Source of the DNA: Lytechinus variegatus
Taxonomy: Eukaryota > Echinodermata > Echinoidea > Temnopleuroida > Toxopneustidae
Direction of reading: 5' to 3'
Assembly (NCBI RefSeq): GCF_018143015.1
Contig: NC_054758.1
Location: 10,090,501 to 10,154,500, forward strand
Length of the DNA stretch: 64,000 nt
This document shows positions 1-64,000 of this stretch, piece after piece. Every line of letters starts with the position of its first letter. Position 1 is the first letter of the stretch. Under the pieces are notes generated by a model. That model ran no database searches, was not told the origin of the DNA, and was given only the letters and a program-made list of their open reading frames with translations. A program made the position numbers and the translations under genes.

Positions 1-213
1 CATAAAACGTTCACTATAATGAACTTATACAAGTAAATCAAACCAAAAATTTCAAACCCCATTCAAAGAGTAGCCTAATAATGGAAAACTGTTGCTCTGT
101 ATTTGTCCCAAGACATTTCTTTTAACCCGTCGGAGACTGTGGCAGCACATATAGTCTGTTGGAAAAACATGTCATAGCCAAATTATTCATTTTGTAACTC
201 TGCCCGCTTACAG

Positions 214-582
214 TTGACTATCGCATCCGGCTTCTTGGTGGACCATCCCCACTGGAGGGCAGGGTTGAAGTGAAGTCAGACGCCTCTGGCACTTGGGGGA
301 CAGTGTGCGACGACAACTGGGATTTGACAGACTCCAACGTAGTCTGCAGGATGCTCGGCTATGAGCGGGCGGAAAGCTACTCCTGCGGTCTGTATGAGAA
401 GACGTCCAAACGTAGACCTATCCTCCTTGACGAGGTCGAATGTGATGGGACAGAGACGAACATCGGACATTGCAGAGTTCATTATCGGCATGATTGCTCA
501 CATGACGAGGACGTCGAAGTGAAATGTGTCGACTGGACTACATCCGCGTCTTCAACCCAAAGTAACACAAAGAAAATAACAG
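214..582 (+). CDS. SRCR-domain exon of a membrane receptor (3' part of gene)
   Basis: This exon encodes one scavenger receptor cysteine-rich (SRCR) domain, an extracellular ligand-binding module common in large echinoderm immune-type receptor families. It shows the family hallmarks in order: GRVEV, WGTVCDDNW, VVCRMLGY, ILLDEVECDG, IGHC, HDC and a closing VEVKC. The six group-A cysteines are present, with one extra Cys in SYSC. A Ser/Thr-rich stalk follows. The exon starts after a TTACAG acceptor (ending at 213) in phase 1 and ends at a CAG|GTAAAG donor in phase 1. It joins in frame with three downstream exons (2572, 3676, 5961). Upstream exons, probably more SRCR repeats and the signal peptide, lie outside the window. 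The domain is very clear; the receptor role is inferred from architecture. Confidence 0.9.
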
Positions 583-674
583 GTAAAGGTACTTTCTCTT
601 ACCACTTTCAAAAGAATGGGCCCCACAACGGTACGGTTAAAAACAAAAGACAGAGTCTTGTCTTTCATCAGGTA

Positions 675-928
675 AGCGTTTCATGAAAAGACTTGTCGGA
701 CGTTTTATCCGACAGTTACCATAATAACAGTGCCTCTTGGCCAATGAAAATCAGGGAAAGATGTTAGATCTGACAACTTGTCGGACATAAATGTTGATAA
801 AACGCTCCTCTGGAAAACTTTTTTTGGTCCGATGAGTTGTGAGATAAAACGCCTTTCCTTGACTTTGATTAGCGGAATAGGGTTGTCGGATAAAACATCC
901 GAACGTCCTTTCATGAAAAATGCCCATA
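675..928 (+). mobile_element. Foldback MITE with GCGTTTCATGAAA ends
   Basis: The ends carry inverted GCGTTTCATGAAA-like sequence, with inner inverted TTGTCGGA / TCCGACA blocks. The same family occurs at 13413-13564 and 61330-61480. There is no coding capacity, and the copy lies in intron 1 of the SRCR gene. Confidence 0.6.
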
Positions 929-1577
929 GAATGGTGTAAGCCTCTTTTCGGTAATCCTTATATTCACCATAGACAGGATGACTGAGGATGCATGAAAGTC
1001 GCGGTGAAAGCACTGAGCTAGAAACACATATATCCCAAAGGCAGGATTCAAATGGAATATGTGTCGTTCACTTATCGTCTTTCATGCATTTTCGATTTCC
1101 CTATATTGTGAATGTGCTATGGATCAACGATAGAAAGGCTATTGCAGGATTTCTACACAAAAGACGGGGCCCTGACATTTGGTAACGGCCCTTGTTTTTT
1201 TACAGTGGCAACCTAATTTCAGGTAGCATTAATGTTAGACATACATTTCCTCCATTATTCTGTAATACGTACGCTTTGAAAAGGATTGTCAAAAAGCCAA
1301 TGTGCTGGTGAGGATGCGTCCGACCAACTGACTTCCCGGTTAGAACCAACATTACATAAAGATCTTTCACCTATCCTCTTTCAGAGTGTTTCTGTTTCTG
1401 TTTATCATAACTCCCGTAGGAACTCCACAGGACCGATTTTTTACAGGTAAACGCCAAGCTAAAATATAACCAATTACATATAGGCAACATTTATACGTCT
1501 AAGTTATTCAGTCATAGTGACTGACCTTATCGACGACAGATATTACTCTCGGGGATTTTCATCAAAATGAAGACATT

Positions 1578-1650
1578 GGCAGAGTGGGGATTCGAACTCA
1601 CAACCTGGCGATTATGAGTCCGATGCTCTAATCACTGGATCACACGACCC
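1578..1650 (-). repeat. tRNA-like sequence, probably a SINE head
   Basis: Read on the minus strand, 73 nt show an A-box-like segment, an anticodon loop reading CAT (Met-type), and a clear B box (GTTCGAATCCC). The acceptor stem pairs poorly (GGGTCGT against the 3' end CTCTGCC), so a functional tRNA is unlikely. It is more likely a tRNA-derived SINE or tRNA pseudogene in intron 1 of the SRCR gene. Confidence 0.5.
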
Positions 1651-2571
1651 CTTGTTGTTACATCGCTTCTTGGTCATGTGTTCCTTTCAAGCAAGGTCGA
1701 ATTGAATGATCTAGTAAGGAATAGCCAGTTGTTGCCAGAGAAGCCGTCAATGATTATTGTTATTTTGGGACCTTTCTTCATTGGCACTTCTTAGTAGTTT
1801 TAAACAGTAAATATATGTACGTTTCCATAACTAGGCCACTATTTTCACACATACGTAATGGCCTATTACGACAAATGACGTTGGATATTTCACAGCGACA
1901 TTGTTTTTGGCGTTTGACCCTTCTTAGGGGGGAATCCAACCTCGGTCGTAAAATGTGTGAGAGAGGAGAAAATAAGTTAAACAGAATTATAAAAGATTAG
2001 AAAAATCGAATAAGCAATGAAAAAAAAAATATGGCTGTTTTAATTGAAATCTCTAAGACTGCAAATTCCAAATTTGGCATCTGGTAAGTAAATTCTGACC
2101 AATGGTAGAGACAACTTTCACATAGACCTTGTACTCGATTAACAGGGACTGTGGTATTCTAAGTTACTGCTACCCGGGGGCAATGATATATAAGCAAGGT
2201 AGCATATTTTATTTTATGTCCTCTTGACAGAAAAACATAATTTTAAGTAATACTTCTGAATTAGAATTGTCGATGGGTATAGTGATTAACATTTATTTTT
2301 TTAAATTTTATTTGATTTTTTACAAATTTTCAAAATCATAACCTTTTTTTTTTTCTCCGACATGTCCGATGTCGTTCAAACTTTCATCTATTAGTCTGAT
2401 TTTCCCCCTTTTCCTCTAGAAAAGACATGTTATTTGGGTAGGATTCCCCTTAAACGCAAAATAACATGCTCCAGGACCTCCTCCCCCACCCAAAGCTTTG
2501 TTTTGGCTAGAACGTTATTCGCCACTAGAAGTGGTCAATATGACATTGATTATTGATATTGTAATATGCAG

Positions 2572-2655
2572 ATACTGGCGAGAATTTGGCAAGGAACAGT
2601 GAAGTCACGAGTAGTGCGATGCCGCCTTGGACCGTGCCAACAAAAAGAACATTCG
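2572..2655 (+). CDS. Stalk exon of the SRCR receptor
   Basis: A short 84-bp exon, 27 codons plus split ends, lies between an ATGCAG acceptor and a TTCG|GTAGGT donor. It begins and ends in phase 1, matching the phase-1 end of the SRCR exon and the phase-1 start of the membrane exon. It encodes a Ser/Thr/Pro-rich, cysteine-free linker (core residues SEVTSSAMPPW), as expected for a juxtamembrane stalk. It has no domain of its own; support comes from phase, splice sites and position. Confidence 0.65.
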
Positions 2656-3675
2656 GTAGGTATTTCTATTTTATGAGAATGATTGACATGTAATTATTAA
2701 AACAAACAACTTTTGAGAAACAGAAGTAGGCCCCTCACACAGAAGAACATGCCATCCTTTTTTGCAGCTATATTTCGGTAGAGAATGACGAAATACCTCG
2801 ACAAACCAAATCTTGTGGAATCCAGCAAAAGAGGCAACTATTTGAGTTATCTTATAACTGGAGTCTCTTATTTCTTCTACTTTTAAAAGAAAGACATACC
2901 ACTAATCCTATAGACTAGCGAAACTGTCCAGGTTGAATAAATGCAAAACAATGTATAATTATCTTGATTTTTGTCATTAATAGGGCGATTCCATACGTTT
3001 CGTATGGGACAGTTTGAGAACAATTTATAGTCCCTTACTTGAATGCTTGACCATTATTTTTTGTCAATGATAAAGTTAAAGCGGGTATAGTGATGTCAAA
3101 AATTGAAAACCGGGTGAATTACAGGTGAAAATGCTATGTGTCGTCTGGGACTGAGATATGTCCCGTACGACAACATTTTCACCCCTAAGTCATTAATCAT
3201 GTTAATGGAAAACGTATTTTTGTTGGTTGTCATTTTTTTACATCACTACTCAGTTGTCCTTTAACAAATTAAAGTTCCATGTTTGTTTGGACAGCAGGTT
3301 AAATAAAAAGTGTTGTGAGAATGGCCGATATTTTTGTATCTGTAAATCACCCAATATTGATCATTATATTTTCCCATATATCTTCATTTCTCTCCATACA
3401 ATTTGTTTATGAATTATTCATAAAAGCAAAATAACAATTTATACTTGTACACTCACTACATCAGTGGATAAACAGTGCAACCAAACGCAATTCTAATTTG
3501 GTAGCACTATTCTGATTAGTTCCTGGTCAGTATACCTAGAAGAATACGCATAGGATGATGACCTTAATAAGCCTTTTTATTTACCGATTAATCACTAGCT
3601 TCAGTGTTACGGTGCCCTGATTTGCGTTATGCTATCAGCAGATTTAATTATGTCAAACGTATTTTCACTTTTCAG
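2656..3675. other. SRCR-gene intron, no recognised element
   Basis: AT-rich intronic sequence. I see no coding segment, RNA gene or identifiable repeat. Confidence 0.5.
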
Positions 3676-3757
3676 CTTTAATCATTGCACAGGCGGTGTA
3701 CATTGTCGTTGCCCTGATTGTCATTGTCTTATTGACAATACGGATGCAGCACTATAG
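3676..3757 (+). CDS. Transmembrane exon of the SRCR receptor
   Basis: This 82-bp exon follows a pyrimidine-rich acceptor (CTTTTCAG) and ends TATAG|GTATTG. It encodes a single hydrophobic helix of about 20 residues (core YIVVALIVIVLLTI) followed by basic and polar RMQHYR, the classic stop-transfer pattern of a type I membrane protein. It begins in phase 1, continuing the stalk exon, and ends in phase 2, continuing into the tail exon. Confidence 0.8.
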
Positions 3758-4372
3758 GTATTGTATGGTGTCTTTTTCTATAATTCATTTTAATATTTTG
3801 GCCAGTAAACGGGGTAGAAAGAGAGGAGACTGAAGGTTTCTCTCAGAGCCAAATAGGACAGTTTAGCAATCACTTCTCAGATGCTTTACGTAACGCAGCT
3901 AATCTCTTGTCAAAAGCTTTTCATAACAAAGCAGACTTTGTCGAAAATCGGTGAATTAAATCCGCAGTGTCGTCCAGGACTCTTGGCAAACGACATGCTT
4001 GCAATTGTTTGTCCAGTCCGTGTTATAAGACGATGTGCTGGTCCGGTCCAAAAACTCTCGACAATGACTTTTAATTTGTCCATTGGGTTTGGGAGGCAAT
4101 CTCAATAGATTATTAACGTTGCAGAAAGCATCTGTGATGTAGATGCTAAAATACGCTATTGACAAAGAAAACAAAACGACGACAACAATTGCTGATGTCT
4201 CGATTTTATTTTGAAATAAATGTATGAATATAGGTTTGATCTTTAACCCTTTTAAAGATTCATTGTTTGTTAGTAGTTATAATTTTATAAAACAACTTCT
4301 TCTATACGAATACTAATTGTATAAATCAGTGATCATGAATGTAAATATTGAATTGTCGCAGTAGTACATTGC

Positions 4373-4700
4373 AAAATGTGTAATGCAACACCAGAAAAAT
4401 AAAACAACACCGGTCTGGAACACTTTTACACCAGACATGGCTGAAAAGTGTTGACAAACACCAGTTTAAAATCAACCCAGTTTTCTTTACCAGCCGGTGT
4501 TGTTTCAACACATATCTGGCTTAATTCAAACCAAAAGACAAGAGTTTTCAGGCCGTTTTTGGTTAGAATATTACACAGGAAATGTGGTGTTGACCGGTAA
4601 AGAGAGGTCCACACTAGACATTTTACTCTAGTGTTAAGTTTATGGTGATCACGTCATATAGGTGCTTATATAACACCATTTAACTCTTTGGTGTTATGTT
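4373..4700. repeat. Diverged ACACC/GGTGT foldback repeat
   Basis: The stretch contains many alternating ACACC and GGTGT motifs on both strands, with an AGAGGTCCACAC block like the AGAGGACCACAC block of the copies at 14953-15188 and 62880-63115. It is a degraded copy of that foldback family, inside the SRCR gene's third intron. Confidence 0.45.
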
Positions 4701-4830
4701 TAATCTGTATGTATATATATATGTAGTTTGAAATAAATGGATGAAGAGAATAATGTTCTCTTCATCCATTTCTTTCACACAATATTTACATAAACAGTTG
4801 CCAAAGCTGTTGTACATGTATAACTTCACA

Positions 4831-5202
4831 CATATATACATATATATATACATATGCATATATATATAATTGTAAAGAAATATATAATAATATATATATA
4901 TATATATATATATTGTAAAGAAATGGATGAAGAGAACAATGGTAGGCGTAGCTTAAATCAAGGTTCCCCAGAGCTATCTACCCTTTGGAAAAATTGGTGA
5001 TGCCGAAAAAATGTCTCTGCCGGGAATCGAACCCGGGCCCCCAGCTTTGAACGCCGGTGCCTTAACCACTAGACCACAGAGACGGGTTTGTTGTTAGGGC
5101 GAGCCAGATCCGATTGACCGTCAGATAGACAGATTTATAAAAAAGAGTTGCCAAAAGCTGTTGTACATGTAAAGCTTTACACACACACACACACACACAT
5201 AA

Positions 5203-5286
<84 letters not shown>

Positions 5287-5410
5287 GTAATATATATATG
5301 TGTGTGTGTGGGTGTGTATGTGTGTGTTTACAATGATTAAAACGATACAGAGAATAACCTACATCTACAACATCATAATAGATTCATACACACACACATA
5401 TACAGATATA

Positions 5411-5456
<46 letters not shown>

Positions 5457-5462
5457 TATATA
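4831..5462. repeat. Cluster of (TA)n and (CA)n microsatellites
   Basis: Long TA runs at about 4835-4912, 5205-5290 and 5410-5455 are separated by CA/TG stretches and the tRNA-like unit at 5012-5083. A GGATGAAGAGAA segment at about 4739 is repeated at about 4925, with an inverted copy between. Low-complexity intron DNA. Confidence 0.85.
5012..5083 (-). repeat. tRNA-like cloverleaf, anticodon reads UCA; likely SINE or tRNA relic
   Basis: The minus strand folds into a complete cloverleaf. The 7-bp acceptor stem (GTCTCTG/CAGAGAC) is perfect; the D-arm is GTCT/AGGC with loop AGTGGTTA; the anticodon stem is CCGGC/GCTGG with loop GTTCAAA; the T-arm is CCGGG/CCCGG with loop TTCGATT. With this folding the anticodon is UCA (UGA-reading). 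The body resembles tRNA-Glu (GTGGTTA, GGTTCGATTCCCGG). It lacks the long variable or acceptor features of tRNA-Sec. Its setting among microsatellites suggests a tRNA-derived repeat. Confidence 0.5.
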
Positions 5463-5960
5463 TACCTAAAAAATATATAGAGAGAGAGATAGAGGGGATG
5501 CATGTGTGGGTGATGGTGGTAGTGTGTGTGTGTGTATCTATTACGATGTTTCCGGTGGTTAACCTGTTTTTTCTATGATTTTGAGCATCAGTAATTAAAT
5601 CATACCTTTAAACTATGTTATTTATGAAAGAGCACAATCATCCACTTATAATTACCAAAAAGAAATATCGAAACATTAGCAAACCTACATGTAAATTCTT
5701 AGACTGTCTTGAAACAAAACATTTCGGGCCATAAAACCTCTTTGAATAATGATAGATCACGCATTACATAAAGTTTTTCGTAAGTTTCCATGGTGACGTA
5801 CGACCGGCACCAGAACACGTCATCAATCTGTGTAACGTACCAACACCTAGCTCTGTAAAACACCCTCATTGTTTTCGTCCATGCTCTCGTGGTCACGTGC
5901 ATTAATATTTTAGTGTTCTGTTTTTACAATTTTTACCGTTTTCCCCCCTTTTTATTACAG

Positions 5961-6018
5961 GCGAAGAGCAAGATCATCAAATATAACAGAGATTCCTTTA
6001 ACGGGAGATAGCAAATGA
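5961..6018 (+). CDS. Cytoplasmic-tail terminal exon of the SRCR receptor
   Basis: After a TATTACAG acceptor the exon completes an Arg codon in phase 2. It encodes a short tail of about 18 residues (RRARSSNITEIPLTGDSK) and stops at TGA 6016-6018. The tail is basic and Ser/Thr-containing, with no ITIM/ITAM tyrosine motif, so signalling would need a partner protein. A possible AATAAA poly(A) signal lies at 6583-6588; the intervening 3' UTR would then contain a G/C-run MITE (6090-6380). Splice phase agrees exactly with the membrane exon. Confidence 0.75.
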
Positions 6019-6089
6019 AAATTTTACTCATCGGGCGAGCTAGACCTTCCCAAACATTTCGATGGAACACTGGCGTACAGAGAGAGAGA

Positions 6090-6380
6090 GGGGCATAGGC
6101 GACGGAAGCGGGGGCGGGACAGGTCCCCTCTCAAAATTTGAGGTAGGGGGGGGGGGACGATCCCTCCTAAATATTTAGTTGATAACCTTTTTTTTGCTTG
6201 TCAATTTTGTTTCCTGCGTCCCCCTTTAATTCTGGTGGACACCTTTAAAATGTCTGTTGCCCCCCCCCCCCCTAAAATTTAGGTTGATGACCTTTTTTTT
6301 TCTTGTCAAATTGTTTTACATGTGTCCATCACAAAATTTCAGGAAGACCCCCTCTAATTTTTTGGCTTCCGCCGCCATTA
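6090..6380. mobile_element. Short hAT-like MITE with G/C-run ends
   Basis: The ends are inverted (GGCGACGGAAGC against GCTTCCGCCGCC). The interior repeats a segment of about 75 bp around TTTTTTTTGCTTGTCAA, shared with the elements at 13606-13945, 22644-22958 and 61522-61874. Long G and C runs lie near both ends. Non-coding. Confidence 0.55.
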
Positions 6381-7035
6381 GAGAGGGGAGATGGTGTGGT
6401 AGCCACATGGCCCCCAAAATTTCCATGACCAAGAAAAGAAGTAGAAAGGGGAAGTAAATGAAGGTAAAAGGGACAATCTGATATTACTTTCTGAATATTA
6501 CGTCAAAATCTATCGAAAAAATAACATTTCTTTAGTATCAAATAGGATTTTTTTTTCGCTTGCAGCTTTTCAAAATATTGGAAATAAATTATTACAGCCT
6601 TTGGATAAGAGTGAAAAATCCGATGTCAAAAAAAATCCTTTACAGTATGATCACGGATCGCAGAACGTTGTAAGGCCTCCAGCCCCGAGCCCCACTTATT
6701 TTCGATAAATGTGTAACCCCCCCTCCGTAAACTTAGCATCTCATTTTTACTTTTTTGACATGACCATTCCCCACTCTCTGGCTCAGTCCCCCCCCCCCCC
6801 CTCCTCACCATTTCAACACCGTTCATCGTGATAATGGTGATTCGTACAGCCTTAAAATTAACTTATAACCCGTCCTCGACTCGGTTTGTATAATGTTTAA
6901 GCTTATTACATTGATGATAATCGTTCACGTGCATAAGTAGTTGACTCCGCGACAGTTGCTTCGTCGATGATTATTGCTCCGATGGAAAATATGCACGTTA
7001 GTCCAAATATAACACATAACCTTCAACACTTAATA

Positions 7036-7480
7036 GACCAGTTCGTAGTTACTTCATGGACAATTTTGGTCAAATGACCTTTCATTTTTTCATCATGATA
7101 GGCAGATTTCAAAGCAAGATATTACTTAAGCTTGCCTTACATAGCTGGATGAAGAAATTGAATAGACCAGGTGACTAGAATAGCACATAAATGAACACTT
7201 AATGAAGGCATTTGTTGCACCCCTTCTTTGAATGCATATCTTAGCATGTTACACAATGTACTTTGCAAACTGTGAAATACCAGTCGTTCGTGGAAGTATT
7301 GTTGTTTTTGTGGATGTAAATGAAAACGACAATTCAAAAGAATATATAATAATCAAGACATCAAAGTTGGTGCTTATCTCATTAGATTTTAAAGCGCCAT
7401 GTCACTTTAGTGCAAATGACCTTCTTCTGATCATGCGTAAAATCTTTTGATCATGCGCAGAAAGGAACTACGAACTGGCT
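7036..7480. mobile_element. Foldback MITE with CCAGTTCGTAGTT ends
   Basis: CCAGTTCGTAGTTACTT at the left is matched by inverted GGAACTACGAACTGG at the right, and inner CAAATGACCTT segments are also shared. About 440 bp with no coding potential. Confidence 0.6.
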
Positions 7481-8104
7481 TTACCCCAATCCTTGACTTT
7501 ACATTGCTTTCAACCAACAACTCTATTACAATTCTAAACCTATGCCCTCTGAGAATTAAAACAGGAGCAAATGTCGTGTCACCGAGCAGTTGTATTTATT
7601 TTAAAAATACGAAATATTAACTTGAAAATCAAACAAAAGCACTTTTGAATACCGAGGAACTTGGGTGAAATATTAAGTATCTGCTGATTTAAATACGAAT
7701 GTCATAGTTGGAGACTTATTTCACTTTCCTTTCAGTTACTGGTATACACGTTTACATTTAGAATAAACTATACAAACGTAAGTAATTGTCAAATGATAGA
7801 GTAACAGAAATGTATAATCCATTGTTCTATCTACATGAAATACATGACAACTTTTTAATTAATGCAAATTGTTAGTAGGATTGAAGTTGTTAAATTAAGA
7901 AAACTATCATATTTTGTTGATTAATTGGTGCATATGATTTTTTATTGTATTTATTGTTGGGACTATAACATAAGAGGAGGAGAAACGAGACAATCTCCAG
8001 AAGGTCGTAAAATCCCAGCTGCGCCAAGTTGCTTTGTCCGATTCTTACTCTTCTGGAGACTGTAGTCAGCTATGCATGCAAAGATCCGTATAAAAATGGT
8101 ACCA

Positions 8105-9000
<896 letters not shown>

Positions 9001-9504
9001 GGGATGTATAGCTCTACCAGGACATTACAATAAATTATTCATTAAAATGTTCGTACTTCAGAAAAGAAAATTTCAAACCGATGAGACATTTTTCTGGCTC
9101 ACTTTGCTGATGAAATAAAGATGTACCTTGATTATGATTAAATTAAAGATTGCCTATAATATAATCATCTTCCAATCAGGGTAATTGCGTGCGTCAGACT
9201 CCATTATCGTGTTTATGAATAACTGACGTGTCAATGAAATTGATAGTTATAATGGCATAATAGGGAATGAGAGATATATAGAATTCAGTGCTTTAATCCA
9301 CGTTCGGTTGAGCAATAAAAAGGGCAAGGTGAATGAAATTGGTTGCCTGTTTTTCATTAACAGCCTCGTACTGTAGGAAGTTGCGCAGCACGACAATTAA
9401 CGTTTCAAAGAACATAGAGAATGTATTGTCGAATGCCCTTCATGATATTAATGAGAAACCAAGAAGTCTTTGTAAAAAATTGGTGGATCGAAACAACAGT
9501 TTCT

Positions 9505-10390
9505 TCCAGGAGTATGAACAAGCGACAAATTTTTTTGTCAGCTCTGAAAATTAGGACGAGCTGCAGCTCCGGTTCACCAAATTTTCGACAAAGCCCTCCC
9601 AGCTGTTCATGGTGATTTGTCTTGCATTTTCAATATAATTTGTTACGTTCTTGAATTCGTTCTTAAATACACCCTCAGGGAAGGCGATATGAAATTGTGA
9701 CCTCACATGTATAAGGTCTATTACAATTTAATTAAATGCAATTCAATTTATTTCCGCTTTCAATCTTTTTATATTTACAATGATAGTTCAATATACATAT
9801 TTACAAAATATAACATCTAAATGTATAACAATACAAACAAATTCATCAGGAGACGTAATGTATATGCATATCTTTACTTGTGTAGGTAATTAGAAAGGAA
9901 ATAATTTTATTTGGAAATAAACTGATAACTAAATTAGCGCTACAAACTATCTGTCGTACGTGAAAACAGCTACTAAAGATGCTTTTTTCTATTGTACCCC
10001 TTCTACTTTCAACAGCTGATTTTCTCAACATTAGTTCCATATCCCCAATATATGCACCCCCATACCACTTTACTTCCACCTCCCCATGCTCAAACCAGCC
10101 TACGCCCTTGTAACCTCGCGGCGCGCCCGGGTCCTGTCGTTGCATATAGGCTATGATAATTAAATTATCTATTTCCAGGAAAGTAAGCTAGTTAATCTCT
10201 TCCTGTCATGTCTTTACAATTGCAATAGATTTCAGATATCAATCACATTTGCTGTCACCAATGCAACGATCAAATTGATAATGAATCATGTGAAACATTG
10301 ATTAGCTTTGGAAGTCTACGTCTTTTGTTCGGTGAACGCATGCATAATTGTCCGGATAGTAAATATTGATCCCTACACTACAGTATACAC
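9505..10390. repeat. Dispersed repeat X, ~0.9 kb
   Basis: This stretch aligns by eye, in order, to 58955-59270 followed by 59715-60422. Shared landmarks are ACAAGCGACAAATTT, CCTCAGGGAAGGCGATATGA, CTTTACTTGTGTAGGTAATTA and CAACAGCTGATTTTCT. It lacks the roughly 135-bp CATGGTTTTGTAAAAGCACG segment present in the right-hand copies. No coding capacity was recognised. Confidence 0.6.
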
Positions 10391-10503
10391 TGTTAACAAA
10401 CCCTGATTTTACGGGAAAAAAGATTTTGCAGAAAGCAGTAACGGAATCATTCTGCAAATTCATAAAACAGGAATTTTTTCTGCAATTTAACAGGACAGGT
10501 CTG

Positions 10504-13071
10504 TTTAAAGGAGAAATATATTGATTATGAATGTGGTCTTATTATATATCAATGGAAAGGTAATGATGTGGGGAACATCAGTGGGTCATTCAAAAATACC
10601 GAAAATAATACAAAAAGGTGAAAATCGCCGATTAAAAAACGCTAAAATGCCCCTCCGAAATATGCCTCGCATCGGTCTGTGAATTGACCGGAATTTGATG
10701 ACGTCACTGTCTGTACGAGAGGCGTGATTGGCTCTCCAAAGTGAAGCTCCACTTGCATGCAAAACCTGTTGCGTGGGTACGTTTCCTCCACACTGTCAGT
10801 GAATACTTCTATCACGAATTGAAAGAAAACCCAGAATTTTATCTAGATTTGGATTTTCAAATTGATGATTTTAAAGATGAAGAGAATGATGATGAAGTGA
10901 ACAACACAGTGACGTAGTTGGAGGTAAATTGGGGGAACTATGCCGATGATGATGACGAAAAAATAACGATCACAAGTCATGTACATGCCGATTCGCTACC
11001 AACTCATGCAGCTGCTGCTACAAGTGGTAGCTACACCGCACGGGCCAAATTAAATCCATGAAAATGAATAACCACATCCAGACAGAGTCTATCATAAGAA
11101 GGAAAATAACTGTACTTACAAACAAGTGAATAATCCGAACCTGAAGGCTAATCCCGGGGGGGCCACTTACATTGACGAGTGGATACCATGCGCGACCAAA
11201 AAAACACGTAAAAAGGATGTCCTTTTCACGATAGGGCACGTTACGTACGTAACGTGATAAGGGTGTCAAAAACACAAAAATAATGAAAAAAGGGTATCTA
11301 TTTCGCTAGGAAAATTACGTGTTTAGGGTCGAATATGCGGGGATGATAAAACAAAATTAAAATATTTTATAAAGGATGTCCTTTTGCCCCTATACTACGT
11401 GTTTAGAGTCCTATTTGCGCGAGGTGTAGAAGGTGAGGTCGTACTAAACCAAATAAGGTAAAGCCGACGACCGAAGGACCCGTAACAATAAAACATTCCT
11501 GTACTTGTTTAGGGGTTCATTTCAGGGAATATTTGCTAAGAGTATCGTTTTGTTTCCAATACTTTTTAAGGGTAGTGTTTCACACGCCAATACTTGTTAA
11601 GGGGTGCATTTTCAGAATATGGAAATTACGTATTTAGGGTGCTTTTCGAGACCCCATGGTCGCGCATGGTATCCACTCGTGAATGGAAGTGGCCCCCCCC
11701 CCCGGGAGGCTAATCAACTCAACGAATAGCAGCAGAAGATATGCACTGACGATAAACTTCATGTGGCTGGAATAGATTGTCACTCGTTCTGTTAGATGTA
11801 ATTTTTAACTCATTAATTTGACAAAATTACGAAACTCGGGGAATTATTTATATATATAAAAATATAGTAACATCTCTTATTATTTTTGTATTACGATAAA
11901 ACTAGCTGTTTTGAAGGAAAACGTTGAGGTAAACTTAAATTACATCCCCAACATGCGTAGCTTGTATGTCATTGCAAACAAACCATCTCAAACATGCACG
12001 TATTCCTTCCTTGCCCGCCTTGCTGATTGAGAGCTGTGCAACACGTGCATAGATCTATTCTCTCAGTCTCAGCCAAGGCGAGCAAACAAAACGGCATCAT
12101 GTGTTGTTTTGATGGTTTGTTTACGATCACATAATGCTACGCATGATGGGATGATCTTTTACATCTAATTTTAATTTACCTCAACGTTTTCCTTCAAAAC
12201 AGGTTTTATTGTAATTCAACAAATGATAAGAGATGTTACTATATTTTTATATAGAGAAATAATTCCCCGAGTTTCGTAATTTTGTCAAATTAATGAGATA
12301 AAAGTTACATCTAACAGAACGAGTGACAATCTATCCCAGCCCCATGAAGTTTATCGTCAGTGCATATGCCATATCGTCTGCTACTATTCGTTGAGTTGAT
12401 TTGCCTTCAGGTTCGGATTATTCACTTGTTTGTAAGTACAGTTATATCATTTTCCTTCTTATGATAGACTCTGTCTGGATGTGGTTATTCATGTTCAGCA
12501 TGAATTCAATTTGGCCCGCGCGGTGTAGCTAGCACTTCCAGCAGCATGAATTGGTAGCGAATCGGCATGTACATGACATCACTTGTGATCGTGTTGCAAG
12601 TTAAATTTTCATCATCATCATCATGATCATCGGCGTAATTCCCCCAATTTACCTCCAACTACGTCACTGTGTTGTTCACTTCATCATCATTCTCTTCATC
12701 TCAAAATCATCAATTTGAAAATCCAAATCTAGATAAAATTCTGGGTTTTCTTTCATTTCGGGATCGAAGTATTCAGTGACAATGTGGAGAAAATGTACCC
12801 TTGCAACAGGTTTTGCATGCAAGTGGAGCTTCACGTGGGAGAGCCAATCACGCCTCTCGTACAGACAGTGACGTCATAAAAAATCCCCAATTTCGCGGAC
12901 GTAATTCTGCGTGTTTGAAGCATTCAGAGAGAGAACTTTAAACTATCAATTAAGTGACTTTTATCGGTCTCCATAATAAATGATGTACACCATCATGTTC
13001 TCCTTATTTTCTCCTTTATTGTGATATATGATTCTCCATTTTTACGATTTTCAATATATTTCTACTTTAAA
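10504..13071. mobile_element. Giant palindromic foldback element, ~1-kb arms
   Basis: The left arm (10504-11990, including a 554-bp insertion) and right arm (about 12103-13071) are inverted copies with clear base-by-base similarity. Examples are CACTTGCATGCAAAACCTGTTGC, AAACCCAGAATTTTATCTAG and CATCCAGACAGAGTC, each matched by its reverse complement. Both ends carry TTTAAA next to AATATATTGA/TCAATATATT. The centre is near 12045. There is no transposase. The type is uncertain: a non-autonomous foldback DNA transposon is the best guess. Confidence 0.75.
11153..11706. mobile_element. CCCGGGG-ended MITE nested in the palindrome, 8-bp TSD
   Basis: The inverted ends read CCCGGGGGGGCCACTT-type sequence followed by GAGTGGATACCATGCGCGACC, mirrored at the right end. 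It is flanked by AGGCTAAT at 11145-11152 and 11707-11714. The other palindrome arm preserves the unoccupied site (AGGCAAATC in reverse complement). The interior has degenerate CGTGTTTAGGGT units and a 20-bp perfect palindrome at 11237-11256. An 8-bp duplication fits hAT-like transposition. Other copies: 31311-31794 (truncated) and 32187-32749. Confidence 0.8.
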
Positions 13072-13203
13072 AGGAGAAAATGGTGTTTTAATAAAGTGAA
13101 TGTGTAAGGTTCCATACACCAAATACCAATGAATTGAATAGTTTTCTTCGCAATTAAAGCTTTGAAAATAAACACAATAAATAGTGGCAGCTTACAATTT
13201 TAA

Positions 13204-13334
13204 TAAACTCTGCACCAGGATCGGTAGACTAGCTTACCCGGGGTAATATAGGAGCGCCTTGTGCACCTAGCATGCTGGTCACGTGCGCTATACAAATCCA
13301 ATATTATTATTATTATTATTATTATTCATTTTTA
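13204..13334 (+). mobile_element. SINE-like insertion present only in copy A
   Basis: The insertion ends in GCGCTATACAAATCC followed by an ATT run, the same tail type as the SINEs at 31795-32040 and 45815-46105. The matching place in copy B (about 61260) lacks it, so it inserted after the duplication or was lost from B. Confidence 0.65.
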
Positions 13335-13412
13335 AGATTTCTTGCATTTATGACTTTCCATAATTTTAACATAGAGTTAGACTGTTGTCTGGGTTAAACC
13401 GTACTACGTAAT

Positions 13413-13564
13413 GGGAAGCGTTTCATGTAGTACGTTTTCGTCTAACAAGATGTCGTATCTGACAACTCTCCTTGATTTTGATTAGAAGCTCTGTTACTAT
13501 GGTAACTGTCGGATAAAACTTATCGGTCGCTTTATACGACAAGTCATTTCATGAAACGCTCCCC
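13413..13564. mobile_element. Foldback MITE with GCGTTTCATG ends
   Basis: The ends are inverted: GGGAAGCGTTTCATG against CATGAAACGCTCCCC. Inner inverted blocks around TGTCGGA/TGTCGTA follow. Same family as 675-928, and copied in the duplication at 61330-61480. Confidence 0.7.
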
Positions 13565-13605
13565 TAGAATACTGGCCAATGTCATGAATGTGTCTTACGG
13601 GGCAT

Positions 13606-13945
13606 CATTAGCGTACCTAAGGGCGGGGGGGGCAGACTGCCCCCCTGAAGAGTCACAACTCATGCGCAAGGGACGTATCCCTGCCCCCCCCCCCCCGACG
13701 AGTCACAACTGATCCCTGACGAGCTACAAGTGGCCCCTCTCTCTGAACTTGAAGACCCTTTTTTTTGCTTGTCAATTTTTAATCTGGTGCGAAATGTCCT
13801 TGATTTTTTTTGCTTGTCAAATTTTTTTCTGGTGACAAATAAATGTCGTTTACTTGTGGTTGAAGACCTTTTTTTATTTTGCTTGTCAAATTGTTTGGCG
13901 GACGAATTCCCCCCCCCCCCTTGGAAAATCCTAGGTACGCCACTG
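13606..13945. mobile_element. hAT-like MITE, near-perfect 8-bp TSD
   Basis: The inverted ends read CATTAGCGTACCTA at the left and TAGGTACGCCACTG at the right. Flanks CGGGGCAT and CGGGACAT (7 of 8 identical) form the target duplication. The interior repeats a GCTTGTCAATTTTT-type unit and has long C runs. The CAGTGGCGTA-type ends and 8-bp duplication fit the hAT superfamily. Confidence 0.75.
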
Positions 13946-13997
13946 CGGGACATTATGGTAATTGTTTATGACGAAAAGTCGCGAGTTGTATATATAT

Positions 13998-14287
13998 TCA
14001 CACACAAAGTGATGGAAACTTCCAGTAGCCATCTGACCCAAATCCAGTCCATATTCCTACGTAGTTGACCTGCTGAGGGTCGGGATCGATGTACTCCATT
14101 AGAGGTATATCGTTTCCATATCGATATAATATGATGTGGCCGTCTGCAAAGGAGATCCGATAGTGATCGTACGAAGGTTTGCCGGTCAGGGCCAGTGTGG
14201 CAGGATGGTTCTGGTATAATTCATCCCACTCATAGACCTCTCTAAGTCGACGGATTGCGCCTCCGGTGTTATCCCATCCCCCGATGG
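13998..14287 (-). CDS. FA (Methyltransf_FA) domain, C-terminal exon, copy A
   Basis: This exon encodes the second half of a Methyltransf_FA-type domain, named after crustacean farnesoic acid O-methyltransferase and found in many invertebrate extracellular multidomain proteins. Methyltransferase activity should not be assumed. Landmarks are IGGWDNTGGAIRR near the start, YRISFADGHIILYR in the middle and IDPDPQQVNYVGIWTGFG near the end, then WKFPSLCV and a TGA at 13998-14000. The acceptor (TTTTCAG, cut after 14288) splices in phase 1 to the donor at 15905, giving YEIAIGGW across the junction, as the family expects. The duplicate at 61927-62216 differs by only two residues (D/E and L/T), suggesting constraint or recency. 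It is the last exon of the minus-strand gene. Confidence 0.85.
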
Positions 14288-14879
14288 CTGAAAATGAATA
14301 TTGATAACTGCATTACATTATCAATAAAAATAATAACCAACATGAAAATTACACTTTCTTAAATCTCCATTCCACAGAGAGTAAGACATCTGTGAGACCA
14401 CTGTAAGCAAGGTAAGGCCATGATGAAACTTGCTTGATTTGTCAAAGATCTCCGAGGTTTTTAACGATTTCTGAGTGATCTTTCAGCAGTCTCTCGATGA
14501 ACTTTAAAAGTTATTATTAGTCTTTCCATGATCTTTCAACAGTCTCCCTTTTTTTTTGGGGGGGGGGGCGGAGATCTATAAAAGTCAGCCGTTCAGATTT
14601 CCTATCGGGTGACTACTTCACTCTTGAAGAGTTCTTTCAGATGACTTGCTTAGTCTTTCTGAGAAATTCATTGATCTTTCAAAGATTTCTGGTAGTACGT
14701 CGGATAATCTTTTAGTGATCTCTCAATTGTCTTATTGGTCTACTCGGTAATAGGGTCCTACGGTAATCTTGCTGGAAATGTCATTTTTGGTCTTTCGTAG
14801 GGTTTTCAGAGCCATTTCACAGAGGGAGCACGTTTCACTGATCTTGAAGACTGCCGAAAGACCTCGTCAATTTTCCGTC

Positions 14880-15275
14880 TTCTAGTGGTTTTCAATGGTC
14901 CCAAACCAATGGCCGAGGGTTCGAATCCCACCCGACGCCAATGTCCTTTGCAAAGCAAAAACTGTGGTGTTAACCGGTGTACATAGAGGACCACACCAGT
15001 TATTTTACACCGGTGTTAAATTGGTGGTGTTAGTTTTACACCTATAGGTGTTATTACAACACCTAGGTTGTTACATTTACACTCTTTGGTGTTATGTTCA
15101 ATCTCTAGGGTGTTATTTTAACACCTCAGGGTGTGGTCCTCTATTAACACCAATTGGTGTCAGTTTTAACACCACAGTTTTACAGTGTGGGAAGGCGCTC
15201 ACCCACGTTTGTCACTCTCTACCCAGGTGTTAAATGGGTACCCGGTAGGCTGCGAACGCCAATTTGATTACATGA
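14880..15275 (+). mobile_element. tRNA-derived SINE interrupted by a foldback repeat
   Basis: The head carries a clear B box (GGTTCGAATCCC at about 14918-14929). The body after the nested repeat (CTCTCTACCCAGGTGTTAAATGGGTACCCGGTAGG) matches the SINE fragment at 31795-32040. No ATT tail is visible, so the 3' end is truncated. Confidence 0.55.
14953..15188. mobile_element. Foldback repeat of ACACC/GGTGT units nested in a SINE
   Basis: The ends are inverted: AAAACTGTGGTGTTAA against TTAACACCACAGTTTT. An inner inverted pair AGAGGACCACAC/GTGTGGTCCTCT brackets about 150 bp. Roughly a dozen GGTGTTA/TAACACC motifs lie inside. It separates SINE sequence at about 14880-14952 from its continuation at 15189-15275. 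The copy in B is at 62880-63115. Confidence 0.65.
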
Positions 15276-15904
15276 TTTATTGACATAAGAATTATTGAAA
15301 TACATTATATTCATGAAGATTCATTGATACGTATACAAGTGAGTTTGACCATGTATGAATACCTAGCAGATCGAGATAGGCAAACGTCCCCCCCCCCGCT
15401 GCTTATTTTGAACACCAGTAGTATGTACTCTAAAATAGGAAGTGTCCCAGATCTTGTGCATCCTTTTCAAAATGGAAGCAAATATTTGTTGACTTTCCCT
15501 CATTTTATCTGCGGGGAGGGGCTTTTTATTCATGGGGAAAAATAGTCATATCCGTCAAACTCTAATTACTATACTCTTGGCTTTTCTGCTGGCCATTTTC
15601 TTGATTAACCAGTATGCTGTTTCATTTCCAAATCTAACGATGAAATAACAATGATTACAATAAGTTTCTATAATCAACTTAGAAAGGTTAGTGGTTGTAA
15701 TTGTTACATTACTACAAGATTCTCAAAGTTAATGGAAGGGAATGCAGTTTTTTTTAAATGGAAGAGAGAAAGAGAAAAATAATGTAGACCATAAGGAGAT
15801 ACGAGATAAATACAAAAAAGATGCAAGTAGAATTTATTACACAACGAATGATATTGAAAAGATAATGGCAATGGAAACAGAAGAAGTATGTATGCTTCAC
15901 GCAC

Positions 15905-16015
15905 CTATTTCGTACATATATCCAACGTCTTCTTCGTTGCTCCTGGAGAGTCCAATATGTGCGTCATTGTTAGCGCTGACCTCGAAGTCAAATGAAGTCA
16001 TGCCAGGGACGACTG
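15905..16015 (-). CDS. FA (Methyltransf_FA) domain, N-terminal exon, copy A
   Basis: This exon encodes the first half of the FA domain: GMTSFDFEV, then ANNDAHIGLS, then YMYEI up to a GAAATAG|GTGCGT donor at 15905. Its phase-1 end joins the exon at 14287. Two starts are possible. An acceptor AG at 16016-16017 gives a phase-1 start matching the EGF exon (18284-18382). Alternatively, the open frame continues to about 16080, with CAG acceptors near 16069-16078 in phase 2. The shorter form is preferred because its phase fits and because copy B has a 1-base difference just upstream (about 63981-63984) that would break the longer form. Confidence 0.75.
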
Positions 16016-16511
16016 CTAATCCGGAAAGGTATATTGTCTCGTGGTGCCAACGTTCACCGTGTGAAGAACTGGGCATGCTGTCATATTAATAAGATGTATA
16101 TTGCTTAATGTTTCCATCTGATTAATTCGTTTAATGTTTGTATTTCAATAGGGTACAGCCGTACATACAAACTCCTTTTACGTACGGAATGAATAACTGG
16201 CAATGTTCAAGTAATCTATGAAACACAATCCACACATATTGTTTTTGTACATTCCAGGAGCAAATTTATTACAAATAACTAGATGCCAGCGTCAGTTCGG
16301 TACAATTATTACTTTAGTTATACTTGAAAATTTTCCAGTAAATTCAGCAGAAAGAATGAGTAGAAATGTATGACTATACGTATAATTTCCACCCAGCTAC
16401 CTATGGAGTCATATTAACTAGATTTTATTCTAAAGATTGTACACTTAAAACTATTGTCAATCTAATAAAGCTATCAGTCGATCACCAAGTGTCATCTCTT
16501 GTGACTTATAT

Positions 16512-17094
16512 TTAAAGAGCAAGTCCACCCCTGGGAAATGCTGACTTGAATGGATAGAGAAAAACTAGCATAGTGTTGAAAACTTCATCAAAATCGGATG
16601 TAAAATAGGAAAGTTATGACATTTCAAACTCTCGCTTATTTTTCACGAAACAGTGATAGGTGAGTCAGTGGATGATGTCCATCACTCACTATTTCTTTAG
16701 TTTTTTATTGTTTGAATTATAAAATATTTCTTTTTTAATAGATCTGGCAATAAGGACCAGCTTGACTGAACCATGTAGTATTAAACAATGCTAATTCCAC
16801 ATTTTCAGGAAGTAATTAATCATTGTTTCACTTGACAATGAGGAGAAAATTAGGATATTTCATATTTTACATTAAAAGTACAAAAGAAATACTGAGTGGA
16901 TGACGTCATAGTCTCCTCATTTGCATACCAGCAGCATGTGGATATAACTGTTTTGTGAAATAAAGCAAAACTTTAAAATGTCATAACTTTCTTATTTTAC
17001 ATCCGATTTTGATAGACTTTTCAGTGTTATGCTTGTTGGATTTTTCTCTTTTTATTCAAACCAACTTTTTGTTGGGGTAGACTTGTCCTTTAAC
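16512..17094. mobile_element. MITE family M5, TTAA-ended, intact copy
   Basis: The ends are inverted: TTTAAAGAGCAAGTCCACCCC against GGGGTAGACTTGTCCTTTAA. About 200 bp of further inverted similarity follows, including TTATGACATTT and CATCCGATTTTGAT. The family has five copies in this window (also 20452, 21275, 30725, 44723). TTAA at the ends may be the target duplication (piggyBac-like) or part of the terminal repeat. Confidence 0.75.
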
Positions 17095-17330
17095 TTCATC
17101 CATTCTTATTGTAAATATCTTGTACTTCAAAAATAGGGTGTGCATGGTTTTCTTTGTTAATGAAACGAAATGGAAGAATAAGAGCGTCGGTTGGTTCTAG
17201 TACCTTTCGACTAATTTGGCTTTGCACAATAATTTAATGTAAATAATGCACTTTGTCGAGACATTAACACAGTAACATGCGCTACAATGCCAACACGAAT
17301 CCATTTTTACTCATAAATGCTACATGTAAA

Positions 17331-18000
17331 TGAAGAGTTTATTTGCAAAAGGGGTTAGGTCCACTTTGGACCATTCCGAGAAAAACTGTGTTTATAATTC
17401 TGACTTGTTACAATAATCTTATGAGAAACTAAGTTTTCATGATGTACTACCCTATCATGTGAACATAAAATTGGGTATAAAAGAAATCTACCTGTCTTCA
17501 TTTTTTTTAATTATTTAAAAAATATATCATTATGGACCTAACCCCTTTTGCAAGCAACCTGAAATGAATCCAATCTATTTGATAAAAAGTGATCTTGATT
17601 TGCCACCTTCATTCACGTTTTCATTTTAACTTCAAATTTTCTTTTGTATCATCAGAGCGACTAAAAATTTAGAGATTTTGACACAGAAAACAATAAAATT
17701 TATGAAAAATTGAAATAACCCCTTCTGACAAACGAGTTATTCAGCAGAGTTTGGTTGCAAAAGGGATTAGGTCTACTCAAAGAAAATCATTTTTAATTCT
17801 TCCATATTGCAATATCCTTATGCAAAACTGAATTTTCATGATACCCTACCATGAGAACATAAACTTGGGTATAAAAGAAATCTACTGTCTTTTTTAAAGA
17901 AATTCTTTCAAAAAAAATTCTGTGTGGACCTAATCCTTTTTGCAACTAAACTGAAATAGACCTAACGCCTTTTGAAAAAAGGAGTTTTCGTAACTACAAC
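17331..18000. repeat. Two tandem ~430-bp units, same family as 8105-9000
   Basis: The first unit starts at TGAAGAGTTTATTTGCAAAAGG and the second near 17745. Both share the CCCTACCATG(T/A)GAACATAAA core and the ACCTAACCCCTTTTGCAA end with the 8-kb cluster. The second unit is shortened. Confidence 0.6.
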
Positions 18001-18069
18001 AGGGACAGGTTAAAGAACACAGTAAATCTATTGAAAATGTCCGTCAAATGAGAAAGAACAGCTGGGAGG

Positions 18070-18180
18070 TCTTTGTCGAAAATTAGTAAACTGGAACAGC
18101 AGTTTCGTCCTAAGTTTCGAAGCTTGTCGAGAGTCCAGGACGAAACTGCAGTTTTGATCACCAATTTTCGACAAAGGCTT
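18070..18180. repeat. Small palindrome (foldback)
   Basis: CTTTGTCGAAAATTAGTAA and CAGCAGTTTCGTCC are mirrored by CAGGACGAAACTGCAG and CCAATTTTCGACAAAGG. Similar segments occur near 9460-9600, 3930 and 59040. Confidence 0.65.
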
Positions 18181-18283
18181 TTTGGTTGATCTTTGCCATG
18201 GAATGCATTTTGTAATACACTTTATATGTTCTTGATTCGTTTTGAGTCACAGAAGCGAGATATCTGTAATATATCATACTTAC

Positions 18284-18382
18284 AACATGTGGCACCATAG
18301 AAGTTTTCAGGACAGATGCATTCAAATCCAATAAAAGTTTCCTTGCAGGTTCCTTCATTGAGACAAGGGTTTGATACGCAAT
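18284..18382 (-). CDS. EGF-like domain exon
   Basis: A 99-bp phase 1-1 exon encodes one complete EGF-like domain. Its six cysteines have standard spacing: DC, NPC, GTC, FEC, IC, ATC, with [23 protein letters not shown] and a closing C. The acceptor is TCCACAG and the donor GTT|GTAAGT. No Ca-binding D-x-D/N signature is evident. The upstream exon (ending 19678) joins in frame to give EIPDCVSNPC. The downstream partner by phase is the FA exon at 16015. Symmetric phase 1-1 is typical of shuffled extracellular modules. Confidence 0.9.
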
Positions 18383-19099
18383 CTGTGGATGGAAAAGGGT
18401 AGGCATATACACAACGAGTTTTCATATGCTTTCCTATATAGAGTTCGTGCTCACATTGCCTGTTCGATGAGATATAGATCTTGCTCAAGAGGCTTTAATG
18501 GAGATTAAAATATCATCCAGTTTCTTAAGTCAATGAACAAAAAAGACAATCATTTCGGACATTTTGTTTGATTTACAAAATCAGCTGTAAAGTGTTCAGA
18601 AAAAAGTCAAACTTGAGGGACTGAATATCAACTTTTTTAGCTCACGCTGCGTGTTCACATCTATTATTAGTTACATACCTACCCTGTTCATATTACAATG
18701 CTTATATCCAGTTTTAGGTTGGAATATAAAAAAAAAATCAGCTTGCGCTTTGCGCTCGCATTATTTACTAATGGATTATGAGATGCCATTATATCTCGCA
18801 TATAATAAAGCTAAGAAAGCACTGTTATGACTATCCATTCAAAGAAACCAACAAAATTAACCTTTAAGCGGTTGATCAGTGAAAACGTGGATTCCGAGAC
18901 TCATAACTAGGTGTAGTATAGGTAATCATTTTATAGGTAATAATCGTAAGTTTAAATACTAAGTAATTCTGTAATTCACACGTCTACTTTCTTTATTTGC
19001 AGTATGTGTATTTTGTTTCCTTTATTGCAAAGCGCGTAGAGAAACTTTCAGTCTACTATGCGCTATATTAGAGAAGTATTATTATTATTATTATAAACA

Positions 19100-19260
19100 T
19101 ATCTTTTGCCCCCCCCCGCCCCTGAATTGCACCTTTGGTTGTTACTTTTACACCCTTGGTGTTATATTCAAACTCTAGGGTGTAATTACAACACTTCAGT
19201 GTGTGGTCCTCTAAGGAGGCCAACTCGTGTAAATTTAAGCACCCAGTTTTTACAGGGTAA
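19100..19260. repeat. Degraded ACACC/GGTGT foldback fragment
   Basis: TTTACACCCTTGGTGTTAT, GGGTGTAATTACAACAC and GTGTGGTCCTCT match the foldback repeat at 14953-15188. The left part is replaced by an ATT run and C-rich sequence. Confidence 0.5.
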
Positions 19261-19677
19261 TGGCATCCGCCGTGCAAAAAAGCTCCTTGTTATCATCTTT
19301 AGGCCGATATGGTAATATGGACATGAATTTGTAATGCGCGAGTATCCATCATAAGAGATGCACATGGCGCAGTAAAGAAAGAAGAAAAAATAATTTAAGA
19401 AATTAAAAACGGGAAGAATTATAATTACTTAAAAGCTTGTGCGAATAACCAGGTATTCAGAGAATTTTTGAAGTGGTGAGACAAGAACTGTTACGGATAT
19501 CTTTTGGAAATATTTTCCATAGGAATGGCACAGCGTATAGGAAGGGTCGATCCCCCATGAATGATGAGATTGTGGTATAGCAACTATAAGGATAAACTAG
19601 CCGACCTTAAGCTACGAGAGGGATTGTAAGGAGTTATCAAGTCACAGTTGTAATCAAAGGGGAAAGATATGAATTAC

Positions 19678-19966
19678 CTGGAATTTCACAAATAAATCTT
19701 TGCTCCACGTTTGCCAGTTCTGGTATATCTTTCATCCAGGAAAGGTCATTTTGTATCAATTTGGGTACCATGGTAACAATGTGGCCATCTTCGAGTGTTT
19801 TGGCGCCGCAGACCATATCTACTACACCCGGGCAAAATTCTGCTTCTCCCGTTGTAGCGGACCGTTGAACAACTGCATTGATGACAATAACGTTATTTAA
19901 AAAGGGTGTCACACTATCCCCGTCTTGCAAAGAATTCCAATTGATCTGATTGACCTCAACTACACA
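19678..19966 (-). CDS. Exon for an unrecognised extracellular domain upstream of EGF
   Basis: A 289-bp exon, open throughout, runs from a TTTTTTAACAG acceptor to a TTCCAG|GTAATT donor. It encodes about 96 residues: CVVEVNQINW, then a hydrophobic NNVIVINAVV strand, EFCPGVVDMVCGAKT with two cysteines, and RFICEIP at the end. The phase-1 end fits the EGF exon. The closing FICE resembles the last strand of C-type lectin domains, but the WIG and Ca-site motifs are absent, so I do not call it a lectin. The start codon of the protein lies elsewhere. The acceptor falls inside the terminal repeat of a MITE (19963-20210), so the native exon start may differ. Confidence 0.55.
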
Positions 19967-20210
19967 CTGTTAAAAAATAATTTAAACAACACTTTTTACT
20001 ATTTTTGCAATGTGAATCACACAGTAGTTGTTTAAACATTTTAAACAAGCGTTTAAAATCTTACACAACCATGCTTAGATTATTCCTAATAAAATATTTG
20101 AATCTAAACTTTTTTTTAATAGATTTTAAACACCTGTTTAAAATGTTAAAACAACAATTGTGCGATTCAAGTAATAAACAGCGTCGTTTAAATCATAGTT
20201 TAACAGTGTG
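19963..20210. mobile_element. MITE with CACACTGTTAAA ends and TA flanks
   Basis: CACACTGTTAAA at the left and TTTAACAGTGTG at the right are inverted, with TA on both sides. The interior is rich in GTTTAAA/TTTAAAC motifs on both strands. TA duplication suggests a Tc1/mariner-type mobiliser. Its left end overlaps the acceptor of the minus-strand exon at 19966. Confidence 0.7.
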
Positions 20211-20451
20211 TAGAAATCCATCAACTTTATATATTTTTAATGCAAGATATATATGCAAAATGTCAATATATAAACAAAGAGAAGCACAATGAATTGTCAA
20301 GAAATAATGCATGCCAAGAAGCAATGCATGCATAAATATATATCAAAAGAATTATTTAAGAAAACATTATGAACCGAAAGAGATGTTGGTGCCGCTGGCA
20401 TTCCATAGTAAGAGTAATGATACATCTGTGTTAGACGGAGACCATAACGTA

Positions 20452-21057
20452 TTAAAGAGATTGTCCAGGCTGGAGGTATTTGTATCTCAATAAATATAGT
20501 AAAATTCACAAAGCACAATGCTGAAAATTCGATCAAAATCTGGTAACAAATAACGAAGTTATTGAATATTAAAGATTTGCATTATTCCGGTGAAACAGTT
20601 CCAGGCATGTCTTTATGAATATTCATTAGATGGGCTGATGATGTCATATCCCCCACTTGTTTTTTTTTTCATTACATGAAATTAGATTTTTTAATTTTTT
20701 TTTCTACCAAGAACTAAAGCAATTGGATTGACACCTGATTAAGTGCATTAGTTATTTATAGCTGAAATTTATTTTATCATAATGAAGACACATTATTTAC
20801 ACATGTATGGAAAAATGAAATATTTATTATTTCATGTAATAACATTAGAAAATGAAAGTGGCGATGTGACATCATCAGCTCACCTAATGATTATTCATGA
20901 CAATGTGCATATAACTGTTTTCACAAAATATTGATATACTTTAAAATTCGAAAACTTTGTTATTTCTTATCCAATTTTGATTCAATATTCAGCATTTTGC
21001 TCTGTGTATTTTACTCTATTTATTTAGATATATTTTCAGCCCGGACCATCGATTTAA
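20452..21057. mobile_element. MITE family M5, diverged copy
   Basis: The order of blocks matches 16512-17094: ATTAAAGAGATTGTCC, ATGCTGAAAATTCGATCAAAAT, GATGATGTCAT and TTGTTATTTCTTATCCAATTTTGAT. It is more diverged than the other copies. Confidence 0.6.
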
Positions 21058-21274
21058 CCAACGTATATGCCGACATACATATGCCATATTCCGATGAATG
21101 ACGCAAAATTGTACCGTTTTTTGTAATTTATCTACCCATTTTTATTTTTGGCAACTTAAAATTAATTTGTTTACATGTAAATTAGTCGTTTTTTGTATAT
21201 ATATATCCAACGGAACTGTTGCTCGGTGGCTATACATGTAGAGCACCATGAGCATGATCGGAGGGTCTTTGTTT

Positions 21275-21861
21275 TTAAGCGACAAGTCCACCCCAAAGAA
21301 TGTTGATTCGAATCAAAAGAGAAAAATCAATCAAGCATAATGCTGAAAACTTCATCAACATTGGATAAAAATAAAAAGGTTATGGCATTTTCATTTTTTT
21401 TTCACAAAACGGTTATATGTTTAACTCAGTGACATGGAAATGAGGGTTGGATGACGTCCGTCACTCGCTATTTCTTTTGTTTTTTATCTATTGATCCGAT
21501 TATACAATATTTCAATTTTTATAGATCTTTGTTTTGACAATAGGGACCAACTTGACTGAACCATAAAATGTTCAAACGGTGATAATTCCACAGGTTTAGA
21601 ATGAATAAAACATTGTTTCATATGACAATGAGGAAAAAAGTAGAATATTTCATATTTCATACAATAAAGTATAAAAGAATTAGTGAGTGGGTACTGTCAT
21701 CAGTCTCCTCATTTGCATACCGACCCTGATGTGCACATACCTTCAAAATGTCATAACTTTACATCCGATTTTTATGAAATTTTCAGATTTATGCTTGTTT
21801 GATTTTTCCTTTTTTGTATTAATTTATATCAATATTTTGTTGGGATGGACTTGGCCCTTAA
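21275..21861. mobile_element. MITE family M5 copy
   Basis: TTAAGCGACAAGTCCACCCC at the left and GGGATGGACTTGGCCCTTAA at the right are inverted. The interior matches 16512-17094 throughout. Confidence 0.75.
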
Positions 21862-22126
21862 TAAGACATCAACGTTATAATATGGATAGGCCGAGCCATA
21901 TTCTACATCTCATGTCTAAATATGGAGTATTATTTTTTATACCACAAATGACTCTTCATATACATAAATTGAAATTTTGATTTAAAGGCTAAATTCTGGA
22001 AATCGTGTTATTTTCAGGCAATATTTTGTAAAAGGATTCAGTAAAAATCTGTATCACTGAAGAAAGAATGAGGTTGTCGGAAAAAAAAAAATAATTGAGT
22101 TGTCCTGGGAAAAATGATGCACTCAC

Positions 22127-22181
22127 CTGAGAAAATAAAGCTGAGAAGAAATGAAATATTTGCAGTTGATATGGCTCTCAT
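22127..22181 (-). CDS. Candidate signal-peptide first exon
   Basis: From ATG at 22181 the minus strand reads MRAISTANISFLLSFIFSG and reaches a strong donor TCAG|GTGAGT. The stretch is short, hydrophobic after an Arg, and ends in small residues, as a signal peptide does. It could be the first exon of the EGF/FA gene downstream. However, it ends in phase 1 while the next exon found (19966) starts in phase 0, so at least one exon between them is missing or the link is wrong. Confidence 0.4.
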
Positions 22182-22643
22182 CGTGATGAAATGTAGTACA
22201 TCAATTGGTGTCACTTTGCTTTTACAAATCCCCGTTTTGCGGCTCACAAGAGAACAAAAAACCCACGCTGCACGAAACAGAGAGCTGCATGGCACATGCA
22301 GGTTCGCATACTGTATTAAAGTCTTTGATGCTCGACGGGCTCTCCATGCTGCCAGCGACATAATGTAGTGTTGTAGCAAATTAATCACATCTCAGTATAT
22401 CGATATACCCAGTAGAATTGAAAAATAACTATGTTTTACTTTTGAAAATTATGGAGGAATGCGGGGATTATTGTCGCCTCGTTATCTTCTTCGTTTGGAA
22501 TGTTTATTCAAAAAGCCCGAAGATTTTACATGCATGGTATTATTGCATTAATTATCACTATCAGTGCAATTGTCATAGCTAAATTGATTGTAGACCTCAT
22601 AATAATAGTCATTATCGTCACAATCCCTCTCACCATCATCAAC
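22182..22643. other. Intergenic, nothing recognised
   Basis: AT-rich sequence upstream of the candidate first exon. A promoter could lie here, but I see no distinctive motif. Confidence 0.4.
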
Positions 22644-22958
22644 CATTAGCGTACCTATGGGGAGGGGCAGGGGACAGACCCCCCCCCAGACGAGTCACAA
22701 CCCATGCAAGGGACGTACTGTATCCTTGGACCCCCCCCCCCCTGTAGAGTCACAAGGGACTCTTTTTGCTTGTCAATTTTTTCTGGTGCGAAAATTCCTT
22801 TATATCGTGTTATATCCTATTGAGGCCCCCCTTTTTTTGCTTGTCATTTTTCTACTACGAAAACCTTTATTTTTGGTTGAAGGCCATTTTTTTTGCTTTT
22901 CAAAATTTTTGGCGGGCGATTTTGCCCCCCCCTGCGGAAAATCCTAAGTACGCTACTG
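22644..22958. mobile_element. hAT-like MITE, same family as 13606
   Basis: CATTAGCGTACCTATGG at the left and CCTAAGTACGCTACTG at the right are inverted. The TTTTTTTTGCTTGTCA units and C runs are shared with 13606-13945. The flanks show no matching 8-mer. Confidence 0.65.
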
Positions 22959-23029
22959 TCGGCAATGCAATCCCTGCCATATCGTTAACATCAAAATCAT
23001 AAAAATTACAATCAATGTCACCGCCATTT

Positions 23030-23250
23030 TTATCATCATGATTATATTTACCATCATCATCACCATTATCATCATCACCATCATCATCACCATTATCATC
23101 GTCATCATCATCACCATCATCATCACCATTATTATCATTATCACTATCATCATCACCATCATGATCATCATGACCGTCATCATCATCACAATCACCACCA
23201 CCATCATCATCACCACCACCATCATCATCATCATCATCAATCACCATTCT
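23030..23250. repeat. (ATC)n trinucleotide tract
   Basis: About 220 bp of imperfect CATCAT/ACCATC repeats. Long open frames on both strands (poly-Asp, poly-Met, poly-Ile) are artefacts of the repeat. Confidence 0.95.
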
Positions 23251-23356
23251 CCTCCTCGCCTCAATCGCTTTCCCAAATATCATCACAGGCATCACCATTT
23301 CGACTGTAATAAATAAAGCAGTAACACCAAACCATGACAAAATTGATTGGAGCACT

Positions 23357-24383
23357 GTAAATCCGCATACATTGCTTTATTCGTTTTTATCATCCCAGAG
23401 TCACAAATTGCGTTTTGCGGTGAGTTTTTATTGAACGAATAAATTACGTCTTTTGTGCCATGCCATTACCGTACATAATGTATATACATAATATAAGAAA
23501 AAAAACAGATTTTCATACTGCGTCTTTTTAATTAATTGGGCCTATACATCATTGTTTGGTAATATAACACACCGTTGCAGGTCTTCTCTTTTTTCTTTAC
23601 TTCATATTACTTATTTGTAATTGCACTCATGATTTTAACTTTTAATTCCTCCTTTTTTTCCATTTCATGGTCAATATGCTATCTGGGTTAGTGGAGTATG
23701 TGTGGCTGATATTTTCTTAACTGGTTAAATATATTCTAATAAAATAAATAAAATAGTGACTGATGAATAGGATACATATTTCACCAATCGCATAATGTGG
23801 AGCGCGAGCTGATAATTTGTGATATTCCAACTTGAAAACTTGATATTCTAAGCATTTTTAAACCAAGTACAGAATGAGAACCTTACTAAACATGATGCAA
23901 GCGAAAACCGCGAACCCAAAATTTTGTATTTTTTTTAATCTAAAACGTATTATGTTTTACTTCAAAAATGTATATCAATGAGAAAGGGCACATTTCATTT
24001 GAAAAGAAGGCACTTTCCATTTTGAAAAACTGAAAACTTTAATAAGACCACTTAGTTCCCTTTTTGTGCTTAGTTTTAAAAATCTCACACGAAAAGGTTG
24101 CTACCTGTAGTGTTAAGGGTGCAATTTTGACCGGAATTTGATACCTTTTTATGAAAGTGTGTGACCAAGTTTAACACGTACTTCAAAGGCTACTCTATAC
24201 AATACTAGTTTCTCTTTGACTAATGGTTAAAGTCTGAATAGGGTTTCATACAGCAAAGTAGGAATAAGCCATTACCTCGACTACAACACTAGATTACGGA
24301 ACAGATTAGAGAATATCTTGATTATACCTCGGAATATCGAAGTTTATATATTTTATCTTTGCCGTACAAAAGCATACTCGTTC
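23357..24383. other. Intergenic, nothing recognised
   Basis: AT-rich, no coding or repeat signature I can name. It separates the EGF/FA gene side from the SLC1 gene side. Confidence 0.4.
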
Positions 24384-24391
24384 CTTTGAAC

Positions 24392-25535
24392 CAGTGGCGT
24401 AAGTACGGGGGGCATGGGGCCCCCCCCAAAAAAAAAAAAAAAAAAAAAAAAAAAACGGGGGAAAGGAAAAAAAGAGGGAGAAAGGAAGAGAAACGTACTT
24501 GGAAAGAGGACATTATTGTTCATTATAATGTTATATTATATCATAATTATGTTAAGTTATATTACATAAGAAACATTTTTAAACTAACTTCATGAAACAT
24601 AATTTGCTCAGGGGTTATGTCTTCATTGCTCCTGGTGCTCGCATTGTCTCTTTACCGAGATATATAATCCTGTTATACCAAAACCTCCCGTTTTCAAGTC
24701 AATATACACCAAAATGTCAAATATATTTCCTCGCCCTTCGAGTTATTATTGTTTTATGTACAATAGTATGCTTCTTTTTCAAAACTACTAAAAGTGATTG
24801 CCTCATTTTAAGGTCTTAATATAAAACATTTGATGTCCGTGCTTACGTTCGCAGTAGTGGATTGGTGAAATATGTCTGCTCTCCATGAATTCATAGAATC
24901 AGTCCTATAAATGTCCCCTTTTCTGTTCTGAATATCAAAAATTTTCAGCTCGCGCTTCGCGCTCGCATCAATTGGTCAGTGAACTACGTATGGTCTTCGT
25001 GAATTCCTAAAAACAATCCCTTAAATGCCCCCCTTCAGGTCTGAATTTCCTAAATTTTCTGCTCGCGCTTCGCGCTCGCAAGATTTGATTAGTGAGATGG
25101 GTATGTTAATCATTATTACAAGTGCTTTATGTGCATGTTTATAGATGTAATCCTAACAAAATTAGCAAGCGCTTATTGGCACTCGCATTAGATGACTATG
25201 GTGAGATGTATATACGCTTAATGGATTCCTAAAATATAGTCCTTAAAATCTTCCTGTTTGGGGTCAATATTTACAAAAATTCCAGCTCGTGCTTCGCGCT
25301 CGCATTATTTAGCGAGACAGGTACGTAACATGATTACAAAACAATGATTATGATGTCCCTTTTTAGGTCTTAACATCAAAAATTTTAAGCTCGCGTTTCG
25401 CGCTCGAATTATTTGACTAGTGAGATACATATCCCTTTAATGGCACTGTCCTTGAAATGTCTCTTCGCGCGCTCACTAAGTGACTTAAAATTTTTGCTGC
25501 TCCCCCCCCATGCCGTGACCCACGGTACGCCACTG
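24392..25535. mobile_element. Non-autonomous hAT-like element with exact 8-bp TSD
   Basis: The inverted ends are CAGTGGCGTAAGTACGG and CCACGGTACGCCACTG. The flanks are CTTTGAAC at 24384-24391 and again at 25536-25543, a perfect 8-bp target duplication. The interior begins with an A run after a G/C run and contains about five tandem units of 110-130 bp, each ending in a CpG-rich block (GCTCGCGCTTCGCGCTCGC type). No transposase. A sister copy is at 46759-47890. Confidence 0.88.
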
Positions 25536-25689
25536 CTTTGAACCATGGAGCTATTAACACGGTGTAGAACTGCAATGTGGGAGATTTGAACAGTAACCAT
25601 GCCCCGTCCAAAATTATACCGTGTGGTCAGCCGTACTGGATAATGCATATGGCAAATAGAAATTTAACCTTGTGCAGTTATGACCAATC

Positions 25690-25930
25690 GCAGGGTCAAA
25701 CGTTAGGGTATGTTTTTTTTCCTCAGATTTTTTTCTAAGACTAGCCAACGTGTTTAGGGTATTTTTTCCCCCAAGCATTTCCCCCAGGTTCATATTCCGG
25801 TGACAACTTCTTTAGGGGCTAAAATGTGTAAACAAAGTCCGCGAAAAAACTTGTTTAGGTGGTTATTTTGCACACAAAGGAAAACTCGTTTAGGGGGTTT
25901 TTAGAAATAATTTGGCCACGCGTATCACAG
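25690..25930. repeat. Fragment with CGTGTTTAGGG units
   Basis: Repeated GTGTTTAGGGT / TTGTTTAGG / CTCGTTTAGGGGG motifs match the interior of the CCCGGGG-ended MITEs (11153, 32187), but no ends are visible. It is a diverged relative. Confidence 0.4.
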
Positions 25931-26289
25931 CAATACATTTTGACTGTCCCCGGGCGACAAGTTGGCATTGTCCATGAATCTGTGGTCAATAAATATGATA
26001 GAAAGTGACTGGCTTTTCATGATCACAATCTTAAATCAGTCACATCTTATTACAGCGATTTAACAACATAATCATAAAACCTATTTTGATCATTCATTTT
26101 TCCCCCCATTATATTGTTTTATTTTTTTAAAACAAGACAACACATTGGTAATCATAATGCATATAGCATTTTCTTTTATTTGATATACGATTAATTACCA
26201 ATGTGCATAGAATGCCATGCTCAAGGGCAGAGCTAGGTGCCCCTGATCCCTGGATCTCCAAATCAAGCTCCTTAGACCACTTTTCGTCG

Positions 26290-26625
26290 GGGTTACACTT
26301 CGTAATTCCGAAACACGTAAATTGCCTATACCTCGATGTTCGTTAATCCGAAAACGTAAAAGGGTTCGTTAATCCAAACATTTGTGGCGTTATTCCGAAG
26401 GTTCGACAATCCGAAAACGAAATAAGGTTCGATGTTCCGAAGGTTCGTTAATCCGAAAACGAAATAAGGTTCGTTAATCATTTCGTTTTCGGATCAACGA
26501 ACCTTCGGAATTACGAACCTCATTTCCTTTTCGGATTAACGAAATTTCGGAATTACGAACCTCATTTTGTTTTTAGACTAACGAACCTTTGGAATATCCG
26601 AATCTTCGGAATTACAAATGTATGC
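26290..26625. repeat. Foldback of TTCGTTAATCCGAAAAC units
   Basis: The left half has direct units of about 38 bp around CCGAAGGTTCGTTAATCCG. From about 26487 the same units appear inverted (CGGATTAACGAA, TTCGGAATTACGAACC). The symmetry point is near 26487. Confidence 0.8.
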
Positions 26626-26723
26626 GGGCGTCGGCACATCCGCAATATCATAATTTTAATATCTGAATATCGTCCAGCGCTAAGAGAGCGGAATCAAAAT
26701 CGGTTAAAATCACACCACGCAGC

Positions 26724-26856
26724 TTAGTTTGGAAATATCATTCGAAAAATACCAACCCCTTTGTCGGGTGTGTCTAGCTCCTGTTTAGAGAGATGATAGA
26801 CTATACCAGCTCCGTAAGAATCTCCAACTACGTTGATGGAGGTACGGCAACGACCC
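26724..26856 (-). CDS. SLC1 transporter, TM8 and C-terminal exon
   Basis: After a TAATTACAG acceptor, and joined in phase 2 to the exon at 27521, this encodes [18 protein letters not shown] and [12 protein letters not shown]: transmembrane segment 8 and the start of the cytosolic tail of an SLC1 family (EAAT/ASCT) transporter. The substrate-carboxylate Arg, the Asn and the Na-site Asp (R-T-x-x-N-V-x-G-D) are present. The residue three before that Arg, Asp in essentially all transporting members, is Gly here. The frame stops at 26724 after a short tail; alternatively a donor at 26752|26753 (GTTG|GTATTT) leads to a further exon not found. Confidence 0.85.
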
Positions 26857-27298
26857 CTGTAATTAAATGAGGGAAAATCATTAATGACGTACCTGGACAA
26901 TCTCGTCGGGATGGGCAAATAAAAATAGTCTGACCACTATGAGGTCAAAAATCGTTGCAATTTCCTGTAAAATAAAGTTCAAAGGTCGTCGTTTTCTCCG
27001 AAGGCATTTTGTCTCCATTTTATTTGTACTACTAGCAAACAAATGTTAAAAGTCACCACCATTTTAGAGTAAACCGTCAAAAAAAGTTATTGACGTGCAA
27101 AAAAAATCATGTTCACTGTCATTGTTAAAAAAATGGAAGAAATATAATTATCACAATATAGAAACACACGTAATTAAGGAGTATAAGGATAACTATATGA
27201 GCATGATCACAGCAATTTTAATTCTTGAACAGAGAGATTTTAACAGAATGCAAAAAGCGGGAAGATTAAGTAGTTAACGTTGTTAAACGGAGCGTAAG

Positions 27299-27480
27299 AG
27301 AAATGAGAAGAAGAAAAACATAAGAAAGAAGAAGAAGAGGAAGAAGAAGCAGAAGAAAGAGAAGAAGACTAGAAGAAAGAGAAAAAATGATGAGAAAAGG
27401 GAGAGGAGGAGGAGGAAGGTAAAAAAGACGAAAAAGAAGAGGAAAAAGAACAACAAAACAACAAGAACACGGAAAAACAA
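27299..27480. repeat. Purine-rich GAA/GGA tract in SLC1 intron
   Basis: Nearly uninterrupted AAGAAGAGG-type purines on the plus strand. The leucine/phenylalanine-rich frames opposite are artefacts. Confidence 0.9.
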
Positions 27481-27520
27481 AAAGAACGGAGTATAGAAAA
27501 GTCAACATTTGAGCGCCTAC

Positions 27521-27655
27521 AGAAACCAGTCGACAGCCATAAGAAGACTAATGTCTTCTATCGGAAAATTAACGGCAGTCAACACCAGTACCAGGGTGAC
27601 TATGCCCGCACTTGGTATACTAGCGGCACCAATGCTACCGAGGGTAGCTGTAAGA
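27521..27655 (-). CDS. SLC1 transporter, HP2 hairpin exon
   Basis: A 135-bp phase 2-2 exon between ACTGCAG|TCTTACAG and TTTCT|GTAGGC. It encodes [17 protein letters not shown], matching hairpin 2 (the extracellular gate) of SLC1 transporters, then [25 protein letters not shown] leading into TM8. In family members the tip reads SIGAAGIPQAG; here two tip residues differ (Ser for Gly, Ser for Gln). It joins in frame to exons at 28559 and 26856. Confidence 0.92.
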
Positions 27656-27845
27656 CTGCAAAAACAAAGAACAAAGGTAGAAATATAACTGAGACAAGAA
27701 TTGTGCTCGACAAACACTTTCACTAACACGACTAATTTCTTTATCATCATCATCATCATTGCACTGTTTGTCTTTTTTTCCTTCCCCCTTCCTTTTGAGG
27801 CCTTTATCAATTGAGTTCTCCCACAATTCGAAATGTATCATGTCA

Positions 27846-27849
<4 letters not shown>

Positions 27850-27903
<54 letters not shown>
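27850..27903. repeat. (TA)n microsatellite
   Basis: A TA run in an SLC1 intron; the neighbouring YIYIYI open frame is an artefact. Confidence 0.95.
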
Positions 27904-27905
<2 letters not shown>

Positions 27906-28558
27906 CGCTATATGTTTAATTTTAATTTAAAAATGAAGAAATTTATCAGGTATAAATATATTTCAATTACATTGTTAAAATATATATGCATATGTTATTC
28001 ATTATTTCATTTGCTTATTGTTATGTTATGCTAAGAAAAAAATGATTACTCTTGTATATACTTTTGTTATTGCAATGTGGAAATAAATAAATCAAATCAA
28101 ATCATCATCATCATCATAGTACGGAAGAATTAAGTAGGTGATCTTGTAGTGCTTCCGATCATTTCTTAGAGACTACTTTTACTGGTCTTTAAAACAACTG
28201 ACAAACCCGTTATTCTTAAGAATAAAAAGATAGTTTAACCAGATGAGAACATTTCCAGATGAATACTATTATGTATTTAGTGATCGTCGTAAACACCTCA
28301 AGACAAATATTTTTTAATGTGAAATATTGAATCGTGAGACAGAAAATCCATCCTTAAGTTGAGAGCAATTTGATTCGATAGGATTTCATTATTTCACGTT
28401 CAACAAAAACATACGTCTTAAGTAAATGAGAACACAATGACAACAAAACTAAATATAAACATTTTAACTTGGTCACCAATGTAAGGCAAGAAATACAAAC
28501 TATAAGTATTATTTGTGACAATGAAGAGAAGAAGAAGAAAAAAAAACTCATATCCTAC

Positions 28559-28753
28559 CTTATAGTGAGGATCTTAGAAAAAGGCATAGCAAAGCCATTC
28601 ATTTGCCCAATGAAGATGGTGGCAACCGCTTCGTAGAGGGCGGTGCCGTCCATATTGACAGTAGCGCCAATGGGCAGAACGAATCGTGTTACTCGCTTGT
28701 CCACTTTCAGGTTATCCTCAAGGCAACGAAAGGTTACAGGAAGTGTCGCATAA
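28559..28753 (-). CDS. SLC1 transporter, HP1-end and TM7 exon
   Basis: This 195-bp exon (acceptor TTTCTCAG, donor TAAG|GTAGGA, phase 2-2) encodes the end of hairpin 1 ([10 protein letters not shown]), the linker [17 protein letters not shown], and TM7 with the invariant [10 protein letters not shown] sodium/substrate motif, then [11 protein letters not shown]. The NMDGT motif identifies SLC1 with near certainty. The first full codon is Tyr where EAATs have the last Ser of the SSSS stretch. Confidence 0.95.
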
Positions 28754-29861
28754 CTGAGAAAGGACAACAAAAAGTGTGGGTTGAAATTACAGAGGGGTGG
28801 TATCAGGGATAAGAATATAGTAGGGACAGTGCCATTTGGAATACGCTCCCAAAAGCTGCTTTAACTTCGACCTCTATAGCTGGCTTCCGGGGAGCAACAT
28901 TGCCTATCATTCAGCAATAAGATGCTGTAAGAAGGACACACACGCACCACCCGCACACTGCACCTAGCACACTGTACATAGTGCACCAAGAATACCACCA
29001 CAGGATCAGCACCTCGACTGAAGCACTGTCATGCAGCACCTGACACAGCACAACCCTCTTCAGGACAGCGTGTACGCTTTTGGGGAGAGTACTTCTTCTA
29101 GGTTCAAGGGTTGTCAAAATAATGGCGGAGGCAAAATGATACGATCCTAGAAGTGACTTCATCCTCATTTTGTGTGATATGATATTCCTTCCTCAAACCT
29201 AGGCAGGTAGGATGTTATAAGTAGTTTTAAGACTCGGTCAACCCCTTTTCAGAATTTCTTCCCGACTTCAAATAATCCCCGGCCTTGATTTAAAAACATG
29301 AAATTCGTGCCCTATAATCGTTGAAAATTATAATGAAATCTTGAAATTAAACTGAACCGAACCGTCCGCCAATATTTTTATGTTGACGACTTCGTCGCCG
29401 CTTCGAACCGTTAGGCAGCCGTTGCAGCTGAAGCCAAAAAACCCAACAAAATCTGTATACAGTTCTGTAGACCGACCGGTCTGAACGTGGTCAGATGCTT
29501 TTACTAAAGATGATCTCTGTCTACATATACAGCGCGCGCAGCGATGATATTGAGGTTAATTTTTCGAATTTCGCAAAATATTACAACGATGCTCTAAACT
29601 TTAAGGATTAAAATCAATCCAGATGATATTACGAACATAGTGACCAACCAATATCAGATTTACATTTCAACCTCGCGTATTTGAATCCAAAGCTTATTTT
29701 TTAATTGAAATATTTGAGAGTTAAAAGTTAATCCTTATAGGGTCAAAATGTACTGTAAATCCATTGTTCGGCCGGTGAGTTCACTCAATTCTACTAAGCC
29801 TACAGGGGGTAGCTCGAGCTATCGAATCGAACTTAAATCATACCAACCAGAGGTAACTCAC

Positions 29862-30092
29862 CTAGACGCAGTAGCGAAAGCTGTGAGCCACGCTTGAAGA
29901 ATGCCTTCAAAGAATCGGAGAGGGTTCGTCCTGGTAGTGGCGTAGAAGATGGTCATGAGAATAGCAAGATGGACAAGAAGTCCGAGCACAACAGTTAACA
30001 TGTATAAGCCGAGAGTGGGTAAAACTTCTGAGAGGTCCTTCATCGAAAGAATCTTTGCGCAGATGAGACTCATGATGCCAACCGGTGAGTAC
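29862..30092 (-). CDS. SLC1 transporter, TM4c-TM5-TM6 region exon
   Basis: The exon starts after CCCCCAG in phase 1 (Trp codon completed to WYSPVGIM) and ends TCTAG|GTGAGT in phase 2. It encodes YSPVGIMSLICAKIL, GLYMLTVVLGLLVH, a hydrophobic ILMTIFYATT and NPLRFFEGILQAWLTAFATAS, colinear with SLC1A members (WYSPFGI, GLLIHG, NPFRFIGGLLQALLTALGTSS). The exon set covers roughly the C-terminal half. The N-terminal exons (TM1-TM4) should lie at higher coordinates but were not recognised up to 64000, so the 5' intron is very long or the gene is incomplete. Confidence 0.92.
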
Positions 30093-30724
30093 CTGGGGGA
30101 TACAAATTTGAGAATTTACCAATGAATCTAGAGGATGCACACTACTATAGGTTCCGGTCATATCGGGGAGTTCCCCCCTGACCAGTACCTAAAATGACGT
30201 CATTCATAGAAATATAAGTTCATATAAAATCAATGAAGCATCTCTGAGAACTTTTTTATCACATGAATATGAATTGGGACTGTTACTGCTTCACATAAGT
30301 CCAGTTAGGTGGTATCATTTGATACTTTTAGCATTTTATGGGCACTTTATTAGTTGCCCAAGAATACACATCATCACTGTTGCTGCAGATTTTTGTTGCT
30401 GGTATTGTTGTTGTTTGGGTTTTAAGGCGCTTACCATATGCATTCAGATATGAATATTTACCTAGCTAACTTTCAATGGGGTGTTGAGAAAAAATGTATC
30501 CACCATATTCTCACAAAACCAAAGATATTTGATGAACTCTTAACATTTATTTTTAGTTATTTTATGAATGATCATTTTTAACACATGAGCCTATGGAGAA
30601 AATTGTTTAGTGGTGTGTAGCCTGTACTTATTTGAAAGTGTTGACGCCCTCTACATTCGTTGAATGTCATTGATGGTTCGTGTGGTAGTGGGATCATACT
30701 TTGCGTGGCTGTCTTGGATTGTAG

Positions 30725-31310
30725 TTAAAGGTCAAGTCCACCTCAGAATTTTTTTTATTTGAATCAGTAGAGAAAATCAAACAAGCACAATGCTGAAAAT
30801 TTCATCAAAATCAGATGTAAAATAAGAAAGTTATGACATTTCAAAATTTCGCTTATTTTTAACAAAATAGTTATATGAACGAGCCAGTTACATCCAAATG
30901 AGAGAGTCGATGTTGTCACTCACTCACTATTTCTTTTGTTTTTTATTGTTTGAATTATACAATATTTCAATTTTTACGAATTTGATGATTAGGACCTCCT
31001 TGCCTGAAGCACAAAATGTTAAGATAATGGAATTCCATGTGTTCAGGGAGGAATGAAACTTCATTTCACATGACAATGACGAGAAAATCAAAATATTTCA
31101 TATTTGAAACAATAAAAACAAAAGAAATAGTGAGGTAGTGACATCATCGACTCTCTCATTTGGATGTAACTGGCTCGTTCATATAACTTGTTTTGTGAAA
31201 TGAAGCGAAACTTTAAAATGTCATAACTTTCTTATTTTACATCCGATTTTGATGAAATTTTCAGTGTTATGCTTGTTGAAATTTTCTCTTTTTACTCAAA
31301 TCAAGTTTTT
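30725..31310. mobile_element. MITE family M5 copy, right end lost
   Basis: It starts TTAAAGGTCAAGTCCACC and follows the 16512 copy to TTTTTACTCAAATCAAG, where it abuts the MITE at 31311. The terminal GGGGTGGACTTG block is missing. Confidence 0.75.
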
Positions 31311-31794
31311 CAAACACGTAATTTCCATATTCTGAAAATGCACCACTTAACAAGTATTGGCGTGTGAAACCCTACCCTTAAGTATTGAAAACAAAACGAT
31401 AGTCTTGGCAAATATTCCCTGAAATTAACCCCTAAACAAGTACAGGAATGTTATTGTTACGGGTCCTTCGGTCGTCGGCTTTACCTTATTTGGTTTAGTA
31501 CGACCCCACCTTCTACACCTTGCGCAAATCGGACTCTAAACACGAAGTGTTGGGGCAAAAAGGACATCCTTTATAAAACATTTTAATTTTGTTTTATCAT
31601 CCCCGCAAATTCGACCCTAAACACGTAATTTTCCTAGCGAAATAGATACATTTTTTCCATTATTTTTATGTTTTTGACACCCTTAACACGTTACGTACGT
31701 AACGTGCCCTATCGTGAAAAAGACATCTTTTTACGTGTTTTTTTTTTTTTGGTCGCGCATGGTATCCACTCGTCAATGTAAGTGGCCCCCGGGC
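31311..31794. mobile_element. CCCGGGG-ended MITE, truncated copy
   Basis: It matches 32187-32749 closely from the AACACGTAATTTCCATATTC block onward, through the 20-bp palindrome (31687-31706), to GAGTGG-type right end sequence and CCCCGGG. About 80 bp of its left end are missing, at the join with the M5 MITE. Confidence 0.75.
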
Positions 31795-32040
31795 CTAGCG
31801 TCCTTTGGCAAGGCGTCAATCTACAATTTGCCACTCTCTACCCAGGTGTTAAATGGGTACCCGGTAGGATGCGAAAGCCCAGGTAGTATGCCTAGCAATT
31901 GAGTCTTCGAGCTCTTGGAATGCTCCCCAGGGAGTTAAGAAGGTGCATTTATTGTATGCGGAAATGCAAAGATCCGATGTCGTTCCGTTGTGTTAAGCGC
32001 TATATAAATGCGGAATATCATTATTATTATTTAGAGGAGA
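31795..32040 (+). mobile_element. SINE, 5'-truncated
   Basis: The body CTCTCTACCCAGGTGTTAAATGGG is followed by GTTAAGCGCTATATAAATGCGG and a short ATT tail. No tRNA head is present. Confidence 0.6.
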
Positions 32041-32186
32041 CACAATATTAACGATTTGTTTTTGTTGATCGTGTCGCGATGACCACTCGTGTTTTAATGA
32101 CAATCAGGCTCGAATTAACGACCCACTACAACCCCCTGTAATTCAGAAGAAGAGCCGACTGGCCCGGAATTGTGACCGGTCAGTCC

Positions 32187-32749
32187 CCCCGGGGCCCGGG
32201 GGCCAGTTCCATTCACGAGTGGATACCATCCGCGACCATTGGGTCTCGAAAAGCACCCTAAACACGTAATTTCCATATTCTGAAAATGCACCCCTTAACA
32301 AGTACTGACGTGTGAAACCCTACTCTTTACAAGTATTGGAAACAAAACGATACTATTGGCAAATATTCCCCGAAATGAACCCCTAAACAAGTATAGGAAT
32401 GTTTTATTGTTACGGGTCCTTCGGTCGTCGGCTTTACCTTATTTGGTTTAGTTCGACCCCACCTTCTACACCTCGCGCAAATCGGACTCTAAACACGTAG
32501 TGTTTGGGCAAAAAGGACATCCTTTATAAAACATTTTATTTTTGTTTCATCATCCCCGCAAAATCGACCCTAAACACGTAATTTTCCTAGTGAAATAGAT
32601 ACCCTTTTTTCATTATTTTTGTGTTTTTGACACCCTTATCACGTTACGTACGTAACGTGCCCTATCGTGAAAAAGACATCCTTTTTACGTGTTTTTTTTG
32701 GTCGCGCATGGTATCCACTCGTCAATGTAAGTGGCCCCCCCCCCCCGGG
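32187..32749. mobile_element. CCCGGGG-ended MITE, complete, 8-bp TSD
   Basis: The flanks GTCAGTCC (32179-32186 and 32750-32757) are identical. The inverted ends contain GAGTGGATACCAT..CGCGACC. The 20-bp palindrome is at 32640-32659. The high similarity to 31311-31794, about 400 bp away in the same orientation, suggests recent activity or local duplication. Confidence 0.82.
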
Positions 32750-32904
32750 GTCAGTCCATTCATTGCCTGTCCCCGCCGAGGCGGGTAGTTGGATATTGGA
32801 AGCCTTGCTGGAGATCCTCCTCCAACTTGCGCCGCCATCGACCCATCCCGACCCCCACCCATTGGACTTGCTTACCGATCTTGACTAAATACTGCCCTCA
32901 ACTT

Positions 32905-33720
32905 CGTAGTCGATTTGACATTTTCCGAACCTAGAAATGTTCTTTCCGATGAAGTTTTTTTCTTGATTCGTGTTCCTATGGGGTCCTAGAACAAATTCAG
33001 CTTGGTTGCCAAAAGTTGCCGTTTGGGCAATTTTGCTAATTTGCATAAATCCAAAATGGCCGCCAGATGCCATCTTGAAAACCTAACTTTTGAACCCCTG
33101 TCCACAAAATGATGAGTAATGACTCGTTTTAGGGGTTTAGAGATGTGTAGAACTGATTTCTGTAATCATTTTTGCAATATAAGGTCATCTTTAGGTCAAA
33201 TCCAAGATGGCCGCCATATGCAATCTTGAAAAATTGACTTGTGTTCCCCTTGCCCCAGAATGACGAGTAATACCTCTATTTAGGGGTTTTGGGGTGTGCA
33301 GAATCCATTTCTGCTTTCTATTTTGCAATATAATGTCATCTTCAGGTCAAATCCAAGATGGCCGCCATATGACGCCATCTTGAAATATCAATTGTTGAAC
33401 CCTTTGCCCCAGAATCATGAATAATAACTCTATTCATGAGTCATTAGGTATGTTGATTCACTTCATGTAGTTATTTTGCACAAAAGATAATCTTCAGATC
33501 AAATCCAAGATGGCCGCCAACCGCCATCTTGAAAAATTACTGTCTGAGGCTTATACGTGTTAGAACTAATATAAAGGGATTTCAGTAAGAATACTCATTT
33601 CTTTTATTAATTCTCAAGTTCATTTCAACATTAATTGCTCAACTTAGAATAAATCCTCTTTAGGTTTGGGCTATCCATTTCGAGTGTATTTTTTTAAGGT
33701 CCATTCATACCTTTGTACTA
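32905..33720 (-). mobile_element. DIRS-order fossil: inverted arm
   Basis: This is an inverted copy of the arm at 35010-36112, starting from the same CGATTTGACA/TGTCAAATCG edge. It consists of about four degenerate units of 150-153 bp, each with a CCAAGATGGCCGCCA block (33051 diverged, 33202, 33352, 33505). Between the two arms lies an unrelated LINE fragment. Part of a broken, old element. Confidence 0.65.
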
Positions 33721-33819
33721 AAAGGGGCTTTTAGGGTCTTATTTCAATTTGAAAGAGTTTTATCAATATTATTTTTCTAAATCAATGTGTCCAATGATTG
33801 GTAGACATCAGTTCGCCTT

Positions 33820-34870
33820 AAAAGACGATGGTGTAGCGCTAGGCTTTACATTTTCGAGAGTGACTATAGAGCTCCACTCTAGAGTGGCAGTCTCTAGAGC
33901 AAATTTTTACAGATGAAGGAGGATGGCGCTGAGACACGTTTATATAGAGATGCTGCCCTAGCCTTCCTCCTAGGCCTTTGGTCTGCCAATTTAGCATTCC
34001 GATTATTTTCTGACGTCTTGACCCCTGTACTTAGTAGCTCTCCATAGAATGGATGGCGACTATCATCTACACCTTCATAAGTGTTAGTGTCTATGCCGGC
34101 AAGTTTTATGTCATATTTGCATGTGTCTTTAAAACGGAGGTGTGATCTATCGATGGGGTGAGACCAATCACACAGCTTACCTTACCTTGGCGAATCCAAG
34201 AAGGGATTCGCCAAGGTTTCATGGGGCAAACATGCCCCAACCACCTGAGGTGCCTTTGACTAAGGAGCGAGAATAAGCTTTTGGTGCTAGCACGTACGCT
34301 GAAGGGCCTCTGTATTTTTCACTTTGTCCTGCCATTTAACGTGCATGATACGTCCGAGGCAGCTGACATGGAAGGTGTTTAGCCACTTTTCTTGGTCGGC
34401 GTACGTTTTCCAGGAATTACTTCCGTGCAGGAGCTTGGCCATGACTGTGACAGATTTTACAATCCTGATGCTTATATGCTTGTCCTGTGAAAGGGGACAA
34501 GAGACATATAGTCGGTCCAAGGTAGGTGAGGAGTCCACCATAACCAGACGAGTGTGTGCTGTTGATATACATATCTGGAGGACAGTCGGTGTCTTGAGTC
34601 TATCAGGATTTCTGACTGTCTCAAAGTCTGATGGATGGTCCAAACCCCTTACATGCACAAGACAGGCAGCTGTTATGTATGACTAGGTCTTGTACTCCCA
34701 CTTCTTGAGAGGCAGGGGCGACATCGTTTCCGTAAAACATTTCACGAATGAGAACAATCCTGACCGTGGAACAGTCTTGGGGAGCCTATCTTCTGCAGGA
34801 GGCTAAAGAGTGCACTCCTGCTGACCAAGTCAATGGCTCTTGTCAGGAGGAAAAGTCCAATAATAATTAT
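33820..34870 (-). mobile_element. LINE C-terminal fragment
   Basis: On the minus strand the segment around 34300-34450 encodes LLHGSNSW, FHVSCLGRIMHVKWQDK and NTEALQR, the typical C-terminal tail of many LINE reverse-transcriptase proteins (consensus LxxFHxRCLRxILxIxWxDxVxNxxVL). The downstream part is degraded by frame changes. It lies between the two arms of the DIRS-order fossil, so it probably inserted there. Confidence 0.65.
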
Positions 34871-35009
34871 AAAGGAAGTTAATAATTAAATCAATTTTTT
34901 GAAAAAAAAATACGGAGAAATCACTTTTTAATTCAAATAATACTTTAAAGTCATTTCACTGGAAAAGTATGGTTGCACAGAAATAAAAAAAGGGATCAAA
35001 ACTCCCGAA

Positions 35010-36112
35010 ATCATAGCCCAAACCTTGAATGGTTTAATTCTAAAGTAAGCGGTTAATGACGAAATCTATCAACCATCTGACCATCTTAGACATGACTTGA
35101 CCTCGAACTAAAAATGGAGTGATTAAAAGAAATGAATCATTCTCACTGAAATCCCCTTACATGAGCTCCAATACATAACAACAACCTTATTAGGGACAGC
35201 ACTTCTTCAAGGTTCAATAGTCTCGGAAGTAGTTTTTTTTTATTTCTTAATATGGCGTTTAGTGGTCATGTTGGATTATTTTGACCTGGAGATGATCCTA
35301 CATTGCAAAATTATGAACAGAAATTGAATAAACATACCAAATAACTCACGAAAAGAGGGATATTATTCATGATTCTGGGACAAAAACTTGAGAATTAATA
35401 AAAGAAATGAGTATCTTACTGAAATCCCTTTACATTAGTTCTAACACGTATAAGCCTCAGACAGTAATTTTTCAAGATGGCGGTTGGCGGCCATCTTGGA
35501 TTTTATCTGAAGATTATCCTTTGTGCAAAATAACTACATGAATTGAATCAACATACCTAATGACTCATGAATAGAGTTGTTATGCATGATTCTGGGGCAA
35601 AGGGTTCAAAAATTGATATTTCAAGATGGCGTCATATGGCGGCCATCTTGGATTTGACCTGGAGATGACATTATATTGCAAAATAGAAAGCAGAAATGGA
35701 TTCTGCACACCCCAAAACCCCTAAATAGAGGTATTACTCGTCATTCTGGGGCAAGGGGAACAAAAGTCAATTTTCAAGATTGCATATGGCGGCCATCTTG
35801 GATTTGACCTGAAGATGACCTTATATTGCAAAAATGATTACAGAAATCAGTTCTACACATCTCTAAACCCCTAAAACGAGTCATTACTCATCATTTTGTG
35901 GACAGGGGTTCAAAAGTTAGGTTTTCAAGATGGCATCTGGCGGCCATTTTGGATTTATGCAAATTAGCAAAATTCCCCAAACGGCAACTTTTGGCAACCA
36001 AGCTGAATTTGTTCTAGGACCCCTTAGGAACACGAATCAAGAAAAAAACTTCATCGGAAAGAACATTTCTAGGTTGGTGTATTGAGCCTATGAGACTTTC
36101 AAATCGACTATC
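35010..36112 (+). mobile_element. DIRS-order fossil: arm upstream of gag-like region
   Basis: Tandem units end in GGCGGCCATCTTGG-type blocks at about 35499, 35651, 35801 and 35952, spaced 150-152 bp, plus a more diverged unit near 35274 and a partial duplication of about 273 bp at 35142-35414. It immediately precedes the gag-like region, as a terminal repeat or promoter arm would. A related arm in the same orientation lies at 44305-44685. Confidence 0.65.
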
Positions 36113-36213
36113 GGGCCGAAAACAGTACCAGTAGCGAGGCTGAGCGAGAGAAGTCAATCTTCCGCCTGAACTCGTCCCTTAGTACTTCGGACGAAGTCAG
36201 TCCTGCGATCAAG

Positions 36214-37110
36214 ATGGACGCTCCGTATAATTCCTGCTTTCGGGGCCTAGATAAACTACACTCTCGGCTTAAACCGATCAGTAAAGAAGTCTCGAAGGAT
36301 TATCGGTTTACCGCTCAAGATTTTTTTTTGTGCACACCTTCGGTCGCGGACGTTCCTTTCCGTGTCGGGGATGCGGGAGCGAGGAAGGGTAGATCTGGCC
36401 GTAACCCTCTCCGCGGCGCTGGTTACCGCTCAGCCGACTATGAGCTAGCAGCGCTGGACGCGGCCGCCCGGAGCGGTATGAGACTCGCGATGTACCAGGG
36501 GTTTCTGTTAACCACTCTTAGTGAGGCTGAGCGGCTTGGAGTCTCTACCAATGACAAGAACTTATTGTTAGAGTCGCTCACAAAAATCGCTAATCTCCAG
36601 TATGAGCAAGCAGCAAGATCAACACTATTATGCACGAGGGCAAGGAGGGCTAAAGTTGTAGATGCTCTCAAGATCGAGAAAGGGGCAGCCAGACTTCTCA
36701 TTAAGCTTCCGTTGCGAAGGTAAGGACTTGTTTCATGGACACTTTCAAGAAGTATTGGACGAGTCTATTTCAGCCAGCACAGCTGACAAGACATTGTATA
36801 AGCTCTCCACGATTAGACCTAGTAGTAGCCCGCAGGGCCCTGGACCGGCCCAGGGCCAGGCCCAAAGACCCCCTTATGCTAGCTCTAGCTCCAGACCCCA
36901 GCCCCAGACCTTCAATGAACATTAGGGGTCATCCCTCTCCTTCCCTCGCTCTGGTGGAGACGCCAGGAATGAAAGGGGCCGAGGGGAAAGTCATACGAAA
37001 CCTCGGGGTGGGGGACGGGGCTGCCAGGCCCACTTTCAGCGCACCGAATTCAGGGCCCCCACTCATAACCGGGACTTTTGACAATCAAACACTAGTCCTT
37101 CCCCACCTTC
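36214..37110 (+). mobile_element. DIRS-order fossil: gag-like ORF1 remnant
   Basis: An open frame beginning MDAPYNSCFRGLDKL includes an alanine-rich helical segment (YELAALDAAARSGMRLA) and RARRAKVVDAL, followed by a Pro/Ser/Arg/Gly-rich region, the pattern of DIRS-type ORF1 (gag-like) proteins. GC content is higher than in the surroundings. The element is a broken fossil, and the reverse transcriptase and RNase H parts are not seen. Family assignment rests on context with the tyrosine recombinase remnant at 43910-44320. Confidence 0.55.
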
Positions 37111-38170
37111 AGCAAGTCCCAGTAGGGGGAAGACTTTTTCTTTGCTATTGCATTTTATTATTTGAAATCTGTTCAAAGTCCACAGCAATATGTAATGTTT
37201 TTTTGTGTGTGTGTGCGTGTGGTGTTCCTGAAAGTCTGTCATCATAAGAGGTGTTCAAGTTGATGTGCAGTAAAAATCTTTTTCATATCAGAAGAAAAGG
37301 AGAAAATAGTGGTGATGGATGAGGTTATCAAAATCATACAGGCATAATGGTAAAATTTGCCAAACATGGGTTACATGCAAAGTTGAGGTCACTCGTGTAG
37401 AATGTAGACCTAGTACTATTCATGACGTTTATGTGGCATCTGAGGTATATTTCTACTCTGACTAATATTGGCTTTTAAAGGAATGACAGAAGGAACATTT
37501 AGGTGTGGATTATGGAGTGGTCTGTGGAAGCTCAGATAGTCTTGGGATCTCAAACCAAAGCCTGAGACCTGAGGGTGGTGAACCCTGATTGATTGGTTGA
37601 TTTTATTTGTCAGGTAACTGTGAACAAGTACATGACAATATGAACAGTAGTGTATACCTTGACAGGATTGCCCATGAAAGCCGAGATGGCTTATTTCCAA
37701 TGGGGTCCTTACATCAGTAATTGACAACAATGTACATCTATGAAAAAACACCTATAGAAATCTACAAACTACATCAATTAAGTCTAGACCACTAAATTTA
37801 CACGAAGAATTGTAAAACTTAATATATAAAAAGACAAAAACAAATAAGTTTGCCATGAAAACCATTTACGCAAAATATGATTAAAATAATTGTAAAACAG
37901 GTTGAGTAATCGATCATTACTTCTAGGTTACATATGAAAATTATACTATAATCAGTTATTAAATAGCGCTAAATGCATCGTAACTAATACAAGATTCATG
38001 AATCGTAAAACCTAAGATATGAAAAAGTACAAATAAGTTTGACATCAAACTTTCACGCAAACAACAAAAGATGATGAAACAATGTAAAACAAGTTGATTA
38101 AATAAATCATAACTAAATAGTTATATATAAGACTACATGATACACATGAAATTAGAAAGAATATTTAACA

Positions 38171-39173
38171 TTACAGAGTGGGGACATTTTTTAAGTGTTG
38201 TTTCAATACTCTTTTAAATTGTGTAAAAGTCTTAACCGATTTAACATGATTAGGGAGGGAATTCCAAAAAAGTATGCCATTATAATAAAATGTGTTGCCA
38301 ATTTGACCTTTTCTTATAGTTACAACAAAGTTAAACAGACTATTTCTTGTTTCATGCCCGTGAATATTAGATGACCGTGTAAAGTTTTTTTGAGATGTAA
38401 TGATATTCGTTTGAATAGAAAATTTTATGAACATGGTGAAGTATAAGTTGTTGCGACCTCAAGTCTATGCGAAGAAGGCCAGCTTTTTCGATTTCATTCT
38501 TCCCAACATGTGTTCTTGGGTGTAAGCAAGTAATAAATCTAACAATCTTATTTTGAATAATTCTAAACTTTTTTTGATCAACCTTTCCAAGACTGCAGTA
38601 CCATGCTGCATTAGCATAATCAAATAAACACTGTATTAATGAAAAGCTTAAGATGCGTCTGGATTTCGTATTCATGCAATTTTGATACCGGTATAGAAAT
38701 TTCAAGCGAGCATTAGCTTTTTTGACAATAGAGTCAACCATAGATGTACATGAGAGATCACTATTTAATATCAGGCCTAGATACTTCACGGAATTCTGTC
38801 TCTTAATTAATTGATTGTTATAGTATATATTGAAATCATCTGTATGCTTAGACCTAGCCCGCGAACAGAACAAAATACTTTCGGTCTTACCAACATGTAA
38901 GCTAAGCTTATTATCTGTCATCCATTTAATACAATTTGATAATTCTAAGCTAAGTTTTTCACCGATCAGCTTAGGACTTGTATCAGAATAGAGTAAAACA
39001 CTGTCGTCTGCATATAAAAGTAATTTACTTTCATTAACACAAATACACATATCATTGATATAGCACATAAAAAGAATGGGACCTAATATGCTCCCCTGAG
39101 GAACTCCACACTTTATAGGCATAGAATATGAGAGTACATTTTGCATGGATACCACTTGGCGGCGATTTGTCAA
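38171..39173 (-). CDS. LINE reverse transcriptase, C-terminal part
   Basis: It continues with CGVPQGSILGPILF, the catalytic LLLYADDSVLL, WMTDNKLSLHVGKTE and VKYLGLILNSDL. Near 38400 the frame changes and the C-terminal domain continues as NIHGHETRNS and FWNSLPNHV..FKRVLKQHL, ending at 38171. Typical of the CR1/Jockey group. Confidence 0.9.
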
Positions 39174-39185
39174 GTAAGACCTAAA

Positions 39186-40067
39186 CTAATTTAAACATGC
39201 TAAATTCAAACCCATCACTTCTAATTTCTTTAAGAGTATTTCATGAATAACCGTATCGAATGCTTTTTGTAAGTCAAGAAGAACCATTCCAACATAACGG
39301 CCTTCGGAAATTTCATTCCTAAAAAAATCCAACAAGTGTATTAAACATGTTTCAGTAGAATAACCATTCCTAAAACCAGACTGAAATTCATAAATGATTT
39401 TGTATTCTTTAAAGTATTTCTCAATTTGAGAATACACGCATTTCTCCAAAATTTTCGACACTATGCTTAACACACTAATAGGTCTATAATTCCCAACATG
39501 AGTTTTGTCTTTCTTTTTGTCTAATGGTGTGACTTTAACGATTTTCATTTCGTCAGGGAAGGTACAAGTTGAAATAGATAGGTTAATAATGTAAGTTAAA
39601 GGAATAAAGACGTTTTTTGCACCATCCTTTAAAAATCTAGCAGGAACCAAGTCAAGTCCGGTACTTTTTGATATTTTCAACTTGGATAATTCATTTAATA
39701 CAAACTTTTCTGTGACAGGAGAAAAATTAAAACAGCCTTTTTGTATACCTTTATTGTCGTAAAGTTTTTTTAAATTAGGACTGTCGGCCCCAAACTCACT
39801 TCTGTCCGTAATGGGGAGCTCACAAGCTAATTTATCGGCCACTGTTGTGAAATAATTGTTAAATTCGTTGGCTATCTTTAGATTATCATGACATAGTTCC
39901 CCTTTAATATTAATAACACTTTTCTGAATATTTTTTTGTTTGTTTTTTAAACCTAACTCTTTGAGATTTTTCCATAATTTCCTAGAATCATGTTTATTGT
40001 CTTCAATTTGATTTTGGAAAAATTCGTCTTTAGCTTTCCTCACTTTCCTTTGTACCACATTTCGCAA
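39186..40067 (-). CDS. LINE reverse transcriptase, N-terminal part
   Basis: RT core motifs: KSTGLDLVPARFLK, VTPLDKKKDKTHVGNYRPISVLSIVSKILEK, FQSGFRNGYST and VLLDLQKAFDTV with the first catalytic Asp. An in-frame stop near 40094 separates it from the endonuclease side, and a stop at 39186 separates it from the rest of the RT. Confidence 0.9.
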   Translation of the reverse strand: MRNVVQRKVRKAKDEFFQNQIEDNKHDSRKLWKNLKELGLKNKQKNIQKSVINIKGELCHDNLKIANEFNNYFTTVADKLACELPITDRSEFGADSPNLKKLYDNKGIQKGCFNFSPVTEKFVLNELSKLKISKSTGLDLVPARFLKDGAKNVFIPLTYIINLSISTCTFPDEMKIVKVTPLDKKKDKTHVGNYRPISVLSIVSKILEKCVYSQIEKYFKEYKIIYEFQSGFRNGYSTETCLIHLLDFFRNEISEGRYVGMVLLDLQKAFDTVIHEILLKKLEVMGLNLACLN

Positions 40068-40281
40068 TAGTTTAAATTTCCTTTCGAGTTTTTAATTACC
40101 AAAATCCTTTTTCATTTTCCTGAAAGCTATATTTCGTTGTCTTATCAAACCAATAATTTCACTGGTCATCCATCTTTCTGTTCTTTGCTTAATTCTTACT
40201 TGTTTTAAAGGTGCACACTTATCAACTACTGACATGAAAATACTTTTGAAGTGTGACCAAGCAATATTCACTTCATTACAT

Positions 40282-41592
40282 TCAAATATAATAAATATAA
40301 TAATAAAACGGAATTAAAATCATTTTCACAAATGATTTTTTCATACATCGAATGCTTATAGTTCTATGCTGCCCAAATACAGGCCTGATAAGTTTCCTTG
40401 AACAATACGTGAAAAAGTGATCACTTAAGCCAATTTCAAAGACACCACTTTGACAAATATTTTCTTCTTTACTACAAATTACATGGTCTATCAATGAAGA
40501 AGTGGTAGGTGTAGTTCGGGTGGGTTTTGTTATAAGTTTGCTCAAACCATATAGATTCAAAATATTCTTGAATCTTTTGGTCAGTGCTGATTGTTGTAAT
40601 AGACAAATATTCATGTCCCCTAAAAGAATAACCTCATCATCTTTTGTTAATATGTCCAATATATCATGGAGAGAATCAATAAAGTGATTGTCCCTGGGGG
40701 GTCTGTAGACTACACCTAAAGTAATAGGCTTTGTATGTGGTAATAGAATGTCGATCCACAATGATTCAATACCATCAGGTGTAAGATCTTCTCTTAGATT
40801 AAATGCGATATCATTTTTAATATAAAGGCAGACCCCACCACCATGGTCGCCTGCACGATCTCGTCTTAATATAGAATAACCATCGATATAAATTTCTTCA
40901 TTATTTATGGACGAATTCAACCATGTTTCTGTAATTGCAATTACTGAAATTCTACTTTCATAGAGAAGGACGCGTAGTTCAGGAATTTTATGTAAAATGG
41001 ATCTGATATTTAAATGAACGAAATGCAACCCTTTTGCTTTAAATATATCATTAAATGATTTGTATAAAACAGCCTTATCAATTCCAGTAGGTGTGTTAAA
41101 TTCAGGGATAGGAGGTGCATTAACTGTTGAGATGGGTTGAACATCAATCGAGGATTGTGTAAAAATTGATTCACAAAATGGCGGCAATGAACAGGTTAAA
41201 CATATCCTATTCTCATTTGGGTTTTGATACAGCCTAGTATATTCATTTAAAGAGATCTCGAGACATTTAGTGTGATACCACTTTTGACAATTGGTACACA
41301 ACAGTCCATTTTGGTTATTTTTGACGGGTTTCTCGCAATGACCACAAGGGAATTTATAGTTCGGACCGGGATTTGTTTCAACGTCGCCAGACAATAAAAT
41401 ACGAAAAAAGACTTGATTATGTTCCTGATATATTGCTGTTTGAAAGGTGGCCACGGAATTATGATAATATAAAATCCGAGAGCGAAAGTATTTTACGCGC
41501 TTAAACGATTTGATAGTAACATATTCAAAACCAGATGAGACATGGAAAGAACATAAAAATGAAATTAACAAATAATAGAAAACAAAATTCAT
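40282..41592 (-). CDS. LINE ORF: signal-like N-terminus, 2A, PHD, endonuclease
   Basis: The best start is the Met at 41592 (MNFVFYYLLISFLCSF); an upstream Met at 41664 would add only residues from a CA microsatellite. From it: a hydrophobic signal-like segment, then about residue 70 GDVETNPGP, then a C4HC3 PHD finger (CGHC, CTNC, WYHTKC, CLTC), then an APE endonuclease with LNIRSI, ITETWLN, GGGVCLYI, LGDMN and the catalytic LSDH near the end. The frame is lost near 40320, before the RT. A 2A motif would split the nascent chain and release the N-terminal leader. Confidence 0.88.
   Translation of the reverse strand: MNFVFYYLLISFLCSFHVSSGFEYVTIKSFKRVKYFRSRILYYHNSVATFQTAIYQEHNQVFFRILLSGDVETNPGPNYKFPCGHCEKPVKNNQNGLLCTNCQKWYHTKCLEISLNEYTRLYQNPNENRICLTCSLPPFCESIFTQSSIDVQPISTVNAPPIPEFNTPTGIDKAVLYKSFNDIFKAKGLHFVHLNIRSILHKIPELRVLLYESRISVIAITETWLNSSINNEEIYIDGYSILRRDRAGDHGGGVCLYIKNDIAFNLREDLTPDGIESLWIDILLPHTKPITLGVVYRPPRDNHFIDSLHDILDILTKDDEVILLGDMNICLLQQSALTKRFKNILNLYGLSKLITKPTRTTPTTSSLIDHVICSKEENICQSGVFEIGLSDHFFTYCSRKLIRPVFGQHRTISIRCMKKSFVKMILIPFYYYIYYI
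41362..41388 (-). other. 2A-like ribosome-skipping motif in the LINE
   Basis: The minus strand encodes GDVETNPGP, matching the D-x-E-x-N-P-G-P consensus exactly, preceded by a hydrophobic ILLS. 2A-like sequences are known in N-terminal positions of APE-type non-LTR retrotransposons, including sea urchin elements. Confidence 0.9.
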
Positions 41593-41607
41593 GACATAAA
41601 TATGAGC

Positions 41608-41611
<4 letters not shown>

Positions 41612-41642
<31 letters not shown>
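41612..41642. repeat. (CA)n microsatellite
   Basis: A CA run at the 5' edge of the LINE; translated on the minus strand it gives a spurious VCVCVC extension. Confidence 0.95.
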
Positions 41643-41646
<4 letters not shown>

Positions 41647-41824
41647 ACAACCCTCCCCACTCACACAAACGAGTTTTACATAGTCTAGGCCTACATCTTA
41701 TTCATTGACTCAGCAAAAGTAAATAATGTCCTGGAGGGTCCATGAAGCACTTGTATAGTATACGCCTGCATCTTCCATGTCCAAAAGTGAGAATTGTAGC
41801 TGGTATAAATGCATTTTTTTTGTG

Positions 41825-42030
41825 TTAGCAAGAAATTGATCCACAGTGTGCTGCACTCAACCCAGGTGAGGTAAATGGGTAACCAAGCTGGCAGGAATTT
41901 ATTCCTTGGAACGCTGAACACGTAACAGCTGCTCTGCTAAAGCCAGGGTAGTTCTGCTGCATTACTGAAGAGTTTAGAGACTTCTGATATAAAGCGCTAT
42001 ATAAGCAAGTGTAATTATTACAATTCAATC
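41825..42030 (+). mobile_element. SINE, 5'-truncated
   Basis: AGCAAGAAATTGATCCAC through CACTCAACCCAGGTGAGGTAA to AAAGCGCTATATAAGC matches the SINE at 45815-46105 but lacks its tRNA head. Confidence 0.7.
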
Positions 42031-43185
42031 TGATGCTGTTCAAAAACACAAGAAATACGCCTGATGCGGAAGACTACAGCTTCTAGGACACACCATGGAC
42101 TAGAGTAGTAGGTCCATGAACACACATGTGTAGAGAGACAGAGCGAGAGAAAATAAAACAATATCGGATAGGTCATCAGGATAAAGGAATGTTAATAGTC
42201 CTAGTGTAAGCAGGGAAGTGAGAGGAATAATGTGCATAGACAAATGTGTGCAGAAAAGTGTAGACAAAAATAGGAGAGAACATCCAAACGGCAAAAGTAG
42301 ATGATTGAGTATATGTGGTGTAGAAGTGAAAGTATTTTATATAACTGTAATTGTTAGTGCTAAACACTCCCTTTGTGTAGCAAAAAATAGTTATTAATTA
42401 CTCAATATCATGACTAAGTGGGCATCAAAGTTCTGCGCCAGGTAGCAAGATGAAAGTCATGAAACACAAAATATCCTCATACGAAAACGGTCACATAATC
42501 CATGAAAAAGCACGTTCAAAACACAAAAGTATCTCCAAAAGACTCCCTGAGGGTTATATAAAAAGGTGTAACAGTATTGTCATGACATCTAAGGTGTTAA
42601 TCAAGTCCACGGAGGTAAACTTGGAGAGCACTGCTACACAGCAGCAGCAGCAGTACGGTGCACCCTCCTTTCGCCCGTCCAAAAAGAATTGCTGCTATTG
42701 TCCATCAGATTCTACCACACTAGCCACAATGATAACAGCTTCTCCTTGGAAATAATTATGACTGTTAACAATCTACTGTGTGTTCCAATGATAAAATTTC
42801 CCATACAATCCCAGAGTTCTAAATCGGAGATTAAGAAAATATTCTAATTTTCGAAATAGAAATCTGAGAATAGAAATATTCCGACAATTAATTTTACCTA
42901 ATTGATCGTGAGCCCGGCAGCTACTGTGCAGCTCCAGATCGATGAGGCTCTATCCTCTAAATGTTGGGCGCCAAACAGCGTAGCAGCAATCCCCCCCCCC
43001 CACCTCCCGGTTGTGAAACGTACATTTTACCAACTGATCCAACACACTGGTTCTGAAAGTGTACAAGGGGTGGTCAATTCTTTCCTGCATCAAAATTGAC
43101 CTGAGTTTTTTTTTCTCCAAAGTATCAAATATTGATAGGCCAATATGGTATCTCGTAAATCTTGGCTGCAACTTTCATTATAAAT
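42031..43185. other. Nothing firmly recognised
   Basis: The open frame near 42450-42755 has no recognisable domain, and a short CAG run lies near 42642. No gene is called. Confidence 0.4.
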
Positions 43186-43189
43186 TGGT

Positions 43190-43425
43190 TAATAATAATA
43201 ATGCAGTTCTATAGCACATATCACATTATGTCCAAAGACTTGGATATTATTACCCTGGCTTTTTGAGGAATAAAGTCCTGCCAGGTATCCATACATCTCA
43301 CTTGGGTTGAGTGCTGCGCAATGTGGATGAATATTTTCTGAAGGAAATTAAGCCATGGCTGGGATTCGAACCCACGACCCTCTGTTTCAAAGTTGGAAGA
43401 CTAATCCACTGGGGCACAACGCTCC
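43190..43425 (-). mobile_element. tRNA-derived SINE, minus strand
   Basis: Its reverse complement has an A-box-like GTGGATTAG block, a B box (GGTTCGAATCCCAGCC), the CACTCAACCCAAGTGAGATG body and an ATTATT tail. Same family as 45815-46105. Confidence 0.8.
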
Positions 43426-43704
43426 GCAACATCAACATCTGTATGATACTCATTACTCTGCAAATGGCATTGGTTTGATCATGGAGTCCTCGATGTTTGG
43501 ATCTAAGAAGTCCTTTGTATGATGTAATTAATTAAACCACTATGGACCTTGCAGCAATCAAACAACTATTAAAAGGGTTGAGCAAATGCTGTGTAAAGAG
43601 GATTCCATCCATAATTTCTATTTGAGAAGGATAGAAAAGACAATTCTAGATTTGTTGGGGGTTCCTCCAGAATGGTTACATCCTGTGATGCTATGACAGG
43701 TCTG

Positions 43705-43890
43705 TTCACAAACCAGGGCCCCGTCTTACAAAGAGTTACGATTGATCCGATCAATCGTAACTATATGGAAATCCATCAGTGTCATAAATTTTTGTACAGG
43801 AAATTTGCACAAATAATGTCATTTGTAAAGAGAAGCACACTGAATTTTCAAGAAAACAATGAATGCATGAATATACAACATAATTAGAAC
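43705..43890. mobile_element. Foldback repeat fragment
   Basis: It begins GGGCCCCGTCTTACAAAG and has an inner short palindrome GATTGATC..GATCAATC. The AGAGAAGCACA(C/A)TGAATT segment is shared with about 20278. Only one end is visible. Confidence 0.4.
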
Positions 43891-43909
43891 ACTTCTGATT
43901 CTAGACTCC

Positions 43910-44320
43910 AGACATACTTCCGGTGGTGTGGCAGTTTACAGATTGATCCAACCTCTGCCTCTTTAGGTGAGGTAGCAGATTTCTTCTATTATTCGACGAA
44001 GGTTTATCAGTTTCCTCCATAAGGGGTTACGGGTCAGCCATAGCAGCCATTAATTCAGGCTTCTCTAATGGGGAGACTATCTCAAATTCAGTTGTCCTTG
44101 CCAGACTAACAAGATCATTTTCCTTACAGAATCCTCCTTGCCGAAGACTCTTCCCAAATGGGACCTTCCACGGGTCCTTCGGGTGCTAGCCAAATCCCCC
44201 TTTGAACCAATGCATAAATGCTCCTTCTTTGATCTGTCCATTAAGACAGCCTTCTTGTTGGCTATAGCTTCAGGTCAAAGACTTAGTTTGCTTCGACACA
44301 CTCAAAAGATATGTATTACC
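43910..44320 (+). mobile_element. DIRS-order fossil: tyrosine recombinase remnant
   Basis: The region encodes recognisable parts of a DIRS/Ngaro-type tyrosine recombinase: a core-binding segment with an FFYYLF- and GYRSAI-like pattern, then WDLPRVLRVLAKSPFEPM and KTAFLLAIASGQRLS, the start of the catalytic domain. It is broken and incomplete, and it is followed at once by arm-type sequence. Old. Confidence 0.75.
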
Positions 44321-44685
44321 CATCATTCTTGGGCAAGAGGTTCAAATTTGATTTTTTTCAAGATGGCATATCCGGATAGCATCTGACAGCCACTTTGGAT
44401 TTGACCTAAAGATAACCTTATATTGCGAAAATGAGAATAAACCCTTAAAAAGAATTATTGCTCATCATTCCGGGCAAGCTAGTGTTAGGTTTTCAAGATG
44501 GCATCTGGCAACCAATTTTGGATTCATACAAATTTGCAAAATTGCCCAAAGTTACCATTCGGGCAACCAAGCTGAATTTGGTCTTACACCCATAGGAACA
44601 CGAATCAAGAAAGAAAAATAAATCATCGGAAAGAACACTTCTAGGCTGGTGCACTGACCTTATGCGACTGTCAAATCGACTATTT
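44305..44685 (+). mobile_element. DIRS-order fossil: right arm remnant
   Basis: It has the same orientation and order as 35010-36112: CAAGATGGC blocks, AACACGAATCAAGAAA, ATCGGAAAGAACA and the GTCAAATCGACTAT edge. It is more diverged and shorter. Direct orientation on both sides of the coding remnants resembles Ngaro/PAT-type direct repeats more than simple inverted repeats. Confidence 0.65.
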
Positions 44686-44722
44686 GAATTTTTGAACGCT
44701 GTAGCAATGCTCTGTGTGTTCG

Positions 44723-45330
44723 TCAAAGGTCAAATCCACCCCATCAAAATGTTCATTTGAATAGAGAAAAATCTAACAAGCACAACACTGAAAAGGTCAT
44801 CAAAATTGGATGTAAAAAATAAGAAAGTAATGACATTTTAAAGTTTCACATATTTTTCTCAAAACAGTTATATGCACAACTCAGTGATATGCAAATATGA
44901 GAGTCTATGATGTCCATCACTCACTATTTCTTTTGTTTTTATTGTTTGAATTATACAATATTTCAATTTATACAGAATTGACAATAATGTATAACTTGAC
45001 TGAACTACATAATGTTAAAAAATGTTAATTCCACAAGTTCAGGGAGGAATAAAGCTCAATTTCAAATGACATGGGTGAGAAAAACAGAATATATCATATT
45101 TCAGATAATAAAATACAAAAGAAATAGTGAGTGCGTGATGTCATCAGTCCCCTATTTTTGCGTACTGGCCAGGATGTGCATTTAACTGTTGTGTGAAATT
45201 AAGCAAATTTTCAAAATGTCATCACTTTCTTATTTTACATTCGAGTTTGATGAAATTTTCAGTGTTATGCTTGTTGGATATTTCTCTTTTTATTCAAATC
45301 AACTTTTGTCGGGGTGGACTTGTCCTTTAA
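44723..45330. mobile_element. MITE family M5 copy
   Basis: TCAAAGGTCAAATCCACCCC at the left, GGGGTGGACTTGTCCTTTAA at the right, with the same interior as 16512-17094. Confidence 0.78.
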
Positions 45331-45814
45331 ACACCAGCAATGTAGTTTTACCATTACTGTTTTTTAAAAGAGCACACAAAAATAATGCTTGTTGTGACCG
45401 TATGCTCATTACTGACAACAGTCCAAATCTGAAGAACAGAAAGTGGTTGTAAACAAACCCGTACACAAAGTCCTAGATCACTGTGAAAACCAATTCAGTT
45501 AAGTCCACCTTTTATAAATATTAACAGTATACAATGCACCAAAAATTCAGAAGTTCATAGCGAATTTTATCATACAGTGCGTCCCACAAAAAAAGAAACC
45601 GAGGTTTAGCGATGATTTATCATAACTTAATTACAAATACAATAGACATATGACTTATCATTGTAAAGCTTAAAATCTCTTTAGATGGTATAACATACGA
45701 GATTTCTTATCTACGCATTAGTGAGAAAAATTAATTTGAAGAAATGATAGCAAGAAGTCATTTTGCGGGGGGGGATGAAAGTTTTAAAAAAAATCACATG
45801 CCTAAACGGTTCAA

Positions 45815-46105
45815 TATGTGGCCCAGTGGATTAGTCTTTGGACTTTGAAACAGAGGGTCGTTGGTTCGAATCCCAGCCATGGCGTAATTTCCTTCAGCAA
45901 GAAATTCGTCCACGTTGTGCTGCACTCGACCCAGGTGAGGTAACTGGGTACCTGGCAGGAATTTATTCCTTGAAATGCCACCACGCTGTAAAAGGCTGCG
46001 GGGCTAAAGCCAGGGTAACAATATCCAATGAAGTGCATAGGGACGCATTTGGCAGTGATATGCGCTATATAAGCATAGTGGTATTATTATTATTATTATA
46101 TCTGC
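45815..46105 (+). mobile_element. tRNA-derived SINE, best copy
   Basis: The A box lies in TGGCCCAGTGGATTAG and the B box is GGTTCGAATCCC. The body CACTCGACCCAGGTGAGGTAA is followed by GCGCTATATAAGC and an ATT tail. The internal RNA polymerase III promoter looks intact. Confidence 0.82.
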
Positions 46106-46758
46106 TCTTTAATTTTATAGCTAAATCACAGAAAATGGCCAAGATATAAATAAGTTATGTTTCTTCGAAACAATGCTTGTATTTCCATAATTCCATGAAA
46201 CATACATGTTTTCACCGGGTTTGACCGAAGCTATAGAACAGTTAACAAAAGACTGTCTGCATGGCTGATCATCAACAAAACGGAGTATAAGTCTGAAAGC
46301 TATCTAGTCCAACCTCTTCATTTTTATTAAATTTTTGGAATTCAAGCTTTATTTCAGAACTTTGTTACTTTTTTACCGTTTTCTTTAATTTAGATATCTA
46401 ATTAAAGAGCAGATATTTAACTTTTTAAAAAAAGAGGTTTTCTGTTTGAAACTCAAATACCGTCCGCCAAGTGACCTTTTTTGGTTTTCTTTCTTCGAAT
46501 TGTTTTGCTCACTCGTGCATGAATGATGAATTATCTAAGTTATTTCAAATGAAGGAGGAGATTCTAAGCTTTACAATGATAGGTCATTTGTCAATTGTAT
46601 TTATGATAAAGTTGTGACAAATCATCACTTAATCACGGTTTCGTTTTTCTGGGACGCGCTCTATAATCATTGCGATTAAGTAATTGCAGTAGATACTAGA
46701 GCAAGGCGTAGGTGATACTCGTACAAATCAAGTCCAAGAAGCAATTAGGCAGTATGCA
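46106..46758. other. Intergenic, nothing recognised
   Basis: AT-rich spacer between the SINE and the second hAT-like element. Confidence 0.4.
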
Positions 46759-47890
46759 GAGTGGTGTAACTACGGGGGGCATGGGGGTGCACGTGCCCCC
46801 CCCCCCCATCGGCTGGCCCCCTCCAAAAAAAAAACCGGGTAAAGAAAAAGAGAGAGAAAGAAAGAAAAACGTAGTGGAGAAATCATTGTATATTATATCA
46901 TACTATGTTATAATATATTTACTACATAATATTATATTACATAAGAAATATTTTTCATAACTTTATGAAACATAATTTGCTTATGGCCTATGTGTTAATC
47001 ATTCCCGGTGCTCTCATTGTCTATTTAATTCCTGTTGTACTACAAAATCCCGTTTTCAAGTCAATATACATCAAATAGGCCTATAGTTCCACTTATTATT
47101 GTTTATGTAGTTGCATAATATTATGCTTCTTTTTAATGATGAGGTCTGAATATAAAACATTTCAATTCAACACTTAGGTTCGCGTGAGTGGATTGGTGAC
47201 ATATGTTAGCTCTTCATGAATTCCTAAAAACAATTCTTAAAATGTCCCCTTTTCTAGTCTGAATATCGAAAATTTTCAGCTCGCGCTTCGCGCTCGCATT
47301 ATTTTGTATAGTGAAATACTTATGGTCTTCGTGAATTCCTACGAACAAGCGCTAAATGCAACTCTTTGGGTTTGAATTTCAAAAATTGTCAGCTCGCGCT
47401 TCGAGCTCGTAATATTTGATTAGTGAGGTACACACCATGTTCATGATTACAATGACTAAAAAAGTGTTTAATGCATTTAAATGTAATTCTAACAAAATAA
47501 GCAATCGCTTGGCGCTCGCATTAGATGGCTTTGGTTAGAGCATGCTCTTCACGAATTTCTTTTAAAAAGTCCTTAAATTGTTCATGTTTGGGGTCAATAT
47601 ATGCAAAAAAAAAATTCAGCTCGCGTTTCGCGCTCGCATTGTTTGTTTAGTTAGACAGTTATGTATCATGATTGTAAAAAATGTTTATAGTGTCCTTTTT
47701 AAAGTCTGAATATAAGAAATGTTCAGCTCGCGCTTCGCGTTCGCATTGATTGATCAGTGAGATACATATCAATTTAATGGCACAATCCTTAAAATTTCTG
47801 TTTCACGCGCCTACTAAGTGACTAAAAAAATTTGCTGGTGCCCCCCCCCCCCCCCCCCCTCTCAATGCCGTGACCTGCAGTACGCCACTG
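46759..47890. mobile_element. hAT-like element, second copy
   Basis: GAGTGGTGTAACTACGG and CAGTACGCCACTG are its inverted ends. The interior matches 24392-25535, with five tandem units each carrying a CpG-rich GCTCGCGCTTCGCGCTC-like block. The flanks AGTATGCA/AGTAAGAT match at 5 of 8 positions, so this copy is older. Confidence 0.8.
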
Positions 47891-49065
47891 AGTAAGATAC
47901 AATCATTTTTATGTTAAATGCCCGTTTTATTCAAAGTTGGAATATTTAGCCCGTTGGTTCACTTTTTGCTTCTCTAGATGGTACACTTGTTGCTTCACTA
48001 GATATTCCTGATTTCCTCTCAGAAAGATATGTTCTTTTTGGTATCTGTAAGCCCCAAAATCCCTGAAATATATTTATATTGAACTTTCTGCTCCTGTCAG
48101 GTAAACAATATATTTTTAGATGTCGATGTGGCATAACAAAACCTACTCTCCCCCATTTTTGTAACTTTCTTTTATCATTTGAAACTGTTGAACATACCAT
48201 AGCACAAAAAAAATGCAAATTAGAAAAACATGATGGCAAGTGGGCTATCATTCTGAATACTTTAAAGAGGCGATAAAATATGATCATCATAAAGGTTGAG
48301 AACTTCATCCAATAACAAATGACAATGAACGACGTTCTAAAAGAAAAAAATCTTTTTCAATTTCTTTTACAAAGTTATTTTTCCGACATTATGTCAAAAC
48401 CTAGCCAACACAGGTTATATAAAAACAAAATAGGAAACAAGGTCGAAAATCATTAAATGATACTTGGCCAAGAAAAACATCTGCAGTAGGTTTCTTCCTC
48501 TACTTGTCTCATAATTAAAAAAAAATGACAGTGACAACTCGTGCAGATCTTTTTTTATTTGCAATCTCTAAAATTTTCTTTTAGAAGGCAATTTCGCCGT
48601 ACTGCACATAGCAAGGGTGAATGATAGATTTGTAATGTTTTTATGATGTATTCAAAATAGCTATTGAAAGCTACCCAGCTAGCACAAGCATATTCTAAAA
48701 AATATGATAATATGGTTAGGTAAAGGCTACTACAACATTTTTAAAATGTCAAAATATATGGTTATATGTATGGTTAGGGAAACATTTTTTATATAACGTT
48801 AGCAATAGTAATTTAAAATGCTATTAAAACGTTTTTTGCATTTTTTAAAGTTATAATGATGTTTAAAAAACATTATTTTCTTTCAGCATAATTATATTTT
48901 GGTCTGAAAATTATTAAAATGTTAAACGTGAAGATTAAAATGTTGTATTAATGTTATAAAAACAATCTTACAAAACATTATTTGGAAAACACAAGTGAGG
49001 CCTTTTCGAAATGATATTAAAACATTATGTGCTACCAGGGAATAGATCTGCACGTATTATTTGTA
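47891..49065. other. Intergenic, weak repeats only
   Basis: 48690-49030 has repeated AAAACATT/AATGTT motifs on both strands that may be an old foldback. The minus-strand frame at 47946-48308 shows no domain. Confidence 0.35.
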
Positions 49066-49069
49066 TATA

Positions 49070-49312
49070 CACGCCAAGTAAAATAGGTTCAGCTTTGCAC
49101 TTTTAATTTCATTATTTTCATAAAACTAAAAGATGCAGACCAATGTCGCACTAAGAGTATCTTTAAAGGTGCATTTTTGTATCTACTTTGCACCTTCAGA
49201 TGTTTAGTTTTGAACCCTTCTTCTGAAAGGTGCTAAGTTGCAGCTTTAAATGTGCTCAAGGTGTAACATCGGTAAACATGTAAAGTTGAACCTATTTTTA
49301 TTAGAGTGTATA
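49070..49312. mobile_element. Foldback MITE with TAAAATAGGTTCA ends
   Basis: TAAAATAGGTTCAGCTTTGCAC is mirrored by GTAAAGTTGAACCTATTTTTATTA. About 240 bp, non-coding. Confidence 0.5.
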
Positions 49313-49364
49313 TTCTATTTCGACTTGTCATCTATCATATGACCTAGGTATTTCATTCAATTTA

Positions 49365-51200
49365 TTTCAATTTATTTTATTCATTGAACCATCATCAGGT
49401 ACAAACAATTACATAAATACATACCAATGTAGATGATTATACAAATACTAAATATAACAACAGAATGATGGTTTGGTGACCCCTGAGATAAAAAGGGATC
49501 ATCGAGTTAAAATGTACACTAAAAATATATATAACAAATAAAAATAATTACACTAAGTACACTGATGCAAGAGCCGCAAAAAAAGGGGGGGGGGGGCTTT
49601 CAATGAAATAAAAACAAATAATTGACTGAAAGTTTTTAAACACGTGTTAACAATTTTCTTATAAGTCTCTTGAACCTAGAAAGAGTTGGACTGGATTTCA
49701 TGTCAGAGGGGAGGTTATTCCATAACTTAGGAAAACAAGTTTTAAAGGAATTTAAAGATATAGTTGATCGAGCTAAGGGTAGATGAAATTTCATTGCTTT
49801 GGCGAGCAAGATGAGAGTAAATTGGGAACAAAAATGTCATTGGAAAGAGGAGGCAAGATTTTAGTATAAAATTCATACATAAATTACGAAGGAATTAAAT
49901 GATATTAAGTCCTGTAATGGCATTATGTTCAGTTGAGAAAATAGAGGCTTTGTATGAGTGCGGTAGGGAGCGTTTGAAATAATGCGAACTACTTTTTTTG
50001 TAAAATACGTAGTTTATCTAAGTGTGATTTGAAGGTGTCGCCCCAGAAAACATTGCAATAATTCAAATGGGGTAGTATATTGCTATTATATAAAGTAATC
50101 AAAATTGATTTAGGAACATAATGTCGTAACTTGGACAGAACACCAATGGATCTTGATTATCTTTTTACTAATAGAAATAATATGGGATTTCCAAGAGAGA
50201 TGTTTTTGAAAGTCGCACCAAGGAATTGTATATTGTCAACCCGTGTCATGAGATTACCACCAATGTAAACATCAGGAAGATTAGACGGGACATTCCTTCC
50301 TTTTGTTCGAATAATCATATATGTTTTTTTAACAAATTGTTGTGATCAATGGTGTAAAAGGCCTTATAGATAGGTCCATAAAAACACTTAGGCAGTACTT
50401 TCCAATGTCTATTTTATCAGATATCACATTGAATAAATTCAGTACACCGAGATCGGTTGAGAAGTTCTTCCGGAATTCAAACTGCTGGGGTATTAAAATA
50501 TAATTGATGGAAAGAAATTTGTAAAGTCTAGTGTGAACTATTTTTTCTAACAATTTGGAGAAGGGCAATAATGGAATTGGTCTGTATAGTTAGTAATGTC
50601 ATGTTTGTCGCCCTTTTTGTAAATTGGAATTATCTCAGCTGTTTTTAGTTTGTCTGGAACAATACAATTAGAAAGTGATTCATTAAGGAGTGACAGAGAG
50701 GATTGATAATAGTGTTAATGCATTCCTTGACAACACGAGCTGCTATTGAATCAGAGCCCGGAGCAACTGACGATTTTATGGAAGAACATTAAGTATTTCG
50801 GTATTCGACGTTGGATTAAAAGATAGTGATTTGGGTACATGGTTACATAAATAATCACAAAATGCGATGAAGAAGTTTGAATTTTTTCTTGAGGTACCTT
50901 TCCAATATTGATAAAATAACTATTGAATACCTCAGCAATAGTTGTTTTCTTCGAGATCTTTTCCTGATTGAAGTACACGATGGTAAGGTGTTTTTTTTTA
51001 CCTAATAAATTGTTTATCCTCGACCAGGTTTTTTCATATCACCCCTCACTTTATTAAATAAATTTTTGTAGTAAATCATTTTGCTTCGTCGAATAACACG
51101 TGTGAATAAATTCTTGTATTCAACGTATTTTAATCGAGTCCGAGAGTCACCATTTTTTGTATACCGATAGTATAATCTTTGTTTTTTCTTAATAGTGTCT
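49365..51200 (-). mobile_element. Degraded LINE, RT portion (minus strand)
   Basis: The minus strand encodes YYKNLFNKV at about 51060, EVFNSYFINIG at about 50930, LLEKIVHTRLYKFL and FRKNFSTD at about 50540, and a VFMDL block, all LINE RT motifs, with several frame breaks. The 3' part (49365-50330) looks like a C-terminus and UTR. Sequence at 57956-58090 is probably its upstream part, displaced by a later insertion. Confidence 0.7.
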
Positions 51201-52392
51201 GTAAGTTTTACTCTTCCTTTCCTTCATTCCTTACTATGTCTCCTTCCCTATCTTTCCTCTTATACTCTCTCCCCTCTCTCTTTCCCTCATCTTCAGTTTC
51301 ATCTTCTCTCTGTCATCCCCTTATCATGTCCAACTTAATTATTTTGATACTATATTCCTCCATCTCTTTTCTTTTCTTCCTTTCTCTCATTCATTTTCTT
51401 CTTTCCTTCCTTTTCTACCTTGCAGTACACAAATCACTTGAGTAATTTCATCATGAAGTCAAATAATGCATGGTACATGTATAATTGATATTTGAATGCT
51501 TTATATACATACACATCCAGTACTAGGTGCAATCTTGTAGTGCAATCATTTAGTGCAATTACAGTGAAGTATATCAGGAAAGACACGACAGAAGAATTCC
51601 AAATTTGTCTCTTACATTTTTAACGTTTTCCTTTTTTTAATAGCATGTTGTACTTGTAATATGTAATATTTGATATTGTTCGCATTGCGTCTATCTTTGC
51701 TTTCTCCTTCTCTGTCCAATGTACTTTTTCCTGTTTCCTCCATTTTTTTCTGTTTCTCCGTTCTCCCTATCCCCTTTCTCTTTTAAGCCAAGTCTGCTCC
51801 GACAGTAGGTTGATTTAAATGAATAAAGGTGGATCGGCTAGAATGTAAAATGTTGAATACTATGCCTATTATATCTCGGTTATCTATTCGTTCAGGTCGA
51901 CTTTTAGCTGGGGCGAGCTTGTTCTTTTGTTAAAACTTGATGCATGTCCGACAATCTGTTATATGTTTCAGTGCTCCATTCGACCTTGTTAAACGCCTTT
52001 TTGTTCAATTACACAGATTGATCGTTCTCTTTATAATCCAATAATACACAATGCTACTCAATGATTTTGCCAATTGTTATGCATTTCTTTTCCCTATTCT
52101 TACTGTTTCCGTTTTACACGTGTTAAATACTTGATTTTTTACCAACTTAATTCCATATCGCCACTCATGTTTCCTGCTACTTTTGCAATGTCGAATGGAG
52201 GTCACTATGTATTCTGTATTGACTGGCTGTTTTCATTTATTTATTTTATCTTTTTATCTATATATAATATATACCTTGTTTGTATATTTGCGTTTTTTGT
52301 CAATTTATATGTTATATTTTTTACCTTGTACTAGCATTTGTAATTCAGCCTTTGGCTGCAACGAATGTTTTTTGATTACCAATAAAGACCAT
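51200..52392 (+). repeat. Pyrimidine-rich segment and LINE-like 3' tail
   Basis: 51200-51430 is C/T-rich. 52080-52390 ends TTTGGCTGCAACGAATG..GATTACCAATAAAGACC, which looks like a LINE 3' UTR terminus. The next element inserted at this end. Confidence 0.4.
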
Positions 52393-52570
52393 TATTGAGG
52401 GCGCTATTTTCACTTCATCGAAGCAGTCACGACTTCTTTGACGGAGCTAGAAAATCCTCCTTATTCTGAAAGTTTTCGATAAAAGTGGATTATACGTATA
52501 GACGGTTTTGGATATTAGATCATTTTGGAACTTTTGAGCTGGAAAACTTCTATTCTGAGGACGCAAAAAA

Positions 52571-54068
52571 GTGGATGTTGAACGATTTTTAGAGCGAGAA
52601 TCCGCCCCAACGGAATGCTACAATATGGTGGCCAGTGAAAGTCATGCACCGAACGGTACCAGAGGTAAGCCAATCTTCCTCAAAAACAAAGATATCCCTG
52701 AATATAGTGAGAAAACTCTGTATGCGGATGAACTGTTCAAAAGTCTCACTCATGTCATATCCTCAAGTGAAATCAAAGGGATTCAGAGAATCGGGGGACT
52801 TTTGGCGTTTGTACATAACGGACCAAAATGTACGAATTAGGCTCATTACCAGTGGACTTAACCTTCGTCATGCAAATGTACGTGTATATGACACGAACCC
52901 TTTCCTATCAGATGGGCAAGAGGGTAATTTACGCCTTCTGATAAAAGACATACCACTGTCGGTACATGAGTCTGTAATCACTGATGAGTTGAAAAGAAGA
53001 AATTGCAAAGTGACAGGAAAAACTTTATATCAGAAATTGAGAGTAGATGGTCATCTCACAGATTGTTTGACTGGAGACCGTATTTTATACATAGAACATT
53101 TAACTACTCCTCTCCCACGAGCAGTTACATTTGGACACTTCAAGGGGAGAATCTTCCATCATGGGCAGACAGACTCGGCAAACAAGACATGCTCGAAATG
53201 CCTGCAGTCAGGGCATTTGCGTTCGTCATGCGTGAATGAGGTAGTCTGCCGCTGTTGTAAACAAACCGGGCACATCGAAACTCGCTGCCCAACTCACGAC
53301 GCACCTACCGTTTCGTCCAATCAGCGGCCAGGAAACGTCCAGTCATCGCGATGGTCCCTACAAGCAGACACCCAGCGCGTGTCACAGCAACGCTATGAAA
53401 GTCAAGATACGGATAACGCCCCGTACGACAAAGACTTTCCCCATGTCGCCAGACAACTAGATAAACGGCCCAATCAGAAGCGAAGCAACAGTCAACCCAG
53501 GATGACGCGGAGCCGGGGCCGTGCTTTACCTACCACGTCTACTAATCGCCGACATCACGACAGTTCTGATACTGATGAGAGACGCTTCACCTTCGTAACC
53601 GGAGACATGGTAGACCAGAGATCTCGCAATACTAGCACGCGTGCTTCAAACGCAGCCCAGCCAGGTGAGCCGGCGACTACCGTGTCCCGCCCAAGAGAGG
53701 TAGCCCCTAATCGTCCAGAGCGAAGTTCAGATACAGCTGATCAGACCACACCCCCAAAGTTGACCAATCACCAACAATCGAAGATCACGCAATTCATTGA
53801 GAAAGTTCGTCTCAACTCAGATCGCGAGAACAACGTACAGCCAACTGATCGAAGCGTCAGCGATCGTTGCTCACCAGATGAAAACACATCTTATGACAGC
53901 GCGTCTTCCCAAGAAGATGAGTACTCAGAGTGCGAGGAAGACACCGTAACTGAACATCAGTCTGACCTCTCGGCAGAGTCTCCAGATCCAGTGCTAGCAC
54001 GGAACAAAATGAGCAATGCATCTAAGCGAAAACAAAAATCAAGAAAGAAAACCTCAAAGAAAAGATGA
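52571..54068 (+). CDS. L1/Tx1-like ORF1, nucleic-acid-binding protein
   Basis: The likely start is at 52571 (MDVERFLERES) or the Met in MVASESHAPNG at about 52625. A length change in the G run near 52788-52793 shifts the frame to the one that stops at 54068. The central region has two CCHC zinc knuckles (CSKCLQSGHLRSSC and CRCCKQTGHIETRC), typical of Tx1-type ORF1 proteins. The C-terminal half is hydrophilic and disordered, ending in a Lys/Arg-rich tail. It would bind LINE RNA and form the RNP. Confidence 0.85.
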
Positions 54069-54146
54069 ACTCTCTTCTTTTTATGAAGAAACTTTGTACA
54101 CTGTGTGTTTACTTTGAAATTCCTTTTACAATTCTTTTTTTTTAAT

Positions 54147-57100
54147 ATGTCTACTTCTTCTTGCCACCTATTAAGTTTGAATGTAAGAGGGTTAAGGAAT
54201 AAACTTAAACGCAGTCAGATATATAGATGGTGTAAACAACAAAAAGTTGATATATTGTTTTTGCAGGAAACTTACTGGACTGAAGAACTTGAAACCATTA
54301 TTAATATGGAATGGAGAGGAAAATGTTTCTTTTCACATGGTACCAATCATTCTTGCGGTGTTGCTGTTCTTATAAGTGACAAAATTGTTTTAAAAATTAA
54401 TAAGGTAGATTCACAAAATGATGGAAGAACTTTACTCCTTGATGTAATGATAGAAGGTAACGATTATGTTTTAGTCAATGTCTATGCACCTACTGAAAGA
54501 AAAAAGAGAGAAAATTTCCTGATGAAAATGCAAAAGTGGTTATCTCCTTACGATATTTCAGAAAACAAAACCCCTTTTATCTTAGGTGGTGACTGGAATT
54601 GTATATTGGATACAAAGAAAGATGTTCAAGGTAGTCAAAGTTCATACTATAAAACACCACAAAAACTAATTCAACTTTGTAAACAAAGAAGATTGATAGA
54701 TATTTGGAGAAAGACCCATTTAAATACGAAGCAATTTACGTGGAGAAATTTATCTTTGAGAGTTGCATCAAGACTTGATTATTGGTTAATAAGTAAAAAC
54801 CTGCAAGCAAAGGTCACATCAAGTGATATAAGACCCTGCTTTAAAGCAGACCATAATGCTATCTCTCTCAAATTGACAACATCAAATATTTTAAAAGGAA
54901 GAGGATGTTGGAAAATGAATACAGAGGTGTTAAAAGAAAAATGTTATCAAGAAAAAATTAGATTATTAATTAACAATATTTCAGAAAATACGCACTTATC
55001 TTCTATGCAGATATGGGAAAATATGAAAATTAAAGCACGTGAATTCACACAGAGGCATTGTAGAAGCAAGGCCTGCAAAAAGAAAGATAAAAAGACTATT
55101 TTAGAAAAAAGATTCGCTGAACTCCAAAGAAAAATTGATGTTGACATTGATTCCAGTGAACAGAAAGAATACATCAATATAAAAAAAGATTTAGAACAAA
55201 TATATGAAAGAGAGTGTAAAGGTGCTGCTATTAGAGCAAGGGTCAGATGGTTAGAAAAAGGTGAAAAGTGCACAAGTTATTTTTTAGGTTTAGAGAAATA
55301 TAATTCAGAAAGAAAAAATATTACCCAATTGCTATCTGTAAACAAAGATAAATATTGTACTAAACAAACAGAGATATTACAGGAAGTGGTAAAGTTTTAT
55401 TCATTGTTATATAGAAAATCTGATATTGATAAAACTGAGAGAAATGATTACATCAATTCAGTACATGTTCCAAAGCTGAATGATGAGCGAAGAAATAAAT
55501 GTGAAGGATTGTTAACAAGTGCCGAATGCAAACGTGCTGCTTTTTCTATGAATAAAAACAAATCACCTGGTCTGGATGGTATTCCCATAGAGTTTTACCA
55601 AACCTTTTGGGATGACATCAAAGATATTTTATTGAGTGCTCTTAATGAATGCTTCACAAATGGAGAAATGTCTGAAAGTCAGAAAGCTGGTCTTATTACA
55701 ATGATTTATAAGAAAGGAGACCATAGAAATCTAGAAAACTGGAGGCCAATTTCGCTTTTAAATTGCGACTATAAAATAATGGCCGCAGTTTTGGCCGCAC
55801 GATTGCAATCGGTTATTGGACATATCGTTAACGAAGAACAAACAGGTTATATAAAACATCGTCTGTCTGCCTTCAATATACGTCTTACAATTGATACCAT
55901 TGAATTTATGAAAAGAAAACACTTAGATGGTGCTATAATGATGGTTGACTTTTCTAAAGCTTTTGATGTAATAGATATCAATTTTGTGTACTCATGTTTG
56001 GAAAAAATGAATTTTGGAAAGAATTTCCAGACATGGATAAAAATATTGTACACAGATATTCGAAGTTCTGTATTAGTAAATGGCTGGATATCAGAGTCCT
56101 TTTCAATACAAAGGGGAATCAGACAAGGTTGCCCTCTTTCAGCATTACTTTTTGTTCTTGCAGCAGAATTTATGTCTAACAAAATAAGAAATAATGAATA
56201 TATAAGAGGTATACCTGTTTTGAAACCAGAAGATAATTGTGACGTTAAAGTACTACAATATGCTGATGATACCCTGTTCTTTGTGTCAGATAAAAGATCA
56301 CTAGAATTGATAAATGATGAACTTGAGTTGTTTGGAAATGTAGCAGGTCCAAGACTTAATAAAACTAAAACAGTAATCATGTGGGTGGGGAGAAGTAACT
56401 CCAAATGGTCACTCAATGATATTGGTCTATCATGGACAGATATTCCTACAAAATACCTAGGGTTTTACATCTCACCTGATATAGAAAAAGCACGTAAAAT
56501 GAACTGGGAAAATAAACTATCGAAATTGCAAAGATTATTAGACAATTGGAGAAAAAGAAAGCTTACTATTTTTGGAAGAGTAACCATTGTCAAAACTCTA
56601 GGTTTAAGTCAGTTAGTACATATTCTCATGGTTGATATTATTCCTGAAAAAATGTTAAAAAGACTAAATTCTCTAATATATAATTTTATTTGGCAAACAA
56701 AGATTGAAAAAGTGAAAAGAACTATAATGACCAACAAACTGGACAATGGAGGGGTAAACATGATTGATCTATATACCCAAAAATTGAGCTTTCGACTAAA
56801 ATGGCTGGGGCGCACTCTTGCGTCAAGTAAAGGAATGTGGTGTAAATTCAGCCTTTATTGGTTTAATATTTTAGGTGGTTTGAAACTACTTCTCAATTCA
56901 GACTTTGATGCTTGGAATATTAAACATATATGCAAGCACCATCTTCCAGTTTTTTACATTGAAATATTACAGGCCTGGTTAAAGATAAAGAAGAATGCAT
57001 GTTTAAAATATCACTCTAAACTACATGGTCTACATTACGAAATTTTGTGGCATAATAAAAATGTAACTTTTCGCAACAACACCCTATTTTTTGAAGAATG

Positions 57101-57890
57101 GTACAAATCTGGGATAGTATTTTTGAAAGATATTCTCAGGAATGGAAATTTCTTACCTACAATGGAAATTCATTCCAGTCTTAAGTCGCAGAAAAGTAAG
57201 CAAAGATTGATATTTGATTACACTTTATTACGTCAGGCTATCCCTAAATTCTGGATAAATGATAATACAACACCTTGCACCAACCGCAATAAAAAAACCT
57301 TCATTAGAGTTTCCCAAAATAGATGTAGGAGCAAAACATCAATTAAAAAATATTCATGATATTTCAAGTAAACAATTCTATAAATTACTATCTTCAGATT
57401 TATCAAACACTAACAGATGCTATTTGTATTGGGAACAAATAATTAGGTCACCATTAGATTGGAAAAAACTTTTAAAAGAAACTTGTGTCACTGTAAAGAC
57501 AATAAACTGAAAGAATTCAATTTTAAGGTTATATATAATTTATTGCCTGTAAGAAAGAATTTGTCTAAATGGAATGTTATAACAGATGGGAGATGCCCAC
57601 ATTGTTATGTGGACGAAGATGATGTACATGCTTTTGTTGAGTGTAAACTAAATAAGAGATTCTTTTCTTATTTGACAACAAAAGCGAAGTTGGAATACAA
57701 TGTTGACCTTCAAGTAACAGAATTGCATTTACTTAAAGCCCACAAAGAAACCGGACTAGATTCATTTCTTACAATTGCTTTTTGGTGTATCTACAAATGT
57801 ATACTCATAAGAAACAAAACAGGAAAAGATTGTCGAGAATTTAATTTGGAATATTTGTTTGAAAGAGAATTATGTAAACATGTGATGTGA
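54147..57890 (+). CDS. L1/Tx1-like ORF2, endonuclease and reverse transcriptase
   Basis: The start MSTSSCHLLSLNVRGL (54147) is preferred over an upstream Met at 54105. APE endonuclease motifs: LNVRGL, FLQETYW, VNVYAP, GGDWNC, and DHNAISL. RT motifs: KSPGLDGIPIEFY, NWRPISLLNCDYK, MMVDFSKAFD, RQGCPLSALLF and LQYADDTLFF. The C-terminal L1-type block follows: TKYLGF, NWENKL, LTIFGRVTIVKTL, FIWQ, GGVNMIDL. The main frame stops at 57359. Two overlapping frames (to 57510 and to 57890) carry the rest, including CPHCYVDEDDVHAFVEC, a CCHC-like motif near the end, so the copy has two late frame changes. Confidence 0.9.
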
Positions 57891-57955
57891 CTTTGAATGT
57901 TCAATTATGTATATAATAAATGCCCATGTGGGTTTAAAAAAAAAATAAAGACCAT

Positions 57956-58084
57956 AATTATTAATGGATTTCGAAATGCCATGTGTAATCCAGGGTTTGT
58001 CGTTTCTTTTTTGTTTAGGTTTTACAAGCGGAAAAGAATCATTGTACAGGGAGCTGAACTTTTGAATAAATAAGTTATATGATG
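57956..58084 (-). mobile_element. Displaced LINE piece upstream of RT
   Basis: The minus strand encodes SLYNDSFPLVKPK and KPWITHGISKSINN, the region between endonuclease and RT in CR1/Jockey-type LINEs. It is in the right order and strand to belong to the LINE at 49365-51200. Confidence 0.65.
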
Positions 58085-58648
58085 TTTTCATGGTTTTGTA
58101 AAAGCACGGTGTCCCGACATGGTGACCATCTTGTAATGTCAGTACCCCCAAGGGTGTAGGCTTGGGGGGTACGTGCACCCTCCTGCTAAGGCAGAGGAGT
58201 TCCAACACTGGCATGCAAAACAAAAATTGTACCCCTTTTACTTTCAACAGCTGATTTTCTAAAATTTAGTTCCACCTCCCCAATATATGCACCTCCATAC
58301 CACTTAAGTTCCACCTCCCCAAGGACGTGCACCTCCTCATGCTCAAACCAGCCTACGCCCTTGTTACCCCGCGCGTGGTGCGTCCAGGTGCTGTCAATGC
58401 ATAGGTTATTGAATTATTCATTTCCAGGAAAGTGAGGTAATAGTTCTCTTCCTGCCATGTCTTTTCAATTGCAATAATTTCAGATATCAATCATATTAAT
58501 ATCGGCAATTAATGCAAAGAGCAAAAATGATAATGAATAATATATGAAAATATCCATTAGCTTTCGAAGTACATGTCTTTTGTTCGGTGAACGCATGCAT
58601 AATTGTTCGGAGAGTAAATATTGATCCCTCCACTATATATTAGGCGTA
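58085..58648 (+). repeat. Direct repeat, copy 1 (564 bp)
   Basis: Identical in length to 59859-60422, with only about seven visible differences. It includes the TCATGGTTTTGTAAAAGCACG segment and the tail of repeat X. Confidence 0.9.
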
Positions 58649-58908
58649 GAGGCAGCTAATCTTAACCGATTTAAATTACTCATCAAAAAATTTCTTTTGA
58701 ATTCTTACTGATTCAATCAAACATTGTGAACTTCATACTTATCCACAGTAGTATTGATTATTTTAAAGTAAATATTTTTTTTTGTATATAGTGTATATAC
58801 ATTTGTGTTACAGTGTTTATATTTATATAACTTTATAGAATTTTGCTGATTATTTTACTCTATTTGTATCATATTACCCTTGTATAATGTTTTGATAGGG
58901 GGTCTACA
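58649..58908. repeat. Inverted repeat arm 1 (~260 bp)
   Basis: A near-identical reverse complement of 59451-59709 (for example ATTCTTACTGATTCAATC against GATTGAATCAGTAAGAAT). It starts exactly where the 564-bp direct repeat ends. Confidence 0.92.
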
Positions 58909-58954
58909 CTTTGTAAAAAAACAATTGGCCAATAAAACGCAATTTCTTCTTGGA

Positions 58955-59270
58955 CTAATGCACAAGCGACAAATTTGCATTTTTTTTTCGTCAGCTCTGA
59001 AAAGTATAAGACGCTCTGCTGCTCCGGTTCACCGAATTTTCGACAAAACCCTCCCAGCTTTCCATGGTGATTTGACTTGCACTTTTAATGTAGTTTGTTA
59101 CGTTTTTAAATTCGTTCTTAAATATACCCTCAGGGAAGGCGATATGACATTGTGATGTATAAGGTCTTTTACAATTTAATTCAATTCATTTCCGCTTTCA
59201 ATCTTTTTTATATTCACAATGATAGTTTAATATACATAATTACAAAAAATAACTTTAATATGTAATACAA
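58955..59270. repeat. Repeat X, left part
   Basis: It matches 9505-9840: ACAAGCGACAAATTT, TCCGGTTCACCGAATTTTCG, CCTCAGGGAAGGCGATATGA. It continues at 59710 after an insertion. Confidence 0.7.
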
Positions 59271-59709
59271 TTTGTTTTATTTATTTTTACCTATTTATTG
59301 ATATATTCATATTCCACAATCATCAAAGAACATTTCGTAATAAATCATGTTTACAATGAAAAAAAAAGGAATAACATATGCAGGATTGAAACGTAGCAAT
59401 GAAATGAAAAAAAAAGTGGAGGGGCCTACTAAGAAGCAGGGCTTGTAAAATGTAGACCCCCTATCAAAACATTATACAAGGGTAATATGATACAAATAGA
59501 GTAAAATAATCAGCAAAATCTATAAAGTTATATAAATATAAACACTGTAACACAAATGTATATACACTATATACAAAAAAATATATTTACTTTAAAATAA
59601 TCAATACTACTGTGGATAAGTATGAAGTTCACAATGTTTGATTGAATCAGTAAGAATTCAAAAGAAATTTTTTGATGAGTAATTTAAATCGGTTAAGATT
59701 AGCTGCCTC
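59271..59709. repeat. Insertion in repeat X with inverted arm 2
   Basis: It interrupts repeat X relative to the 9.5-kb copy. Its right part, 59451-59709, is inverted arm 2. It is AT-rich and may be a truncated LINE 3' end read on the minus strand, but no motif proves this. Confidence 0.55.
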
Positions 59710-60422
59710 TTTCAATACAAACAAAGCCATCAGGAGACATAATTTATATGCATATCTTTACTTGTGTAGGTAATTAAAAAGAAAATAATTGCATTTGGAA
59801 ATAAACCGTTAGCTAAATTAGCTATGTCGTCCGTCAAAACAGCTATCAAAGATACCCCTTTTCATGGTTTTGTAAAAGCACGGTGTCCCGACATGGTGAC
59901 CATCTTGCAATGTCTGTACCCCCAAGGGTGTAGGCTTGGGGGGTACGTGCACCCTCCTGCTAAGGCAGAGGAGTTCCAACACTGGCATGCAAAACAAAAA
60001 TTGTACCCCTTTTACTTTCAACAGCTGATTTTCTAAAATTTAGTTCCACCTCCCCAATATATGCACCACCATACCACTTAAGTTCCACCTCCCCAAGGAC
60101 GTGCACCTCCTCATGCTCAAACCAGCCTACGCCCTTGTTACCCCGCGCGTGGTGCGTCCAGGTGCTGTCAATGCATAGGTTATTGAATTATTCATTTCCA
60201 GGAAAGTGAAGTAATAGTTCTCTTCCTGCCATGTCTTTTCAATTGCAATAATTTCAGATATCAATCATATTAATATTGGCAATTAATGCAAAGAGCAAAA
60301 ATGATAATGAATAATATATGAAAATATCCATTAGCTTTCGAAGTACATGTCTTTTGTTCGGTGAACGCATGCATAATTGTTCGGAGAGTAAATATTGATC
60401 CCTACACTATATATTAGGCGTA
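59710..60422 (+). repeat. Repeat X, right part, with direct repeat copy 2
   Basis: 59715-59858 continues repeat X (CTTTACTTGTGTAGGTAATTA). 59859-60422 is the 564-bp direct repeat, including about 135 bp absent from the 9.5-kb copy. Confidence 0.8.
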
Positions 60423-61191
60423 CATATATCAGCCATCAATCCTTTCGTTGCCACAATGAATGAATGAATGAACCCGCAAACCCACAGAAAATTGACCAAT
60501 TAAACAACCAATATGGGTTAACACGGGAGGTTTAAGTTTGCAATCAAGTATATATCATTCATTTCAGTCAAAATCTAAGATTTGTCTATTGAACGATGAA
60601 AATTATCCAATACCAGTAAATTGAATAACGGAATAATAGAACCCAAAAGTAAGCCTATGTAAACTTACTTGCTTTATTCTAAGATTTATGTATTTTCTAT
60701 ATACATTTTAGAGCGCAAACAGAAAAATCTTCTGTATTTGATATTGTACGTCTCGTCCCTGGCGTGTGGAGGGGGGGGGGGCGTAAAGGGATCACATTGG
60801 CCCCCAAATGTCTAAGGGAAAATAAAAAGGAGAAAATTATTAAAAAAAAAATTGAAGTGGAAAGGTTGACAAATATCATTCCAAACATCCTGTTAACATC
60901 TATCCAAAATTGGATGTTTGTATTTTTAATGTCAACATTTGTGCTCTCTCACGTCGCTTACTCGCCTTGGAAAATACTACCCCATAAACCATATCGCGTC
61001 CCCGCAAATTGTTTAGCTCAATACGCCACTCACCCGTATTCTGAACTGGAATTCAATGTAAACGCTTGTCCAAAACTGTGACTTAACTATGAATAGCGAG
61101 TCGTGTGAGAAATCCCAAACAGTAAATTGTTAGTACGCCGACACTTTTTAATTTTTTTATTTCATATATACGCATGGGTTTGGGAATGATA
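60423..61191. other. Intergenic, nothing recognised
   Basis: A 12-base G run lies near 60770. The open frame at 60764-61081 shows no domain. Confidence 0.4.
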
Positions 61192-61521
61192 AATTGAATA
61201 GTTTTCTTCACAATAGATGCTTTGAAAATGAACACTATAGTGGCAGTATACAATTTTAATAAGATATCGTGCATTTTTTGGCTTTCCATAATTTTTAACA
61301 TAGAGTTGTCTGGGTTAAACCGTACTACCGGGGAGCGGTTCATCTAGTACGTTTTGTCTGACAAGATGTCATATCTGACAACTCTCCTTGATTTTGATTA
61401 GAAGTTCTGTTACTGTGGTAACTGTCGGATAAAACTTTTCGGTCGCTTTATACGACAAGTCATTTCATGAAACGCTCTCCTAGAATACTGGCCAATGTCA
61501 TGAATGTGTCTTACGGGGCAT

Positions 61522-61874
61522 CATTAGCGTACCTAAGGGCGGGGGGGGCAGACTGCCCCCCTGAAGAGTCACAACTCACGCGCAAGGGACGTATCCCTGC
61601 CCCCCCCCTGACGAGTCACAACTGATCCCTGACGAGCTACAAGTGGCCCCTCTCTCTGAACTTGAAGACCCTTTTTTTTTGCTTGTCAATTTTTAATCTG
61701 GTGCGAAATGTCCTTTATTTTTTTATTATTTTTTTTTGCTTGTCAAATTTTTTTCTGGTGACAAATAAATGTCGTTTACTTGTGGTTGAAGACTTTTTTT
61801 TATTTTGCTTGTCAAATTGTTTGGCGGACGAATTCCCCCCCCCCCCCCTTTGGAAAATCCTAGGTACGCCACTG
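61522..61874. mobile_element. hAT-like MITE, duplicate of 13606-13945
   Basis: Same ends and same flanking CGGGGCAT/CGGGACAT pair, so it was carried by the segmental duplication rather than inserted independently. Homopolymer runs differ in length. Confidence 0.75.
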
Positions 61875-61926
61875 CGGGACATTATGGTAATTGTTTATGA
61901 CGAAAAGTCGCGAGTTGTATATATAT

Positions 61927-62216
61927 TCACACACAAAGTGATGGAAACTTCCAGTAGCCATCTGACCCAAATCCAGTCCATATTCCTACATAGTTGACCT
62001 GCTGAGGGTCGGGATCGATGTACTCCATTAGAGGTATATCGTTTCCATATCGATATAATATGATGTGGCCGTCTGCAAAGGAGATCCGATAGTGATCGTA
62101 CGAAGGTTTGCCGGTCAGGGCAAGTGTGGCAGGATGGTTCTGGTATGTTTCATCCCACTCATAGACTTCTCGAAGTCGACGGATTGCGCCTCCGGTGTTT
62201 TCCCACCCCCCGATGG
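61927..62216 (-). CDS. FA (Methyltransf_FA) domain, C-terminal exon, copy B
   Basis: The same 290-bp exon as 13998-14287, with the same acceptor and the same stop. The protein differs only as IGGWENT (E for D) and WDETYQN (T for L); other base changes are silent. The open frame is fully preserved, so this copy may be functional as part of a second gene lying beyond the window, or be very young. Confidence 0.82.
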
Positions 62217-63863
62217 CTGAAAATGAATATTGATAACTGCATTAGATTATCAATAAAAATAATAACAAACATGAAAATTACACTTTCTTAAAACTGCATT
62301 CCACAGAGAGTAAGACATCTGTGAGACCACTGTAAGCAAGGTAAGGCCATGATGAAACTTGCTTGATTTGTCAAAGATCTCCGAGGTTTTTAACGATTTC
62401 TGAGTGATCTTTCAGCAGTCTCTCGATGAACTTTAAAAATTATTATTAGTCTTTCAACAGTCTCCCTTTTTTTTGGGGGGGGGGGGGAGATCTATGAAAG
62501 TCAGTCGTTCAGATGTCCTATCGGGTGTCTACTTCACTCTTGAAGAGTTCTTTCAGATGACTTGCTTAGTCTTTCTGAGGAATTCATTGATCTTTCAAAG
62601 ATTTCTGGTAGAACGTCAGATAAACTTTTAGTGATCTCTCAATTGTCTTTTTGGTCTACTCGGTAATAGGGTCCTACGGTAATCTTGCTGGAAATGTCAT
62701 TTTTGCTCTTTCTTGGGGTTTTCAGAGCCATTTCACAGAGACAGCACATTTCACTGACCTTGAAGATTGCTGAAAGACCTCGTCAATTTTCCGTCTTCTA
62801 GTGGTTTTCAAGGGTCCCAAACCAATGGTCGAGGGTTCGAATCCCACCCGACGCCAATGTCCTTTGCAAAGCAAAAATTGTGGTGTTAACCGGTGTACAT
62901 AGAGGACCACACCAGTTATTTTACACCGGTGTTAAATTGGTGGTGTTAGTTTTACACCTATAAGTGTTATTACAACACCTAGGTTGTTACATTTACACTC
63001 TTTGGTGTTATGTTCAATCTCTAGGGTGTTATTTTAACACCTCAGGGTGTGGTCCTCTATTAACACCAATTGGTGTCAGTTTTAACACCACAGTTTTACA
63101 GTGTGGGAAGGCGCTCACCCACGTTTGTCACTCTCTACCCAGGTGTTAAATGGGTACCCGGTAGGCTGCGAACGCCAATTTGATTAGATTTGCACGCCGC
63201 GTGCACCGATAAAATTTTCAATGAACATTACATGGTTTATTCACATAAGAATTATTGAAATACATTATATTCATGAAGATTCATTGATACGTATACAAGT
63301 GAGTTTGACCATATATGACTACCTAGCAGATCGAGATAAGCAAACGTCCCCCCCCCGCTGCTTATTTTGAACACCATTAGTATGTACTCTTAAATAGGAA
63401 GTGTCCCAGATCTTGTGCATCCTTTTCAAAATGGAAGCAAGTATTTGTTGACTTTCCCTCATTTTATCTGCGGGGAGGGGCTTTTTATTCATGGGGAAAA
63501 ATAGTCATATCCGTCAAACTCTAATTACTATACTCTTGGCTTTTCTGCTGGCCATTTACTTGATTAACCAGTATGCTGTCTCATTTCCAAATCTAACGAT
63601 GAAATAACGATGATTACAATAAGTTTCTATAATCAACTTATAAAGGTTAGTGGCTGTAATTGTTACATTACTACAAGATTCTCCAAGTTAATGGAAGGGG
63701 ATGCAGTCTTTGAAAAATGGAAGAGAGAAAGAGAAAGATAATGTAGACCATAAGGAGATACGACATAAATACAAAAAAGATGCAAGTGTAATTTATAGCA
63801 CAACGGATGATATTGAAAAGATAATGGCAATGGAAACAGAAGAAGTATTTATGCTTCACGCAC

Positions 63864-63974
63864 CAATTTCGTACATATATCCAACGTCTTCTTCGTTGCT
63901 CCTGGAGAGTCCGATATGGGCGTCATTGTTAGCGCTGACCTCGAAGTCAAATGAAGTCATGCCAGGGACGACTG
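63864..63974 (-). CDS. FA (Methyltransf_FA) domain, N-terminal exon, copy B
   Basis: It corresponds to 15905-16015. It ends at the same donor (GAAATTG|GTGCGT) and keeps an open frame through MTSFDFEV, ANNDAHIGLS and YEI. Just upstream it has CCGGG where copy A has CCGG, which breaks the longer possible exon but not this short form. The rest of the gene, if any, lies beyond 64000. Confidence 0.7.
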
Positions 63975-64000
63975 CTAATCCGGGAAAGGTATATTGTCTC

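Follow-up and report, generated by a model that had tools for sequence, protein, structure and literature searches.

A recently mobile foldback DNA transposon in Lytechinus variegatus, with arms built from tandem units of facing YY1-type motifs

In the genome of the sea urchin Lytechinus variegatus, two inverted arrays of degenerate repeats of about 151 bp lie next to a gag-like open reading frame, and their units carry paired motifs resembling binding sites of the zinc-finger protein YY1. To which element do these arrays belong, and what may they do? A preliminary description assigned them to a fossil DIRS-type retroelement, as arms that would serve the gag-like region downstream as a promoter or in packaging. 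We analyzed a stretch of 64,000 nucleotides around the locus (hereafter the window; contig 19 of the assembly) and searched the genome (869.6 Mb, 33 contigs) for copies of its parts. The arrays are almost certainly the arms of a foldback DNA transposon, whose limits and surroundings are as follows (positions are those of the window).

32904..32906, no strand: target-site duplication TCG, left copy; a single TCG in 5 of 5 uninterrupted copies read
32907..36110, plus strand: non-autonomous foldback DNA transposon, 3204 bp (~3.2 kb); the span common to the copies, with 3-bp duplications
32907..32918, plus strand: 12-bp terminal inverted repeat, left (TAGTCGATTTGA)
36099..36110, minus strand: 12-bp terminal inverted repeat, right (TCAAATCGACTA on the plus strand)
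36111..36113, no strand: target-site duplication TCG, right copy; a single TCG in 5 of 5 uninterrupted copies read
36111..36723, plus strand: flanking DIRS-like copy, outside the foldback element, with the gag-like open frame 36094-36723 (identity by eye)

Evidence for this comes from copies of the neighbouring element. The right flank (36111-36560) is part of a repeated element that we take by eye to be DIRS-like: besides the window it is found at 39 places (40 rows), 80-91% identical, among the 40 matches scored out of 117 first-look candidates. All five copies that we read across the site are uninterrupted, and in each the end of the left flank meets the start of the right flank at one TCG; farther left, they match the left flank only partly (82 bases at 79-85%). 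The window has a TCG on either side of the foldback element instead of the single one, hence the element was inserted with a 3-bp duplication. Furthermore, since these five DIRS-like copies lack the foldback element at this site, the gag-like frame belongs to the neighbour and is no gene of the foldback transposon. The array thus does not lie upstream of a gag-like region of its own element: that region is part of the repeated element that received the insertion.

These uninterrupted sites refute the idea that the arrays are DIRS arms serving for promotion or packaging. It draws on the adjacency to the DIRS-like gag frame only, and against it stand separate termini, a duplicated TCG, the absence of the feature at the same place in the five DIRS-like copies read, and the unshared flanks of the foldback copies. 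The two elements also differ in divergence: the DIRS-like flank matches are 80-91% identical, whereas the best 40 matches of the left foldback arm reach 99-100% identity over 600 bases. DIRS elements usually lack a target-site duplication. The proposed role as promoter or packaging arm for the gag-like region falls together with the DIRS reading.

The element has discrete ends and a target duplication, long inverted arms (693 and 691 of its 3204 bp) and internal repetition within the arms, all of which are foldback traits. Its termini read TAG...CTA, beginning TAGTCG, and it runs from 32907 to 36110, slightly inside the limits first given (32905-36112). We looked for target duplications in 30 sequences, the window and the fetched loci L009-L037; both ends are present in 26, the others being L017, L028, L033 and L037. 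Exact 3-bp duplications flank 23 of these 26, while a length of 4 bp would fit one. The 23 duplicated triplets are biased to A and T (ATA occurs six times, TTA four). A 3-bp duplication combined with TAG...CTA ends is not by itself diagnostic of a superfamily. In the P superfamily, which includes the foldback-like Galileo, duplications are about 8 bp long.

Judged by copy identity, the element is not a fossil. Of 20 best-matching loci fetched, 18 align with the whole span of the window copy (32907 to about 36110), in one to three pieces, and reach both ends at about 98% identity; the exceptions are L017, without a right end, and L028, which is rearranged. Alignments of fetched copies stop within ten bases of the element ends. 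Exact ends number 193 (right) and 186 (left) genome-wide, counts that leave out decayed copies, and reversed control patterns give none. All copies that we read are about 87-99% identical to the window copy, and the older ones (L029-L037, about 87-97%) share its layout where they are complete. From these identities, the element appears to have been active over a long period that extends to recent times. In one locus (L043, contig 3, 48760600-48764599), two foldback copies lie tail to tail within an 8.3-kb span flanked by left-type ends. The window itself holds an older right-end fragment of the family at 44350-44684; 39 other matches scored for this fragment have identities of 74-81% across most of the query.

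The arms and the centre of the window copy comprise the following features.

32928..33620, plus strand: left long arm (693 bp)
33047..33197, plus strand: left unit 1; altered half-site CAAAATGGC at 33052-33060, GCCATCTTG at 33069-33077
33198..33348, plus strand: left unit 2; CAAGATGGC at 33203-33211, partner changed to GCAATCTTG
33349..33500, plus strand: left unit 3; half-sites 33354-33362 and 33374-33382
33501..33620, plus strand: left unit 4, cut at the arm end; half-sites 33506-33514 and 33523-33531
34287..34682, minus strand: 131-codon open frame in the centre, judged by eye only
35181..35325, minus strand: decayed fifth unit, just inside the right arm; CGCCATATT at 35249-35257
35385..36075, minus strand: right long arm (691 bp), 98-99% complementary to the left arm
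35385..35503, minus strand: right unit 4, cut at the arm end; half-sites 35473-35481 and 35490-35498
35504..35655, minus strand: right unit 3; half-sites 35622-35630 and 35642-35650
35656..35805, minus strand: right unit 2; exact half-site 35792-35800
35806..35956, minus strand: right unit 1; exact half-site 35926-35934

That both arms are arrays of units, as first described, is borne out: there are four units per arm, 150-152 bp apart (Tandem Repeats Finder, TRF, periods 151 and 150), starting at 33047, 33198, 33349 and 33501 on the left and, on the reverse complement, at 35956, 35805, 35655 and 35503 on the right. Complementarity between the arms is 98-99% in two pieces, or 97.98% over 693 bp. 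We compared arms in 22 copies with both arms present, chosen as best matches of a left-arm or right-end query, which biases the identities upward; L033, in which no arm passed, and L015, L017, L027, L028, L031, L035 and L037, with one arm only, were dropped. In 17 young copies, identity is 0.9815 between the arms of one copy and 0.9811 between left and right arms of different copies (left-left 0.9936, right-right 0.9892). Because the within-copy value equals the left-right value between copies, no ongoing correction of one arm by the other is seen in these 17. The corresponding values in old copies are 0.958, 0.951, 0.964 and 0.948, from five copies, too few to judge. Separately, a constrained terminal domain is not supported: mean variability is lower in the outer 119 bp, yet these rank only 89 of 574 sliding windows in old copies and 147 of 574 in young ones.

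The motif at issue is the nonamer GCCATCTTG. It occurs 14 times in the window, compared with 0.38 expected from shuffles; 12 of these sites are in the foldback element, up to six per arm, and two in the old relative near 44.4 kb. Within a unit, the two half-sites face each other with nonamer starts 17-20 bp apart. The view that each unit has two facing motif copies holds in that the facing block is far above chance, but four of the 16 half-sites in the eight clear units are altered and 12 are exact. The alterations are alike in both arms: unit 1 has one half-site changed (CAAAATGGC) and unit 2 the other (GCAATCTTG). The 11-mer initially proposed, AAGATGGCGGC, never occurs exactly in the window; ten sites of the element differ from it by a single letter, for example AAGATGGCCGC, AAGATGGCGTC and AAGATGGCGGT. 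As a caution for the YY1 reading, a stricter motif, CGCCATNTT, fits only five sites of the element, which lie in units 3 and 4 of each arm and in the decayed unit. The window as a whole has seven such sites where 1.7 are expected, and one of 100 shuffles reaches seven. Genome-wide, we counted 771 facing pairs of the form CAAGATGGCCGCCA-N2..12-GCCATCTTG and none of the reversed control pattern; 79 of 100 pairs listed, all on contig 1, lie within 4 kb of a listed exact foldback end. Among 51 arms of dispersed copies, the mean is 5.6 exact nonamers (range 3-7), whereas a Markov null based on the left arm in the window gives 0.008.

Are these sites better conserved than the unit around them? A binding role would be unlikely if they were not. 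When units are compared, they are: identity across the four left units is 0.944 in each 9-column half-site, 0.561 in the spacer and 0.561 in the rest of the unit. This comparison rests on four distinct units, and the two arms are not independent. The half-sites are the best-conserved 9-column stretches across units: 17 of 143 windows of nine columns in the left arm and 16 of 143 in the right attain the half-site level, all of them overlapping a half-site. When the 30-bp block is scored as a whole, 14 of 122 windows are equally high, and these too all overlap it. Adding the decayed fifth unit gives 0.878 and 0.867 for the half-sites against 0.491 and 0.515 elsewhere, and units 2-4 alone give 1.000 and 0.926 against 0.545 and 0.596, in which case two of 24 windows as high as half-site 2 fall outside the half-sites. 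The 12 columns ahead of half-site 1 are also raised (0.75), past the limits of the motif. Among the 51 arms of dispersed copies, motif heterogeneity is 0.024 versus 0.032 at other unit sites, a difference that is not significant (1080 of 5000 random placements are as low). With CpG sites excluded, 405 of 5000 are as low, the lowest result of eight tests run. Such an absence of a significant motif excess is expected if dead copies decay without selection, yet it lends no support.

The nonamer has a precedent in another transposon. In the lancelet ProtoRAG, the conserved block TR5 of both ends is described as GCCATCTTG and as bound by YY1, which regulates the transposon genes, guides the RAG-like proteins to the correct ends and keeps transposition in check; TR5 is also reported to matter for the precision of cleavage (PMC7481187, PMC8289069). 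The likeness lies in this nonamer within terminal repeats, 12 times exact in the foldback element. The differences are equally clear: TR5 sits within a short terminal repeat, whereas the outermost exact nonamer of the foldback element is more than 140 bp from its end, and ProtoRAG has CAC-starting termini and 5-bp duplications (PMC7204232), in contrast to TAG...CTA and 3 bp here. A second comparison is the mouse L1 Tf promoter, described as a series of tandem monomers each with a YY1 site, for which bridging by YY1 multimers has been suggested (PMC11602158). The foldback units are similarly tandem and carry YY1-type pairs. However, the L1 array is a retrotransposon promoter upstream of an ORF, while the foldback arms are inverted at both ends of an element with no recognizable gene and with no array upstream of an open frame of its own (the longest central frames have 131 and 127 codons). 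In mouse L1 assays the base before GCCAT matters (PMC11602158); a point against YY1 as the docking protein is that the outer half-sites of the foldback arms carry GGCCAT. The host has a YY1-like locus: a query of YY1 fingers matches it in two pieces, at 98% and 91% identity, and the next match is at 51%. Taken together, a reading of the arm units as YY1-type sites is plausible and has been strengthened. Among the matches listed in our search of titles and abstract openings, in which subscription journals are thinly covered, no YY1-type array in a foldback element appears.

In its general build the element is of an ordinary kind, a non-autonomous foldback transposon; what is unusual is the make-up of its arms from tandem facing YY1-type pairs. 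Sea-urchin foldbacks are named TU. They are cited in work on the related elements Tetris and Galileo (PMC4079207, PMC3688188). Both Drosophila elements, as described there, share with ours long inverted arms, internal tandem repeats and a variable non-coding centre; those of Tetris have 220-bp tandem units (PMC4079207). The window element differs from them in its 3-bp duplications and its 151-bp units with facing GCCATCTTG pairs. Galileo carries several binding sites in its long repeats for its own transposase, which binds through a THAP domain. The authors of that study propose that having multiple sites confers specificity and lets the ends form a higher-order complex (PMC3688188).

No recognizable transposase gene is present in the window copy. 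The 131-codon central frame, which by eye we take to resemble a non-LTR reverse transcriptase remnant, has one Pfam match far under the cut-off (E 0.21) and no match among solved structures; of all the central frames scanned, the family search took in this one only. The copies with long centres that we scanned contain no open frame suggestive of a transposase, a scan that a spliced or broken gene would escape: the longest frame is of 149 codons in L012 (5000-7600) and 133 in the two tail-to-tail elements of L043, L028 (4600-10000) has frames of 140 and 127 codons like the central frames of the window, L037 (1000-6100) has none of 120 codons or more, and a 1.5-kb piece of the 8.1-kb span L044 has frames of up to 67 codons. 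Searching the genome for related ends yielded no partner: TAGTCGATTTGA followed by A, G or T occurs 71 times against 55 for the reversed control, near chance. The pattern TAGTCGATTTGACA followed by A or C occurs 32 times against three. We read 100 bases at six of these sites: five belong to a single satellite repeat, and the sixth is a variant left end from the foldback family. A short satellite repeat that includes the 12-mer of the transposon end is found at L045-L048 and L050.

How might such an element move? It was mobile until recently, as copy identity indicates, and we propose, at roughly even odds, that it is mobilized in trans and that its four-unit arms are platforms for pairing the ends. 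A trans-acting transposase would cut at the 12-bp ends with a 3-bp stagger, as structure suggests. The arms would offer multiple docking sites, each unit contributing one facing pair of GCCATCTTG, and proteins bound along both arms may multimerize and so bring the ends together; the motifs might also serve expression of the element. That the units are protein docking sites at all is probable. The docking protein could be either host YY1, as at the ProtoRAG ends, or the element's transposase, as with the THAP domain of Galileo. Granted docking, the choice between them is close to an even one, with a slight preference for YY1 on the ground that a proven target of this protein has exactly the nonamer seen here.

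Several alternatives bear on this proposal. As the main rival, the units might bind only the transposase of the element, the likeness to YY1 sites being a coincidence: Galileo, with its multiple THAP-domain sites (PMC3688188), and the tandem arm units of Tetris (PMC4079207) offer models, and the conserved stretch does extend upstream of the nonamer, but a letter-for-letter match to a proven YY1 site and the failure of both the scanned centres and the end-pattern search to reveal a transposase make this rather doubtful. We hold it somewhat less likely still that the units are a by-product of tandem duplication without any role, their motif conserved by chance among so few. Only four distinct units exist, dispersed copies show no significant motif excess, and the 17 young copies show no ongoing arm correction (0.9815 versus 0.9811), all of which would fit. 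However, conservation is confined to two separate stretches that fall on the two half-sites, the spacer between them having diverged as much as the remainder, and 771 exact facing pairs persist genome-wide, although many are possibly in recent copies. Finally, facing pairs could act as DNA hairpins or cruciforms. As single-stranded DNA, units 3 and 4 fold better than shuffles (z -4.46 and -5.02; 0 and 1 of 200 as good), but units 1 and 2 are unremarkable (z -1.81 and -1.43; 10 and 16 of 200 as good) and any facing repeat of a site would pair, so that this explanation seems very improbable.

A bolder extension of the docking model, which we put forward as a speculation with the chances against it, is that multi-site YY1 docking arms arose independently on a non-RAG foldback transposon with the same nonamer as in ProtoRAG. 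Host YY1 multimers would then pair the arms and steer synapsis or silencing, and YY1 would be a recurrent host partner of animal DNA transposons. If YY1 does bind the arms, two unrelated types of DNA transposon, ProtoRAG and the foldback family, would share with L1 retrotransposons a single host factor and an almost identical site for it. Whether YY1 is a common host partner of animal mobile DNA would then become a testable general question. The 771 exact facing pairs could furthermore serve as regulatory or looping sites.

The window contains other repeats. A segment of about 2.7 kb is present twice in direct orientation, at 13328-16040 and at 61253-64000, where the window end truncates it; the two copies lie about 48 kb from each other and are 95-96% identical. 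Repeats of about 485-557 bp, which share 93-94% identity, lie both beside and away from the DIRS-like copy (31312-31790, 32260-32739 and, inverted, 11156-11709). Young repeats at 58085-58912 and 59447-60422 comprise a direct pair of 564 bp and, inside it, an inverted pair of 265 bp, each with 98.9% identity. On the minus strand at 38367-41697, long open frames look by eye like a fragmented non-LTR retrotransposon with endonuclease and reverse transcriptase.
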